In this document: piece after piece, positions 1 through 64,000 of the stretch
Layout of the letters: each line of letters begins with the position of its first letter
Numbering within the stretch: the stretch's first letter is position 1
DNA from: Acidimicrobiales bacterium
GTDB taxonomy: Bacteria; Actinomycetota; Acidimicrobiia; Acidimicrobiales; MedAcidi-G1
Direction of reading: 5' to 3'
Assembly (NCBI GenBank): GCA_022452145.1
Contig: JAKURY010000002.1
Location: 62,001-126,000 of the forward strand
Length of the DNA: 64,000 nucleotides
Notes under the pieces: model-generated
What the model was told of the DNA's origin: nothing
The model's database searches: none
What the model saw: only the letters and a program-made list of their open reading frames with translations
Made by a program: the position numbers and the translations under genes

Positions 1-274
1 GGCGGTCGAGGCCCCCGGTACCCAGGACGTGACCGTGGAGGTGGCCGTCGACCAGCTGCCGCCGGGGGCGGCTGCCACCACCCAGGCCGCGTTCCTGCGC
101 GCCCACGGCATCGACGATCTCGTGGCCGACGGCCGTCGCCTATGGGCGGAGCGGGCCGGCCTAGGCGACCTCGGGGCACTGCTGGCCAGAAGCAGGATCG
201 CCGAGGCCGATGCCCTGCTGGACGCGGGCGGCCTGGGCGGGTTCATCGCCCTGGAGTGGTGCGTCGGCTCCTGA
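1..274 (+). CDS. SAM-dependent methyltransferase, MidA/DUF185-like, 3' end only
   Basis: Open frame running in from the left edge and ending in TGA at 272-274, so the start lies outside the window. About 90 C-terminal residues are visible. The segment TTQAAFLRAHGI followed by a helix with SRIAEADALLD and the end GLGGFIALEWC resembles the C-terminus of MidA/NDUFAF7-type methyltransferases, where a 'TQ..FL...GI' motif precedes a final 'mG..f.vl' strand. The SAM-binding core is not in view, so the assignment rests on this tail alone. The next gene follows after about 60 nt on the same strand. Confidence 0.5.
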   Translation, partial: AVEAPGTQDVTVEVAVDQLPPGAAATTQAAFLRAHGIDDLVADGRRLWAERAGLGDLGALLARSRIAEADALLDAGGLGGFIALEWCVGS

Positions 275-334
275 TACGCACAGGTCGGCTGACTAGGGTC
301 CGGTCCCGGACCAGATCCGGCCAGGGGGCGACCG

Positions 335-2329
335 TTGAACGAACCGACCATCGAGGACTACTACGTCGAGGACCGTACGTTCCCGCCCTCGCCCACCTTC
401 AGGGCAGCCGCGCTGCTGGGCGACGCCTCCCACCACGAGGAGGCCGCCGCCGACTACGAGGCCTTCTGGGCCCGGCAGGCCCGCGAGCTGTTGAGCTGGG
501 ACGAGGACTTCCACACCACGCTGGACTGGGACCTGCCGTACGCCGAGTGGTTCGTGGGCGGGAAGCTGAACCTGTCGGCCAACTGCCTGGACCGGCACGT
601 GGAAGCCGGCCTGGGCGACCGCATCGCCTACTTCTGGGAGGGTGAGCCGGGCGACACCCGGGAGATCACATACGCTCAACTCCTGGACGAGGTCTGCCGC
701 TTCGCCAACGTGCTGCGGGGCCTGGGCCTGCAGAAGGGCGACCGGGTGGCCATCTACATGCCGATGATCCCCGAACTCCCGGTGGCCATGCTGGCCTGCA
801 CCCGGATCGGGGTGGCCCACAGCGTCATCTTCGGCGGCTTCTCGCCCGACTCCATCGTGGACCGCTGCGAGGACGCCGAGGCGCGCCTGATCATCACGGC
901 CGACGCCGGCTACCGCCGGGGCGAGCCCTCGGCGCTGAAGGTCAACGTGGACGCCGCCCTGGAGATCGGGGCGGCATCGGTGGAGCACGTGGTGGTCGTT
1001 AACCGCTGCGACGTCGACGTCACCATGGTGGGCGGCCGAGACCTCTGGTGGCACGACCTGGTCGCCGACGCCCTGCCCGACTGTCCGGCCGAGCCGATGG
1101 ACTCCGAGCAGCTGCTGTACCTGCTCTACACCTCGGGCACCACGGCCAAGCCCAAGGGCATCATGCACACGACCGGCGGCTACCTCACGCAGGTGGCCTA
1201 CACCCACCGCTACACCTTCGACCTGCGGCCCGACGAGGACGTCTACTGGTGCGCGGCCGACATCGGCTGGGTGACTGGCCACAGCTACATCGTTTATGGC
1301 CCGCTCGCCAACGGGTGCACCTCGGTGATGTACGAGGGCACACCGGACACGCCGCGGCCGGAGTTCCGCACCGGTGAAAGGGCGTCGTGGCCCAGGGACC
1401 GGCTGTGGGACATCATCGAGCGGTACGGGGTGACCCAGCTGTACACCGCACCCACGGCCATCCGGACGTTCATGAAGTGGGGGACCGTTGACGCGGCGGC
1501 CCACGACCTGTCGTCGCTACGGGTGCTGGGCACGGTCGGCGAGCCGATCAACCCCGAGGCGTGGATGTGGTACCACACCCACATCGGTGGGTCGTCCTGC
1601 CCGATAGTGGACACCTGGTGGCAGACCGAGACCGGAGGGCACATGATCTCGCCGCTGCCCGGGGTCACAACCACCAAGCCGGGGTCGGCCTGCCAGACGA
1701 TTCCCGGGGTGTTCGCCGAACTGGTCGACGATGCCGGCGCACCGGTTGCCCGGGGTGGCGGTTACCTCACCATCACCAGGCCGTGGCCGGCGATGCTGCG
1801 CGGCATCTGGGGCGATCCGGAGCGCTACATGGACACCTACTGGTCCCGTTTCGAGGGTCGCTACTTCGCCGGCGACGGGGCAAAGGTGGACGAGGACGGC
1901 TACCTGTGGCTGCTGGGTCGGGTGGACGACGTCATGAACGTGTCGGGGCACCGCATCTCGACCGCAGAGGTGGAGTCGGCCCTTGTAGATCACCCGGCTG
2001 TGGCCGAGGCGGCCGTGGTCGGTGCCTCCGACGACACCACCGGCCAGGCCATCGTGGGCTACGTGATTCTGCGCGGTACCCACCAGGCGTCACCCGAGTT
2101 GGGCGAGGAGATCCGGGGCCACGTCGCCACCAAGTTGGGCCCGATTGCCCGACCGAAGGTCGTCTTGCTGGTGCCCGACCTGCCCAAGACGCGCAGTGGA
2201 AAGATCATGCGTCGCCTGCTAAGAGACGTGGCCGAGGGTCGCGACCTGGGCGACACCACGACGTTGGCCGACTCCGGGGTGGTCGACGAGATCCGGACCA
2301 GGGCTGCCGAGTCACCACAGGAGGACTGA
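335..2329 (+). CDS. acs: Acetyl-CoA synthetase (AMP-forming)
   Basis: ANL-superfamily ligase of 664 aa, the usual length for Acs. It activates acetate with ATP to acetyl-AMP and transfers it to CoA in the cytoplasm. The P-loop-like motif YTSGTTAKPKG is at residues 265-275. The adenylation motif WWQTETGG follows, and the C-terminal lysine motif TRSGKIMRR places the reactive Lys at about 623; in this family that Lys is acetylated by Pat/GNAT enzymes to switch the enzyme off. The start is TTG at 335, chosen because GGGGG at 324-328 sits 6 nt upstream and the protein then begins just before the conserved N-terminal region. A propionyl-CoA or acetoacetyl-CoA preference cannot be excluded from sequence. 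Confidence 0.93.
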   Translation: MNEPTIEDYYVEDRTFPPSPTFRAAALLGDASHHEEAAADYEAFWARQARELLSWDEDFHTTLDWDLPYAEWFVGGKLNLSANCLDRHVEAGLGDRIAYFWEGEPGDTREITYAQLLDEVCRFANVLRGLGLQKGDRVAIYMPMIPELPVAMLACTRIGVAHSVIFGGFSPDSIVDRCEDAEARLIITADAGYRRGEPSALKVNVDAALEIGAASVEHVVVVNRCDVDVTMVGGRDLWWHDLVADALPDCPAEPMDSEQLLYLLYTSGTTAKPKGIMHTTGGYLTQVAYTHRYTFDLRPDEDVYWCAADIGWVTGHSYIVYGPLANGCTSVMYEGTPDTPRPEFRTGERASWPRDRLWDIIERYGVTQLYTAPTAIRTFMKWGTVDAAAHDLSSLRVLGTVGEPINPEAWMWYHTHIGGSSCPIVDTWWQTETGGHMISPLPGVTTTKPGSACQTIPGVFAELVDDAGAPVARGGGYLTITRPWPAMLRGIWGDPERYMDTYWSRFEGRYFAGDGAKVDEDGYLWLLGRVDDVMNVSGHRISTAEVESALVDHPAVAEAAVVGASDDTTGQAIVGYVILRGTHQASPELGEEIRGHVATKLGPIARPKVVLLVPDLPKTRSGKIMRRLLRDVAEGRDLGDTTTLADSGVVDEIRTRAAESPQED

Positions 2330-2350
2330 GCCACGTCCACGGTCCACATC

Positions 2351-2815
2351 GTGGGTGCCCGACCGGTCGTCCTGGGGCCGGCGGTGGTAGTCGACGTCGA
2401 CGGGGTGCTGTCCGACGCCTCCGGCCGACAGCACCTGCTGGTCGGACCGACCAGGGCGTGGGAGGAGTTCTTCGAGGCGTCGGTCGAGGATCCGCCGATC
2501 CCCGAGGGCATCCGCCTCGTGGCGGGGCTGGTGGGCGAGCGCACCATCATCCTCCTGACGGCCCGGCCGGCCCGTCTGGCCGACACCACCGTGGCCTGGC
2601 TGGGGCGTCACGGGGTGTCCTGGGACCTGCTGGTCATGCGGGTCGACGGCGACCGGCGGAGTTCCCCTGATGTCAAGCTGGATGCGCTGGACAGGCTGCG
2701 GACGGACGGGCACGACGTCCAGCTGGCCGTGGACGACGATCCCCGGAACGTCGAAATGTACCGGCTCGCCGGCGTGCCGACCGTCTACGTGCACTCCGGC
2801 TACTACGACCTCTGA
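2351..2815 (+). CDS. HAD-like phosphatase domain protein
   Basis: About 154 aa with HAD signatures: DVDGVLSD near the N-terminus (nucleophile and acid/base Asp at residues 15 and 17 of this model), LLTARPAR (motif II Thr), and [12 protein letters not shown] (metal-binding acidic motif). The layout resembles the phosphatase domain of polynucleotide kinase-phosphatase and class B acid phosphatases. The substrate is unknown. The GTG at 2351 is the first standard start, but it has no Shine-Dalgarno sequence. A strong AGGAGG at 2319-2324 lies 8 nt before an in-frame ACG at 2333, which would add six residues, so an ACG start is plausible. The gene follows acs closely and may be co-transcribed. Confidence 0.75.
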
Positions 2816-2909
2816 GCCGACTCCCGGATCGCCCGGGTGGCGATGCCACGACCGGTTCGACCGGCCCTACGCTGGAGGTTCCGATCGGACGAGGAGCCCA
2901 CCCTTCCCC

Positions 2910-3794
2910 ATGTTGAACACAGCCAAGACCTTTATTCTCCTGGCCCTCCTCGGAGGCCTGTTCGTCGTTATCGGGGGGGCGCTCCTCGGCTCCGGTGGCC
3001 TGGTAATCGGGCTGGTCGTCGGGCTGGTCTTGGTGGGTGCCGGTTACTGGGGCAGCGACCGTCTGGCCATCGCTTCGGCCCGAGCCGTTCCCGCTGAGCC
3101 CGCCGATTACCCCGAGTACCACCGGACGATGATCGAGCTGACCAGTGCGGTGGGCCTACCGATGCCCAAGTTGTACGTGTCGCCCAACCCGCAGCCCAAC
3201 GCCTTCGCCACCGGCCGCAACCCCGACCACGCCGCGGTGGCCATCACCCAGGGGCTGATCGACCACATGGACTGGTACGAGATCCGCGGCGTGCTGGCCC
3301 ACGAATTGAGCCACATCCGCAACCGGGACATCCTCATCGGATCGGTGGCCGCGGCCATCGGCATGGCCATCACCGTCGTTGCCCACTTGGCTTACTTTGC
3401 CGCCATTTTTGGGGGCGGTGGTCGCGGCCGGGGCCGCAATCCGATAGGTGGGTTGGCCATGCTCATCCTGGCCCCCTTAGCGGCGGGGCTCATCCAGGCC
3501 GCCATCAGTAAACGCCGCGAGTTCCATGCCGACGCCTCGGCGGCCCGCCTCATGGGCGACGGCGAGCCGTTGGCCCGGGCCCTCGAGAAGCTCGAGGTCG
3601 GCTCGGGACGTATTCCCTCCGGGGTGAACCCCAACCAGGCCTCGTCCTACATCGTCAACCCGCTCAAGGCCGAAGCCCGAGGACGGGGTGGGAGCCGGCT
3701 GTTCTCCACTCATCCGTCGACCGCCGATCGAGTGGAGCGGTTGCGCGACGGCTCTTGGAATCAGGGGACGGTAGGAGGCGGGCCTATCTCCTGA
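2910..3794 (+). CDS. htpX: HtpX-type membrane zinc metalloprotease (M48B)
   Basis: 294 aa. The N-terminus holds two hydrophobic segments (about residues 7-50), followed by the zinc motif HELSH at residues 131-135, a further hydrophobic pair and the third-ligand motif EFHAD. This is the HtpX arrangement: a membrane-anchored protease with its active site facing the cytoplasm that degrades misfolded membrane proteins. The ATG at 2910 gives the family-typical start ([11 protein letters not shown]) with GAGGAG at 2891-2896 upstream; a longer open frame upstream overlaps the previous gene and is not used. A TANNNT box (TACGCT, 2868-2873) precedes it without a clear -35. Confidence 0.93.
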
Positions 3795-3810
3795 CCCATC
3801 GAGGGGTCAG
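3791..3810. terminator. Weak hairpin between convergent htpX and yajQ
   Basis: CTGACCC and GGGTCAG form a 7-bp stem with a 6-nt loop, overlapping the htpX stop codon. The two flanking genes converge with only 30 bp between them, so a shared terminator is expected here. There is no T tract on either strand, so this is tentative. Confidence 0.35.
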
Positions 3811-3824
3811 CGCTCCCGCGGTGT

Positions 3825-4313
3825 TCAGTCCCGGAAGTTGTTGAACTGCAGGGGGATTCCCAGGTCGGCGGCCTTCAGCGCCGCGATGACCTCCTGGAGG
3901 GCGTCCCGCTTCTTGCCCGTCACCCGCACCTGGTCACCCTGCGTCTGGGACTGGACGCTCTTCAGACCCAGGTCCTTGATGGTCCGGTTGACCGACCTGG
4001 CCCTCTCGGAGTCGATGCCCGCCTGAAGACGGGCGAACTGCCGCGACCGGGCACCGCTGGCCTCCTCCACCTTCCCCCAGTCCAGCGACTTGAGCGACAC
4101 CTTGCGGCGAACCAGCTTCTCCTCCAGCACCAGTACCAGGGCGGAAAGGCGGTCCTCGGTGGAGGACTCCAACTTGATGGCCCCGTCCTGGAGTTCGACG
4201 ATCGATTCGGTGCCCTTGAAGTCGAAGCGCGTGTGGACCTCGCGGGAGGCCTGGTCCACGGCGTTGCGGACCTCCTGGAGGTCGATCTTGGAAACGACGT
4301 CGAAGCTCGGCAT
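3825..4313 (-). CDS. yajQ: YajQ/DUF520 family nucleotide-binding protein
   Basis: 162 aa, full length for the family. It begins MPSFDVVSKIDLQEVRNAVDQ, with the conserved TRFDFKGT segment and the C-terminal QFNNFRD ending seen across YajQ proteins. YajQ has two ferredoxin-like repeats; some members bind cyclic-di-GMP and others have been linked to RNA or tRNA binding, so the physiological ligand here is open. The start ATG (complement of 4311-4313) has no Shine-Dalgarno sequence. A TAGGGT box lies only 6 nt upstream of it, so the mRNA is probably leaderless. Confidence 0.93.
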   Translation of the reverse strand: MPSFDVVSKIDLQEVRNAVDQASREVHTRFDFKGTESIVELQDGAIKLESSTEDRLSALVLVLEEKLVRRKVSLKSLDWGKVEEASGARSRQFARLQAGIDSERARSVNRTIKDLGLKSVQSQTQGDQVRVTGKKRDALQEVIAALKAADLGIPLQFNNFRD

Positions 4314-4319
4314 GCGCGC

Positions 4320-4325
4320 ACCCTA
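4320..4325 (-). promoter_or_regulatory. -10 box of yajQ, leaderless type
   Basis: On the minus strand TAGGGT is followed by GCGCGC and then the ATG of yajQ. A -10 ending 6 nt before the start codon places transcription initiation at or next to the A of ATG. No clear TTG-type -35 is seen. Confidence 0.5.
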
Positions 4326-4366
4326 CCCGGAGGCCCTTGTCGACCCGGAGGCCCTTGTCGACCCGG
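4326..4366. repeat. 18-bp tandem duplication upstream of yajQ
   Basis: CCCGGAGGCCCTTGTCGA occurs at 4326-4343 and again at 4344-4361, with a third partial copy CCCGG. It lies in non-coding DNA between the divergent yajQ and tRNA-Tyr genes. It is probably a replication-slippage duplication; no function is evident. Confidence 0.85.
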
Positions 4367-4440
4367 CGCCGCGCTGCACGACCCAGCCACCAGTCGTAGC
4401 GGGCCGTGCTGCTCCGGTGGGGGAGCAGCGGGTGCGTGGG

Positions 4441-4446
4441 TATCCT
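4441..4446 (+). promoter_or_regulatory. Possible -10 box of tRNA-Tyr
   Basis: TATCCT lies 10 nt before the 5' end of the tRNA and fits the TANNNT pattern used elsewhere in the window. No convincing -35 is present. Confidence 0.35.
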
Positions 4447-4456
4447 CCGGATTCGC

Positions 4457-4538
4457 GGGTCGGTGCCCGAGTGGCCAAAGGGAACGGGCTGTAAACCCGT
4501 CGGCAACGCCTTCGGAGGTTCAAATCCTCCCCGGCCCA
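4457..4538 (+). tRNA. tRNA-Tyr (GTA)
   Basis: 82-nt class II tRNA. Acceptor GGGTCGG pairs with CCGGCCC (one G-U), the anticodon stem ACGGG/CCCGT encloses loop CTGTAAA with anticodon GTA at 4491-4493, the variable arm is long as expected for bacterial Tyr, and the T arm is GGAGG-TTCAAAT-CCTCC. The discriminator is A, and no CCA is encoded. A GUN anticodon makes it a candidate for queuosine modification, relevant to the DUF3524 gene at 48,398. Confidence 0.96.
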
Positions 4539-4553
4539 CGTTGTGATGTCGTT

Positions 4554-4584
4554 GAGACCCCCGAACCCGAGGTTCGGGGGTCTC
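4554..4584. terminator. Bidirectional terminator between tRNA-Tyr and GNAT gene
   Basis: Perfect 14-bp stem GAGACCCCCGAACC / GGTTCGGGGGTCTC with a 3-nt loop CGA. It lies just after tRNA-Tyr and just after the end of the convergent GNAT gene, so it can serve both. The flanking T run is poor on each side. Confidence 0.8.
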
Positions 4585-4628
4585 TTCACGTCCAGGTCGC
4601 CGGTACGGCGAGGCGGCTCAGCGCCCGG

Positions 4629-5120
4629 TCAGTCGTCGAAGACGACCTGCATGACCGTGACATCCTGCCAGCGGCCGAACTTACGGCCGACCTGGCGCTC
4701 GACTCCCACCTCGGTGAATCCGTGCTTGGCGTGTAGGGCCATGCTGGCCGCGTTCCCACCACCGATCCTGGCGATGACCGAGTGGAAGCCGCTGGTCCGA
4801 CCCACCTCCAGCAGGGCGCCCAGGAGCCGGTCGGCGATGCCGAGGCCCCTGTGCCCGGCACCCACGTAGACCGAGTTCTCGACGGTGCTGCGGTAGGCGG
4901 CCCGTTCCCTGTACGACGACAACGAGGCGAAGCCGGCCACCTCTCCGTCCACCTCGGCCACCAGCACGCTGAACGCCCCGGACCGTTCGGCCAGCCACGC
5001 GGCCTGGTCCTCCTCGCTGCGCTCCACGATGTCGAAGGTGGCTGCGGAGGACATCACCTCGTGGTTGTAGATGGCCCGGATCGCCTCGGCGTCGGCAGGC
5101 ACGGCGAGCCGGATCTGCAT
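4629..5120 (-). CDS. GNAT acetyltransferase, phosphinothricin acetyltransferase-like
   Basis: 163 aa starting MQIRLAVPADAEAIRAIYN. The order of motifs fits the PAT/YncA branch of GNAT enzymes: the N-terminal 'AIYNHEV' helix, a SYRERAAY segment, the acetyl-CoA loop in VYVGAGHRGLGIADRLL and the C-terminal HAKHGFTEVG. Such enzymes acetylate small amine substrates, often toxic amino-acid analogues; the true substrate is unknown. The start at 5120 is preferred over an upstream in-frame start because a TACCGT -10 box lies 6 nt before this ATG and there is no Shine-Dalgarno sequence, pointing to a leaderless message. Confidence 0.88.
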   Translation of the reverse strand: MQIRLAVPADAEAIRAIYNHEVMSSAATFDIVERSEEDQAAWLAERSGAFSVLVAEVDGEVAGFASLSSYRERAAYRSTVENSVYVGAGHRGLGIADRLLGALLEVGRTSGFHSVIARIGGGNAASMALHAKHGFTEVGVERQVGRKFGRWQDVTVMQVVFDD

Positions 5121-5126
5121 GGGTCG

Positions 5127-5132
5127 ACGGTA
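5127..5132 (-). promoter_or_regulatory. -10 box of GNAT gene, leaderless type
   Basis: Minus-strand TACCGT, then CGACCC, then ATG. The 6-nt gap is the same as for yajQ. No -35 match is obvious. Confidence 0.5.
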
Positions 5133-5252
5133 CCGTGCCGCCGTCCCGGGACGTGGTGGTCCACCGTGTTCCGGGCTCGTGGCACGGGCCGTGGCGGTGT
5201 GAATTCCCGGATCGCGTGGCATCCTTGTGCCCGGTCATCGCAAGGTGGTCGG

Positions 5253-5325
5253 GCTCCCTTAGCTCAGTCGGCAGAGCGTCTCCATGGTAAGGAGAAGGTC
5301 GACAGTTCGATTCTGTCAGGGAGCT
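5253..5325 (+). tRNA. tRNA-Thr (GGT)
   Basis: 73 nt. Acceptor GCTCCCT/AGGGAGC, anticodon stem TCTCC/GGAGA with loop ATGGTAA (anticodon GGT, 5286-5288), T arm GACAG-TTCGATT-CTGTC, discriminator T. It begins the tRNA-Thr/tRNA-Met/rpmG cluster that is conserved in actinobacteria. Confidence 0.96.
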
Positions 5326-5329
5326 CGCT

Positions 5330-5403
5330 GGCGACGTAGCTCAGCTGGTGAGAGCGCTCGACTCATAATCGAGAGGTCGACAGTTCGAATCTGTCCGTCG
5401 CTA
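5330..5403 (+). tRNA. tRNA-Met (CAT), elongator
   Basis: 74 nt. Acceptor GGCGACG/CGTCGCT (terminal G-U), anticodon stem CTCGA/TCGAG with loop CTCATAA (anticodon CAT, 5364-5366), T arm GACAG-TTCGAAT-CTGTC. A CAT anticodon could also be tRNA-Ile2 with lysidine, but the position 4 nt after tRNA-Thr and before rpmG matches the elongator Met gene in this conserved cluster. It lacks the initiator features of three G-C pairs in the anticodon stem and an unpaired acceptor end. Confidence 0.93.
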
Positions 5404-5479
5404 CAAGCATCGGTACGTCGGTGGCGACCGATGAGGAACAGGGCCCGCCTCGACGGGCCGTCTAAGGAGCGAGGCCGAT

Positions 5480-5641
5480 ATGGCATCCGACAAGCGAGTG
5501 CATGTCACCCTGGAGTGCCAGGAGTGCAAGCGCAGGAACTACATCACAACCAAGTCCAAGGCGAACACCCGCGAGCGCATCCTGCTCAAGAAGTACTGCC
5601 GGTGGTGCAGGAGCCACGTCGACCACAAGGAGACACGCTGA
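5480..5641 (+). CDS. rpmG: 50S ribosomal protein L33, zinc-binding form
   Basis: 53 aa. Four cysteines in two CxxC pairs (C13/C16 and C40/C43) mark the zinc-binding 'C+' form of L33. In actinobacteria a zinc-free paralogue is often induced under zinc starvation; it would have to lie elsewhere. AAGGAG at 5464-5469 precedes the ATG. Located between tRNA-Met and tRNA-Trp, probably one transcript with the tRNAs. Confidence 0.95.
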
Positions 5642-5744
5642 GCGTCCCCATCCGGTTCCTGCCACCACGGGATGCCCCGGCGCCGCTGGTAACCTGCCGC
5701 CGTACCGCCCCCCGATTCCGACTCCGGGTCGGAGGTCGGGACCC

Positions 5745-5817
5745 AGGGCAGTGGCTCAATTGGTAGAGCACCGGTCTCCAAAACCGGCGGTTGGGGGTTC
5801 GAGTCCCTCCTGCCCTG
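5745..5817 (+). tRNA. tRNA-Trp (CCA)
   Basis: 73 nt. Acceptor AGGGCAG/CTGCCCT, anticodon stem CCGGT/ACCGG with loop CTCCAAA (anticodon CCA, 5778-5780), T arm GGGGG-TTCGAGT-CCCTC, discriminator G as required by tryptophanyl-tRNA synthetase. It sits directly upstream of secE, the usual bacterial arrangement. Confidence 0.96.
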
Positions 5818-5917
5818 CACGACCGGTTCAGGTGCCATGTGTCCTTCGCGGGGCGCGCGTCACCTTGGCCGCCAATAGCCTTACCCACCGTCCGAGAACG
5901 CGATCCGAGGCCTGACA

Positions 5918-6214
5918 ATGTCCATGAACCGCGAGCAGAAGCGCATGCTGCAGCGCCAGGGAGAGGTCGACGCCGACGGCGAGCCGATCCGCCAGCGTCG
6001 CCAGCAGCAGCAGCGTCCTGCCGAGGAGCGGACCGGGGTAGTCCAGTTCGGCCGGGAGGTCCGGGCCGAACTCCGCAAGGTGGCCTGGCCGTCCCGTTCC
6101 GAGACCGGCAACTACACCACGGTCGTGATCATCACCATCATCGCCATCACGCTGGTGGTCGCCAGTCTCGACTGGATCTTCTCCGAATCCGTCCTGGAGT
6201 TGTTTGACGTCTGA
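5918..6214 (+). CDS. secE: Preprotein translocase subunit SecE
   Basis: 98 aa. A hydrophilic N-terminal stretch rich in Gln and Arg is followed by the conserved amphipathic segment [19 protein letters not shown] and one C-terminal transmembrane helix ([20 protein letters not shown]). It is the clamp subunit of SecYEG; SecY is encoded at 33,541. The stop TGA overlaps the ATG of nusG (TGATG), so the two are translationally coupled. Confidence 0.96.
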
Positions 6215-7041
6215 TGAGCACCACCGAAGAACCAGAAGTCACCACCGAGGTGCTGGACGCTGCTTCCGAGCTCCTACCCACCGGCAAGGTCGTGCACGCC
6301 GACGAACCCGTCGAGGAACTGCTCGAGGGCGGCCTGACCACCGAGGCGGCGGCCGACCTGCTGCCGACCGGCGATGCCGCGGTAGACGAGACGCCCGCCG
6401 AGCCCGAGTCCTCCTCCGCCGATCTCGAGGTGCTCGACGAGGACGACCTCTTCGACGAGGACGCTGAGCCGGCCGTCGAGCGGGAGAGCGCCTTTGACCG
6501 CCCGGGCAACTGGTACGTCGTCCATACCCAGTCGGGCTATGAGAAGAAGGTCCGCCAGAACCTCCGGGCCAGGGCAGCGTCGATGCACCTGGAGGATCGG
6601 ATCCTCGAGGTCGAGATCCCGATGGAGGACGTCGACGAGTTCCGTAACGGCAAGAAGGTCACCATCTCTAAGAAGGTCTTCCCCGGCTACCTGCTGGTGC
6701 GCTGCTACCTCGACGACGAGGCCTGGGGCGCCATCCGCGACACGCCGGGCATCGTCAACTTCGTCGGCGCAGGCGGCAAGCCGTCCCGGCTGGGTCGCAG
6801 GGAGGTCGAGACGTTCCTCCCAGTGGCCGACGAGTCGCACGACGTGGTGCCCAAACGGTCCAAGGCCCGATTCGGCTACGGCGTGGGCGAGACCGTCAGG
6901 GTCAAGGATGGGCCGTTTGCCGACTTCTCCGGTGCCATCGTCGAGATAAACGAGGACCAGCTGAAGGTGAAGGTCCTGGTGAACATCTTCGGTCGGGAGA
7001 CCCCGGTCGAGTTGGAGTTCGCCCAGGTGGCCCAGTTGTAG
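6214..7041 (+). CDS. nusG: Transcription termination/antitermination factor NusG with acidic N-terminal extension
   Basis: 275 aa. Residues 1 to about 95 are an acidic, low-complexity extension; the NGN domain starts at [15 protein letters not shown] (W100), and the C-terminal KOW domain contains [16 protein letters not shown]. NusG travels with RNA polymerase, links it to Rho or to the ribosome via S10, and sits beside rplK as in most bacteria. Without the extension the length is typical, about 180 aa. Extensions of this sort occur in actinobacterial NusG; their function is poorly known. Confidence 0.96.
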
Positions 7042-7190
7042 GGGTGACCGGCAGCACGGGTGGCGCGGGTTGCCGATCGCGGTGTGCCGCACCAGACTTG
7101 GCCGTTCCCCCAATCGATCCCCGGCGGTCGATGCCCCGGACCGACGTACCGGGTCGAAGACCACGAACTACGAGACACGAGTAGAGAACG

Positions 7191-7616
7191 ATGGCAAAGA
7201 AGAAGATCCTCACGGTCGTGAAGATCCAGATCCCTGCAGGCCAGGCCTCGCCGGCACCGCCGGTGGGCACCGCCCTGGGCCCGCACGGCGTGGCGATCAT
7301 GGACTTCTGCAAGGAGTACAACGCCAGGACCGAGGCCAAGCGCGGGCAGATCGTTCCGGTCGAGATCTCCATATACGAGGACAGGTCGTTCACCTTCATC
7401 ACCAGGACGCCGCCCACCTCGTTCCTCATCCGCCAGGCCGCCGGCCTGGACAAGGCCTCCCAGAACCCTGGCCGTGAAGAGGCGGGGTCGATCACCTGGG
7501 ACCAGGTGGTCGAGATCGCCGAGGCCAAGATGCCCGACCTGAACGCCATCGACCTCGAGGGCGCCAAGATGCAGGTGGCGGGTACCGCACGGAGCATGGG
7601 CATAGCCGTCGGCTGA
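7191..7616 (+). CDS. rplK: 50S ribosomal protein L11
   Basis: 141 aa, standard length. Begins [26 protein letters not shown] with the proline-rich N-terminal segment that contacts thiostrepton-type antibiotics and 23S rRNA helices 43-44, and ends in the RNA-binding domain ([13 protein letters not shown]). The 149-nt gap from nusG contains no obvious terminator and may be an untranslated leader. Confidence 0.97.
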
Positions 7617-7741
7617 CCGCCGATCGGCTCGCAACCGAAGATCCAGTAGAAGGTCGCCGCCCGATAGGTGGTTCCGGGACAGGGGAGTACCTCGCCCCGC
7701 CGGAGGTCACGACCGAGCCGAGGGAGCCAGGAGAAGGCGAC

Positions 7742-8437
7742 ATGGGTAGGACGGGAAAGCGCTACGACGACGCGGCGGCCCAGGTGCAACCTGACCAGAT
7801 GTACTCGGCTTCCGAGGCGCTGGGATTGGCTGCGTCCCTGGCCGGTGCGAAGTTCGACGAGGGCATCGACCTGGTCATCCGGTTGAGCGTCGACCCCCGC
7901 AAGTCCGACGAGATGGTGAGGGGCACGGTCGCCCTTCCGGCCGGTACAGGTCGGGACGTCCGGGTGGCCGTGTTCGCCCAGGGCGAGGCCGCCGCGGCGG
8001 CCCGCGAGGCCGGCGCAGACCACGTCGGTGCCGAGGAACTGGCCGCCGAGGTGGAGGGCGGCATGATGGACTTCGACGTGGCCATCGCCACGCCGGACAT
8101 GATGCCGACGGTTGGCAAGCTCGGACGGGCCCTGGGTCCCCGGGGCCTCATGCCCAACCCCAAGTCCGGCACGGTGACCGACGACGTCGCCAAGGCCGTC
8201 GGCGAGTTCAAGGGCGGCAAGGTGGAGTTCCGCACCGACCGGTACGGCAACGTCCACATGCCGATCGGAAGGGCCAGCTTCGAGGTATCCGACCTATCGG
8301 CCAACCTCACTGCAGCCGTCGAGGAGCTCGAGCGCCTGAAGCCATCGTCGGCCAAGGGCCGGTACCTCAAGAAGGTGTCGGTCTCGTCGACCATGGGTCC
8401 CGGCGTCCGGATCGATCCCCAGCGGGTCGGCGAGTAG
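7742..8437 (+). CDS. rplA: 50S ribosomal protein L1
   Basis: 231 aa. L1 stalk protein; the conserved GRALGPRGLMPNPKSGT segment is present, as is the SSTMGPG motif near the end. In many bacteria L1 also represses its own operon by binding the mRNA leader; the 125-nt gap after rplK could host such a site but I see no clear structure. AGGAGAAGG at 7729-7737 precedes the ATG. Confidence 0.97.
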   Translation: MGRTGKRYDDAAAQVQPDQMYSASEALGLAASLAGAKFDEGIDLVIRLSVDPRKSDEMVRGTVALPAGTGRDVRVAVFAQGEAAAAAREAGADHVGAEELAAEVEGGMMDFDVAIATPDMMPTVGKLGRALGPRGLMPNPKSGTVTDDVAKAVGEFKGGKVEFRTDRYGNVHMPIGRASFEVSDLSANLTAAVEELERLKPSSAKGRYLKKVSVSSTMGPGVRIDPQRVGE

Positions 8438-8738
8438 CAACCAGCCACGTGCCCCGGTCGGGGGCGCGGGTTGTGCCACCGGGCGCCACCGATACCCTGA
8501 CCACCACAATCGACACGCTCACCGAAGACCTCCGGGTTGCGCCCCGTGCGCAGAACGAGTCACGGCGCCGTCCGATCCCCGGATCACGGCGCCGGTACCG
8601 CCCGAGCAGGGGAGTCCTCCTGATCGGAGCCGGGTACTCCCGGCCCTGGTCTCCGGTGCGTGTGGCCGGCTCCGGCCGGTAGCAGCAACAGAGACCAGAG
8701 GCGGCAGCCACCGCCCGACCGAAGAAGGAGGTGTGAGC
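8438..8738 (+). promoter_or_regulatory. rplJ leader region, candidate L10 autoregulatory leader
   Basis: A 301-nt gene-free stretch between rplA and rplJ. Near its 3' end CTGGTCTC (8646-8653) can pair perfectly with GAGACCAG (8691-8698), enclosing an inner GGCCGG/CCGGCC hairpin (8664-8677); the rplJ Shine-Dalgarno sequence follows about 30 nt later. In many bacteria L10(L12)4 binds a leader of comparable architecture upstream of rplJ to repress translation. Further upstream an 11-bp direct repeat TCACGGCGCCG (8560 and 8584) is visible. Position and pairing are seen; the L10-binding role is inferred. Confidence 0.45.
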
Positions 8739-9437
8739 GTGGGAGAACCCCGAGCCGAGAAGCTAGCGGTCGTCGAGGAGGTCCGAGAGAAGTTCTCGGC
8801 CAGCGACGCTGCGATCCTGACCGAGTACCGAGGTCTGGACGTTCCGGCCATGGCCGAACTCCGGAAGGCGCTGCGCGAGGCAGGCGGCGAGTACAAGGTG
8901 TACAAGAACACCCTGGTCCGCTTCGCCGTCGACGAGTTGGGCCTCGAGGTGGAGGACCTGCTTACCGGCCCCACGGCCATAGCGTTCGTCGGCGAGCAGC
9001 CCGACGGTTCCGCCGGGGACCCGGTGGCCCTGGCCAGGGCGCTCAAGGACTTCGCCAAGGCCAACGAGTCGCTGGTGATCAAGGGAGGCGTGCTTGACGA
9101 GCAGCGTCTCACCGTCGAGGAGATCCTGGTCCTGGCCGAGATTGCTCCCCGCGAGGAGTTGCTGGCCCGGCTGGCCGGGGCGATGGCCGCCCCGATGCAG
9201 CAGTTCGCCGCACTGCTCAACGCCCTGCCCCAGAACCTGGCATACGCGCTGAAGGCCCTCATCGACGAGGGAGGAGCGCCCGGCGCTCCTGCATCCGTAG
9301 AGGCGTCCGCCGCCGATGAAGCCGATGCGGAGGTCGCTGACGAGGCGTCCGCCGCCGATGAAGCCGATGCGGAGGTCGCTGACGAGGCGTCCGCCGCCGA
9401 GGAAGCCACCGACACTGACAACGAGGAAGAGGAGTGA
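8739..9437 (+). CDS. rplJ: 50S ribosomal protein L10 with acidic repeat tail
   Basis: 232 aa from GTG 8739; an earlier GTG at 8733 is too close to the GGAGG at 8727-8731, whereas 8739 has 7-nt spacing. Residues 1 to about 175 are the L10 body ([32 protein letters not shown]), which anchors the L7/L12 stalk. The last ~50 residues are an Ala/Glu/Asp tail built from two exact 14-residue repeats ([14 protein letters not shown]) plus a partial third. The tail is not part of the conserved family fold. The gene precedes rplL by 2 nt. Confidence 0.95.
9300..9383 (+). repeat. 42-bp tandem repeat inside rplJ
   Basis: Two identical 42-bp units (9300-9341, 9342-9383), then a diverging partial copy. The unit is a multiple of three and in frame, so copy-number change would only lengthen or shorten the acidic tail of L10. 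Confidence 0.95.
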
Positions 9438-9439
9438 TC

Positions 9440-9814
9440 ATGGCGACGAAAGAGGAGATCCTGGATTCGATTGCCGGGATGAGCGTGCTCGAGCTGAGTG
9501 AGCTCCTGAAGGACTTCGAGGAGAAGTTCGGCGTGACCGCAGCGGCTCCGGTGGCCGTGGCGGTTGCCCCGGCTGACGATGCAGGTGGCGAGGAGGAGGA
9601 GCAGACCTCCTTCGACGTCGTCCTGACCGCTGCAGGCGACAAGAAGATCCAGGTCATCAAGGAGGTTCGTGCGCTCACCAACCTCGGCCTGAAGGACGCC
9701 AAGGACCTGGTCGACGGCGCTCCGCAGACGGTGCTCGAGGGCGCCTCCAAGGAGGACGCCGACAAGGCCAAGGAGTCCCTCGAGGCCGCCGGCGCCAGCG
9801 TCGAGCTCAAGTAG
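9440..9814 (+). CDS. rplL: 50S ribosomal protein L7/L12
   Basis: 124 aa from ATG 9440 (a GTG 6 nt upstream overlaps the rplJ stop and is not preferred). N-terminal dimerisation domain, Ala/Val/acidic hinge ([21 protein letters not shown]), and C-terminal factor-binding domain with the conserved [23 protein letters not shown]. It forms the flexible stalk that recruits EF-Tu and EF-G, both encoded downstream in this window. Confidence 0.97.
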
Positions 9815-9842
9815 CCACTTCGGCGGCCAGACCGCCGAGCAC

Positions 9843-9883
9843 ACGGGATCCCCGGGGCGCGCCCCCGGGGATCCCGTCGTTTT
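9843..9883 (+). terminator. Rho-independent terminator after rplL
   Basis: Perfect 15-bp stem ACGGGATCCCCGGGG / CCCCGGGGATCCCGT with a 5-nt loop (9858-9862), followed by CGTTTT. It closes the secE-rplL block and separates it from rpoBC. Confidence 0.93.
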
Positions 9884-9965
9884 CGGGTTGGCCCGGCGAC
9901 CGGTGGCCCATTACACGATCCAGGTGGTGGAGGCAAGGGTGCCCATGTCGGTTCTGTGACAGCGC

Positions 9966-9994
9966 TTGACCGCCACGCCCTGCACCCCTACCGT
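9966..9994 (+). promoter_or_regulatory. rpoB promoter 1
   Basis: TTGACC (9966-9971), 17-nt spacer, TACCGT (9989-9994). It fits the TTGNNN-17-TANNNT pattern seen at other operons in this window. It lies between the rplL terminator and rpoB and would give an untranslated leader of about 170 nt. Confidence 0.6.
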
Positions 9995-10041
9995 TCTTTC
10001 CGTACCGACCCTTCGGGGTCTGTTCGCGCTGCCCGTAGGGG

Positions 10042-10071
10042 TTGCTCTATCTTGCGCGCGTCCGTTAAGAT
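10042..10071 (+). promoter_or_regulatory. rpoB promoter 2 (candidate)
   Basis: TTGCTC (10042-10047), 18-nt spacer, TAAGAT (10066-10071). The -10 is a good match, the -35 moderate. With promoter 1 it accounts for most of the 360-nt gap between rplL and rpoB; no other feature is seen there. Confidence 0.5.
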
Positions 10072-10174
10072 CCCTTGTTGCCGTGGTTGTGCCTGTCGTT
10101 CGTGTCGTTTTCGCCATGCCCTCAGGCGCATCCCCGGTTCGCCCTCGTCCGTGACTCTTGGCCAGGAGTTCTAG

Positions 10175-13100
10175 GTGTCTGCACGCCCTATCGTCCGGGA
10201 CCGTTATTCGTTCGGCAACCTGGAGGAAGTCCTCCCGCTGCCGCACCTGATCGACGTCCAGCGGAAGTCATTCCGCTGGTTCCTCGATGAGGGCATCGCC
10301 GACACGTACCGGGACCTCAGCCCGATCACCGACTTCAGCGAGACCCTGACGCTCGACTTGGAGTTCGACCCCGACGACGAGGACCTCTGTCCGCCACCCA
10401 AGTTCTCGGTGGAGGAGTGCAAGGAGAAGGACATGACCTTCTCCTCCCCGATCTTCGTCCGTGCCTGCTTCAAGAACGCCAACACCGGTGAGATCAAGGA
10501 GCAGACGGTCTTCATGGGGGACTTCCCGGTGATGACCGAGAAGGGCACCTTCGTGATCAACGGCACCGAGCGGGTCGTCGTCTCCCAGCTCGTCCGGTCG
10601 CCGGGCGTGATCTTCCAGCCCGGTGAGCGGTACCGCCTCCGTAACCTGGCCAAGCACCAGCTCGTCACGGGAACCATCCACCCCTACCGCGGCGAGTGGA
10701 TCGAGTTCGACGTCGAGCAGAAGCCGGGCAAGGACGTCACCGCCGGCACCCGGGTGGCGCGCAAGCGCCGCCTGTCGATGTTCACGCTCCTGAGGGCGCT
10801 GGGCTACGACGAGGAGAACGAGCCCGGCTTCCTGGACCGGTTCGTCCGCCACTTCGACTACCTCGAGGGGCAGTGGGAGAAGGACAAGGACATCGCCCCC
10901 ACCCAGGAGGAGTCTCTCCTGGAGATCTACAAGCGGGTCCGTCCCGGCGAGCCGGCCACAGTGGAGGCCGCCCGCGCCTACCTGCGCAACGCCTTCTTCG
11001 AGTCGCGCCGCTACGACCTGTCCCGGGTCGGTCGCTACAAGTTGAACCGGAAGTTGGGCCCGGAGATCGAGAAGATCGAGGAGCTTTTCGGTATCGAGTT
11101 GGAGCGCCCTGATCCCGACTCCCAGGTACTCACCCGGTCCGAGGTTCTTGCCACCTGCACCTACCTACTGCACCTGGCCAAGGGCGAACCCGGTTACCGC
11201 CTCGACGACCAGGACCACTTCGCCAACCGTCGCATCCGCTCGGTAGGGGAGTTGATCCAGAACCAGCTCCGCATCGGGCTGTCCCGCATGGAGCGGGTGG
11301 TGCGCGAGCGCATGACCACACAGGACGTCGAGGCCATCACGCCGATGTCGCTCATCAACATCCGACCCGTGGTCGCAGCCATCAAGGAGTTCTTCGGCAC
11401 CAGCCAGTTGTCGCAGTTCATGGACCAGGTGAACCCGTTGTCGGGTCTCACCCACCGGCGTCGCCTCTCGGCGCTCGGCCCCGGCGGCTTGTCGCGTGAG
11501 CGGGCCGGCTTCGAGGTGCGTGACGTCCACTTCTCGCACTACGGCCGCATGTGCCCGATCGAGACCCCCGAGGGTCCCAACATCGGCCTCATCGGTGGCC
11601 TGGCCACCTACGGACGGGTCAACCCGTTCGGCTTTATCGAGTCGCCGTATCGCGTGGTCACAGATGGCAGGGTCACCGACGAGATCGTCTACCTGGCCGC
11701 AGACGAGGAGGAGGAGTACGTGGTCGCGCAGGCGAACGCGCCCCTCAACCCTGACTCCACCTTCCGCAACGACCGCGTCCTGGTGCGCCGCTCACCGCAG
11801 GCAGCCTCGCTCCAGGACCTCCGGCTCCAGTTGGAGAGGGACGTGTTCTTCGGTGCCACCACCGAGATCTCGTACGTGCCACCCAACGAGGTCCAGCTCA
11901 TGGACGTCTCGCCGAAGCAGATCGTCTCGGTCGCCACGGCGCTGATCCCGTTCCTCGAGCACGATGACGCCAACCGTGCCCTGATGGGCGCCAACATGCA
12001 GCGCCAGGCCGTTCCGCTGATCCAGGCTGAGGCCCCGTACATCGGTACGGGCATAGAGGCCAGCGCGGCCCACGACGCGGCCGACATGCTGCTGGCACTC
12101 GAGGACGGCACGGTTACGGCGATCGACGGCACCTCGGTGACGCTGGACTACAAGAAGACCGGGTCGGTCGAGCACCCGCTGCTCAAGTACGTGCGATCCA
12201 ACCAGGACACCTGCATCAACCAGAAGATCAGGGTCGTCCCGGGCCAGAAGATCAAGAAGGGCCAACTGCTGGCCGACAGCTCGTCCACCGACGGTGGTGA
12301 GTTGGCGCTCGGTAAGAACCTGCTCGTGGCCTTCATGTCCTGGGAGGGCTTCAACTTCGAGGACGCCATCATCATCTCAGAGCGCCTGGTCAAGGACGAC
12401 GTGCTGACGTCGATCCACATCCACGAGCACGAGATCGACGCCCGCGACACGAAGCTCGGCCCCGAGGAGATCACCCGGGACATCCCGAACCTCCCGGACG
12501 AGATCCTGGCCGACCTGGACGATCTGGGCATCGTGCGCGTGGGCGCGGAGGTATCGCCCGGCGACGTGCTGGTCGGCAAGGTCACGCCCAAGGGCGAGAC
12601 CGAGCTGACCCCGGAGGAACGCCTCCTGCGCGCCATCTTCGGCGAGAAGGCCCGTGAGGTGCGCGACACCTCGCTGAAGGTCCCGCACGGCGAGACCGGC
12701 AAGGTCATCGACGTCAAGGTGTTCAACCGCGACGACGGCGATGAGCTGCCCCCCGGCGTCAACCAGCTGGTCCGGGTCTACGTGGCCCAGAAGCGCAAGA
12801 TCAGCGTGGGCGACAAGTTGGCCGGTCGCCACGGCAACAAGGGCGTCATCTCAAAGATCCTCCCGATCGAGGACATGCCCTACCTGGCCGATGGCACCCC
12901 GGTCGACATCATCCTGAACCCGCTGGGCGTCCCGTCCCGTATGAACGTCGGGCAGGTGCTCGAGGCCCATCTCGGGTACTGCGCCCGTTGGGGCTGGGAG
13001 ATCGACGGCGAGGCCGTCGGCGTGGAGCCCGTCCGCGGCATCGAGAAGAAGACCCGACCGTCCACCCAACCCTCGATCCACGTGGCGACGCCCGTCTTCG

Positions 13101-13756
13101 ACGGCGCCAAGTGGGACGAGGAGGATCGTGCCGGTGGCCACCCGACCATCCAGAAGATCCTCGGCAACCTCCGGCCCGAGTCGGTCGACGGTGAACGGCT
13201 GGTCCAGTTGGACGGCAAGACCACCCTCTACAACGGTCGGACCGGCGAAGTGTACGACAGCCCGATCATGGTCGGGTTCGTCTACATCCTGAAGCTGGCC
13301 CACCTGGTGGACGACAAGATCCACGCCCGTTCCACCGGCCCGTACTCGATGATCACACAGCAGCCGCTGGGCGGAAAGGCGCAGTTCGGCGGGCAGCGGT
13401 TCGGCGAGATGGAGGTCTGGGCCCTGGAGGCCTACGGCGCCGCCTACTGCCTCCAGGAACTCCTGACCATCAAGTCGGACGACGTGCTCGGCCGGGTGAA
13501 GGTCTACGAGGCCATCGTCAAGGGCGACAACATCCCCCAGCCGGGTATCCCGGAGAGCTTCAAGGTGCTCATCAAGGAGATGCAGTCGCTCTGCCTGAAC
13601 GTGGAGGTACTCGCCGAGAATGGTCGCGAGATCGAGATGCGCGACTTCGACGAGGACGTCTACCGAACTGCCGAGGAACTCGGCATCGACCTGTCCCGCC
13701 CCGAGCGGGGTTCCGACGAGGATGACGAGCGCCGCGCTGCCGGCCTCGCCCACTGA
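10175..13756 (+). CDS. rpoB: DNA-directed RNA polymerase beta subunit
   Basis: 1,193 aa. All main beta regions are recognisable, from the N-terminal [23 protein letters not shown] to the C-terminal [17 protein letters not shown]. The rifampicin-binding stretch [17 protein letters not shown] and [15 protein letters not shown] lies at about residues 408-440. The residues equal to E. coli D516, H526 and S531 are unchanged, but Val replaces the Asn equal to E. coli N518. The start is GTG 10175 with AGGAG upstream. rpoC follows after 37 nt on the same transcript. Confidence 0.97.
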
Positions 13757-13793
13757 CCCGCACGACACCCAGAACGAGACGCAGGAAGAAACA

Positions 13794-16700
13794 GTGCTCG
13801 ACGTCAACGAATTCGATCAGATCCGCATCGGCCTGGCCACCGCGGACGGCATCCGCATGTGGTCCAACGGCGAGGTCAAGAAGCCGGAGACCATCAACTA
13901 CCGCACCCTGAAGCCGGAGAAGGACGGGCTCTTCTGCGAGAAGATCTTCGGCCCGACCAAGGACTGGGAGTGCTACTGCGGCAAGTACAAGAGGGTCCGC
14001 TTCAAGGGGATCATCTGTGAGCGCTGTGGGGTGGAGATCACCCGCTCCAAGGTCCGACGGGACCGCATGGGCCACATCGAGTTGGCCGCACCGGCCGTCC
14101 ACATCTGGTACCTCAGGGGAACCCGGTCCTGGCTCGCATACCTGCTCATGGGTACCGAGCCGCGCGAGGAGCTCAAGGCCAAGCAGCTGGAGAAGGTCAT
14201 CTATTTCGCCGCCAACCTTGTCGTCTGGGTCGACGAGGGCAAGCGCCACGAGGACCTTCCCGAACTGGAGTCCGAGTTGGCCGAGGAGCGCCTCGCCATC
14301 GAGGAGGAGCGCGACCGCGAGCTGAACCGTCGCCAGGAGGACCTCGAGGCCGAATTGGCCGAGATGGAGGCGGAGGGCACCAGGGAGGCCGACCTCAAGG
14401 CCCGGGCCAAGGCCGCCGACAAGGACCTCCAGTTCATCCGGGAGCAGTACGAGCAGGAGCTCGACGTGCTCAACCGGGCCTGGGACGAGTTCACCGGCCT
14501 GTTTTCCCGCCAGATCATCGAAGAGGACATGCTCTGGCGCGAGCTGGAGGATCGCTGGGGCGAGTACTTCGAGGGTGGCATGGGCGCCGCTGCACTGGCC
14601 CGGTTGATCGATCGCATCGACTTCGACGACGAAGAGGTGAAGCTCCGGTCGATGATCGATCCGCCGGAGGGTCAGAAGCCGCTGAGTGCCCAGCGCAAGC
14701 AGAAGGCCATCAAGCGCCTCAAGATCGTGGCCGCATTCAACCGCCGCGACGAGCACGGTCGCCGGGTGAACGAGCCCAGTGCAATGATCCTGAACGTCGT
14801 CCCGGTCATCCCGCCGGAGCTGCGTCCGATGGTCCAATTGGATGGTGGCCGCTTCGCCACCTCCGACCTGAACGACCTGTACCGCCGGGTCATCAACCGG
14901 AACAACCGGCTGAAGCGCCTTCTCGACCTGGGGGCTCCCGGCATCATCGTGAACAACGAGAAGCGGATGCTCCAGGAGGCCGTCGACGCCCTGTTCGACA
15001 ACGGTCGACGGGGTCGTCCCGTGACCGGACCGGGCAACCGTCCGCTCAAGTCCCTGTCCGACATGCTGAAGGGCAAGCAGGGCAGGTTCCGCCAGAACCT
15101 GCTCGGAAAGCGCGTCGACTACTCGGGCCGTTCGGTCATCGTGGCCGGCCCGTCGCTCAAGTTCCACCAGTGCGGCCTGCCCAAGGTCATGGCACTCGAG
15201 CTGTTCAAGCCGTTCGTCATGAAGAAGCTGGTCGACGATGAGTTGGCCCAGAACATCAAGTCGGCCAAGCGCATGGTCGAGCGGCGCAAGCCCCAGGTCT
15301 GGACCATCCTGGAGGACGTCATCAGCGAGCACCCGGTGCTGCTGAACCGCGCTCCCACCCTGCACCGGCTGGGCATCCAGGCCTTCGAGCCGGTGCTGGT
15401 GGAGGGCAAGGCCATCCGCATCCACCCGCTCGTCTGCGCGGCCTTCAACGCCGACTTCGACGGTGACCAGATGGCCGTCCACCTGCCACTGTCGTCGGAG
15501 GCCCAGGCCGAGGCCCGGGTCCTGATGCTGTCGGCCAACAACGTTCTCAGCCCAGCCCACGGTCGACCCCTTGTCACCCCGACCCAGGACATGGTCATCG
15601 GTGCCTACTACCTGACGACCGAGGTCGAGGGCCTGGCCGGCGAGGGCAAGGTCTTCCGTGACCTGAACGACCTCCGCTGGGCCATGGAGAGCGGCGTCGT
15701 GCACCTTCACGCCCGCATCCAGTACAGGTCCGACGAGTACCCGGAACTGATCGACACGCCGGCCAACGGCGCGGCCGCCACATGGCACACCACGACGCCC
15801 GGCCGGGTCATCTTCAACGACGCCATGCCCCGCAAGGCCGTCACCCCGATCGGGGTCGGCGGCCTTCCCGGCAAGCCGATCACCTTCGTCAACCGACAGG
15901 TCGACAAGAAGGAACTGGGCCTCATAGTCGACAACCTGGCCCGCCACTACCCCAAGAAGGTGGTGGCCGATTGCCTGGACGCCCTCAAGGACGTCTGCTT
16001 CGAGTACGCCAGCCGGTCCGGCCTCACCGTGTCGATCGACGACGTCAAGACACCGGCCGCCAAGGTCGAGATCCTGGAACGCCACGAGAAGGACGCCGAG
16101 AAGGTCGAAGCCCAGTTCCGACGGGGCATCATCACCGACGGTGAGCGTCGCCAGAAGGAGGTCGAGATCTGGAACTCGGCCACCTCGGAGGTGACCGCAC
16201 GGATGGTCGAGGCTCTCGAGGCGGACCAGTCCAACCCGATCGACATGATGGTCAAGTCCGGTGCCCGTGGGAACATGATGCAGGTGCGCCAGATCGCCGG
16301 CATGCGCGGCCTGGTGGCCAACCCGCGTGGCGACATGATCCCTCGGCCGATCAAGTCGAACTTCCGTGAGGGCCTTTCGATGCTGGAGTACTTCATCTCC
16401 ACGCCCGGTGCCCGTAAGGGCCTCGTCGACACCGCCCTGCGTACCGCCGACTCCGGCTACCTGACCCGTCGCCTGGTCGATGTCTCCCAGGAGCTCATCA
16501 TCAACGACACCGATCCGTTCGAGGCCGAGGGCGCGGTCCGTGGCATCTGGATCGACGGTGTGCGCTCCGACGTGGAGAACCAGCGCTTCTACCTGGAGAC
16601 CCGCCTGTTCAGCCGAACCCTGGCCGACGAGGTCGTGGTCGCCGATCCCGAGGGGAAGGGCATCGTCCACTCCACGGCGAAGGGCGGTCGCCGGGTCCTG

Positions 16701-17858
16701 GTTGCCGGCACCATCGTCGGCGAGGTCGAGATGGAGCTCATGCGCGACGACCCCGACGTGGACCGGGTCCGCGTCCTGTCGCCCCTGACGGACGACTCGG
16801 CCACCGGCGTGTCGGCCGCCAGCTACGGCATGTCGCTGGCCACCGGCAAGGACATCGAGATCGGCGAGGCGGTGGGCGTGATCGCAGCCCAGTCGATCGG
16901 CGAGCCCGGCACCCAGCTGACCATGCGTACCTTCCACACCGGCGGCGTGGTCGGCAAGGACCTCGCCGGCGGCCTCCCGCGGGTCGTGGAGCTCTTCGAG
17001 GCCCGTACACCGAAGGGCAAGGCAACCCTGGCACGCATCTCCGGCGTGGTCCGGATCGGCGAGGACGAGGGGCGCGGTCGTGAGATAACCGTGGTTGCCG
17101 ACGACGGCACCGAGGAGGTCTACACAGTGCCCGGAGTGTCCCGCCTGGAGGTCACGGACGGTCAGGAGGTCAGGGCCGGCGACGCCATCGTCGAAGGGCC
17201 CCGCGACCCCAAGGAGCTCCTGGAGATCAAGGGCGTCCGCGAGACCCAGCAGTACCTCGTGGAGGAGGTCCAGAAGGTCTACCGGGACCAGGGCGTGTCC
17301 ATCCACGACAAGCACATCGAGCTGATCGTGCGGCAGATGACCCGGCGGGTGAAGATCAACAACCCCGGCGAGTCGGACTTCCTGCCCGGCGAGCAGGTCG
17401 ACCAGCGGCTGTTCGCCGAGACGAACCGAATGCTGGTGGCCGAGAGTCGGCGTCCCGCCGAGGGGCGCCCCGAGCTCATGGGCATCACCAAGGCGTCGCT
17501 GGCGACCGACTCGTGGCTCTCGGCGGCTTCCTTCCAGGAGACCACCCGGGTGCTCACCGAGGCGGCCATCGAGTGCCGGAGCGACAAGCTCATCGGGCTG
17601 AAGGAGAACATCATCATCGGCAAGCTGGTCCCCGCCGGGACCGGCATGGAGGAGTACCGACGGGTGGTAACCCATGCACCGGACTACAAGCCGATGGACT
17701 TCTACTCCTCGGCCGACGAGGAGCAGGACCTCGCCGAATGGCTGGCCGGGCAGGCCGGTTCGGACGAGGACCCCTTCGAAGGCGCCTATGAGGCCGACGT
17801 GATCGACCTGGCTGGCGCCGTCGGCGCCCCCGGCGCCGACGCCTCCGATGTCGTGTAG
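13794..17858 (+). CDS. rpoC: DNA-directed RNA polymerase beta' subunit
   Basis: 1,354 aa from GTG 13794 ([21 protein letters not shown]), preceded by an AGGAAG-type site. N-terminal zinc ribbon CYCG...CERCG; an insert-like coiled coil rich in Glu/Arg near residues 150-230; the catalytic NADFDGDQM at 552-560 with three Mg-binding aspartates; trigger-loop region with [23 protein letters not shown]. The open frame extends upstream into rpoB, but the conserved N-terminus fixes this start. A very long antisense open frame over the gene is a codon-bias artefact. Confidence 0.97.
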
Positions 17859-17875
17859 CCGGCCGTGTGACGTCG

Positions 17876-17891
17876 GTCCGTCCGGACGGAC
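17876..17891. repeat. 16-bp perfect palindrome between rpoC and rpsL
   Basis: GTCCGTCCGGACGGAC, two 8-bp halves with no spacer, ends 4 nt before the candidate -35 of the rpsL promoter. It could be an operator for a dimeric regulator or, as RNA, a short hairpin with a CCGG loop terminating rpoC. No known regulator is recognised from the sequence. Confidence 0.6.
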
Positions 17892-17895
17892 ACGT

Positions 17896-17925
17896 TTGTG
17901 AGTGGGGGAGGCCCGCCCATAGACT
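17896..17925 (+). promoter_or_regulatory. rpsL (str operon) promoter
   Basis: TTGTGA (17896-17901), 18-nt spacer, TAGACT (17920-17925). Positioned between rpoC and rpsL, it would drive rpsL-rpsG-fusA-tuf-rpsJ. Confidence 0.5.
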
Positions 17926-17997
17926 CGTCCGCTGGCCGGTGCCGCTTCCCGGTCAACCCATCGAAGCCACAGTTTCTTCTCTCTACGAGGTAGGTAA

Positions 17998-18369
17998 GTG
18001 CCCACCATCCAGCAGTTGGTCCGCAAGGGCCGCCAGTCCAAGCGCCGCAAGGAAGCCACGCCGGCCCTGAAGGGAGCGCCCCAGCGCCGTGGTGTCTGCA
18101 CACGGGTCTACACCACCACCCCGAAGAAGCCGAACTCCGCCCTCCGGAAGGTGGCCCGTGTGCGCCTCACCAGTGGCGTCGAGGTGACGGCCTACATCCC
18201 GGGCGAGGGCCACAACCTGCAGGAGCACTCGATCGTGCTCGTCCGTGGCGGTCGTGTGAAGGACCTCCCCGGCGTTCGCTACAAGGTGATCCGGGGAACG
18301 CTGGACACCTCCGGTGTGAGCCAGCGGCGCCAGGCTCGCAGCCGTTACGGCGCGAAGAAGGAAGGCTGA
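17998..18369 (+). CDS. rpsL: 30S ribosomal protein S12
   Basis: 123 aa, GTG start, full length. Decoding-centre protein; the loop [13 protein letters not shown] has Lys43, the streptomycin-sensitive residue, and [13 protein letters not shown] contains the second conserved decoding loop. It is the first gene of the str operon and is followed by rpsG after 2 nt. Confidence 0.97.
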
Positions 18370-18371
18370 CT

Positions 18372-18842
18372 GTGCCACGCAAGGGCCCTGCCGTACGTCG
18401 TGAGCTGACCCCTGACCCCATCTACCGGTCCGCCGCCGTCACCCAGCTCGTCAACAAGGTGCTGCAGCGCGGCAAGCGCTCTACCGCCGAGCGCATCGTC
18501 TACGCCGCTCTCTCCACGGTCGAGCAGAAGACCGGGAGCGAGCCGGTCGGCACGCTGAAGCGGGCCATCGACAACGTCCGCCCCCAGCTAGAGGTGCGCA
18601 GTCGCCGGGTGGGTGGCGCCACCTACCAGGTACCGGTCGAGGTGCGCCCCCGGCGGGCGACCACGTTGGCCGTGCGCTGGCTGGTCAACTACTCCCGCGC
18701 CCGTCGCGAGCGCACGATGGCCGAGCGGTTGGCCAACGAGATCATGGACGCCTCCAACGGTCTGGGTTCCTCGGTGAAGCGCCGGGAGGACCTGCACAAG
18801 ATGGCCGATGCCAACAAGGCGTTCGCCCACTACCGCTGGTGA
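18372..18842 (+). CDS. rpsG: 30S ribosomal protein S7
   Basis: 156 aa, GTG start. Begins [18 protein letters not shown] and ends in [15 protein letters not shown] as in the family; S7 nucleates assembly of the 30S head. In E. coli S7 also represses the str operon. It is followed by a 152-nt gap before fusA without a visible terminator. Confidence 0.97.
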
Positions 18843-18994
18843 GCCGCTCCTCCGGGCACACCTCCATCTGATCCCGGTAGCCGACCCCGTCGACCTGGCC
18901 GCCGCAGTGCCGCCCCGGCGGCTCCACGCCGCCTGGAGCCCGGGTAGCCCCACGAGACCGACTTTCGAACGAACAGCGAACGACGAGCGAGCAG

Positions 18995-21082
18995 ATGGCG
19001 AAGCGACACCCACTCCAGAAGACCCGCAACATCGGGATCATGGCCCACATCGACGCGGGCAAGACCACTACGACGGAGCGGATCCTCTACTACACCGGCG
19101 TCAACTACAAGATCGGTGAGGTCCACGACGGCGCAGCCACCATGGACTGGATGGAGCAGGAACAGGAGCGGGGTATCACCATCACCTCCGCCGCCACAAG
19201 CTGCTTCTGGAACGACCACCGCATCAACATCATCGACACCCCGGGCCACGTGGACTTCACGGTCGAGGTGGAGCGTTCCCTGCGCGTGCTGGACGGTGCC
19301 GTGGCCGTGTTCGACGGTGTGGCCGGCGTGGAGCCCCAGACCGAGACGGTCTGGCGCCAGGCAGACAAGTACAAGGTTCCCCGTATGTGCTTCATCAACA
19401 AGATGGACCGCACCGGCGCCGACTTCTACTTCGTGCTGGGCACCATCAGGGAGCGCCTGGGCTGCAACACGGCGGTGGTTCAGCTGCCCATCGGTGCCGA
19501 GTCGGGGTTCGCCGGCGTCATCGACCTGGTCGAGATGAACGCCCTGGTCTGGAAGGGCGAGGACCTGGGTGCCACCTGGGACGTCGTGGACATCCCCGAG
19601 GACCTCGTGGACACGGCCGACGAGTACCGGGCCTACCTCATCGACGTGCTGTCGGAGTTCGACGAGAACATCCTCGAGAAGTTCGTCGGCGACGAGGACA
19701 TCACCGCCGCCGACGTGCGCTCGGCGGTGCGGACCGGCACCCTGGCCGGCCACTGCGTGCCGATCCTCACCGGCTCCGCATTCAAGAACAAGGGAGTGCA
19801 GACGCTCCTGGACGCGGTGGTGGAGTACCTGCCGTCGCCCATCGACCTCCCGCCCGTCGAGGGCGTGCACCCCAGGACTGGTGACGTCGAGGAGCGCGAG
19901 GCCGACGATTCGGCTCCCTTCGCCGCCCTGGCGTTCAAGATCATGACCGACCCCCACGTCGGCAAGCTCGTCTACTTCCGGACCTACAGCGGCATGCTCG
20001 ACAAGGGCTCCGCGGTGCTGAACACCCGCACCGGCAACAAGGAACGCCTCGGCCGCATCCTCGAGATGCACGCCAACGACCGCGAGGACCGCGACGAGGT
20101 ACGTACCGGCGACATCGTGGCTGGCATCGGTCTCAAGAACACCCGCACCGGCGACACCCTCTGTGACCCGAACCACCCGATCGTGCTCGAGCAGCTCGAG
20201 TTCCCCGAGCCGGTCATCCACGTGGCCGTGGAGCCCCGCTCCAAGGCCGACCAGGACAGGATGGGCAAGGCCTTGGGTGCACTGGCCGAGGAGGATCCCA
20301 CCTTCACCGTCCGCAGCGACGAGGAGACGGGCCAGACCATCATCGGCGGCATGGGCGAACTCCACCTAGAGGTGCTGGTCGACCGGATGCTCAGGGAGTT
20401 CCGGGTCGACGCCAACGTGGGCCGTCCACAGGTGGCGTACCGCGAGACCATCACCAGGCCGGTCCTAGACCACCGCTACACCCACAAGAAGCAGACCGGC
20501 GGTTCGGGCCAGTACGCCGAGATCGTGGCCAGCCTCGAGCCCTACACCGAGGACGGGTCGACCTACCTGTTCGAGGACAACGTCCGCGGGGGTCGCATTC
20601 CCAAGGAGTACATACCGTCGGTGGACGCCGGCGTGCAGTTGGCGACCACCAACGGCCCGCTGGCCGGCTTCCAGGTCCTGGGCCTGAAGGTCAGCCTGAA
20701 CGACGGCAAGTCGCACGACGTGGACTCCTCGGAGATGGCGTTCAAGATCGCCGCCCAGGCCTGGTTCCGCGAAGCGATGCGCCTGGCCAGGCCGGTCCTC
20801 CTGGAGCCGGTCATGTCCGTCGAGGTCGTCACGCCGGAGAACTACATGGGCGACGTGGTCGGCGACCTCAACGCCCGTCGCGGCAGGGTCGGCCAGCTGG
20901 AGGCCCGGAGTGGCAACCAGGTCGTCAGCGCTCAGGTGCCGCTGTCCGAGATGTTCGGGTACGCTACCGATCTTCGGTCGCGCACCCAGGGTCGTGCGAC
21001 CTACACCATGCAGTTCGACTCGTACCAGCAGACCCCCGGGTCGGTGCAGGAGGAGATCACCCGTCGTATCCACGGCGAGTGA
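18995..21082 (+). CDS. fusA: Elongation factor G
   Basis: 695 aa translocation GTPase. G1 motif [15 protein letters not shown] near residue 18, switch-[12 protein letters not shown]4 NKMD, then the domain II-V architecture ending in a region with [18 protein letters not shown]. The length is normal for canonical EF-G rather than the EF-G2 paralogues. It lies between rpsG and tuf as in the ancestral str operon. Confidence 0.97.
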
Positions 21083-21134
21083 CCTCCGCAGGCCCGTCCG
21101 GGCAACTCCGAAAATAACCCAAGGAAGTAACGCA

Positions 21135-22325
21135 ATGGCCAAGGCCCACTTCGAGCGGAACAAGCCCCACGTGAACGTGGGCACGATGGGACACATCGAC
21201 CACGGGAAGACCACCCTGACCGCGGCGATCACCAAGGTTCTCTCCGACCGTGATCCCGACGCCACGCAGTTCACCGAGTTCGACGACATCGACAAGGCGC
21301 CCGAGGAGCGGGAGCGGGGCATCACGATCAACGTGAGCCACGTCGAATACGAGACCCCGAACCGGCACTACGCACACGTCGACATGCCGGGTCACGCCGA
21401 CTACATCAAGAACATGATCACCGGCGCCGCCCAGGTGGACGGTGCGATCCTGGTGGTGTCGGCCGCCGACGGCCCGATGCCCCAGACCCGTGAGCACGTC
21501 CTGCTGGCCCGCCAGGTCGGCGTACCGAAGATCATCGTTGCCCTCAACAAGTGCGACATGGTCGACGACGAGGAGCTCCTCGAGCTGGTCGAGCTGGAGG
21601 TCCGCGAACTCCTGGACCAGTACGAGTTCCCGGGCGACGACACCCCGATCGTGAGGGTCTCTGCGCTGAACGCCCTGGAGGGTGACGCCGAGTCCGCCGA
21701 GCAGATCGTGGACCTGATGAGCCAGGTCGATGAGTACATCCCGACACCCGAGCGCGACGTCGACAAGCCCTTCCTCATGCCGATCGAGGACGTGTTCTCG
21801 ATCACCGGCCGTGGCACCGTGGTGACCGGTCGTGTCGAGCAGGGCATCGTCAACACCGGTGACAACATCGAGATCATCGGCCTCAAGGACACCCAGAAAA
21901 CGGTCTGTACGGGCGTCGAGATGTTCCGCAAACTCCTCGACGAGGGTCGGGCCGGCGACAACATCGGAGCCCTGCTGCGCGGCATCGACAAGGACGAGGT
22001 CCAGCGTGGCCAGGTCCTGGCCAAGCCGGGCTCGATCACCCCGCACACCAACTTCGAGTCCGAGGTCTACGTGCTGACCAAGGCCGAGGGTGGTCGGCAC
22101 AAGCCGTTCTTCTCCAACTACCGTCCGCAGTTCTACTTCCGGACCACCGACGTGACCGGCATGATCGAGCTGCCCGAGGGCACCGAGATGTGCATGCCCG
22201 GCGACAACACGACCATGACCGTCGAGCTCATCGCTCCGATCGCCATGGACGAGGGCCTGCGCTTCGCCATCCGTGAGGGTGGACGTACCGTGGGTGCCGG
22301 CGCCGTCACCAAGATCCTCAAGTAG
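21135..22325 (+). CDS. tuf: Elongation factor Tu
   Basis: 396 aa from ATG 21135 with AAGGAAG at 21121-21127. G1 [28 protein letters not shown] (effector loop), [20 protein letters not shown]; domains II and III complete to the final GAVTKILK. The first residues [17 protein letters not shown] match actinobacterial EF-Tu. This is the only tuf in the window. rpsJ starts 9 nt downstream. Confidence 0.97.
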
Positions 22326-22334
22326 CCGACCACC

Positions 22335-22655
22335 ATGGCTGCAGGACAGAGGATCCGGATCCGGCTGAAGGCCTACGACCACCAGGTCATCGACCAGTCG
22401 ACGAAGAAGATCGTCGAGACGGTTCGACGGACCCAGGCCGATCTCAGGGGTCCGGTGCCGCTGCCGACCGAGAAGCACCGCTACACGGTCATCCGTGGCC
22501 CCTTCAAGGACAAGGACTCCAGGGAGCACTTCGAGATGCGCATCCACAAGCGCCTGCTCGACATCCTGAACCCTTCGCCCAAGACGGTCGATTCCCTCCA
22601 GCGCCTGGACCTACCGGCCGGGGTGGACATCGAGATCAAGATCCAGCAGGTCTGA
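22335..22655 (+). CDS. rpsJ: 30S ribosomal protein S10
   Basis: 106 aa, standard length: [11 protein letters not shown]-type N-terminus (here [14 protein letters not shown]), the tRNA-side loop, and [21 protein letters not shown] at the end. S10 also serves as NusE, the partner of NusB and NusG. It is co-transcribed with tuf and then cut off from rplC by a terminator and an opposing gene, which is unusual because rpsJ normally heads the S10 operon. Confidence 0.97.
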
Positions 22656-22691
22656 TACCAGCCTGTCGGACGGCTGGCCGACCCGACCTAC

Positions 22692-22716
22692 GGAGCGCCC
22701 CTTTGGGGCGCTCCCG
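22692..22716 (+). terminator. Terminator after rpsJ
   Basis: Perfect 10-bp stem GGAGCGCCCC / GGGGCGCTCC with a TTT loop, followed by CGTCCGTTCT. It also lies at the 3' side of the opposing transporter gene and may act on both strands. Confidence 0.85.
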
Positions 22717-22749
22717 TCCGTTCTGGGGTTGGGTCCCCGGCCCCGGGTG

Positions 22750-23865
22750 TCAGTCCGGGCGCGGTCGATCGCCGTGGCCCCGTCGAAGGCTGCTCTCGGC
22801 GATCAGGTGCTCTGACACCTCGTGGCGCTCAGTCTCGGCGGCGATCACCGCCTGGATGGTCGCCGCTGCGGGAAGGGCCAGCAGCGCGCCGACCACGCCC
22901 AGGACGGCCGAGCCGGCTATGACCGCTCCAAAGGCCACCGCCACGTGGAGCTTCATGGTGTGGGCGGTGATCCTGGGGGCCAGCAAGTAGTTCTCCACCT
23001 GCTGGTAGGCGGCCACCACCGCCATGACCCAGAGGCCGTCCACCGGGTCGCCCAGCAGTGCGATGACGAGTGGGAGGGCGCCCGCTATGTAGGTGCCGAC
23101 CACGGGCACGAACTGGGACATGACGCCCACCCACAGGGCAAGGGCCAGCGACGACGGCAGCCCGATGACCTCGAAGGCCGCCCAGTGGACCAGCGACGAC
23201 GCGAGGGCCAGGATGCTTCGGGAGAGGATGTAGCCGCCGGTCTTCTCGATGGCCAGGTCCCAGACCTCCAGCACGTGGCGCTGGTGGCGCTCGGCGAGGA
23301 ACGAGCACACGATTCGCCGTAACTTCGGCCCCTCGGCCACCAGGTAGAAGGTGAACAGACCGACGGTGAACAGTTGGAACAGCACGTTCACCACCGTCGT
23401 CCCGAACCGGGCCAGGTCGTCGGCCACGTTACCCAGTCGCCTAGCGAGGGCGCCGGTGTCGTAGTCGGCCCGCAGGTCGGTCGTGGCGTTCTGGATGCCG
23501 AAGCTGTCCTCCAGCCAGCCGTCGATGTCCTCGAGGTAGGTGGGCACGTTCTCGCTGAAGTCGGTGACCTGTTCGGCTAGGAGGCTGCCCACCTGGACGC
23601 CGAATCCCCCCACGGCGGCCACCATGGCCAACATCACCAGGGCGGTGCCTGGACCCCGACGGAGGCCGGCTCGTTCCAGCCGGTTGACGGCCGGTTCGAG
23701 GGCGAACGACACGAAGAACGACACCAGCAGGACCAGGAGCAGCGGTCGGAGCGCCGATACGACGCCTCGGAGGTACCAGAGGGCGGCGATGCCGACCAGC
23801 AGGCTGAGGATGGACCGCCTTGCCCATGGCGGGAGTGTCCTCGTCTCGGAAGCCGGCTCGGTCAT
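22750..23865 (-). CDS. AI-2E family transporter (PF01594-type membrane protein)
   Basis: 371 aa with the typical pattern: two or three N-terminal membrane segments (LLVGIAALWYLRG, LLLVLLVSFFVSFALEPAVNRL), a long soluble middle, then a cluster of C-terminal helices including SQFVPVVGTYIAGALPLVIALL and the family signature QQVENYLLAPRI. The family includes the quorum-signal exporter TqsA and Na+/H+ antiporters; the substrate here cannot be told. It faces against the ribosomal genes and sits between rpsJ and rplC. On its own strand TTGACC (complement of 23925-23930) may be a -35, but no good -10 goes with it. Confidence 0.88.
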   Translation of the reverse strand: MTEPASETRTLPPWARRSILSLLVGIAALWYLRGVVSALRPLLLVLLVSFFVSFALEPAVNRLERAGLRRGPGTALVMLAMVAAVGGFGVQVGSLLAEQVTDFSENVPTYLEDIDGWLEDSFGIQNATTDLRADYDTGALARRLGNVADDLARFGTTVVNVLFQLFTVGLFTFYLVAEGPKLRRIVCSFLAERHQRHVLEVWDLAIEKTGGYILSRSILALASSLVHWAAFEVIGLPSSLALALWVGVMSQFVPVVGTYIAGALPLVIALLGDPVDGLWVMAVVAAYQQVENYLLAPRITAHTMKLHVAVAFGAVIAGSAVLGVVGALLALPAAATIQAVIAAETERHEVSEHLIAESSLRRGHGDRPRPD

Positions 23866-23991
23866 GGGTGGTTGCCGTGAGAACGGCGAAATGAAAGCGA
23901 TTCCACGATCAGATCGACGCTACCGGTCAACCTTTCGGGCGGTGGGGATGCAGCGTGGCGGGCGCCACACGACCTTCATCCGCCGGGTCGG

Positions 23992-24020
23992 TTGTGGCCC
24001 GATCGGAACGGCCGTATCGT
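23992..24020 (+). promoter_or_regulatory. rplC (S10-operon) promoter
   Basis: TTGTGG (23992-23997), 17-nt spacer, TATCGT (24015-24020). It lies in the 355-nt gap between the divergent transporter gene and rplC and replaces the promoter that would normally lie before rpsJ. Confidence 0.65.
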
Positions 24021-24026
24021 TGTCTA

Positions 24027-24220
24027 CTGCGCTCCGGAGGGTCCGGTGCTGCCAACCGACGTCCGATCAGGCGCCAGGTCCCACCAGGGTCTGACGAACC
24101 GAACGGCACAACCGAATCACCGCTCCGCCGGGCCATGCCCGTGCGGAGTGTTCGCGTGAATGGCCCACGAACGGGCCAGCCGCCGTTGGGAGTCCACCGG
24201 CGCCAGTCGCAGGAGCCATC
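24027..24220 (+). promoter_or_regulatory. rplC untranslated leader with hairpins
   Basis: About 190 nt between the predicted transcription start and rplC. Two hairpins are visible: CGCTCCGC (24121-24128) with GCGGAGTG (24143-24150), and TGGCCC (24161-24166) with GGGCCA (24173-24178). In E. coli L4 controls the S10 operon through a leader before rpsJ; whether this leader has a similar role is inference. Confidence 0.35.
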
Positions 24221-24862
24221 ATGGCCAACAAGGCAGTCGTCGGCATCAAGGTCGGCATGACACAGGTGTGGGATGACGACAACCGCGTCCTTCCGGTCAC
24301 CGTGCTGCGTGTCAGCCCCAACCGTGTCGTCCAGATCAAGACCACCGAGCGGGACGGCTACACGGCCCTGCAGGTGACCGTCGGCAACAGGGATGCCGGA
24401 AGGCTCAACCGCCCGGAGGCCGGCCACTTCGCCGCCGGTGGCGTGGACGCCGGGGACCGCCTCGTCGAGCTACGCCTCGACGACGTCGAGGGCTACGAGG
24501 TTGGACAGGAGATCACGGTGGAGTCGCTGGCCGACCTGGGCCACGTCGACGTGACAGCGGTCAGCAAGGGCAAGGGCTTCGCCGGCGTCATGAAGCGCCA
24601 CGGCTTCAAGGGCCAGCGGGCCTCCCACGGCGCCCACAAGGTCCACCGCAAGCCCGGCGCCATCGGCCAGTGCGCCACCCCGTCGAGGGTGTTCAAGGGC
24701 AAGCGCATGCCGGGTCGGATGGGAAACCAGAAGACCACCACGCTGAACCTCCAGATCGTGCAGGCCGATGCCGAGCGTGAGCTGCTCCTGGTCCGCGGTT
24801 CGGTGCCCGGTCCCCGTGGCGCCACGGTCCTGATTCGCGACGCGGTGAAGGGAGGCCGGTGA
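24221..24862 (+). CDS. rplC: 50S ribosomal protein L3
   Basis: 213 aa, first gene of the shortened S10 operon. Starts MANKAVVGIKVGMTQVWDDD; contains the conserved KGKGFAGVMKRHGFKGQ and RMPGRMGNQ segments that reach the peptidyl-transferase region. AGGAG at 24211-24215 precedes the ATG. The stop overlaps the rplD start (TGATG). Confidence 0.97.
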   Translation: MANKAVVGIKVGMTQVWDDDNRVLPVTVLRVSPNRVVQIKTTERDGYTALQVTVGNRDAGRLNRPEAGHFAAGGVDAGDRLVELRLDDVEGYEVGQEITVESLADLGHVDVTAVSKGKGFAGVMKRHGFKGQRASHGAHKVHRKPGAIGQCATPSRVFKGKRMPGRMGNQKTTTLNLQIVQADAERELLLVRGSVPGPRGATVLIRDAVKGGR

Positions 24863-25536
24863 TGGCGAAGGTCGACGTCCTCAGCCTGACGGGCGCAGCG
24901 GCCGGCTCCGTGGAACTCGACGACCACACGTTCGGCATCCAGCCGAACGTCGCCGTAATGCACCAGGTCGTGACCGCCCAGCTGGCCGCCCGCCGTTCAG
25001 GTACCCAGAGCACGCGGACCCGGGCGGAGTCCCGTGGTGGTGGTGCCAAACCGTGGGCCCAGAAGGGCACCGGTCGGGCCCGCCACGGTTCGATCCGTTC
25101 GCCGCAGTGGCGCGGTGGTGGCGTGGCCCTAGGCCCGAAGCCCCGGAGCTACGCACAGAAGACCCCCAGGAAGATGATCCGCCTGGCGCTGCGTTCAGCG
25201 CTGAGCGACCGTGCTGCCGAGGGCAGGGTCGTCGTGGTCGACGCCTGGAACTTCGATGTACCGAAGACGAAGGACGCCGTGGCCGCCCTGGCTGCCGTCG
25301 GCGTCCAGGGTCGGGCCCTGGTGGTGGCCGAGCGCGGCGACGAGATCACCTGGAAGAGCTTCGCCAACCTGGCCGAGGTGCACGTGCTCTCGCCCGGCGA
25401 GTTGAACGCCTACGACGTCCTGGTGAGCGACTACGTCGTGTTCACCCGGGCCACCCTGCCCGCCTTCTCTTCACCGGTATCGGCAGATCCGGTGCTCGAG
25501 GCGGACACCGATCCCAGCGGGGAGGAAGAAGAGTGA
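24862..25536 (+). CDS. rplD: 50S ribosomal protein L4
   Basis: 224 aa from ATG 24862; GGGAGG at 24850-24855 supports this rather than the GTG one codon earlier. The exit-tunnel loop GGGAKPWAQKGTGRARHGS is conserved. The C-terminus carries a short acidic tail ([13 protein letters not shown]) beyond the family core. In enterobacteria L4 also autoregulates its operon. The stop overlaps the rplW GTG. Confidence 0.96.
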   Translation: MAKVDVLSLTGAAAGSVELDDHTFGIQPNVAVMHQVVTAQLAARRSGTQSTRTRAESRGGGAKPWAQKGTGRARHGSIRSPQWRGGGVALGPKPRSYAQKTPRKMIRLALRSALSDRAAEGRVVVVDAWNFDVPKTKDAVAALAAVGVQGRALVVAERGDEITWKSFANLAEVHVLSPGELNAYDVLVSDYVVFTRATLPAFSSPVSADPVLEADTDPSGEEEE

Positions 25537-25823
25537 AGGACGCCCGTGACGTCATCGTGAAGCCGGTCGTGTCCGAGAAGTCCTACGCCCTGATGGAGGA
25601 CCACGTCTACACGTTCGAGGTCGTGAGGTCGGCTTCCAAGCCCGAGATCCGCGAGGCCGTGGAATCGATCTTCGAGGTCAAGGTGCTCAAGGTGAACACC
25701 CTCAACCGAGACGGCAAGCGCAAGCGGAACCGAGGCCTCCCCACCTACGGCAAGCGCCCGGACGTCAAGCGGGCATACGTCACCCTCGTCGAGGGTGAGT
25801 CGATCGAGTTGTTCGAGGTCTAG
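25533..25823 (+). CDS. rplW: 50S ribosomal protein L23
   Basis: 96 aa from GTG 25533, which overlaps the rplD stop by 4 nt. The family pattern [15 protein letters not shown]...YTFEV...KPEIREAVE is complete. L23 lies at the tunnel exit and docks trigger factor and SRP. A longer open frame upstream within rplD is a shadow. Confidence 0.96.
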
Positions 25824-25827
25824 ACCC

Positions 25828-26664
25828 ATGCCGCAGCGCAAGCGCAAGCCGACCAGTCCCGGCCGCCGGTTCCAGACCGTCGCCGACTTCTCGGACATCA
25901 CGAAGACCACGCCGGAGCGGTCCCTGACCGAGAAGAAGACCAGCACCGGTGGTCGCAACAACTACGGCCGCAAGACGGCGCGCCACCGCGGTGGCGGCCA
26001 CAAGCGCCAGTACCGGGTGATCGACTTCCGGCGCAATAAGGACGGCGTGCCGGCCAAGGTGGCTGCCCTCGAGTACGACCCGAACCGCAGTTGCCGGATC
26101 CTGCTCCTCCACTACCACGACGGCGAGAAGCGCTACATCCTCGCCCCGAAGGGCGTGCAGGTGGGAGAGACGTTGCAGTCCGGCCATGGCAGCGAGATCA
26201 GGTCGGGCAACGCCCTGCCGCTGCGCTACATCCCGGTCGGCACCGTGGTCCACAACGTCGAGATGCAGCCCGGCGGGGGCGGCAAGATCGCCCGTAGCGC
26301 CGGTTCCAGCGTCCAGCTGGTCGCCAAGGAGGGCGACTTCGCCACCCTGCGCCTGCCCAGCACGGAGATGCGGCGAGTCCGCATCGACTGCCGTGCCACG
26401 GTCGGCGAGGTTGGCAACCAGGAACACGAGTTGACCAAGATCGGGAAGGCCGGTCGCAACCGCTGGAAGGGCGTCCGCCCGCAGACCCGCGGTGTCGCGA
26501 TGAACCCGGTCGACCACCCACTGGGCGGCGGCGAGGGCAAGTCCTCCGGTGGCCGGCATCCGGTGTCGCCCTGGGGCCAGCCCGAGGGCCGTACCCGCAA
26601 GCGGGGCAAGCAGTCCGACAAGATGATCGTGCGTCGCCGCCGTCGGCGCGGGTCGCGGAGGTAA
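25828..26664 (+). CDS. rplB: 50S ribosomal protein L2
   Basis: 278 aa from ATG 25828, full length. Contains [22 protein letters not shown] and the peptidyl-transferase-associated stretch [21 protein letters not shown] with the conserved His. It is one of the most conserved ribosomal proteins and is required for subunit joining. It follows rplW by 4 nt. Confidence 0.97.
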
Positions 26665-26670
26665 TCGGCG

Positions 26671-26949
26671 ATGCCGAGGAGTCTCAAAAAGGGTCCGTTC
26701 GTGGACGACCACCTACTCAAGAAGGTGGACGTGTTGAACGCGTCCGGAGAAAAGAGGGTCATCAGGACGTGGTCGCGCCGGTCCACCATCGTGCCCGAAA
26801 TGGTCGGTCACACGATCGGTGTCCACGACGGCCGCAAGCACGTCCCGGTGTACGTGACCGAGTCGATGGTCGGGCACAAGCTGGGTGAGTTCGCCCCGAC
26901 CCGGACCTTCCGCTCCCACGCCGGCCAGGAGAAGGGCGGCAACCGCTGA
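26671..26949 (+). CDS. rpsS: 30S ribosomal protein S19
   Basis: 92 aa, begins [19 protein letters not shown], ends with the [11 protein letters not shown] motif typical of S19. Head protein that contacts S13 (encoded at 35,998). Its TGA overlaps the rplV ATG. Confidence 0.97.
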
Positions 26950-27605
26950 TGGTCGCCGCCAAGACCAACGAGCGTCCGGGAACCCGGGCCGTCGTCCGGT
27001 ACGTCCGCGTGTCGGCCTCCAAGGCCCGCGAGGTACTCGACCTCATCCGCGGCGAGTCGTACGGCCGGGCAGCCGAGATCCTGGCGTTCTCCGAGCGTTC
27101 CGTGTCCGAGGTCATCGCCAAGGGCCTCGACTCGGCGGTCGCCAACGCCGAGAACAACGACGGCATCCCGGCCGAGGAACTCCATGTGTCGGCCTGCTAC
27201 GCCGACGAGGGTCCGACGCTGAAGCGCTGGCGACCCCGTGCCCGGGGACGGGCCACCCGCATCAACAAGCGGACCTGCCACATCACGATCATCGTGAGCC
27301 GGTACGACGAGGCGACCCTAGAGGTCCTGCGCGAGCGTGAGGCCTCCAGTGGCCGGGTCGGGTCGAGTGCCCATGCAGCGGAGTCCCGCCGCCAGCGGGT
27401 CCAGCGCAGCCGTGCCGCCGCCGAGGAGGCAGCGCACGACCATGACCACGAGGACGATGACGTGGCGCCGGTGGTAGCCGAGTCCGCCGATGCGGCCGAA
27501 GACGCCGCTGAGACTGCCGAAGATGCCGCCGAGACCGCCGAAGATGCCGCCGTGGAGAACGACGCCGACGAGTCGGCCGACGACGCTGAGAAAGAGGCCA
27601 CCTGA
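26949..27605 (+). CDS. rplV: 50S ribosomal protein L22 with long acidic tail
   Basis: 218 aa. The first ~115 residues are a normal L22 ([24 protein letters not shown], and the tunnel hairpin ending in [18 protein letters not shown]). About 100 extra residues follow, rich in Ala, Glu and Asp and including a His/Asp patch ([10 protein letters not shown]) and three 7-residue repeats. The tail would lie on the ribosome surface; similar tails occur in other actinobacteria but this one is long. The stop overlaps rpsC. Confidence 0.95.
27495..27557 (+). repeat. 21-bp tandem repeat in rplV tail
   Basis: Three near-identical 21-bp units (27495-27515, 27516-27536, 27537-27557) encode AEDAAET-type heptads. 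The units are in frame, and the copies differ mainly by synonymous changes. Confidence 0.9.
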
Positions 27606-28552
27606 TGGGCCAGAAGGTCAATCCGTACGGCTTCCGCCTGGGGATCACCACCGACTGGAAGTCGCGGTGGTTCGCCAGTAGGCAGGAGTACGCCGAGAAC
27701 CTCATCCAGGACTGGAAGGTCCGCGACTACCTCATGACAGAGCTGCCGCACGCAGCCATCAGCCGGGTCGAGGTGGAGCGCACCCGCGACCGGGTCCGCG
27801 TCGACGTCCACACCGCACGACCGGGCATCGTCATCGGTCGAAAGGGCACCGAGGCCGACCGCCTGCGGGCCGGTCTGGGTGAGATCACCGGGAACAACAG
27901 CGTCCAGCTCAACATCCAGGAGATCAAGGAACCGGAGCTGGACGCGGCCCTGATAGCCCAGGGTGTGGCCGACCAGTTGGCCGGCCGGGTCGCCTTCCGT
28001 CGGGCCATGAAGCGCGCCGTCCAGAACGCCCAGAAGGCCGGCGCCCTGGGGATCCGGGTCCAGTGCTCGGGCCGCCTGGGTGGCGCCGAGATGTCCAGGA
28101 CCGAGTGGTACCGCGAGGGCCGGGTGCCGTTGCAAACGCTGAGGGCCGACATCGACTACGGATTCCGTGAGTCCCGTACCACCTACGGCCGCATCGGCGT
28201 GAAGGTCTGGATCTACCGGGGCGACATCCTGCCCTACAAGAGCCTGCTCGAGGACAAGGTCACGAAGGAGGCCGCCATGGCCGTCGGGGAGACGTCAGGG
28301 CAGGCCAGGCCACGCACCGTCGTTTCGTCGGCCGCCGCCCGCCGTCGAACCGATGCGGCCGAGGCCACGCAGGCGACCGAGGCCGAGGCCGAGGCCGAGG
28401 CCGAGGCACCTATCGCCGAGGCTGAGCCGACACCGCTGGTCAAGGAGGGCGACGCCGAGTTCGAGAAGCTCCTGGCCGAGGAGGAGGCCATCGAGGCCTC
28501 CACCCGCGAGGCCCATGAGACACCGCACTTCCGCGGCGGGGACGGTGACTGA
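27605..28552 (+). CDS. rpsC: 30S ribosomal protein S3 with C-terminal extension
   Basis: 315 aa. The core (about residues 1-215) includes [23 protein letters not shown], the KH-domain GxxG segment [13 protein letters not shown] and the C-terminal [23 protein letters not shown]. The remaining ~95 residues are low-complexity and acidic with an (Glu-Ala)n run. S3 forms part of the mRNA entry helicase together with S4 and S5. The start overlaps the rplV stop. Confidence 0.96.
28379..28407 (+). repeat. GAGGCC hexanucleotide run in rpsC
   Basis: Nearly five consecutive GAGGCC units encode an Glu-Ala run in the S3 tail. Because the unit is six bases, slippage keeps the reading frame. Confidence 0.9.
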
Positions 28553-28554
28553 CC

Positions 28555-28971
28555 GTGCTGATGCCGAAGAAGGTCCGCCACCGCAAGCACCACCGCGGGC
28601 GCCTTAGGGGCACCTCCAAGGGCCAGACCGAGATCACCTTCGGTGAGTTCGGGATCCAGGCCCTCGAGCCGGGCTGGATCACCGCCCGCCAGATCGAAGC
28701 AGCCCGTATCGCCATGACCCGCCACATCAAGCGTGGCGGCAAGGTGTGGATCAACGTCTTCCCCGACAAGCCCGTCACCGAGAAGCCGGCCGAGACCCGC
28801 ATGGGTTCGGGCAAGGGCAACCCGGAGAAGTGGGTAGCCGTGGTGAAGCCGGGTCGCGTGCTGTTCGAGTTGTCCTACCACGACGCCGAGGTCGCCCGGG
28901 CCGCCCTGGACCGTGCCATCCAGAAGCTGCCGATCAAGGCGCGCTTCATCGTCCGTGAGGAGGGCTTCTAG
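28555..28971 (+). CDS. rplP: 50S ribosomal protein L16
   Basis: 138 aa. GTG 28555 is chosen over ATG 28561 because the conserved L16 N-terminus is M-L-x-P (here [15 protein letters not shown]). Further motifs [17 protein letters not shown] and [18 protein letters not shown] are intact. L16 sits at the A-site and central protuberance. Confidence 0.96.
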
Positions 28972-28973
28972 CC

Positions 28974-29210
28974 ATGGCGAAGAAGAAGCCACTTGCCGAC
29001 CTCGGCGATACCGACCTGCGGGAGCGGCTCGGCGATGCCAAGGAGGAACTGTTCAACCTCCGCTTCCAGCTGGTCACCGGCCAGCTCGAGAACCACGCCC
29101 GGGTCGGGCGGGTCAAGAAGGAGGTAGCCCGTGTGCTGACCGAGCTGCGGGCCCGTGAGATCGACGCCGCCGAGGCCCTCGAGGCCGCAGGCGAGGAGGT
29201 GGCCGACTGA
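28974..29210 (+). CDS. rpmC: 50S ribosomal protein L29
   Basis: 78 aa. Two-helix protein with the signature LFNLRFQLVTGQLENHARVGRVKKEVARVLTELRARE. It is slightly longer than average owing to an Ala/Glu tail. It binds near the tunnel exit next to L23. The stop overlaps rpsQ. Confidence 0.96.
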   Translation: MAKKKPLADLGDTDLRERLGDAKEELFNLRFQLVTGQLENHARVGRVKKEVARVLTELRAREIDAAEALEAAGEEVAD

Positions 29211-29491
29211 TGGCCGAGACGAACGAAGCGACGGCCGAGCGCCCCAACCGCCGCAAGGTGCGTGAGGGCGTTGTGGTGTCCGACGTCCAGGACAAGACCG
29301 CGATCATCAAGACGGTCGACCGGGTCCGTCACCGGCGCTACGCCAAGACCGTCCAGCGGACCAAGCGCCTCCACGTCCATGACGAGGAGAACCAGCTGAA
29401 CGTGGGCGACCGCGTGCGTGTCCAGGAGACCCGTCCCGTCTCCAAGCTCAAGCGCTGGCGCCTGGTCGAGATCCTCGAGAGGGCGAAGTAA
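29210..29491 (+). CDS. rpsQ: 30S ribosomal protein S17
   Basis: 93 aa, OB-fold protein; conserved [27 protein letters not shown] and the [16 protein letters not shown] segment. A short N-terminal extension ([13 protein letters not shown]) precedes the core. Coupled to rplN by ATG overlapping the previous stop region. Confidence 0.96.
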
Positions 29492-29859
29492 TGATCCAGC
29501 AGGAAACCCGTCTTCGGGTCGCCGACAACTCGGGTGCCCGTGAGGTGCTGTGCATCAAGGTGCTCGGTGGCTCCAAGCGGCGCTACGCCTCGATCGGCGA
29601 CATCTTCGTGGCCACGGTGAAGGACGCCAACCCGGGTGCGGCCGTCAAGAAGGGCGAGGTCGTCAAGTGCGTCGTGGTGCGCACCAAGAAGGAGTGCCGC
29701 CGTCCCGACGGCTCCTACATCCGGTTCGACGAGAACGCCGCCGTGCTCATCAACGACCAGAACCAGCCGCGTGGCACCCGCATCTTCGGACCCGTGGGCC
29801 GCGAGCTGCGGGACCACAAGTTCATGCGGATCGTCTCGCTCGCCCCGGAGGTGCTCTGA
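29491..29859 (+). CDS. rplN: 50S ribosomal protein L14
   Basis: 122 aa, exact family length. [27 protein letters not shown] at the N-terminus and [24 protein letters not shown] at the end. Forms bridge B8 with 16S rRNA and is the target of the silencing factor RsfS. Confidence 0.97.
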
Positions 29860-29860
29860 G

Positions 29861-30175
29861 ATGAAGATCAGGAAGGGTGACAGGGTCCGTGTCATGGCGG
29901 GCAAGGACAAGGGCAGGGAGGGCAAGGTGAGCCGGGCCATCCCCGCCGACAACAAGGTGATCGTGGAGGGCGTGAACATCGCCAAACGCCACCAGAAGTC
30001 GACCAGTGTGACCATGCAGGGCGGCATCATCGACAAGGCCATGCCGGTCGACGCCTCCAACGTGGCCATGCTGAGCCCGTCCGACGGCCGTCCGACCCGC
30101 ATCGGGTACAGGTTCAACGACGCCGGCGACAAGGTCCGGATCTGCAGGCGGACGGGGGTGGACCTCGATGGCTGA
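29861..30175 (+). CDS. rplX: 50S ribosomal protein L24
   Basis: 104 aa from ATG 29861, one base after the rplN stop. KOW motif in [22 protein letters not shown]; Assembly-initiator protein for the large subunit. Its last 8 nt overlap the rplE start, so translation is coupled. Confidence 0.96.
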
Positions 30176-30737
30176 CACCGTGACGGCGAGCGTGCGTCTG
30201 CGTGAGCGCTACTCGGCCGAGATCCGCGATTCGCTGAAGGAGGAGCTGGGCCTGACGAACGTGATGCAGGTTCCCCGGCTGGAGAAGATCGTGGTCAACA
30301 TGGGCGTCGGCGACGCCGCCCAGCAGGCCAAGCTCCTGGACGGGGCGGTGAGCGACCTCGAGGCCATTACCGGCCAGAAGCCGATCATCACCCGGGCCCG
30401 GATGTCGATCTCGAACTTCAAGCTCCGCGAGGGCCAGGCCATCGGGGCCAAGGCGACCCTCCGCGGTGACCGCATGTACGAGTTCCTGGATCGCCTAATC
30501 ACGTTGGCGATTCCCCGGATCCGCGACTTCCGGGGCCTAAACCCCCAGTCGTTCGACGGCAACGGGAACTACACGTTCGGCGTGACCGAACAGTTGATCT
30601 TCCCGGAGGTCGACTACGACAAGGTCGATCGAACCCGGGGAATGGACATCACGATCGTGACGTCCGCGTCCGACGACGTCAGTGGGCGGGCACTGCTCAC
30701 GGCGTTCAAGTTCCCGTTCCGAAAGGAAGGGCAGTAG
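30168..30737 (+). CDS. rplE: 50S ribosomal protein L5
   Basis: 189 aa. Conserved [30 protein letters not shown] and the final TAFKFPF. Binds 5S rRNA and contacts P-site tRNA. The start overlaps rplX by 8 nt and its stop overlaps the GTG of the S14 gene. Confidence 0.97.
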
Positions 30738-30922
30738 TGGCCAAGAAAGCACTGGTCAACAAGCAGCAGAAGACCCCGAAGTTCAAGGTTCGGGCCTACA
30801 CGCGTTGCCGACGTTGTGGTCGGCCGCGTTCGGTCTACCGGGCCTTCAACCTCTGTCGGATCTGCCTTCGGAACATGGCCCATGCGGGAGAGATCCCCGG
30901 GCTTACGAAGTCGAGTTGGTGA
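30737..30922 (+). CDS. rpsN: 30S ribosomal protein S14, type Z (zinc-binding)
   Basis: 61 aa, the short S14 form. Four cysteines C24, C27, C40 and C43 form the zinc knuckle ([11 protein letters not shown] ... [10 protein letters not shown]). Like L33, S14 has zinc-free paralogues in many actinobacteria that are used under zinc limitation; none is seen in this window. Confidence 0.96.
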
Positions 30923-30934
30923 GGAGGATCTGAC

Positions 30935-31339
30935 ATGACCATGACCGATCCCGTCGCCGACATGCTGACGCGTATCCGCAACGCCAACCAGGCGATGCAC
31001 GACGGCGTGAAGATGCCGTCGTCCAAGCAGAAGGTGGCGCTCGCCGACATACTCAAGACCGAGGGCTACATCCGCGACTACGCGGTGTCCGATTCGACGA
31101 CCGGCCCCGGCAAGATGCTGACCATCGAGATGAAGTACTCCTCCGAGAGGGAGCGCGTCATCAGCGGTGTGAAGCGGGTGTCCAAGCCGGGCCTGCGCAT
31201 CTACAGCGCTTCCAACAGGATCCCGCGGGTACTGGGTGGTCTCGGCGTCGCCGTGATCTCCACCAGCCGCGGGCTGATGAGCGACCGCGAGGCTCGCCGC
31301 CGGAGGATCGGCGGCGAGGTCCTCTGCTACGTCTGGTAG
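30935..31339 (+). CDS. rpsH: 30S ribosomal protein S8
   Basis: 134 aa. [16 protein letters not shown] at the N-terminus and [26 protein letters not shown] at the end, both diagnostic. GAGGAGG at 30921-30927 supports the ATG at 30935, although a second ATG two codons later gives the more usual MTDPV start. S8 is the translational repressor of the spc operon in E. coli. Confidence 0.97.
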
Positions 31340-31351
31340 GGGAGGCAGGAC

Positions 31352-31891
31352 ATGTCCAGAATCGGAAAGGCTCCCATCACCGTGCCGTCGGGCGTCGAGG
31401 TCTCAATCGACGGCCGTCAGGTGGCAGTCAAGGGCCCCAAGGGCGCCCTGGACCTCGAGGTGCCCGGTGACATCACCGTGCGTCGTGACGGCGAGGAGAT
31501 CGTCGTCGAACGGCCGGACGACCAGCGGCAGAACCGGGCCCTGCACGGCCTGACGCGTTCGCTGGTCAACAACATGGTCGTCGGCGTGTCCGAGGGCTTC
31601 GCCAAGGAGCTCCAGATCGTCGGCATCGGCTACCGCTGCATCGCCAAGGGCTCAGATGTTCTCGAGCTGCAGCTCGGCTTCAGCCACGCGATCGAGGTCA
31701 GGGCGCCGGACGGCATCTCCTTCGACGTCCCGGAGCCCACCCGCATCATCGTGTCGGGCCCCGACAAGCAGGTCGTCGGCCAGGTGGCCGCCGACATCCG
31801 TTCGTACCGCAAGCCGGAGCCCTACAAGGGCAAGGGCGTGCGGTACCTCGGTGAGCACGTGGCCCGCAAGGCTGGAAAGGCGGCGAAGTGA
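31352..31891 (+). CDS. rplF: 50S ribosomal protein L6
   Basis: 179 aa, two repeated domains. [19 protein letters not shown] and the C-terminal rRNA-binding [22 protein letters not shown] are present. The gene ends overlapping the rplR GTG by 4 nt. Confidence 0.97.
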
Positions 31892-32244
31892 GCAACGTCG
31901 ATCGTTACAGGGCGCGCCAGCGCCGTCACCGCCGGATCCGCAAGTCGGTCCAGGGGACCGCGGCGCGGCCCCGTCTGGCGGTGTTCCGCTCGTCGCGTCA
32001 CATCACGGCACAGGTCATCGACGACCAGACCGGGCAGACGGTGGCAGCCGTGTCGACCCAGCAGGCCGGCGTGGCCGACGGGGTGACGGGCGTGGCCGCC
32101 GCGACCGAGGTCGGCCGCCTCGTAGCCGAGCGGGCCCGGGAAGCCGGGATCGCCACCGTGGTGTTCGACCGCGGTGGCTACAAGTACCACGGCCGGGTGG
32201 CGGCGCTCGCCGATGCCGCCCGCGACGCCGGATTGGAGTTCTAA
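31888..32244 (+). CDS. rplR: 50S ribosomal protein L18
   Basis: 118 aa, GTG start. Arg-rich N-terminus ([19 protein letters not shown]) and the 5S rRNA-binding C-terminal [26 protein letters not shown]. Together with L5 it delivers 5S rRNA to the large subunit. rpsE begins at the next base. Confidence 0.97.
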
Positions 32245-32817
32245 GTGGCACAGCACACAAACGACGAGGCGTCTCTCCGGGAGTCTCGGGTCATCCACAT
32301 CAACCGCGTGGCGAAGGTCGTCAAGGGCGGTCGCCGGTTCTCCTTCACCGCCCTGGTGGTTATCGGCGACGGTGCCGGACGGGTCGGCCTGGGCTACGGC
32401 AAGGCCAAGGAGGTCCCGCTGGCAATCCAGAAGGGGACCGAGGAGGCCAAGCGCAACCTGTTCAGCGTGCCGCGGACCGGCTCGACCATCATCCACCCCG
32501 TCCTGGGGGTCATGGGTGCTGGTCGTGTCCTGCTCCGGCCCGCCGCCCCCGGTACCGGGGTGATAGCCGGTGGAGCCGCCCGCGCCATCCTGGAGGAGGC
32601 CGGTATCCACGACGTCCTGTGCAAGTCACAGGGTTCGGCGAACCACATCAACGTGGCCAGGGCCACCATCGCAGGACTCAAGGCGTTGCGCCGGCCCGAC
32701 GAGATCGCCCGCCTGCGGGGCCTGGATCCCGAGGAGTTCGTCCCGAGCGCCCTGCTCGAGTCCTATCGCCGCACCGAGGCCGGTGTCGGCGCCACCAGCG
32801 GTTCGGACGGTGAGTGA
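32245..32817 (+). CDS. rpsE: 30S ribosomal protein S5
   Basis: 190 aa, GTG start directly after the rplR stop. dsRBD-like N-terminal part with [37 protein letters not shown], then GSTIIHPV and [10 protein letters not shown] segments. Works with S3 and S4 at the mRNA channel and affects decoding accuracy. Confidence 0.97.
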
Positions 32818-32818
32818 C

Positions 32819-33001
32819 ATGGCACAGCTCATCGTCACCCAGGTACGGAGTGGTATCGGCGCCAAGCCCAAGGCACGGGGAACGCTGCGCGCCCTGGGTC
32901 TGGGACGCATCGGCCGCAGCAACACCCTGCCCGACCGTGGCGAGATCCGGGGCATGATCGCCCGGGTCCCGCACCTGGTCGAGGTCGAGGAGGTCGACTG
33001 A
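32819..33001 (+). CDS. rpmD: 50S ribosomal protein L30
   Basis: 60 aa from ATG 32819, one base after the rpsE stop. Conserved LIVTQVRSGIGAKPKARGTLRALGLGRIGRSN. A longer open frame upstream overlaps rpsE and is not used. Confidence 0.95.
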   Translation: MAQLIVTQVRSGIGAKPKARGTLRALGLGRIGRSNTLPDRGEIRGMIARVPHLVEVEEVD

Positions 33002-33002
33002 G

Positions 33003-33488
33003 ATGAAGGTCCACGATCTGAAGCCGGCCCCCGGGTCCACGAAGCGCGCCAAGCGCGTAGCCCGCGGCATCGGAGGCAAGGGCGCCAAGACGGCCGGCCG
33101 TGGCATGAAGGGCCAGCGGGCCCGCAACACCGTGCGCGTCGGCTTCGAGGGCGGACAGATGCCGTTCCACCAGCGGATTCCGAAGCTCAAGGGTTTCAAG
33201 AACCCGTTCCGCGTGGAGTACCAGGCGGTGAACCTCGACACCCTCGAGTCCTGCGGGCTGGACGAGGTCTCGCCCGAGACCCTGCACGCCAAGGGCCTGG
33301 TCGGCAAGAAGTCTCTGGTCAAGGTGCTGGGCCGCGGTGAGCTCACCCGGGCGGTGACCGTGAGGGTGCATGCCTTCTCGTCGTCCGCCGAGGCCGCCAT
33401 CACCGCCGCCGGTGGCAGTGTCGAGAAGCTTCCGCTGCCGTTCGCAGTGCGGCCTCCTGCTTCCGGCAACGCCCTGATGAACCGCTGA
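33003..33488 (+). CDS. rplO: 50S ribosomal protein L15
   Basis: 161 aa. MKVHDLKPAPGSTKRAKRVARGIGGKGAKTAGRGMKGQRAR at the N-terminus is diagnostic; the C-terminal globular domain is complete. Late assembly protein of the 50S subunit, next to secY in the usual order. Confidence 0.97.
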   Translation: MKVHDLKPAPGSTKRAKRVARGIGGKGAKTAGRGMKGQRARNTVRVGFEGGQMPFHQRIPKLKGFKNPFRVEYQAVNLDTLESCGLDEVSPETLHAKGLVGKKSLVKVLGRGELTRAVTVRVHAFSSSAEAAITAAGGSVEKLPLPFAVRPPASGNALMNR

Positions 33489-33540
33489 CCGGCTCGAAGC
33501 CGACCGGTCCCACATACCCAGACGATCGACAGGAGTCCAC

Positions 33541-34863
33541 GTGCTCTCCAGCATGCTGAACATGTTCAGGGTGGCCGATCTGCGCAAGCGGATCGTCTTC
33601 ACCCTCCTCATGATCCTGCTCTACCGGATCGGTGCGTTCATGCCGGCCCCGGGCATCGACGTCGAGCAGGTGCAGCTGTTGCGCGACCGTGCGGACCAGG
33701 GCGGCGTGCTGGCATTCATGCAGCTCTTCTCCGGTGGCTCGCTGACCAGCTTCGCCGTGTTTGCCCTGGGCGTGATGCCGTACATCACGGCGTCGATCAT
33801 CATGCAGGTTCTCGGCGTGGTGGTGCCTCGCATCGAGCAGTGGCAGCAGCAGGGAGCGGTCGGCCAGCGCAAGATCACCCAGTGGACCCGCTACCTGACG
33901 GTGGTCATCGCCGTCATCCAGTCCACGAGCTTCGCCTTCCTGTTCAACGACAGGGGCAACTCGATTTCCGGCCAGTCGGGTGCGAACCTGCTGCCCAACT
34001 TCCACATCGGCACGGTGAGCGTGGTCGTCCTGACGCTGACCGCCGGTACGGCGCTGCTCATGTGGATGGGCGAGCTGATCACCCAGAAGGGGATCGGCAA
34101 CGGCATGTCGCTGCTGATCATGATCTCGATCGTGAGTGGCTTCCCCGCCCAGGGTTCGCTGATCCAGGCCGAGAACGGCTCGGTGGCCCTGGCCATCGTG
34201 TTGGCCGTGCTGGTCAGCCTCGTGGCGGCAATCGTGTTCATCGAGCAGGGCCAGCGCCGTATCCCGGTGCAGTTTGCCAAGCGGGTGGTCGGGCGTCGGA
34301 TGTACGGCGGCCAGAACACCTACATCCCGCTGAAGGTGAACCAGTCGGGTGTGATCCCGATCATCTTCGCCTCGTCGGTCCTCTACCTGCCGGTGCTGAT
34401 CGCCGCCGCCCTGCCGTGGGAGGGCTTCCGCGGCTGGATCGACGACAACCTGGCCCAGCCGGACAACGTCTTCTACTTCACGATCACCGGCCTCCTGATC
34501 GTCGGCTTCGCGTACTTCTACACGGCGATCACGTTCGATCCCGTGAAGCAGGCCGACACCATCCGCAAGCAGGGCGGCTTCGTACCCGGTATCCGGCCCG
34601 GCTACCAGACCGAGCGGTACCTGGCCAGGATCCTGTCCCGGATCACCCTGCCAGGTGCCCTGTTCATCGCCGGCGTGGCCCTGATCCCATCCATCCTCAT
34701 CAACGTCTTCCTGGACACCAGTGCCGGCGTGGGCTCGGGCGGTGCGGCCGGGTTCGGCTTCATAGGCATCTCGATCCTGATCGCGGCCGGCGTGTCGCTG
34801 GAGACGATGAAGCAGGTCGATTCCCAGCTGACGATGCGCAACTACGAGGGCTTCCTCAAGTAG
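33541..34863 (+). CDS. secY: Preprotein translocase subunit SecY
   Basis: 440 aa, GTG start with AGGAG just upstream. Ten hydrophobic segments can be traced, beginning with RKRIVFTLLMILLYRIGAFMPAPGI; the plug-proximal FSGGSLTSFAVFALGVMPYITASIIMQ and the cytosolic RRIPVQFAKRVVGRRMYGG loop are conserved. It is the pore of the Sec translocon; SecE is at 5,918. adk follows by 2 nt. Confidence 0.97.
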   Translation: MLSSMLNMFRVADLRKRIVFTLLMILLYRIGAFMPAPGIDVEQVQLLRDRADQGGVLAFMQLFSGGSLTSFAVFALGVMPYITASIIMQVLGVVVPRIEQWQQQGAVGQRKITQWTRYLTVVIAVIQSTSFAFLFNDRGNSISGQSGANLLPNFHIGTVSVVVLTLTAGTALLMWMGELITQKGIGNGMSLLIMISIVSGFPAQGSLIQAENGSVALAIVLAVLVSLVAAIVFIEQGQRRIPVQFAKRVVGRRMYGGQNTYIPLKVNQSGVIPIIFASSVLYLPVLIAAALPWEGFRGWIDDNLAQPDNVFYFTITGLLIVGFAYFYTAITFDPVKQADTIRKQGGFVPGIRPGYQTERYLARILSRITLPGALFIAGVALIPSILINVFLDTSAGVGSGGAAGFGFIGISILIAAGVSLETMKQVDSQLTMRNYEGFLK

Positions 34864-34865
34864 TC

Positions 34866-35453
34866 ATGACCGCAGTCCATCTCGTCATCCTCGGCCGCCA
34901 GGGGTCGGGAAAGGGCACACAGGCGGCCCGGCTCGTCGAGCTCTACCGCCCGATCCACGTCTCCACCGGCGACATGCTGCGCGCCGCGGTGGCCGCCGGG
35001 ACCGAGTTGGGCCTGCAGGCCAGGGCCCTGATGGACGCCGGCGACCTGGTGGGTGACGACCTGATCAACGGGATCGTGTCCGAGCGCCTCGCCCAGCCCG
35101 ACGTCGCCGAGAACGGCTTCCTCCTCGACGGCTATCCCCGCACCCCCGACCAGGCAGCCGCGATGGAGGTGTTCCTGGTAGAGGCAGGTACGCCCCTGGA
35201 TGCTGCGGTGAACCTGGACGTCCCGGTCGACGAGGTCACGGCCCGCATGCTGGCGCGGGGGAGGGCCGATGACACCGAGGAGGCCATCCGGCGGCGCCTA
35301 GCCCTGTACGAATCCGAGACCGCCCCGCTGCTGGCCTGGTTCGCCGACCGGGGACTGCTCGACGTGGTCGACGGCCTGGGTGACGTCGACGTGGTCTTCG
35401 GCCGCCTCGCCGACGTCATCGACGGCCGCATGAGCGTCGCAGACGCGTCGTGA
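34866..35453 (+). CDS. adk: Adenylate kinase, short-lid form
   Basis: 195 aa from ATG 34866. P-loop GRQGSGKGTQ near the N-terminus (Gln where most have Pro), AMP-binding STGDMLRAAV and DGYPRT, and the reduced lid RGRADDTEEAIRRRL without the zinc-finger insertion, as is usual in actinobacteria. Interconverts ATP, ADP and AMP. The methionine aminopeptidase gene map, commonly between adk and infA, is absent here. Confidence 0.96.
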   Translation: MTAVHLVILGRQGSGKGTQAARLVELYRPIHVSTGDMLRAAVAAGTELGLQARALMDAGDLVGDDLINGIVSERLAQPDVAENGFLLDGYPRTPDQAAAMEVFLVEAGTPLDAAVNLDVPVDEVTARMLARGRADDTEEAIRRRLALYESETAPLLAWFADRGLLDVVDGLGDVDVVFGRLADVIDGRMSVADAS

Positions 35454-35488
35454 CCTGCGGTTCTGTCCGTCACACCAGGCGTAGCGGG

Positions 35489-35517
35489 TTGGACCACCGG
35501 GGGCCCTGCGATAGCGT
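35489..35517 (+). promoter_or_regulatory. infA operon promoter
   Basis: TTGGAC (35489-35494), 17-nt spacer, TAGCGT (35512-35517). It lies in the 163-nt gap between adk and infA, and is nearly identical in form to the groES promoter at 53,844. Confidence 0.7.
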
Positions 35518-35616
35518 TGTCCACTGGCTTGTGCCGGGTCTGCGCCCATGGGAGCGGACCTCGAGCCTCGGAGTCCCCACTCCACCGTTTAGTCCGTGAC
35601 TACCAGGAGCACCACA

Positions 35617-35841
35617 CTGCAGAAGCCCAAGGAAGACGCGATCGTGCTGGAGGGCAAGGTTCTGGAACCCCTGCCCAACGCCATGTTCCGGGTCGAACTG
35701 GAGAACGGCCACAACGTCCTGGCCCACATCTCCGGGAAGATGCGGATGCACTACATCCGGATCCTTCCGGGCGACCGCGTCCAGGTGGAGCTCACCCCGT
35801 ACGACCTCCAGCGGGGTCGGATCACATACCGCTACAAGTAG
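35617..35841 (+). CDS. infA: Translation initiation factor IF-1
   Basis: 74 aa from an unusual CTG start at 35617; conserved [32 protein letters not shown] and the RGRITYRYK end. An in-frame GTG at 35596 would add seven residues but has no Shine-Dalgarno sequence, whereas AGGAG at 35605-35609 lies 7 nt before the CTG and the resulting length matches IF-1 (72-74 aa). Binds the 30S A-site during initiation. Heads the rpmJ-rpsM-rpsK-rpsD-rpoA-rplQ cluster. Confidence 0.93.
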
Positions 35842-35871
35842 CCCGCTGGCCGGGACACGAGAGAGAACAGC

Positions 35872-35985
35872 ATGAAAGTCCGAACAAGCGTCAAGCGAAT
35901 CTGTGAGAAGTGCCGGGTGATCCGGCGTCACGGTCGCGTCCAGGTCATCTGCACCAACCCCCGTCACAAGCAGCGTCAGGGCTAG
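35872..35985 (+). CDS. rpmJ: 50S ribosomal protein L36
   Basis: 37 aa: [19 protein letters not shown] followed by [18 protein letters not shown]. Zinc ligands C11, C14, C27 and H32 are all present, so this is the zinc-binding form. It ends 12 nt before rpsM. Confidence 0.97.
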
Positions 35986-35997
35986 AGGAACTCAGGC

Positions 35998-36375
35998 ATG
36001 GCACGAATTTCCGGAGTCGACGTCCCCCGCGAGAAGCGGGTCCTGATCTCGTTGACCTACATCCACGGCATCGGCCGGTCCTCCGCGGCGAACGTCTGCG
36101 AGGCCACCGGCGTCGATCCCACTACCCGGGTGAGTGACCTCAGCGACAACGAGGTCACGGCGATCCGCGCGTTCATCGACCAGCAGCTGAAGGTCGAGGG
36201 CGACCTCCGCCGTGAGGTGTCCCAGAACATCAAGCGGAAGATGGACATCGGCTGCTACCAGGGCCTGCGCCACCGTCGCGGCCTGCCGGTCCGCGGTCAG
36301 CGCACCCACACCAATGCCCGGACCCGCAAGGGACCGCGCAAGACGGTCGCCAACAAGAAGCAGGTCACGACGTAA
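35998..36375 (+). CDS. rpsM: 30S ribosomal protein S13
   Basis: 125 aa. [31 protein letters not shown]-terminus, basic C-terminal tail [24 protein letters not shown] that reaches P-site tRNA. Contacts S19. The stop TAA overlaps the rpsK ATG. Confidence 0.97.
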
Positions 36376-36773
36376 TGGCTAAGCCGTCCGCCGGGGGTCG
36401 ACGCCCCCGCAAGAAGGAACGGAAGAACGTCCCGCACGGCGTGGCGCACATCAAGAGTTCCTTCAACAACACGATCATCACCATCACCGACCAGGGTGGG
36501 AACACCCTGGCGTGGGCATCGGCCGGCAACGTCGGCTTCAAGGGCTCCCGCAAGTCGACGCCCTTCGCCGCCCAGATGGCCGCCGAGCAGTGCGCCCGGA
36601 GCGCCATGGAGCACGGCATTCGCAAGGTCGACGTGGTGGTCCGCGGTCCGGGTTCCGGACGGGAGACCGCCATCCGCACCATCCAGAACACGGGCATCGA
36701 GGTGACCGGCATCAAGGACGTCACCCCGATTCCCCACAACGGCTGCAGGCCGCCCAAGCGACGGAGGGTCTGA
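36375..36773 (+). CDS. rpsK: 30S ribosomal protein S11
   Basis: 132 aa. [22 protein letters not shown] and the [21 protein letters not shown] end, both diagnostic. Platform protein near the Shine-Dalgarno helix. Confidence 0.97.
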
Positions 36774-36775
36774 GG

Positions 36776-37393
36776 ATGTCCCGCTACACAGGCCCCAAGG
36801 CCCGGGTCTCCCGGCGCCTGGGCACCAACATCTTCGGCACCAAGGGTGAGGTGGTGGCGCTGGACAAGCGTCCGTACCCCCCCGGGGAGCACGGCCGTAC
36901 CCGGCGTCGGGGCAACCCGTCCGAGTACCTGCTGCAGCTCCAGGAGAAGCAGAAGGCACGCTTTTCCTACGGCCTCACCGAGAAGCAGTTCCGCCGGGTC
37001 TACGAGGAGGCCAGCCGCCGTCAGGGCGTGACCGGCGAGAACATGCTCCGGTTCCTGGAGCTGCGCCTGGACAACGTGGTCTACCGGGCCGGCATGGCCG
37101 CCACCCGCGCCCAGGCACGCCAGCTCGTCAACCACGGCCACGTCGACGTGAACGGTCGCCGGGTGGACATCCCCAGCTACCGCTGCAAGAAGGGCGACGT
37201 CGTCGTCCTGCGCGCCAAGGCACGCAAGATGATCGTCGTCCAGTGGAACATCGATGTCCTGGACCGCCAGTCCCCGGCCTGGCTGGAGATGGGGGACAAC
37301 GGCCACGAGGTCACCGTCCGCGAGCTGCCGGTCCGCGACCAGATCGACGTGCCGGTCCGCGAGCAGCTCATCGTCGAGCTCTACTCGAAGTAG
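36776..37393 (+). CDS. rpsD: 30S ribosomal protein S4
   Basis: 205 aa from ATG 36776, two bases after the rpsK stop. Lacks the N-terminal Cys cluster of zinc-type S4, so it is the zinc-free form; S4 domain in ENMLRFLELRLDNVVYRAGMA and RQLVNHGHVDVNGRRVDIPSY. Assembly initiator and, in E. coli, repressor of this operon. Confidence 0.97.
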   Translation: MSRYTGPKARVSRRLGTNIFGTKGEVVALDKRPYPPGEHGRTRRRGNPSEYLLQLQEKQKARFSYGLTEKQFRRVYEEASRRQGVTGENMLRFLELRLDNVVYRAGMAATRAQARQLVNHGHVDVNGRRVDIPSYRCKKGDVVVLRAKARKMIVVQWNIDVLDRQSPAWLEMGDNGHEVTVRELPVRDQIDVPVREQLIVELYSK

Positions 37394-37449
37394 TAACCGG
37401 CCCGCCACGAGCCGAAACCCATACCCGCAACAGGCAAGAAGGACATTCC

Positions 37450-38388
37450 ATGCTGGTCATTCAGCGACCGACCGTCGAAGCGGTCGACGAGGCCGAGGGC
37501 AACCGTCAGCAGTTCTCGATCGGCCCGCTCGAGCCGGGATTCGGCCACACCCTGGGCAACTCGCTCCGCCGTACCCTGCTGTCGTCCATTCCAGGCGCAG
37601 CGGTCACCCAGATCAAGTTCGATGACGCACTGCACGAGTTCGGCACCATCGACGGGGTCGTGGAGGATGTCACCGACATCGTCCTGAACCTGAAGGACGT
37701 AGAGCTGCGCTGCCACAGCGACGAGCCGGTGACGCTGCGCGTCGACGTGCGTGGCGCTGCCGAGGTCACCGCCTCGGCACTCGAGACCAACGAGCAGGTC
37801 GAGGTCCTGAACCCGGGCCTGCACCTGGCCACGGTGACGGCCAAGGGCCGCCTCGCCCTCGAGCTGACCGTCGAGGTCGGCCGTGGCTACCTCGGGTCGG
37901 ATCGTTCCAGCGGCGATGGCGTCATCGGCGTCATCCCCGTGGACGCCCTGTTTTCACCGGTGCGTCGGGTGTCGATCGACGTGGAGCCCGTCTCCGTCGG
38001 TCAGGCTCAGGACATGGACCGGCTGGTGCTGGACATCACCACCGACGGCTCGCTGACCCCGCGCGACGCCCTGGCCTCGGCCGGCGCCACCCTGCGGACC
38101 CTCGTGCAGCTGGTCGAGGACATGAGCGACGAGGCCCGTGGCCTGGAGCTCGGCGAGACGGAGGAGTTGGGCGGAAGCTCACCGGACCTGGACCTCCCCA
38201 TCGAGGACCTGGACCTCTCCGAGCGTCCCCGCAACTGCCTCAAGCGGGCACAGGTCGACACCATCGGCCAGTTGCTGGACAAGACCGAGGACGACCTCCT
38301 GGCAGTCACCAACTTCGGCCAGAAGTCGCTGGACGAGGTCATCGAGAAGCTGGACGAGCGCGGTCTGGCGCTCCGGGTGAGGAACTGA
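37450..38388 (+). CDS. rpoA: DNA-directed RNA polymerase alpha subunit
   Basis: 312 aa from ATG 37450. N-terminal dimerisation domain with [26 protein letters not shown], a linker rich in acidic residues, and the C-terminal DNA/activator-binding domain with [18 protein letters not shown] and [18 protein letters not shown]. Length typical. A longer upstream frame overlaps rpsD and is not used. rplQ follows by 4 nt. Confidence 0.97.
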
Positions 38389-38392
38389 CCCC

Positions 38393-38746
38393 ATGCCCGC
38401 CACCCCCAGGAGGGGCCGTCGCTTCGGTGGCAGTTCCGCACACCAGAAGTCGATGATGGCCAACCTGGTCGCCTCGCTCATCGCCGCCGAGGCGATCACG
38501 ACCACCGAGGCGAAGGCCAAGGCTCTCCGCCCCATCGCGGAGAAGATGATCACGAAGGCCAAGAAGGGCGGCCTGCACAACCACCGCCAGGTGGTGTCGT
38601 TCCTTCGTGACCGGGAGATGGCGGCCAAGCTGTTCGACGACATCGGACCGCGCTACACCGACCGGCCCGGTGGCTACACCCGGATCCTGAAGGTGGGCCC
38701 GCGCCACGGCGACAACGCGCCGATGGCGCGCATTGAGCTGGTCTGA
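38393..38746 (+). CDS. rplQ: 50S ribosomal protein L17
   Basis: 117 aa. [23 protein letters not shown] near the N-terminus and [31 protein letters not shown] at the end. Short form without the acidic tails seen in several other ribosomal proteins here. Confidence 0.97.
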
Positions 38747-38757
38747 GCCCGCCCGTC

Positions 38758-39570
38758 ATGCGGGTCCGGGGAGGCGTCGCCTACGACGGAGCCCCGTTCC
38801 ACGGTTTCGCCCCCAACGCCGGCGTTCCCACAGTCGCCGGCCTCCTGGACGAGGCGCTCTCCCGCGTGCTGCGGACCCGGGTGGTCGTCGCCTGCGCAGG
38901 CCGTACCGACCGGGGGGTCCACGCCGTCGGCCAGGTCATCAGCTTCGATGCCCCCGACGACGTCGACCTGGATCTTCTGCGGCGGTCGGTGAACCGGCAG
39001 TGCGGCCCGTCGGTGGTGGTATCCACGCTGCAGCGGGCTCCGGACGACTTCGACGCCCGGTTCAGCGCCACCGGGCGGACCTACAGGTACCGGATCCTGA
39101 ACCGTCCTGATGCCGACCCGTTCACCACGTCACGAGTCTGGCACGTTTCCGATGCCCTCGACCTGGAGGCCATGGAGGCCGCCACGGCCCACCTCGTGGG
39201 CGAGCACGACTTCTCGTCGTTCTGCCGGCGGCGCCCACCCCTACCGGATGGCACGGCTGCGACCATGGTGCGCCGGATCACCGGTGCGTCCTGGCGGCGG
39301 TTGGCCGACGACCTGTCGGGTGTGGAACTGCTGGAGTTCGAGGTCTCGGCGTCGGCCTTCTGCCACCAGATGGTCAGGTCGGTGGTCGGCACCCTGGTCG
39401 AAGTGGGGCGGGGCCGCCTGGCTGCCGGCTCCATTCCCGGGATCCTGGCCGCCTGTGACCGTCGGGCGGCCGGGGAACCGGCGCCGCCCGGTGGCCTGAC
39501 CTTCTGGTCCGTGGCCTACCCGGAGGAGGGCGGCGCGTCCTACTCCGGCGGCGCTCCGGAGGTCGGTTGA
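38758..39570 (+). CDS. truA: tRNA pseudouridine(38-40) synthase TruA
   Basis: 270 aa. Catalytic motif [15 protein letters not shown] with Asp51; conserved [10 protein letters not shown] and the C-terminal [19 protein letters not shown]. Modifies the anticodon stem-loop of many tRNAs. It lies 11 nt after rplQ, the standard position, and is the last gene before the rplM promoter. Confidence 0.95.
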
Positions 39571-39619
39571 GACCGGCGGAAACCCAGCTATGGCGCGTGT
39601 CTCACCGGGTCCCGGCGGG

Positions 39620-39648
39620 TTGCCGGTGGGGGGAGGCGGCCCTAGCCT
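39620..39648 (+). promoter_or_regulatory. rplM-rpsI promoter
   Basis: TTGCCG (39620-39625), 17-nt spacer, TAGCCT (39643-39648), in the 182-nt gap after truA. It gives a leader of roughly 95 nt before rplM. Confidence 0.55.
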
Positions 39649-39752
39649 TGGTCCCCGGTCCGATCGCGCCCGGTTTCGGCGCTGATCCCCGGTGGTCGAA
39701 CCGGCCTCCGTGGTCCTCATCCAGTGTTCTCTCCACGAAACAGGTGGTTTCC

Positions 39753-40205
39753 GTGTCCACGTACACCCCCAAGGCCAGCGAGATCCAGCGTGCCTGGCAC
39801 GTCGTCGACGCCGATGGTCTGATCCTCGGACGTATGGCGTCTGGGGTGGCGGCGATTCTCCGCGGCAAGCACAAGCCGACCTTCGCCCCCCACATCGACA
39901 CCGGTGACCACGTCGTGATCATCAACGCCGACAAGGTCGTCCTGACCGGCGCCAAGGCGACCGACAAGAACGTCTACGACCACTCCGGGTATCCGGGCGG
40001 TCTCCGCACCCGGTCCTACGGCGAGTTCCTGGCGTCGAAGCCGGAGGAGGCGGTCCGTCGGACCATCCGGGGCATGCTCCCCAAGAACCGCCTGGGTCGC
40101 CAGCAGATCACCAAGTTGAAGGTCTACCGCGGTGCCGACCATCCGCACGAGGCTCAGCAGCCGCAGCCGCTGGCCCTCGACCACGCCCGGGCCCGCACGG
40201 CCTGA
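39753..40205 (+). CDS. rplM: 50S ribosomal protein L13
   Basis: 150 aa from GTG 39753, matching the family start (M-x-T-Y-x-P). [27 protein letters not shown] and [30 protein letters not shown] are conserved. In E. coli L13 regulates rplM-rpsI. The longer upstream open frame is spurious. Confidence 0.96.
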
Positions 40206-40219
40206 ACCAGGAGCCTCCG

Positions 40220-40612
40220 ATGTCCAGCCCCCTCATCCAGTCCACCGGTCGTCGCAAGCGGTCGGTCGCCCGTGTCCGGCTCCGTCCCGGTACCGGCAAC
40301 GTGACGGTGAACGGCCGCACGGCCGAGGACTACTTCCCGTCGGAGAGCCACCGCCTGGTGTTCATGGAGCCGCTCCGGGTCACGGCGACCGAGGGCGCAT
40401 ACGACATCGACGTGACGCTCCACGGTGGTGGTGTGAGTGGCCAGGCCGGTGCCATGCGGCTCGGCATCTCCCGCGCGCTGGAGGCCCTTGAGCCCGAGCG
40501 CCGTCCTGCCCTGAAGCAGGCGGGCCTCCTGACGCGGGATGACCGCAAGAAGGAGTCCAAGAAGTACGGCCTCCACAAGGCCCGCAAGGCGCCGCAGTAC
40601 TCCAAGCGCTGA
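40220..40612 (+). CDS. rpsI: 30S ribosomal protein S9
   Basis: 130 aa. [25 protein letters not shown]-terminus and the C-terminal [17 protein letters not shown], whose terminal Lys-Arg reaches the P-site tRNA anticodon. It follows rplM by 14 nt. Confidence 0.97.
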
Positions 40613-40640
40613 GCGGCGGCCCGACGTCCGGTCCGGCTTC

Positions 40641-40646
40641 TACGCT
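40641..40646 (+). promoter_or_regulatory. -10 box of glmM, leaderless type
   Basis: TACGCT ends 7 nt before the glmM ATG at 40654, and no Shine-Dalgarno sequence lies between them. No clear -35 is visible. Confidence 0.45.
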
Positions 40647-40653
40647 GCCCTGC

Positions 40654-42006
40654 ATGGCAGGAGCAGGGGTCCCTCCAGCGGGCCTCCGATTCGGTACCGA
40701 TGGCGTACGCGCCCGTGCTGGCACGCGACTCGACGAACCGGTCGTCCGCGCCCTCGGGGCGGCCGCCGCAGGGTTTCTGGGGGCCGACCGGGTGTTCGTC
40801 GGCCGTGACACGCGGGAGTCCGGGCCGGGCCTGTCCCGGGCACTTGCGGAGGGGCTGTCCGCCGGTGGCCTGGACGTGGTGCAGATGGGCGTGGTCCCGA
40901 CACCGGCCGTTGCCCATGCCGCCGCCGCCGGCGCCGCCGCTGCCGCCATGGTCTCGGCGTCGCACAACCCGTGGCAGGACAACGGGGTCAAGCTGTTCTC
41001 GGCCGGAGGGTTGAAGCTGGACGATGCCGTTCAGGCCGCCGTGCAGGACGCCTGGGACACGACGCCCCGACTCGAGGACCCGGTCCCGGTCGACGGATGG
41101 TCGGACGAAGCATCCACCGAGGCCTCCCGCCACTGGGTGGACGCCGTGGTGGCGTCCGTGCGACCCGGAGCCCTGGCCGGTCTGGGCCTCGTCGTGGACT
41201 GCGCCAACGGTGCCACCTCGTCGTTGGCTGGCGGCGCGTTGGCCCGCCTGGGGGCCGACGTCACGGTGATCAACTCCGAACCCGACGGGCGGAACATCAA
41301 CGAGGGCTGTGGGTCGACCCGTCCCGGTGGACTGCAGGCCGCCGTGCTGGCCCTCGGGGCCGACGCCGGCCTGGCCCTTGACGGCGACGGCGACCGGGTG
41401 GTGGCCGTGGGCGACGACGGGAGGCTGCTGGACGGCGACGACCTGCTGGCCGTCTGTGGGGTGGACCGCAACGAGCGGGGAACCCTGCCCGGTTCCACGG
41501 TGGTGGTGACCGTCATGGCCAACCTGGGGCTCCGACGGGCTCTGGACGACCACGGGATAGCCGTCCACGAGACGGCGGTTGGCGACCGGTACGTGCTGGA
41601 GGCCCTGGAGGCCAACGGGTGGTCGCTGGGCGGCGAGCAGTCGGGACACGTGATCTTCCGGGACCTGGCCACGACGGGCGACGGCCTGCTCACCGGGATC
41701 CAGGCCCTCGACGCAGCCAGGCGGGCCGACCGGTCTCTGGGTGGTCGCGCGGCCGACCTGGTGGTCCGTGCCCCGCAGGTGCTGCATGCCGTCCCCGTGG
41801 TCGGCGACGCAGCGGCCCTGGTGGCGGTGCTGGCGGGCGAGATCGCTGCGGCCGCCGCGGATCTGGGTGATGCCGGACGGTTGCTGGTGCGTCCGTCTGG
41901 CACCGAACCGGTGGTGAGGGTGATGGTCGAGGCATTCGACGCGGGCACTGCGTCGGAGGTGGCCGGGCGCCTCGTTGAGGCTGTCGAGCGGGCTGACCGA
42001 ACCTGA
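40654..42006 (+). CDS. glmM: Phosphoglucosamine mutase
   Basis: 450 aa. Converts glucosamine-6-phosphate to glucosamine-1-phosphate for UDP-GlcNAc and peptidoglycan. N-terminal LRFGTDGVRA, phosphoserine motif SASHNP with the reactive Ser at residue 103, metal loop LDGDGDRVV, sugar-binding GGEQSGHVIF and the final phosphate loop RPSGTEPVVRVMVEA. It precedes the glmS-like gene by 77 nt, the usual pairing in actinobacteria. The start codon lacks a Shine-Dalgarno site (see the -10 box immediately upstream). Confidence 0.96.
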   Translation: MAGAGVPPAGLRFGTDGVRARAGTRLDEPVVRALGAAAAGFLGADRVFVGRDTRESGPGLSRALAEGLSAGGLDVVQMGVVPTPAVAHAAAAGAAAAAMVSASHNPWQDNGVKLFSAGGLKLDDAVQAAVQDAWDTTPRLEDPVPVDGWSDEASTEASRHWVDAVVASVRPGALAGLGLVVDCANGATSSLAGGALARLGADVTVINSEPDGRNINEGCGSTRPGGLQAAVLALGADAGLALDGDGDRVVAVGDDGRLLDGDDLLAVCGVDRNERGTLPGSTVVVTVMANLGLRRALDDHGIAVHETAVGDRYVLEALEANGWSLGGEQSGHVIFRDLATTGDGLLTGIQALDAARRADRSLGGRAADLVVRAPQVLHAVPVVGDAAALVAVLAGEIAAAAADLGDAGRLLVRPSGTEPVVRVMVEAFDAGTASEVAGRLVEAVERADRT

Positions 42007-42083
42007 GCCCGTAGAATTCCTAGAGTTGTCGCGCTGGCCGTCGAATCGGTTCGGCGGGACGGAAAGGGCAGAGACCAGGACAC

Positions 42084-45000
42084 ATGTGCGGCATCATCGC
42101 GGTCCTCCGCCGTCCCTCCGGTCGAGCCGTTCCCGGCTCCGACGACGTCCTCGCACCGCTCGTCGCCGCCGTGGACCTCCTGGGCACGGCGGATCCGTCC
42201 CGGCTGTCCGACGCCGCCGATCTGCTCGAGGGGGCTGACCGCCTGTTGGGCGGGGTTCCCGGACTCCTGGCCCTGGATCGGGATCCCTCGTTGGTGGGGC
42301 GCGTCACGGCCACCCTGGCCGTGGCTCCAAGGCTACTCGTCGGCTTCGAAGAGGTGCTCGGGGAGTCGACCGACGTGGAGGAGGCCAACGCCGCCCTGGT
42401 CCGGGTGCGGGACGCCCTGTGGTCCGTCACCCGGGACCGCCTTGGAACGCATGCGGGTGTGGCGTCCCTGCGCAGTGCGGCTCCCGCGCCCAGCGACGCC
42501 GGCCTGGCAGTGTTGCTGTCCACCCAGCAGGCCCTGTCGGCGATAGACCGCCTGGAGGTCCGCGGCCGGGATTCTGCCGGTCTCCAACTCACCCTTTGGG
42601 ACCACGGCCTCGATCCGGCCGACCCGGCGGTCGTGGCCCGCACGGCGGATCCCCTGCACCGCACGGGCAGCGTGCGGGTCCTGGACGGTGGCGGCCTGGC
42701 CTTCGTGGTGAAGGTGGCTGCCGAGATCGGTGAGCTGGGTGACAACACGGCGGCGCTACGCGGCGCCCTGGCCGCCGACGGGCTGCTGGCCCGGGCCCTG
42801 GCGGCACCGGCCGTCGAGGGATCGCTGCTGGGCCACACCCGTTGGGCCAGCGTGGGCCTCATCTCCGAACCCAACGCACACCCGCTGGACTCCACCCGGG
42901 CCGACGGCGAGCCGTCAGGCGTGGTCACGGCGGTCCAGAACGGGGACGTGGACAACCACGTCGACCTGGTGGTCGCGGAGGGCCTCAGCGTGGCGCCCGA
43001 GATCACCACCGATGCCAAGATCGTGCCCACCCTGTGTGCCGCCCACCTCGCTGCCGGCCACGACCACCGCGAGGCCTTCCGGCGGACCGTGAGCGTGATC
43101 GAGGGTTCGCTGGCGATCGGCGCGGTGGTCGGGGACGCTCCGGGCCGGCTCCTGCTGGCCCTGCGGGGAAGTGGCCAGGGCCTCTATGTCGGCCTGGCCG
43201 AGGACGCCTTCGTGGTGGCCAGCGAGCCCTACGGGGTGGTGGAGATGACCGGCCGGTACCTGCGGATGGAGGGCGAGACGCCAGCCGACCCGGCTGACCC
43301 GGCGGCCAGCAGGGGCCAGATCGTGGAGTTGGAGGCGGCCCTGGCCGGCACGGTCGAGGGGATCCGCCGCCGGTCCTACGACGGTCGGGACCTGCCGGTG
43401 GGTGGCGACGACCTGACCGGGGCGGAGATAACCACCCGTGACATTGACCGGGGCGACCACCCACACTTCCTGTTGAAGGAGATCGGCGAGTCCCCGGCGT
43501 CGGTCCGGTCCACCCTCCGGGGCCGTCTGGCGGGCGATGCCGCGGGTGGGTTCGAGGTCCGCCTGGGGGTGGCGTCGTTGGGCGAGGGCCTGCGCGCCGA
43601 CCTGGCTTCGGGGGCGATCCGTCGGGTGCTGGTGATCGGCCAGGGGACCGCCGCGGTGGCCGCGATGGCTGTGGCCAGGTCGCTGGCCGACGAGCTGGCC
43701 GGGTCGGGCATCGAGGTGGATGCCCTGCCGGCCACCGAGCTCTCGGGCTTCGGGCTCTCGCCGGACATGGCCGACGTCATGGTCGTGGCCATCAGCCAGT
43801 CGGGCACCACCACCGACACGAACCGCACAGTCGACCTGGTGCGGTCCCGCGGGGCCCGGGTGGTGGCCATCGTGAACCGTCGTAACAGCGACCTCGTGGA
43901 CCGGTCGGATGGCGTGCTGTACACGTCGGACGGCCGGGACGTCGAGATGAGCGTGGCCTCCACCAAGGCCTTCTACGCCCAGGCGGTGGCCGGCGTGCTG
44001 CTGGCCGTGGCGGTGGCCGACGCCGCCGGGCTGCCGGGATCACCGGAGCGGTCCGAGGTGCTGGCGGGCCTCCAGGGCCTGCCCGATGCCATGGACGACG
44101 TGCTGGCCATGCGGGACCGGATTGCCGAGATCGCCGAACGGCACGCTCCGGCCCGTCGCTACTGGGCGGTGGTGGGCAGTGGTCCGAACCTGACAGCGGC
44201 TCGGGAGATCCGGATCAAGCTCTCGGAGCTCTGCTACAAGTCGATCGCCGCGGATGCCACCGAGGACAAGAAGCACATCGACCTGTCGGCCGAGCCGATG
44301 ATCCTGGTGTGCGCCACGGGGCTGGTGGGCTCGACTGCCGACGACGTGGCCAAGGAGGTGGCCATCTACCGGGCCCACAGGGCCGCACCGGTGGTCGTCG
44401 CCGACGCAGGCTCGTCCCGGTTCGCCGGGGCTCTGGACGTCATCGCAGTACCGCAGGTCCACCCCAGCCTGGCCTTCCTGCTGTCGGCGATGGTCGGCCA
44501 CCTTTTCGGGTATGAGGCGGCCAGGGCCATCGACGCCCAGGCACGACCCCTCCGGAAGGCGCACGCGGCGATCGAGCACGAGGCGCAGCGACGCCAGTCC
44601 ACGGCCGCCGAGCCCGGCGAAGCGGCCGACGGCACCCTGCTGGAGGACCTCAGGGTGGCGGCATCCGCCTTCTTCGACGAACTGCGCAGCGGACGCCTGA
44701 ACGGCAACCTGGAGGCTTCTACCGCCGTGCGCCTCTCGACACACTTCCGGTTCGCCCTGGGCGACGTGCCGTTGGAGTCGTACCAGCTGGAGTTCGGACG
44801 GGTCGGGACACCGGCGCTGGTCCTGGACGACCTGGCCGCCTCGCTGACGGTGGCCATCGAGGAGCTCACCCGCCCCATCGATGCCATCAAGCACCAGGCC
44901 AAGACGGTGACCGTGGGTATCTCCCGTACCGACGAGACGCTCTTCGAGGCCCGCCTGGCCCGCGTGGTCTTGGACGCCGGCACCCCCCGGGACTCCCTCA

Positions 45001-45497
45001 GCTACCGGACGCTGCGTGTGCTGGTCGCCTTGGATCCGGCGGTGGCCGAGGTGGTGGGCTTCACCCGCTACCGGGTGGACGGGCTGGACGGACCTGTGCC
45101 CACGGTGGCGATCATGGACCGAGGTGGCGTGTCTATCGGGATCCCGTCGCGCACCGACCGCGATCCCACCCTGCGGGGCACCAAGCACCGCGTTGCCGTC
45201 GAGCGCGACGTGCTGGTGACTCGCGGTGCCCGCGACGACCGGACCATCGTGCTGGTCCCCGAGGTGAAGGACCGGGAGACGGTCGGCCTCACCCTGTTGC
45301 ACGTGGTGCTGCGTGATCGCCTGGCGCCGGACGTCCTGCGCGGCGTTCTCCAGGGGTACGACAACCGCTACGGCGCTGTGCGCGATGCCGTGTGCGAGAC
45401 CGAGCCCGACCTGCGCGACGACCTTCTGGCCGAGTTGCCCGTGGTGGACCTGCTGACCGAGCCGGTGCTGGTCGTAGCAGACCGGCTGCGGGACTGA
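42084..45497 (+). CDS. glmS: Giant GlmS-like glutamine-fructose-6-phosphate aminotransferase
   Basis: 1,137 aa, nearly twice the usual ~610 aa. It starts MCGIIAV, giving the N-terminal nucleophile Cys after Met removal. About 145 extra residues then intervene before RGRDSAGLQL (160-169). The glutaminase motifs HTRW (251-254) and QNG (285-287) follow. HFLLKEIGESP (461-471) leads into two SIS domains: SQSGTTTDT and STKAF (571-579, 626-630), then VGSGPN...EIRIKLSELCYKS (697-720). The canonical HGPLALI-type loop is replaced by EDKKHIDLSAEP. AKTVTVG (939-945), which resembles the GlmS C-terminal 'LAKSVTVE' end, is followed by ~190 further residues of unknown fold. Position after glmM argues that it is the cell's glucosamine-6-phosphate synthase, supplying glmM. 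Confidence 0.85.
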   Translation: MCGIIAVLRRPSGRAVPGSDDVLAPLVAAVDLLGTADPSRLSDAADLLEGADRLLGGVPGLLALDRDPSLVGRVTATLAVAPRLLVGFEEVLGESTDVEEANAALVRVRDALWSVTRDRLGTHAGVASLRSAAPAPSDAGLAVLLSTQQALSAIDRLEVRGRDSAGLQLTLWDHGLDPADPAVVARTADPLHRTGSVRVLDGGGLAFVVKVAAEIGELGDNTAALRGALAADGLLARALAAPAVEGSLLGHTRWASVGLISEPNAHPLDSTRADGEPSGVVTAVQNGDVDNHVDLVVAEGLSVAPEITTDAKIVPTLCAAHLAAGHDHREAFRRTVSVIEGSLAIGAVVGDAPGRLLLALRGSGQGLYVGLAEDAFVVASEPYGVVEMTGRYLRMEGETPADPADPAASRGQIVELEAALAGTVEGIRRRSYDGRDLPVGGDDLTGAEITTRDIDRGDHPHFLLKEIGESPASVRSTLRGRLAGDAAGGFEVRLGVASLGEGLRADLASGAIRRVLVIGQGTAAVAAMAVARSLADELAGSGIEVDALPATELSGFGLSPDMADVMVVAISQSGTTTDTNRTVDLVRSRGARVVAIVNRRNSDLVDRSDGVLYTSDGRDVEMSVASTKAFYAQAVAGVLLAVAVADAAGLPGSPERSEVLAGLQGLPDAMDDVLAMRDRIAEIAERHAPARRYWAVVGSGPNLTAAREIRIKLSELCYKSIAADATEDKKHIDLSAEPMILVCATGLVGSTADDVAKEVAIYRAHRAAPVVVADAGSSRFAGALDVIAVPQVHPSLAFLLSAMVGHLFGYEAARAIDAQARPLRKAHAAIEHEAQRRQSTAAEPGEAADGTLLEDLRVAASAFFDELRSGRLNGNLEASTAVRLSTHFRFALGDVPLESYQLEFGRVGTPALVLDDLAASLTVAIEELTRPIDAIKHQAKTVTVGISRTDETLFEARLARVVLDAGTPRDSLSYRTLRVLVALDPAVAEVVGFTRYRVDGLDGPVPTVAIMDRGGVSIGIPSRTDRDPTLRGTKHRVAVERDVLVTRGARDDRTIVLVPEVKDRETVGLTLLHVVLRDRLAPDVLRGVLQGYDNRYGAVRDAVCETEPDLRDDLLAELPVVDLLTEPVLVVADRLRD

Positions 45498-45521
45498 TCG
45501 GCCGACCGTGGTGCCTGGTCG

Positions 45522-45887
45522 ATGATCGGGATCGGCGTCGACCTGGTCGACATCGACCGCTTCCGGCGGTCGTTGGAGCGGACGCCGTCGTTGCGGGACC
45601 GGCTCTTCCGCCCCGCCGAGCGCGCCTACGCGGACGCCCACGTGGATCCGGCCGGGCGCTACGCGGTGCGCTTCGCCGTCAAGGAGGCAGCGCTCAAGGC
45701 ACTCGGGTTGGGCCTCGGGGGCATGGCCATGTTCGACATCGAGGTGGTGCGCGAGGGCCTGGGCCCGCCAGCCCTGGTGCTCCACGGGGCGGCGGCCGAG
45801 GTGGCGATGGAGGCCGGGGTGCGACGTTGGCTGGTGACGATGAGCCACACCGGACACCTGGCCCAGGCGACGGTTGTGGCCCTGTGA
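45522..45887 (+). CDS. acpS: Holo-[acyl-carrier-protein] synthase
   Basis: 121 aa, full length. Family motifs MIGIGVDLVDIDRF (Mg-binding Asp) and RYAVRFAVKEAALKALGLG (catalytic Glu). Transfers 4'-phosphopantetheine from CoA to acyl carrier protein. Located between the glmS-like gene and nnr, as in many actinobacteria. Confidence 0.95.
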   Translation: MIGIGVDLVDIDRFRRSLERTPSLRDRLFRPAERAYADAHVDPAGRYAVRFAVKEAALKALGLGLGGMAMFDIEVVREGLGPPALVLHGAAAEVAMEAGVRRWLVTMSHTGHLAQATVVAL

Positions 45888-45909
45888 GGCGGGGACCGGT
45901 CGTACGCCG

Positions 45910-47289
45910 ATGATTCCGGTCGTAACCCCGGAGGAGATGGCCTCCATCGACGCGGCGGCCCCCGAGCCCGTCGGGGTACTCGTGCAACGGGCCGGCAGCG
46001 CCGTGGCGCGCGGTGTGCTCGAGGTGCTGGGCGGGGCCTACGGCCGGCGGGTCGTCGTCGTGGCCGGCAAGGGTTCCAACGGCGCCGACGGGAGGGTGGC
46101 GGCGGCACGCCTTCGGCGTCGTGGTGTCCGGACCCTGGTGCTGGAGGCCACCGATGCGCCAGCCTCTCTGCCGGCCGACGGGATGCCTGCCATCGACTTG
46201 GTGGTCGACGCCGCCTACGGCACCGGCCTGGGTCGCCCGTACGTGGCGCCCACCACCGGTGTGCCGGTGCTGGCCGTGGACCTCCCCTCCGGGCTGGACG
46301 GCCTGACGGGCGTGGCCTGTGGCAGCCCGTCGGCAGCAGTTCGCACGGTCACCTTCGGGGCGCTCAAGCCTGGCCTTCTGTTCGCCGACGGACCAGCTTT
46401 GGCCGGTCGGATGGATGTGGCCGACATCGGCCTCGACGTGTCCGACGCATCCGTGCAGCTGGTCGAGGACGTCGACGTGGTCGACCTCGTGCCAGCCCGT
46501 CCTGACGACGCCCACAAGTGGCAGAGCGCCTGCTGGGTGCTGGCAGGGTCTGAGGGCATGCCGGGGGCGCCCGGGCTGGCCGCCGAGGCGGCCCTGCGGG
46601 CCGGTGCCGGCTACGTGCGCCTGTCGGTTCCCGGTGGAACGCCCGTCCCGACTCCCGTGGAGGTCGTCCAGGAGCCGGTCGGTCCCGACCTGTCGCTGGA
46701 CGCCTCCGACGCAGGTCGCTTTGCCGCGTTGGTCGTCGGACCGGGCGCGGGTGGCGACGATCGCACAGCCGTCGGCATTCGTCGCCTGGTGGCAGAGGTC
46801 GACCGTCCGCTGGTGGTAGACGGCGATGGCCTGACGGCGCTGGCCGCAGGCGACGTGGTCGGGATCTGTCGGGGTCGATCGGTGCCGGCGGTGCTCACGC
46901 CCCACGACGGCGAGTTCGAGCGGCTGGCCGGCGAGCGGCCCGGGTTGGACCGTATCGCTTCGGTTCGATCTTTTGCCGGACGCACCGGCGCGGTGGTCCT
47001 CTGCAAGGGGCCGACCACGGTCGTGGCGTCGCCCGACGGCCGGGTCCGCCTGGCCACGACCGGTGACCGGCGCCTGGCCACGGCGGGTACCGGCGACGTG
47101 CTGGCAGGCATCCTCGGGGCGTTCCTGGCCCGCGGGGCCGATCCGTTCGACGCTGCGGCTGCCGCAGCCCACGTGCACGGGCGGCTTGGCGTCCTCCTTC
47201 CACCCACCGGGGTGGTGGCGAGGGACCTGTCGGCCGGGCTGGTCGAGGTGCTCGTGGACCTGGGCGTCGACGGCAGGGGGCTGGCCTGA
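45910..47289 (+). CDS. nnr: Bifunctional NAD(P)H-hydrate epimerase / ADP-dependent dehydratase
   Basis: 459 aa from ATG 45910; a GTG-initiated extension back to 45874 would overlap acpS and is less likely. N-terminal YjeF_N epimerase domain (VVAGKGSNGADGRVAAARL, VVDAAYGTGL, VDLPSGLDG) and C-terminal ribokinase-like dehydratase domain (LTPHDGEFERLAG, VVLCKGPTTVVASPDG, TAGTGDVLAGILGAFLARG). Repairs NADH/NADPH damaged by hydration. The stop overlaps the alr ATG. Confidence 0.94.
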   Translation: MIPVVTPEEMASIDAAAPEPVGVLVQRAGSAVARGVLEVLGGAYGRRVVVVAGKGSNGADGRVAAARLRRRGVRTLVLEATDAPASLPADGMPAIDLVVDAAYGTGLGRPYVAPTTGVPVLAVDLPSGLDGLTGVACGSPSAAVRTVTFGALKPGLLFADGPALAGRMDVADIGLDVSDASVQLVEDVDVVDLVPARPDDAHKWQSACWVLAGSEGMPGAPGLAAEAALRAGAGYVRLSVPGGTPVPTPVEVVQEPVGPDLSLDASDAGRFAALVVGPGAGGDDRTAVGIRRLVAEVDRPLVVDGDGLTALAAGDVVGICRGRSVPAVLTPHDGEFERLAGERPGLDRIASVRSFAGRTGAVVLCKGPTTVVASPDGRVRLATTGDRRLATAGTGDVLAGILGAFLARGADPFDAAAAAAHVHGRLGVLLPPTGVVARDLSAGLVEVLVDLGVDGRGLA

Positions 47290-48389
47290 TGCGTCCCACC
47301 TGGTTCTCGGTGGACCTCGACGCGGTGGCCCACAACGTCCGGGCCTTCCGTGACCTCGTGGCACCGGCCGAGGTCTGCACGGTGGTCAAGGCAGATGGCT
47401 ACGGCCATGGTGCCCCGGCCGTGGCCAGGGCCGCCCTGGGTGCCGGTGCCACCTGGCTGGCCGTCGCCCTCGTGGAGGAGGCGGCGGAGTTGAGGGATTC
47501 CGGGCTGGCCGCCCCGATACTCGTGCTCTCAGAGCCGCGCCCCACCGAGATGGCCGACGTGGCCGGCCTCGGCGGGGTGCGCCCGACCCTCTACACGCAG
47601 GCGGGCGTGGACGCCTACGGGTCGGTGGCCGGCGTCGGCTCACCGGTCCACCTGAAGGTCGACACGGGCATGCACCGGGTGGGGGTCCGTGCCGACGAAG
47701 CGGTGGCCGTGTCAGAACGGATCCTGGACTCGGGCCTCGAACTGGAGGGGGTCTTCTCCCACTGCGCGGTGGCCGACGAGCCCGGGGACCCGTTGACCAC
47801 CGTCCAGGTCGAGCGGTTCGAGGCCGTGCTGGCCGACCTGGCCACCCATGGGATCGAACCACCCATCGTCCACCTGGCCAACACGGCAACCGCCCTGACC
47901 CGTCCCGAGGCCGGGCACTCGATGGTCAGGATCGGGCTCGGAGCCTATGGCGTCTCCCCGGGCCCGGAGCTGGCCGACCGGTGTCGGCAGCTCGGCCTGC
48001 GCCAGGCCATCACGGTCCACAGCCGGGTGGTCCACCTGCAGAACATCGCCGCCGGCGAGGGGGTCGGATACGGGCACCGCTGGACGAGCGCACGGGAGAC
48101 GCGGTTGGCCACCGTACCCGTGGGCTACGCCGACGGCCTGGCCCGGGCGTGGGGCATGGGTGGCGCGGCGCTCGTCGGTGGGCGACGTAGACCGTTGCGT
48201 GGCGTGGTCTCCATGGACTCCCTTGTCATAGAGGTCGACGAGGCCGTGGCGCTCGGCGACGAGGTGGTGCTGCTAGGCGCGCAGGGCGACGAGATGATCG
48301 AGGTGGCCGAGGTCTCCGAGGTCATCGGCCAGATCCCCTGGGAGGTGCTCAGCCGCCTGGGCCGCCGCCCGCCCAGGCTCTATCCCTAG
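47289..48389 (+). CDS. alr: Alanine racemase
   Basis: 366 aa. PLP-binding Lys34 in VVKADGYGHG and the second catalytic Tyr (about residue 261) in GEGVGYGHRW, with the D-MHRVG substrate segment KVDTGMHRVGV. Makes D-alanine for peptidoglycan. Its stop codon TAG is part of the -10 box of the next gene. Confidence 0.96.
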   Translation: MRPTWFSVDLDAVAHNVRAFRDLVAPAEVCTVVKADGYGHGAPAVARAALGAGATWLAVALVEEAAELRDSGLAAPILVLSEPRPTEMADVAGLGGVRPTLYTQAGVDAYGSVAGVGSPVHLKVDTGMHRVGVRADEAVAVSERILDSGLELEGVFSHCAVADEPGDPLTTVQVERFEAVLADLATHGIEPPIVHLANTATALTRPEAGHSMVRIGLGAYGVSPGPELADRCRQLGLRQAITVHSRVVHLQNIAAGEGVGYGHRWTSARETRLATVPVGYADGLARAWGMGGAALVGGRRRPLRGVVSMDSLVIEVDEAVALGDEVVLLGAQGDEMIEVAEVSEVIGQIPWEVLSRLGRRPPRLYP

Positions 48390-48392
48390 GGT
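48387..48392 (+). promoter_or_regulatory. -10 box of DUF3524 gene, leaderless type
   Basis: TAGGGT, whose first three bases are the alr stop codon, ends 5 nt before the ATG at 48398. No Shine-Dalgarno sequence is present. The same hexamer serves yajQ. Confidence 0.4.
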
Positions 48393-48397
48393 CCCAG

Positions 48398-49522
48398 ATG
48401 GCTCGGATCCTCCTCGTAGAGCCGTTCCACGGCGGGTCCCACGGCGCCTGGGCCGACGGCCTCCTGCGCCACAGCCGCCATGATCTCGTGGTCGTGACGC
48501 ATCCCGGCGCCTTCTGGCGATGGCGGATGCGGGGGGCCGCCCTGACACTGGCCGAGGCGGCCCGTGGGGCGGTCGACGCCCACGGCCCGCCCGACGTGGT
48601 GCTGGTGTCGGGCATGGTCGACTTGGCCAGGTGGCTGGGTCTCACCCGACGGTTCCTGGGCGATCCGGCGATCGTGCTCTACCTGCACGAGAACCAGCTC
48701 ATGTATCCGTTGAGCCCGAACCAGAAGGCCGATGACGAGCATCCGCTGGCCAACTGGATGTCGATGGCGGCCGCCGACGAGGTGTGGTGCAACTCGTCGT
48801 TCCAGCTGCACGGCCTGCTGGACGCTCTGCCGGGGCTGCTGGAGAGGGCCCCGGACCAGCCCCACACGGGGTACGTGGCCGACGTGGCCGGCCGGTGCCA
48901 CGTGGTTCCGGTCGGGGTGGACCTGGCAGACGTGCCGGTCCGTTCCGTGGATGCGCCGGCGCCGGACGTGCCGATTGTTCTCTGGAACCAGCGGTGGGAC
49001 CACGACAAGAACCCGACAGCCGTGTTCAACGCGCTCGGGCGGCTGGCCGACGAGGGGATCGGGTTCGCCGTCGCCGTCGTCGGGGAGAACGAGCGGGTCG
49101 ATCCCAGGGAGTTCACCCTTGCCCGGGAGCGCCTGGGCGACCGGGTGGTACAGTTCGGCTACCTGGACCGACCGGCCTACGCGGATCTGCTAGGCCGGGC
49201 CGACGTGGTGGTCAGCGCAGCGCACCACGAGTTCTTCGGCATCGCCGTGGTGGAGGCGATTGCCGCCGGTTGCCTACCGGTGCTGCCGGCCCACCAGAGC
49301 TACCCGGGGCTGGTGGGGGACTGGGCCGACGTAGCGCTCTATCCGGACGGCGGCCTCACGACCCGCCTCCGCGACGTGCTGGTCGACCTTCCGGCGTGGA
49401 GGGCTCGGGCCGTCGGCCTGGACGCGTCGATCCGCCGGTTCGACTGGCTGACCGTGGTCTCCGACTACGACGACCGCCTGGAGCGGCTGGCGGCCGACGG
49501 GCCGCCCTTGGGAGCGCACTAG
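48398..49522 (+). CDS. DUF3524 glycosyltransferase, tRNA-queuosine alpha-mannosyltransferase-like
   Basis: 374 aa. The N-terminal signature VEPFHGGSHGAWADGLLRHSRHDLVV, then WRWRMRGAALTLA, VLYLHENQLMYPLSP and WCNSSFQ is that of DUF3524 (GTDC1/QTMAN family). The C-terminal half is a GT4-type GT-B domain with WNQRWDHDKNP and the nucleotide-sugar motif EFFGIAVVEAIAAGCLPVLP. The vertebrate enzyme adds mannose to queuosine in tRNA-Asp; bacterial members are less studied, and the acceptor here is inferred from family only. It follows alr by 8 nt but probably has its own leaderless promoter. Confidence 0.82.
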   Translation: MARILLVEPFHGGSHGAWADGLLRHSRHDLVVVTHPGAFWRWRMRGAALTLAEAARGAVDAHGPPDVVLVSGMVDLARWLGLTRRFLGDPAIVLYLHENQLMYPLSPNQKADDEHPLANWMSMAAADEVWCNSSFQLHGLLDALPGLLERAPDQPHTGYVADVAGRCHVVPVGVDLADVPVRSVDAPAPDVPIVLWNQRWDHDKNPTAVFNALGRLADEGIGFAVAVVGENERVDPREFTLARERLGDRVVQFGYLDRPAYADLLGRADVVVSAAHHEFFGIAVVEAIAAGCLPVLPAHQSYPGLVGDWADVALYPDGGLTTRLRDVLVDLPAWRARAVGLDASIRRFDWLTVVSDYDDRLERLAADGPPLGAH

Positions 49523-49533
49523 CGTCTGCCGAC

Positions 49534-50409
49534 GTGAGGTTTCCGATCGACGGCGTGCGGGTGGGCCACTGGACCGATGTTGAAGCCCGGACCGGTTGCA
49601 CGGTGGTGCTGTTCCCGGAAGGGACGGTGGCCTCCGGTGAGGTGCGGGGCGGGGCGCCGGCCACCCGGGAGTTCGACCTCCTGGCCCCGGGTCGTACCGT
49701 CGACCGCCTCGACGCCCTGGTGCTCTCGGGTGGTTCGGCGTTCGGTCTGGCCGCAGCCGACGGCGTGATGGCCCACCTGGAGGGCCACGGCGTGGGCCAT
49801 CCGACCGGGGCCGGCCCGGTCCCCATCGTGGTCGGCCTCTCCCTGTTCGACCTGCTGGTGGGCGACGGTTCGATGCGACCGGGGCCCGAGGAGGGCCGGG
49901 CCGCCGCCGAGGCGGCCTCCGGGGAGGTGGCGACCGGTCCGGTGGGTGCGGGGACCGGCGCCATGGTGGGCACCTGGCGGGGTTGGAGCCGGGCCCGCAG
50001 GGGGGGCATCGGGATGGCCGTGGTCCGCAGGGACGACCTGGTGGTGGCGGCGCTGGTGGCCGTGAACGCCGCCGGCGACGTCGGCGACCCCGCCACCTCT
50101 GCGGCGATCGCCGATGGCCTCTTCGTCGACTGGCCTGATCCCGAGAGTGGGAAGTTCGACGCCCGGGGCAACACCACGATCGGCATGGTCGCCACCAACG
50201 CCACGCTGGGCCGGGAGTGCTGCATGCTCCTGGCTGGTTCGGCCCACGACGGCCTGGCCCGGGCCGTCTTCCCACCCCACACCCGGTCCGACGGCGACGC
50301 CTTGGTCGCCGCCGCCACCGGGACCCTGCCCACATCGGATTCCGACGTCGACGTCCTGCGGGCCATGGCGGTGGCCGCCGTGGAACGGGCGGTCACCAGC
50401 GCCTGCTGA
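49534..50409 (+). CDS. P1 family peptidase (DmpA-like N-terminal nucleophile hydrolase)
   Basis: 291 aa from GTG 49534. Begins with the family signature IDGVRVGHWTD; GGAPATREFDLLAPG, LSGGSAFGLAAADGVM and the processing-site region GNTTIGMVATNATL are conserved. P1 enzymes cleave themselves before a Ser/Thr, here most likely one of the Thr residues near 214-215, and act as aminopeptidases or amidases; some process beta-peptides. A TAGCGT box (49520-49525), starting with the previous gene's stop, ends 8 nt before the GTG and no Shine-Dalgarno site is evident. Confidence 0.9.
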   Translation: MRFPIDGVRVGHWTDVEARTGCTVVLFPEGTVASGEVRGGAPATREFDLLAPGRTVDRLDALVLSGGSAFGLAAADGVMAHLEGHGVGHPTGAGPVPIVVGLSLFDLLVGDGSMRPGPEEGRAAAEAASGEVATGPVGAGTGAMVGTWRGWSRARRGGIGMAVVRRDDLVVAALVAVNAAGDVGDPATSAAIADGLFVDWPDPESGKFDARGNTTIGMVATNATLGRECCMLLAGSAHDGLARAVFPPHTRSDGDALVAAATGTLPTSDSDVDVLRAMAVAAVERAVTSAC

Positions 50410-50469
50410 CCCGGCCGCCCGGAGGGTTCCGACGGCGTCGGGCACACCAACCGGGTGGGAGGGCGTCGC

Positions 50470-50475
50470 TAACCT
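50470..50475 (+). promoter_or_regulatory. -10 box of uracil-DNA glycosylase gene, leaderless type
   Basis: TAACCT, then GCCGGG, then the GTG start at 50482. The 6-nt gap and the lack of a Shine-Dalgarno sequence match the other leaderless candidates. Confidence 0.45.
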
Positions 50476-50481
50476 GCCGGG

Positions 50482-51048
50482 GTGTCGACAGTCCTGGAAG
50501 CCATGGCCGCCGAGGCCACCACCTGCACCAGGTGCCGGTTGTCCGGCGGGCGCAGGACCGTCGTCTTCGGCTCCGGTTCACGCAGCGCGCAGCTGATGTT
50601 CGTGGGCGAGGGCCCCGGTGCCCGGGAGGACGAGCAGGGACTCCCGTTCGTGGGCCGGTCGGGACAGTTGCTGGACCGCCTGCTGGCCGAGGAACTTGGC
50701 ATGGATCGGGCCGACTGCTACATCACCAACGTGGTCAAGTGTCGTCCACCAGAGAACCGCGATCCACGGCCCGATGAGATCGCGGCCTGTCGCCCCTACC
50801 TGGAACGGCAGTTGGCCCTCGTCGACCCGACCGTCGTAGTCACGCTGGGCAACTTCTCGTCGAAGCTGCTCCTTGAGACCGATGTCGGAATAACGAAGTT
50901 GCGGGGGCAGGCCTACCGGTTCGGGGATCCCGAACGCCACCTGGTTCCGACCTTCCACCCGGCCGCGGCGTTGCGGGGCGGTGGCGAGGTGATGGCCCGG
51001 ATGCGGGCCGACCTGGTGCGGGCCAAGATGCTGATGGAGGCCGGGTGA
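50482..51048 (+). CDS. Family 4 uracil-DNA glycosylase (4Fe-4S)
   Basis: 188 aa. Four cysteines C15, C18, C87 and C103 have the spacing of the iron-sulphur cluster of UdgA-type enzymes. Motif GEGPGAREDEQGLPFVGRSGQLLD binds uracil, NVVKCRPPENRDP is family-specific, and PTFHPAAALR holds the second active-site motif. Removes uracil from DNA after cytosine deamination, a relevant repair task in high-GC DNA. The 3' end overlaps tsaE. Confidence 0.94.
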   Translation: MSTVLEAMAAEATTCTRCRLSGGRRTVVFGSGSRSAQLMFVGEGPGAREDEQGLPFVGRSGQLLDRLLAEELGMDRADCYITNVVKCRPPENRDPRPDEIAACRPYLERQLALVDPTVVVTLGNFSSKLLLETDVGITKLRGQAYRFGDPERHLVPTFHPAAALRGGGEVMARMRADLVRAKMLMEAG

Positions 51049-51548
51049 CCATCGGCGCCCCCCTGCTCGCCATGGGCACGACGTCAGCTCTTCAGACCCA
51101 GGAGGTGGCGGCGTCGTTGGCCGCGCTGGTCCAGGCCGGCGACCTGCTGGTGCTCTGCGGTGACCTCGGGGCCGGCAAGACCGCCTTCACACAGGGCTTC
51201 GGTCGTGCGCTGGGCGTCACGACGCCGATTACCTCACCCACGTTCACCCTGGCCAACCGCTACGAGGGCGACGCCCTGACCGTCAACCACCTCGACGTGT
51301 ACCGGCTGTCCCACATCGACGAGGTGCGGGACTTGGGCCTCCACGAGCTGATCGACGGCCGCTCGGTGACGCTGGTGGAGTGGGGCGACGCGATAGTCGG
51401 TGCGCTGCCCGGCGGCTACCTTGAGGTCCGCCTCAGCCTCGGGGTCGGGCCCGACGACCGCCTGCTGGAGTTCCGCATCATCGGCCCCGACTGGGCCGAC
51501 CGTGAGGAGGGTCTGCTGAGGCTCGGCGCGGGAGGCGACGGGTGCTGA
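51045..51548 (+). CDS. tsaE: tRNA t6A threonylcarbamoyltransferase complex ATPase TsaE
   Basis: 167 aa; GTG 51045 overlaps the previous stop, and an internal ATG at 51072 is a possible later start. Walker A GDLGAGKTAFTQG, the ITSPTFTLANRYEG segment and the LDVYRL / VEWGD motifs define TsaE. It drives the TsaB-TsaD complex that installs t6A at position 37 of ANN-decoding tRNAs. Overlaps tsaB by 7 nt. Confidence 0.94.
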   Translation: MTIGAPLLAMGTTSALQTQEVAASLAALVQAGDLLVLCGDLGAGKTAFTQGFGRALGVTTPITSPTFTLANRYEGDALTVNHLDVYRLSHIDEVRDLGLHELIDGRSVTLVEWGDAIVGALPGGYLEVRLSLGVGPDDRLLEFRIIGPDWADREEGLLRLGAGGDGC

Positions 51549-52243
51549 TCCTGGGCATCGAGAGCGCCGGCGCCCAGGTGGGCTGCGCCGTGGGAGGCCA
51601 CGAGGGCGTGCTGGCCTCGGCCCATGCGGGCCGTGGTCGTCGCCATGCCGAGGCGCTGGCTCCACAGATCGACTTCGTGCGACGTCAGGCCGGCATCCGG
51701 CTCTCGGAGATCGGGGCTGTGGCCGTGGACATCGGCCCCGGCCTCTTCACCGGCCTGCGGGTCGGCATCGCGACGGCCGTGGCCATGGCCCAGGGGCTTG
51801 GCGTACCGATGATCCCGGTACCCAGCTTGGACCTGATGGCCTTCCCAGCCCGCTGGTCTAACCGCCTGATCGTGGTCGCCCTGGACGCCCGTAGGGGTGA
51901 GCTCTTCACCGCCCTGTTCCGCAAGGTCCCCGGGGGCGTCCAGCGGGTCCGCGACGCCGACGTTTGCACGCCACAGGACCTGTCGGCGGAGATCGATGCC
52001 CTCGACGAGCCGAGCCTGTTCCTGGGGGACGGTGCGCTGCGCCACGCGGACGCGTTCGCCGACCTGAAGGGAGTCGAGATGGCCGAGCAGGGGCTGGCCT
52101 ATCCCAGCGCCCGCTACATGGTGCAGCTGGCCCACGCCCGTGCCATGCGCGAGGAGTTTGTGCAGCCGTGGGAGCTGGAGCCGGTCTACCTCCGCCAGCC
52201 GGACGCCGAGATCAACTGGTCCACCCGTGAGGGCGGGGCGTGA
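51542..52243 (+). CDS. tsaB: tRNA t6A complex subunit TsaB
   Basis: 233 aa, GTG start. ASKHA fold without a catalytic centre: LILGIESAGAQVGCAVG, the GRGRRHAEALAPQIDFV helix, IGPGLFTGLRVGIATA and LDARRGELFTALF. Partner and scaffold of TsaD. Overlaps rimI by 4 nt. Confidence 0.94.
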   Translation: MLILGIESAGAQVGCAVGGHEGVLASAHAGRGRRHAEALAPQIDFVRRQAGIRLSEIGAVAVDIGPGLFTGLRVGIATAVAMAQGLGVPMIPVPSLDLMAFPARWSNRLIVVALDARRGELFTALFRKVPGGVQRVRDADVCTPQDLSAEIDALDEPSLFLGDGALRHADAFADLKGVEMAEQGLAYPSARYMVQLAHARAMREEFVQPWELEPVYLRQPDAEINWSTREGGA

Positions 52244-52767
52244 GCGCCATGTCGGGCACCCTGTCGCCGGTGCTGCTTCGGCCGATGGTCTCCGATGACG
52301 TGGACGCTGTGCTGGCCCTCGACGCCCGGGTGCATCCGACCCCCTGGTCGCCCGAGTTCATGCGCTCCCAGTTGGGGCTTCCGGGGTCGCGGACGAACCT
52401 GGTGGCGGAGGTCCACGGTGTCCTGGTCGGCCACGCCGCCCTCCTGGTGGTGGCCGACGAGGGCCACGTCACGTCGCTGGCCGTGGAACCTGATCGGCGG
52501 CGGCGGGGAATCGGCGGAACCCTGCTGGCGGCGCTGTGCCATGACGCCGTGGGACGAGGCCTGGTCGCAATGACCCTGGAGGTCAGGGTGTCCAATGCAG
52601 CGGCCATCGCCATGTACCGGCGGTTCGGGTTCGCGCCGTCAGGCGTCCGTCCCGACTACTACGCCGACGACGGGGAGGACGCCCTGATCATGTGGGCACA
52701 TGACGTCGACGAACCGGCCTTCCTGACGCGGGTCGACGCAGCGACGGGCGGAGCGAACCATGGGTGA
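52240..52767 (+). CDS. rimI: Ribosomal protein S18-alanine N-acetyltransferase RimI
   Basis: 175 aa, GTG start with ATG three codons later as alternative. GNAT motifs: RPMVSDDVDAVLALDARVH, VTSLAVEPDRRRRGIGGTLLAAL (acetyl-CoA loop) and LEVRVSNAAAIAMYRRFGF. The tsaB-rimI-tsaD order is conserved across bacteria. Overlaps tsaD by 8 nt. Confidence 0.93.
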   Translation: MSAMSGTLSPVLLRPMVSDDVDAVLALDARVHPTPWSPEFMRSQLGLPGSRTNLVAEVHGVLVGHAALLVVADEGHVTSLAVEPDRRRRGIGGTLLAALCHDAVGRGLVAMTLEVRVSNAAAIAMYRRFGFAPSGVRPDYYADDGEDALIMWAHDVDEPAFLTRVDAATGGANHG

Positions 52768-53791
52768 CCTGATCCTCGGCATCGAGACCTCGTGCGACGA
52801 GACGGCGGTGGCCGTGGTCGAGCGGGCCACCGTGGTGCGGTCCTCGGTGGTGTCCAGCCAGGTCGAGCTGCATGCGCCCTTCGGCGGCGTGGTTCCCGAG
52901 ATCGCCGGTCGGGCCCACATCCGGGAGCTGGTGCCGGTGCTGGCCGATGCCCTGGCCGAGGCCGGGGTTTCTGGGAGCGACATCGAGGCCGTCGCCGCCA
53001 CCACAGGTCCCGGCCTGGCGGGTTCCCTGCTGGTCGGGGTGAGCGCCGCCAAGGCCCTCTCTCTCGTGTGGGATGTCCCGTTCGTCGCGGTCAACCACCT
53101 GGAGGCCCACCTCTACGCCTCTTTCCTGGAGGAGCCCGACCTGGACCTGCCGCTCGTCGTCCTGCTGGTCTCAGGAGGCCACACGATGCTGGTGCTGATG
53201 GAGGACCACGGCCGCTACCGGCTGCTGGGCTCCACGCTCGACGACGCGGCCGGCGAGGCCTTCGACAAGGTGGCCCGCTACCTGGGCCTCGGCTATCCGG
53301 GTGGTCCGGCGATCGACGCGCTTTCCGGCGAAGGGGACGCCTCGGCTTTCGACTATCCCCGCTCCATGGTCCGGGAGAATCCGGACACCCTGCCGGAGGA
53401 CCGCCGCTACGCCTTCTCGTTCAGCGGCCTCAAGACCGCCGTCGTGAACCACGTCCGCTCCGATCCGGAGGCCGCCACGGCCGACGTCGCAGCCTCGTTC
53501 CAGGAGGCGGTGGTGGATGCGCTGGTCACCAAGGCCCGCTGGGCCGTGGAGGCGACCGGGGCGAGGGGAGCCTGTCTGGGTGGTGGCGTGGCGGCCAACT
53601 CCCGCCTGCGGGAGCGGTTCCTGGACGTGTGCACCGAGACAGGCGTGCGGGCCTTCCTCCCGTCCCGGGCCATGTGCACCGACAACGCGGCCATGGTGGC
53701 CGCAGCCGGATGGTGGCGCCTGACCTCCGACGGACCCAGCCCCCTGGATACCGGAGCAGATCCGAACCTGGGCCTGCCCCTCCTGCCCTGA
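52760..53791 (+). CDS. tsaD: tRNA N6-adenosine threonylcarbamoyltransferase TsaD
   Basis: 343 aa. [17 protein letters not shown]-terminus; metal ligands in NHLEAHLYA (two His); [33 protein letters not shown] and [15 protein letters not shown]. Catalyses the last step of t6A synthesis. End of the tsaE-tsaB-rimI-tsaD operon, 160 nt before groES. Confidence 0.96.
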
Positions 53792-53843
53792 CCTGGCGTC
53801 GGAGCGCCGCCGGCCGCGGCGGTGGATTCCGGGCGTCTCCACG

Positions 53844-53872
53844 TTGGACCCGGCGGACGGCACCCCTATCGT
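53844..53872 (+). promoter_or_regulatory. groES-groEL promoter
   Basis: TTGGAC (53844-53849), 17-nt spacer, TATCGT (53867-53872). The -10 abuts the CIRCE element, so repressor binding would block RNA polymerase. Confidence 0.75.
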
Positions 53873-53898
53873 TGGCACTCGTCCAATGAGACTGCCAA
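53872..53898. promoter_or_regulatory. CIRCE element, HrcA operator
   Basis: TTGGCACTC, 9-nt spacer GTCCAATGA, GACTGCCAA. The consensus is TTAGCACTC-N9-GAGTGCTAA; the two arms here match each other at 8 of 9 positions. Position directly over the transcription start of groES-groEL is as expected for HrcA repression, relieved on heat shock. Confidence 0.85.
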
Positions 53899-53951
53899 CA
53901 GGCAAACGGGGCCGGACGGGCCCGTTGCCATCGTCGAAAGGGAAGCGTTCG

Positions 53952-55890
<1,939 letters not shown>

Positions 55891-55910
55891 CGATTCCCAC
55901 GGATCGTCCT

Positions 55911-55944
55911 CGGGAGCCGGGCGAGAGCCCGGCTCCCGTCGTTT
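55911..55944 (+). terminator. Terminator after groEL
   Basis: Perfect 12-bp stem CGGGAGCCGGGC / GCCCGGCTCCCG, loop GAGA, followed by TCGTTTT. Clear Rho-independent terminator. Confidence 0.93.
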
Positions 55945-55994
55945 TCGGCCACTCCCGGGTTGTGCCCGGAGCGGGGCCCTCGTCGGGTGGCCGG

Positions 55995-56000
55995 TACGGT
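55995..56000 (+). promoter_or_regulatory. -10 box of 56007 gene, leaderless type
   Basis: TACGGT, then GACCTG, then ATG at 56007. A 6-nt gap and no Shine-Dalgarno site. Confidence 0.45.
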
Positions 56001-56006
56001 GACCTG

Positions 56007-56306
56007 ATGATGGAGGATCGGCCGGGCCCGGACCCGGCGAAGCTGGCCGGGCAGTTCGACGAGTGGATCCGCGGCGAGACGCTGGTGGGCCGGATGCTGG
56101 CCAACCTCAAGACCGGCCGGATGCCCGAGGTGCTGGCCGCGGTCGCCGATGGGCCGGACGGTGGCCTGGCGGTGCCGCTGGTCGAGTTGTGGAACGGATG
56201 GGAGCGGGGGGCTACTGGGCCGCTCGAGGTGGCCGAGGGCCTGCGTGACGGCGGCCTGCCGCAATTGCTGGCCGACGTCGGAGCTGAAGCCTCGGGAGGG
56301 GAGTGA
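56007..56306 (+). CDS. Small conserved-looking protein of unknown function
   Basis: 99 aa, not recognised. Acidic, with no signal peptide or membrane segment; predicted mainly helical (KLAGQFDEWIRGETLVGRMLANLKTGRMPEVL ... VELWNGWERGATGPLEVAEGL). Two adjacent ATGs (56007, 56010) could start it. It overlaps the following NUDIX gene by 4 nt, so both are probably co-transcribed from the -10 box just upstream. Confidence 0.6.
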   Translation: MMEDRPGPDPAKLAGQFDEWIRGETLVGRMLANLKTGRMPEVLAAVADGPDGGLAVPLVELWNGWERGATGPLEVAEGLRDGGLPQLLADVGAEASGGE

Positions 56307-57019
56307 CGCCGGTCGGGGTCCCCGAGCGGGGTGGACCCCAGGAGATCCCCCGACCCGAGTCCTGGCTGCCCGGCGAGCCGTCCCCGTGGTCCGGGCTGGA
56401 GGACCGGACCCTCACCCTGGACGGAATCCTCGGTGCCCTGGACGGTCGTCGTCCGACGGGCATCCGGGGACGACCCGCGGGCGGGGAGAGCACCGCCGGT
56501 GTCCTCGTGGCCCTCTACGACCATCCCGGGGGTGGCGGTCCGCACGTGGTCCTGACCCGACGCTCGCCGCGGCTCGCCTCGCACTCCCACGAGGTGAGCT
56601 TTCCGGGTGGCCGTCACGACGAGGGTGACCCCGACCTGTGGGAGACGGCGCTGCGGGAGGCCACCGAGGAGATCGGGCTGGACCCGGGGCTGCCCCGCCT
56701 CGTCGGACGACTGGACCCGTTGGTGACTGTGGGTTCCAGGAGCCTCATCCACCCGTTCGTGGCGGCGCTGCCAGGACCGCCGGAGCTGGTCCCCAACCCG
56801 GCCGAGGTGGAGGCCGTCCTGCACGTGCCTCTGGCCGAGCTGCTGCTCGACGAGGTGTACCGGGAGGAGGAGTGGACCCGATTCGATGTGCCGTGGACCA
56901 TCACTTTCTTCGAGCTGGTGGGCGACACCGTCTGGGGGGCCACGGCGGCCATGCTCCGCCAGCTCCTGGCGCTCTCGTTGGGCGTGGACGACCGCCGCAA
57001 CTACCGTGCCGACCTGTGA
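56303..57019 (+). CDS. NUDIX hydrolase, CoA pyrophosphatase-like (NudL/YeaB)
   Basis: 238 aa, GTG start. The upstream CoA-ase signature VVLTRRSPRLASHSHEVSFPGGR runs into the NUDIX box GGRHDEGDPDLWETALREATEEIGL at about residues 102-126, with catalytic REATEE. Such enzymes split CoA or oxidised CoA into phosphopantetheine and 3',5'-ADP. About 60 N-terminal residues precede the domain. The gene sits in a pair with the unknown 56007 gene. Confidence 0.87.
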   Translation: MTPVGVPERGGPQEIPRPESWLPGEPSPWSGLEDRTLTLDGILGALDGRRPTGIRGRPAGGESTAGVLVALYDHPGGGGPHVVLTRRSPRLASHSHEVSFPGGRHDEGDPDLWETALREATEEIGLDPGLPRLVGRLDPLVTVGSRSLIHPFVAALPGPPELVPNPAEVEAVLHVPLAELLLDEVYREEEWTRFDVPWTITFFELVGDTVWGATAAMLRQLLALSLGVDDRRNYRADL

Positions 57020-57030
57020 CCGGAGCGACC

Positions 57031-58446
<1,416 letters not shown>

Positions 58447-58463
58447 GGCCGCTCCGGCAGTCG

Positions 58464-58489
58464 TCGGCGGCGGTCCCGACCGCCGCCGA
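58464..58489 (+). terminator. Hairpin after the decarboxylase gene
   Basis: TCGGCGGCGGT / ACCGCCGCCGA, 11-bp perfect stem with loop CCCG. No T tract follows, so efficiency is uncertain. Confidence 0.5.
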
Positions 58490-58531
58490 AACCGCAGGTC
58501 AGGCTCACCGCCACGGCTCGGCGCGCGTGGC

Positions 58532-58537
58532 TAGAAT
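58532..58537 (+). promoter_or_regulatory. Possible -10 box of guaB3
   Basis: TAGAAT, a strong match to TANNNT, about 70 nt before the guaB3 start. No matching TTG-type -35 is found at 16-18 nt. An identical TAGAAT lies at 42,012 upstream of the glmS-like gene. Confidence 0.35.
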
Positions 58538-58609
58538 CGACCCTTCTCTCCGGGGGCCGTCGCCTAGGCCCGACCTGGCAGAGCCGATGAGGGTCGGCAG
58601 GGAGTCATC

Positions 58610-59773
58610 ATGGCCGAGATCGAGATCGGGCTGGGCAAGAGCGGCCGTCGGGCGTACGGATTCGACGACATCGCCATCGTCCCCAGCCGACGCACCCGGG
58701 ATCCCGAGGACGTGGACATCAGCTGGCAGATCGACGCCTACCGCTTCGAGTTGCCCCTCATGGCGTCGGCCATGGACGGCGTGGTCAGCCCGGCCACCGC
58801 CATCGAGATCGGTCGCCTGGGCGGCGTGGGCGTGCTGAACCTGGAGGGCCTCTGGACCCGCTACGAGGACGCCGACTCGGTCCTGGCCGAGATCGCCGAG
58901 CTGCCGGTCGAGAAGGCGACTAGGCGAATGCAGGAGCTATACCAGCAGCCCATCATCCCCGGCCTGGTAACCGAGCGGATCCGTGGTATCAACGCCGCCG
59001 GTGTGGTGTCGTGCGCCTCGGTCACCCCGCAACGCACCAGTGCCCTGCTGGACCACATCCTGGCCGGCGAGCTGGACATGCTGGTGATACAGGGAACCGT
59101 GGTCTCCGCCGAGCACGTGTCGACCACCATCGAGCCCCTCAACCTGAAGACCTTCATCCGGCACCTGGACATACCGGTCATCGTCGGCGGTTGTGCCACC
59201 AACAAGGCTGCACTGCACCTGATGCGCACCGGCGCAGCCGGCGTGCTGGTCGGCGTCGGCCCCGGCCAGGCCTGCACCACCCGGGGGGTGCTCGGCCTGG
59301 GCGTTCCACAGGCGACCGCCATCGCCGACGTGCGGGCGGCCCGGATGCGCCATCTGGACGAGACCGGCGTCTACTGCCACGTCATCGCCGACGGCGGCAT
59401 GGCGACCGGCGGCGACATCTCCAAGGCCATCGTCTGCGGCGCTGACGCGGTGATGATCGGCTCACCTCTGGCCGCCGCCTCGGAGGCTCCCGGCCGCGGG
59501 TACCACTGGGGTATGGCCACCTTCCACCCGACGCTGCCCCGCGGGGCCCGGGTGCAGACGGTCACCCGGGGCACGCTGGAGGAGGTCCTCCTGGGCCCGG
59601 CCAACGAGAACGACGGCAGGCTGAACCTGTTCGGCGGGCTCCGCACCTCGATGGCCACCTGTGGCTACGTCGACGTGAAGGAGTTCCAGAAGGCCGAGGT
59701 CATGGTCGCCCCAGCCCTGATGACCGAGGGCAAGTCGCTTCAGAAGTCCCAGGGAGTGGGGATGGGGCACTAG
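58610..59773 (+). CDS. guaB3: GuaB3 family IMP dehydrogenase-related protein
   Basis: 387 aa, shorter than true IMP dehydrogenase and without CBS domains. GFDDIAIVPSRRTRDPEDVD and the catalytic Cys222 in GVGPGQACTTRGVLGLGVPQ are typical of the GuaB3 (TIGR01304) group of actinobacteria and cyanobacteria; a cyanobacterial GuaB3 has been reported to act as a GMP reductase. GGGAG before the ATG. Directly upstream of guaA, so it belongs to guanine nucleotide metabolism; whether it makes XMP or IMP is open. Confidence 0.92.
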   Translation: MAEIEIGLGKSGRRAYGFDDIAIVPSRRTRDPEDVDISWQIDAYRFELPLMASAMDGVVSPATAIEIGRLGGVGVLNLEGLWTRYEDADSVLAEIAELPVEKATRRMQELYQQPIIPGLVTERIRGINAAGVVSCASVTPQRTSALLDHILAGELDMLVIQGTVVSAEHVSTTIEPLNLKTFIRHLDIPVIVGGCATNKAALHLMRTGAAGVLVGVGPGQACTTRGVLGLGVPQATAIADVRAARMRHLDETGVYCHVIADGGMATGGDISKAIVCGADAVMIGSPLAAASEAPGRGYHWGMATFHPTLPRGARVQTVTRGTLEEVLLGPANENDGRLNLFGGLRTSMATCGYVDVKEFQKAEVMVAPALMTEGKSLQKSQGVGMGH

Positions 59774-59794
59774 CCCCGCCGACCGACCCTCCTG

Positions 59795-61357
59795 ATGGCC
59801 GACACCCCGGGCGCCACCGCCCGCGCAACCGATCGCATCCTGGTCGTCGACTTCGGGGCCCAGTACGCACAGCTCATCGCCCGCCGGGTGCGTGAGGCGA
59901 ACGTCTACAGCGAGATCGTCCCCCACGACCTGGCGGCCGCCGACTACGCGGCCCGCAGGCCCACCGGGATCATCTTCAGCGGTGGTCCGGCCTCGGTCCA
60001 CGTCGACGGCGCCCCCCGGATCGACCCGGACGTCTACGACCTCGGCGTGCCCATCCTGGGCATCTGCTACGGCGCCCAGCTCATCGCCCAGCAGCGGGGC
60101 GGCACCGTGGGCCGCAACGAACGGGGCGAGTACGGCCGCACCGACCTCGCCGTGGCCGATCCCGGCACCCTGCTGGTCGACGCCGGTACCGGCACCCATC
60201 CGGTGTGGATGAGCCACTTCGACGCCATCACCGAGCCGCCGGCCGGGGCCACTGTCACCGCCTCGTCGCCAGACGCCCCGGTGGCCGCCTTCGAGGCCCC
60301 GGATGCCGGCCTCTTCGCCGTGCAGTTCCATCCGGAGGTCCACCACACGCCGTGCGGCCAGGACCTCCTCAGCCGGTTCGTACACGACGTCTGCGGCTGT
60401 GCCGGTGACTGGACCATGGCCTCGGTCATCGAGTCCTCGGTGGTCGCCATCCGCTCCCAGGTGGGCGACGGCCGTGCCATCTGCGGCCTCTCCGGCGGCG
60501 TCGACTCGGCGGTCGCAGCGGCGCTCGTGCACAGGGCCATCGGCCACCAGCTGACGTGCGTGTTCGTCGACACCGGCCTCATGCGCGCCGGTGAGGGCGA
60601 GCAGGTCGTCGAGACCTTCCAGAAGACCCAGGGCATCGAGCTCATCCACGTGCGCGCCGCGGAGCGCTTCTTCGGGAAGCTGGCCGGGGTCACCGACCCG
60701 GAGGACAAGCGCAAGGCCATGGGCGAGCTGTTCATCCGGATCTTTGAGGACGCAGCGGTGGGCGTCACCGACGCCCGGTTCCTGGTGCAGGGCACCCTGT
60801 ACCCGGACGTCATCGAGTCGGGCACCAGGGACGCGGCCAGGATCAAGAGCCACCACAACGTGGGCGGCCTGCCGGACGACATGGACTTCGCCCTCGTCGA
60901 GCCACTCCGGAACCTGTTCAAGGACGAGGTGCGGGCCGTCGGCTCCGAGCTGGGCCTGCCCGACGAGATCGTCTGGCGCCAGCCGTTCCCGGGGCCGGGC
61001 CTGGGCGTGCGGATCATCGGCGAGGTCACCCCGGAGACTGTGTCGATCCTGCAGGCCGCCGACCTGATCGTCCGCGAGGAACTCAGGTCAGCCGGGCTGG
61101 AACGCGAGATCTGGCAGGCCTTCGCCGTGCTGCCCGACATCCGCTCGGTGGGCGTGATGGGCGACGAGCGCACCTACGCCCGGCCGGTGATCATCCGGGC
61201 GGTCACGAGTGAGGACGCCATGACGGCCGACTGGGCCCGCCTCCCGTACGACCTGCTGGAGAAGATGTCCAGCCGCATCATCAACGAGGTCGAGGGCGTG
61301 AACCGGGTCGCCTACGACATCACCTCCAAGCCCCCCGGCACAATCGAATGGGAGTGA
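59795..61357 (+). CDS. guaA: GMP synthase (glutamine-hydrolysing)
   Basis: 520 aa. Class I glutaminase domain with Cys91 in [13 protein letters not shown] and the His/Glu motif [12 protein letters not shown]-pyrophosphatase domain with PP-loop [13 protein letters not shown]-terminal dimerisation domain ending [18 protein letters not shown]. Converts XMP to GMP. It follows guaB3 by 21 nt. Confidence 0.97.
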
Positions 61358-61368
61358 CCCCCGGCGCC

Positions 61369-61944
61369 ATGTCGGAGGGCGACCGCACCGACACCCTGGC
61401 CGCCTACACCTCGGCCTGCGCGTTCTTCGGCGAGAGGCTGTCGAACGTCACCGACCTGGACTGGGACCTGCCCACCCCGTGCGACGGCTGGGACGTCCGC
61501 ACGCTGGTGGCCCACGTGGCCACCGGCGAAGCCCTCGTCACCCAGGTGCTGAGCGGTGGTGGTTCGTGGGACGCCGAGGTGGACCCCTCGGTCCTGGGCC
61601 TCAACCCGATGACCGTCTGGCGTGGGACCGCCCTGGCCGCCCTGGAGGTCGCATCCGGCGAGGGCGTGCTGGACGCGATCCACGCCCACGCCGTGGGCGA
61701 CCTGCCGGGAGGGGTGATCGTCGGCTTCCGGGTCACCGACAACTTGGTCCACGGCTGGGACCTGGCCCGTGCCTGTGGAGCCGATGTGGACCTGCCCGAG
61801 GTGCTGGCCGAACGCTGCCTCGACTTCTGGCTGCCGCTCGCCGGATCGGCGGGCATGGGTGCCCACTTCGGCGGGCCGGTCATGCCTCCCGAGGGGGCGT
61901 CGGCCGGCGTCCGGCTCCTGTCCCTGCTCGGCAGGACGGTTTGA
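61369..61944 (+). CDS. DinB/TIGR03086-like metal-binding protein
   Basis: 191 aa from ATG 61369; an ATG at 61348 overlapping guaA is possible but lacks a ribosome-binding site. The pattern PTPCDGWDVRTLVAHVATGE and NLVHGWDLARACG is that of the actinobacterial TIGR03086/MDMPI-N family, whose His residues bind a metal in a four-helix bundle. Related proteins use mycothiol as cofactor, but function varies and is not known here. Its stop overlaps the TTG of the next gene. Confidence 0.8.
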   Translation: MSEGDRTDTLAAYTSACAFFGERLSNVTDLDWDLPTPCDGWDVRTLVAHVATGEALVTQVLSGGGSWDAEVDPSVLGLNPMTVWRGTALAALEVASGEGVLDAIHAHAVGDLPGGVIVGFRVTDNLVHGWDLARACGADVDLPEVLAERCLDFWLPLAGSAGMGAHFGGPVMPPEGASAGVRLLSLLGRTV

Positions 61945-62759
61945 CCGACGCCGCCGGCATCGGGGCCTACGAGACCGGTCCGTTCTTCGTCGAACGGGAC
62001 GGCCTGTTCCTGCCCCAGCCCGTCGCCGGGGGCCCGTGGAACCCGGAGCTCCTGCACGGTGGCCCGGTCTCCGGGCTCCTGGCCCACCTGGTGGAGTTGG
62101 TGCCGAGGCCGACCCCCGTGCGCACCTGTCGGCACACCGTCGACCTGATGCGGGGTGCCCCGCTGGCTCCACTACGGCCGGAGGTGGAGGTCCTTCGGGC
62201 CGGACGACGCATCCAGGTCGTGCGGGCGTCGCTGTTCGACGGCGCCGTAGAGGTGGCCCGGTCGACCAGTCTGCGCATGCGGGTGGCCGAGGTCCCCAAC
62301 CCGCTGGATCCAGCCCGGACCGCTCACGCGGAGGACGAGCCCCACCCGAAGCCGGCCACGTCGATGCTCCTTTCCATGACCGACGTCGGCCTTCCGGCCT
62401 TTCTCCGGGCGGTCGAGTTCCGCCGCGAGGAGGAGTACCGGAGCGGGGCACCCGGGCTGGCCTGGCTGCGTATGCACAACACGATGGTCGCCGGGCATCC
62501 GACCAGCGCCTTCGTCCGCCTGGCCACCCTGGCCGACATGGCGTCGATGGCCGCCCAGTACCTCGACCATGAGGAGTGGACGACCATCAACGCCGACCTG
62601 AACGTCACGGCCTTCCGGGACCCGCTGGGCGACTGGATCGGCATCCGGGGCCTCCACAAGAACCACGGCGACGGAATCGGGCTCTCTGAGGCCGTGCTCT
62701 ACGACCTGGGGGGTCGGGTCGGCCGGGCCACGGCCAGCATCCTCATCGAACCCCGCTGA
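61941..62759 (+). CDS. Acyl-CoA thioesterase family protein (double hot-dog)
   Basis: 272 aa from TTG 61941, which overlaps the previous stop (TTGA). N-terminal hot-dog signature GGPWNPELLHGGPVSGLLAHLVE and a second half with HNTMVAGHPTSAFVRLATLADMAS and TTINADLNVTAFRDPLGDWIGI. This resembles the TesB-like thioesterases of actinobacteria, which hydrolyse acyl-CoA esters. The open frame extends far upstream in the same phase, but that part overlaps the preceding gene in another frame and is not coding. Confidence 0.8.
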   Translation: MTDAAGIGAYETGPFFVERDGLFLPQPVAGGPWNPELLHGGPVSGLLAHLVELVPRPTPVRTCRHTVDLMRGAPLAPLRPEVEVLRAGRRIQVVRASLFDGAVEVARSTSLRMRVAEVPNPLDPARTAHAEDEPHPKPATSMLLSMTDVGLPAFLRAVEFRREEEYRSGAPGLAWLRMHNTMVAGHPTSAFVRLATLADMASMAAQYLDHEEWTTINADLNVTAFRDPLGDWIGIRGLHKNHGDGIGLSEAVLYDLGGRVGRATASILIEPR

Positions 62760-62834
62760 CCGGTAGCCGCCGGTTTGCGCCAGGTCGTCGGTCGGCTCCA
62801 CGCTGGGGTGGACCGCGCAGCCGAGGAGGCCCCG

Positions 62835-63656
62835 GTGGCACCACCCGACGATCCGAATCCTGCCCATACCGTACGGGTCGGCAGCATGCTGTACACCCTC
62901 GTGGACCCGGACCCGGGCCACGAGGTGGCCTACAACCGGTGGTACGAGCGGGACCACTTCTACGGCGGCTGCATGACCGGCCCGTGGTGCTTCGCAGGCA
63001 GCCGGTGGGTGGCCACCCGGGAGCTCAAGGACCTGCGGTTCCCCACCGTCGGCAACTCGGTCAACGACCCGGTAGACCGGGGCTCGTACCTGGCCGTCTA
63101 CTGGGTCGAGGACGGCCACCACGACGACCACTTCGCATGGGGGGCCGACCAGGTGGTGAGGCTCTACCGGGCCGGCCGGGGCTTCCAGGAGCGACGCCAC
63201 GCCCACACGGTGTTGTACATGCACCGCTCGAACCGGTACCGGGACGCCGATCCGGTGCCGGCCGACGTGGCACTCGACCACCACTACGCGGCGCTGGCCA
63301 CCGTGGTCGTCGAGCCGGGCGAGGGCACGTCGGCTGACGACCTGGCTGCCTGGGTGGATGCCGAGGGCCTGCCGGGAGTGTTCGCAGACGGACCGGTGGC
63401 CTTGTGCGCCCAGTGGACCGCCGTGCCCCGCGACGAGATGACGAAGAACGCCCCCATGGACCTCGGCTCGCCGCCCATCGGGCCTGACGCCACCATGCAG
63501 CTGTTCTTCCTGGAGGAGGATCCCCGGACCTGTTGGGACCGGTTCGTGGACTACGCGGCCCGACTGGAGGCGTCGGGCCTCGGCCGGGTCACGTCGGCCG
63601 CACCGTTCTTCCGCACGGTGGTCGGCACCGACCGCTACGCAGACGAACTCTGGTAG
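62835..63656 (+). CDS. Protein of unknown function, possible dimeric alpha-beta barrel
   Basis: 273 aa from GTG 62835, chosen for GAGGAGG at 62823-62829. No signal peptide or membrane helix. The N-terminal half SMLYTLVDPDPGHEVAYNRWYERDHFYGGCMTGPWCF recalls EthD/DABB proteins, where a Y.RWY..DH motif follows the first strand. The C-terminal half (YAALATVVVEPGEGTSADDLAAWVDAEG ... MQLFFLEEDP) may be a second copy of the fold. Rich in Trp and His. A weak TTGCGC-18-CACGCT promoter lies at 62775-62804. Function not known. Confidence 0.7.
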   Translation: MAPPDDPNPAHTVRVGSMLYTLVDPDPGHEVAYNRWYERDHFYGGCMTGPWCFAGSRWVATRELKDLRFPTVGNSVNDPVDRGSYLAVYWVEDGHHDDHFAWGADQVVRLYRAGRGFQERRHAHTVLYMHRSNRYRDADPVPADVALDHHYAALATVVVEPGEGTSADDLAAWVDAEGLPGVFADGPVALCAQWTAVPRDEMTKNAPMDLGSPPIGPDATMQLFFLEEDPRTCWDRFVDYAARLEASGLGRVTSAAPFFRTVVGTDRYADELW

Positions 63657-63710
63657 GTCCGACGGCTCCGGAACAGGGCCCGGACGGTGGATGGGACGCA
63701 GGCCAGGGAA

Positions 63711-64000
63711 TCAGACGCCGGCCAGGGCGTCGACGACGGGTGCGAACTCGACCATGGAGTCCTCGTTGAGGCCGATGTAGGTCAGGCCCCACCGTTCCCG
63801 CCAGGCCAGCAGGGTCTCCACGCACTGCCCGATCGAGCCGATCAGCACGTGTGGTGAGGCCAGGGCGGCCTCGGCGTCCAGGCCCAGCGCCGGCGCCATG
63901 AGTTCGGCCAGGCCCACGGGGTCGTCGGTGATCTGGGACATGTGGACCCGAGTCTGGAGCTCGATGTCGTCGAACCGGTCACCGGCGGCGTCGTGGATCC
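63711..64000 (-). CDS. Luciferase-like (LLM class) F420-dependent oxidoreductase, C-terminal part
   Basis: Only the last ~96 residues are in the window; the gene continues past the right edge. The segment AGDRFDDIELQTRVH, a helical LAELMAPALGLDAEAALASPHVLIGSIGQCVETLLAWRERWGLTYIGL and the final VVDALAG match the end of actinobacterial LLM-class enzymes, which use F420 or FMN. Converges with the unknown gene upstream; no terminator is clear in the 54-nt gap. Confidence 0.85.
   Translation of the reverse strand, partial: IHDAAGDRFDDIELQTRVHMSQITDDPVGLAELMAPALGLDAEAALASPHVLIGSIGQCVETLLAWRERWGLTYIGLNEDSMVEFAPVVDALAGV

Follow-up and report, generated by a model that had tools for sequence, protein, structure and literature searches.

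In many Acidimicrobiia, the first amino sugar for the cell wall appears to be formed by a divergent GlmS of nearly double length. In the window, i.e., the whole stretch of 64,000 nucleotides analysed here, a GlmS-like open reading frame of 1137 aa (42084..45497, plus strand, ATG start) lies directly between glmM upstream (40654..42006, +, named by place and similarity) and acpS downstream (45522..45887, +, named by sequence). We consider it very probable (roughly 0.8) that its product is a working glucosamine-6-phosphate synthase and a divergent stand-in for canonical GlmS, because the reading frame, the catalytic residues, the predicted fold, the operon slot, the either/or distribution, the presence of murA and the lack of any glmS above the curated cut-off all point in this direction. 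The GlmS reaction yields the first committed amino sugar in cell-wall synthesis, and the glmS ribozyme is one of its known controls in bacteria; no Rfam RNA was detected within 41500-46000, thus no glmS ribozyme was found there. Full-length relatives of 1105-1183 aa were read at 100 further loci: these proteins were chosen by length, an MCG start and the RGRDS motif, and some may come from identical or nearly identical organisms. L046, whose motif contains an unread base, and the partial L080 and L087 were excluded. A chance frame or fusion artefact is ruled out by these relatives and by invariant residues in the added parts (n = 89). Invariance there was read from 89 of the 101 long proteins, retained after an 88% identity filter, and L236 was excluded from alignment A3 as its longest frame looked wrong.

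The long protein follows the glutaminase-SIS1-SIS2-C-tail order of canonical GlmS (TIGR01135, E. coli), and the two share the catalytic residues, the fold over residues 2 to ~943 and the slot after glmM. The glutaminase (GATase type 2) half comprises residues 1-449 (42084..43430, +) and the isomerase half residues 454-818 (43443..44537, +). The sequence-only reading had described the N-terminal Cys, HTRW and QNG motifs and both SIS domains as retained: all three motifs are present in the translated frame, and both SIS domains are borne out by alignment and model, Pfam itself giving one SIS stretch at 513-643. The C-tail AKTVTV (residues 939-944; 44898..44915, +) is the counterpart of AKSVTV, with which canonical GlmS ends, K940 being equivalent to E. 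coli K603. Of 20 catalytic or substrate positions compared in 101 long proteins, 19 are invariant and one is kept in 99, the invariance of Cys2 being due to selection, as an MCG start was required of the long proteins; L046 matches the set at all 20. R253, W254, N286, G287 and D310 in the glutaminase half and K712, E715, K730 and H731 in the isomerase half were found in 101/101 proteins, and the equivalents of E. coli C1, R73, W74, N98, G99, D123, K485, E488, K503, H504 and K603 are likewise invariant. The roles of the catalytic residues were taken in part from PMC7000685. It had also been claimed that the usual HGPLALI-type loop is replaced: the loop indeed reads EDKKHIDLSAEP, yet within it all 101 long proteins retain, as K730-H731, the Lys-His pair known from E. 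coli (K503, H504), and 'replaced' therefore overstates the change.

AlphaFold models were built for the full-length protein and for residues 821-1137, and both were used in the structure searches. The former is in accordance with the GlmS fold (glutaminase plus double SIS), full-length chains matching with Z 40-42 over 593-615 aligned residues. Among the VIA matches listed, the whole model was closest to eukaryotic GFAT-1 (6svq_B, Z 42.1, 600 aligned, 3.5 A), a chain of 687 aa in the solved structure that ends at the C-loop, and matched E. coli GlmS (2j6h_A) with Z 40.4 over 593 residues. Taken separately, the glutaminase half (model residues 2..449) matched 1xff_A with Z 31.3 over 234 residues, and the isomerase half matched human, Candida and E. 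coli isomerase domains with Z ~39-42. If the long form follows GlmS chemistry, Cys2 would release ammonia from glutamine and supply it to the SIS half, where fructose-6-phosphate would be isomerised and aminated.

In sequence the long form is remote from canonical GlmS. The window protein scored 210.8 bits against TIGR01135 (cut-off 418.05), i.e., about half the curated cut-off, and 235.8 against NF001484 (cut-off 381); all seven further long proteins scanned were also below the curated cut-off, whereas one canonical control scored 802.9. Annotation based on the curated models could therefore record many Acidimicrobiia as lacking glmS. Identity to canonical GlmS was 24.9-32.6% over 600 core columns (mean 28.6%), as compared to 43.6% between actinobacterial and haloarchaeal GlmS, so that haloarchaeal GlmS is closer to the canonical enzyme than the long form is. 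Moreover, the full set of substrate contacts is not retained, since three substrate-pocket residues of GFAT-1 differ: the equivalent of Thr98 is Ser, that of His99 is Val, Ile, Met or Phe and that of Ser377, at the phosphate site, is Ala in 101/101 long proteins, although 6 of 42 canonical proteins likewise have Ala at the last position. Thr98 and His99 are glutamine-pocket positions according to PMC7000685. This degree of divergence, the loss of the His99 equivalent, the Ala in place of Ser377 and the changed loop around His504 might mean that a different amino sugar phosphate is made or another ammonia donor is used, with glucosamine-6-phosphate coming from elsewhere. We regard this as improbable, given that the catalytic residues and the other checked sugar-contact positions are kept, that the long form replaces glmS in an either/or manner in the same operon, and that murA is present (513.2 bits in the window genome).

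The proposed role as a working stand-in is in line with the distribution of the two forms. Among 198 genomes of the class, 81 carry the long form (including 12 with a partial match or a match in pieces) and 104 a glmS that exceeds the curated cut-off (its identity read among the matches listed, which do not include all of these genomes), none carries both and 13 carry neither; at the family level, 26 families have the long form only, 19 the canonical form only and none is mixed. Both forms occupy the same operon slot in sister families: glmM precedes the long gene in 91/100 loci and canonical glmS in 13/14 rows, with one gene accounting for two rows. The earlier suggestions that the gene sits in the normal glmS position after glmM and may replace canonical GlmS are thus well supported. 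In the window genome nothing exceeded the TIGR01135 cut-off; the long gene was the best match in that scan at 204.8 bits, and the other two matches (93.5 and 82.3 bits, covering profile positions 39-199 and 1-227) represent the glutaminase half only. One could suppose that the long gene is an inactive copy and that a canonical glmS lies in a missing part of the genome, the assembly being 95.07% complete in 46 contigs. Of the 13 genomes with neither form, eight belong to family f21 and are 60-87% complete, and five (G181, G054, G148, G192 and G183) are 89-98% complete, which implies that it is not unusual for a gene to be missing from an assembly; G192 and G093 contain fragments below the cut-off. 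An inactive copy is nevertheless very improbable: the survey for a second, normal-length glmS detected none over the cut-off in any of the 81 long-form genomes, six of which are single contigs (G002, G003, G027, G110, G157 and G190), and the catalytic residues are invariant. The occurrence of either form in the same slot of sister families would provide a natural experiment. A link between the long form and loss of the GlmU acetyltransferase was rejected: families f27 and f28 combine long GlmS with mostly full-length GlmU matches, and f5 combines canonical GlmS with short ones. Our mostly multi-term literature search of an open library, whose wording may miss other phrasing, for the most part returned no paper on long or unusual GlmS or on glmS in Acidimicrobiia, and the passages of PMC12263773, one of the papers listed, do not mention glmS.

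Canonical GlmS comprised 599-620 aa in the proteins read, as compared to 1137 aa here, and relative to 42 canonical proteins the long form adds six stretches without counterpart: residues 13-145 (133 aa), 171-200 (30), 221-234 (14), 399-411 (13), 820-931 (112) and 945-1137 (193). The three large extras noticed in the sequence-only reading are hence all present, with three small ones besides, and the four N-terminal stretches fall within the glutaminase half. The first insert (42120..42518, +), which separates the Cys2 strand from the RGRDSAG segment, is helical in the model (19-33, 38-55, 57-66, 68-78, 81-92 and 98-129), has G60, D110, W113 and D118 invariant in the 89 aligned proteins, and the surrounding residues 10-163 gave no Pfam match in the window protein. 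The insert between SIS2 and the C-tail (44541..44876, +) is helical in both models. In the C-terminal extension (44916..45494, +), 16 of 193 residues are invariant in the 89 proteins. Scans with Pfam, NCBIfam and PADLOC found no described extra domain in long GlmS, and profile searches of the N-terminal insert and the C-terminal extension of the window protein, as had been proposed, returned no Pfam family.

The C-terminal extension looks, in the model and without sequence support, like an alpha+beta domain of GAF/PAS-like fold from residue ~957 onwards, with strands at 987-999, 1007-1015, 1044-1047, 1054-1062 and 1065-1076. Among the VIA matches listed, the best was 7jsr_A residues 172-358 (Z 8.9, 160 aligned), a Z that only just exceeds the level reached by models without clear relatives, and further matches included GAF and sensor-kinase domains (Z ~7). 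The matched region is probably the PAS domain of the large glutamate dehydrogenase (GDH) of M. smegmatis, as judged from the Pfam domain order in a relative; it is N-terminal there, next to another catalytic core, whereas the domain is C-terminal in long GlmS. Homology between the two, tempting by eye, received no significant support from hhalign (14 columns with probability 2% and P 0.025; 0.3%, at another place, in a wider profile comparison). The C-terminal part of the window protein matched no Pfam PAS, GAF or other family, and its 89 relatives gave scattered weak Pfam matches only, the best in 3/89. A PDB sequence profile search returned a single chance-level match (E 0.16), Foldseek and a search of viral structures yielded nothing below 1e-3, and neither plasmids (searched with the C-terminal 317 aa) nor viral contigs contained a match.

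In canonical GlmS the C-tail is the chain end. In GFAT-1 this C-loop covers the sugar pocket, as described in PMC7000685, and in the long form it is internal and would run on into the C-terminal domain across a hinge (939-951) at which model confidence is lowest (pLDDT under 50). A regulatory or partner-binding module, as put forward in the sequence-only reading, is plausible in view of the predicted GAF/PAS-like fold and its placement on the active-site C-tail. Since the domain extends this tail, we tentatively propose, at somewhat less than even odds, that it is a sensor: binding of a small molecule or partner to it could open or close the C-loop, and the two helical inserts (13-145 and 820-931) may relay the signal or give the assembly its shape. 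Many GAF/PAS domains bind small molecules, which speaks against the view that the extra domains are purely structural, i.e., that they stabilise the oligomer or interact with a partner, for instance GlmM, and sense no metabolite. The latter view, which concerns the sensor part only, has a real but lesser chance: it is favoured by the helical nature of both inserts, the small number of invariant residues in the extension, where no ligand pocket was found, and glmM as the usual neighbour; in family f82, however, the long gene is not located next to glmM, which argues against the need for a co-encoded partner. According to PMC7000685, GFAT-1 is subject to regulation of the protein itself, by UDP-GlcNAc bound to its isomerase domain. 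Known control of bacterial GlmS acts mostly via partners such as GlmR, or via RapZ and the small RNA GlmZ. If true, a domain of this kind, resembling a sensor and attached to the active-site tail, would represent a new mode of control of the GlmS step.

Taken further, the long form might be a deeply split GlmS lineage with a metabolite sensor wired to the C-loop, which moved horizontally as one self-contained gene to f82 and perhaps f59 and displaced the native glmS in f82; the first step of amino-sugar synthesis would then be governed within a single polypeptide rather than through external partners or RNA. We hold this combined picture to be speculative, with odds clearly below even. Trees were built from 19 of the 101 long proteins with 42 canonical ones, or with 14 canonical and two haloarchaeal ones. 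Canonical GlmS joined inside the long clade, adjoining f24, a placement taken as long-branch attraction; rooting of the tree was ruled out, as the branch of the long form is too long. Outside the class, in a survey that covered Actinomycetota and a genome-contig scan of the best 80 of at least 583 relatives, the long form was found in families f52, f59, f79 and f82, all four of which also have members with canonical glmS, the search for lone copies scoring up to five candidates per genome. Genome G237 contains both forms, and its long gene may be foreign because the assembly shows 5% contamination. Within f82, the three genomes surveyed of genus g183, in which the long gene is found apart from glmM, contained no canonical-level match, and in the one genome of genus g209 canonical glmS adjoins glmM.

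The long glmS-like open reading frame on the forward strand at 42084-45497 encodes 1137 aa and is flanked by glmM (77 bases upstream) and acpS (24 bases downstream). Pfam recognized a SIS domain at residues 513-643 and, weakly, GATase_6 at 247-381. The curated GlmS models TIGR01135 and NF001484 gave 210.8 and 235.8 bits as compared to cut-offs of 418.05 and 381, respectively. Alignment with canonical, i.e., normal-length, GlmS proteins (n = 42) left residues 13-145, 171-200, 221-234, 399-411, 820-931, and 945-1137 without counterpart. The ORF and this alignment bear out the sequence-only reading of a GlmS-like protein with extra stretches; its statement that the usual loop is replaced overstates the change in that the Lys and His stay.

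The proposal that the long form would stand in for canonical GlmS in the Acidimicrobiia is well supported by the genomes surveyed. No gene in the genome of the window (2.08 Mb, 95.07% complete) scores over the GlmS cut-off; the best GlmS match there is the long gene, and two other genes match the glutaminase half only. Since murA is present (513.2 bits), the organism should need UDP-GlcNAc. Among 198 genomes of the class, the long form, scored from 43% identity upward (one fragment, in G158, included; 12 of the 81 partial or in pieces), was detected in 81 and glmS over the cut-off in 104, with both in none and neither in 13. At the family level, 26 were long only, 19 canonical only, and none mixed; the surveyed genomes share ancestry and the counts do not represent independent events. 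Before the long gene, glmM was found in 91 of 100 loci, and before canonical glmS in 13 of 14 rows, two of which are one gene. Four of the nine loci lacking upstream glmM begin near the end of the available sequence, L030 has other sequence there, and the remaining L116, L117, L118, and L121 belong to lineages outside the class.

The long GlmS-like protein is a family and not an isolated oddity. A genome scan with one genome per species (best 80 of 583 relatives) and further loci from genome searches provided 101 full-length long proteins of 1105-1183 aa, that of the window included, which were chosen by length, MCG start, and RGRDS motif. At 19 of 20 catalytic or substrate positions the residue does not vary among the 101 proteins, the invariance of Cys2 being a consequence of this selection, and the remaining one is kept in 99. 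The chemistry is expected to be that of GlmS. Among 89 long proteins, G60, D110, W113, and D118 of the first insert are invariant, as are 16 of the 193 residues of the last extension, including G992, Y996, R1023, G1032, K1034, D1051, R1053, and Y1092. In GFAT-1, Thr98 and His99 belong to the glutamine pocket and Ser377 binds the sugar phosphate (PMC7000685). All 101 long proteins carry Ser in place of Thr98, Val, Ile, Met, or Phe in place of His99, and Ala in place of Ser377, the latter also seen in 6 of the 42 canonical proteins. These three altered pocket positions slightly lower the confidence in a synthase role of the long form.

The AlphaFold model of the window protein (mean pLDDT 89.8, pTM 0.80) matched human GFAT-1 (6svq_B; Z 42.1, 600 residues, 3.5 Å, model residues 2-942) and E. 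coli GlmS (2j6h_A; Z 40.4, 593 residues, model residues 2-943); it shows the first insert and residues 820-931 as helical. A further model, which covers residues 821-1137 (pLDDT 94.6), predicts an alpha+beta domain with five strands past residue 957. In a VIA search with this model, the top match was a stretch of the mycobacterial large glutamate dehydrogenase (residues 172-358; Z 8.9, 160 residues aligned, 4.3 Å), which we infer to be the PAS of that enzyme; queries that lack a clear relative typically reach a best Z of 7 to 8 in VIA. GAF and sensor-kinase domains followed at Z about 7, interspersed with helical bundles matching the insert. Foldseek had GAF and PAS-type domains among the matches listed, none below E 1e-3, and sequence-profile comparison of the C-terminal domain with the large glutamate dehydrogenase gave no solid match. 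The structural matches are suggestive, but not proof, of a GAF/PAS-like domain.

While the canonical GlmS chain stops at the C-tail (C-loop), the long form continues from its C-tail QAKTVTV (AKTVTV at residues 939-944, K940 corresponding to E. coli K603) into the C-terminal domain. The C-tail of GFAT-1 covers the sugar pocket (PMC7000685), and residues 939-951 are the sole run of at least three residues under pLDDT 50 in the window model. Because the C-tail runs on into the C-terminal domain and pLDDT is low around it, a ligand or partner on this domain could act directly on the C-loop. By most computational tests, the long form would work like GlmS. However, it falls below the curated cut-off and three substrate contacts differ; therefore, we regard it as a long GlmS-like family taking the place of GlmS and not as a TIGR01135 member. 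A search of open-access literature (as distinct from subscription papers) with limited wordings found no description of a long GlmS.

Over 600 core columns, identity between long and canonical proteins averaged 28.6% (24.9-32.6), as compared to 43.6% between actinobacterial canonical and haloarchaeal GlmS in the same comparison (19 long, 14 canonical, and 2 haloarchaeal sequences). Canonical and haloarchaeal proteins group together in a tree whose rooting is unreliable, and the branch to the long form measures 1.95 substitutions per site, or 3.28 in a tree without archaea. The long form may be either an old separate lineage or fast-evolving.

Across the Actinomycetota, a profile of residues 821-1137 matched 32 of 396 genomes, with a weak match in G464 (E 0.00135) and strong ones in the other 31; each had one match among at most five candidates scored per genome. 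The matching frames had long-GlmS length except in G095, G203, G370, and the weakly matching G464, and none of the matches was an intermediate form. Outside the class, the long form occurs in families f52, f59, f79, and f82, each of which also has members with canonical glmS; genome G237 (f59; contamination 5%) has both. In f82, the long gene lies apart from the glmM operon and in L117 adjoins peptidase M24 and RtcB genes, the three surveyed genomes of genus g183 (G292, G311, G350) gave no canonical-level glmS match, and in G331 of genus g209 canonical glmS adjoins glmM. For these reasons, f82 looks like a case of horizontal gain of the long gene followed by loss of native glmS. Some other genomes of the phylum, e.g., G201, G273, G312, and G381 (f50), showed weak GlmS matches only (best E 1e-9 to 1e-41) and were not among the long-form matches to this profile. 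Long glmS is also present in public MAG records named Dehalococcoidia, Bifidobacterium breve, Acidobacteria, and Thermoanaerobacterales (L031, L058, L059, L061, L077, L080); their closeness to Acidimicrobiia sequences suggests that these labels are wrong.

Of 51 genomes in the order, 8 had no GlmU match better than 1e-20, and none better than 1e-17 was found in the window genome, G169, and G187 (one family); a short GlmU query returned only 25-32% identical matches in the 7 of those 8 genomes searched. The GlmU of the order looks short: the matches listed stop around position 333-362 of the 452-position profile, and the GlmU ORFs at loci L239 and L240 comprise 368 and 372 aa as compared to 517 for a full one.
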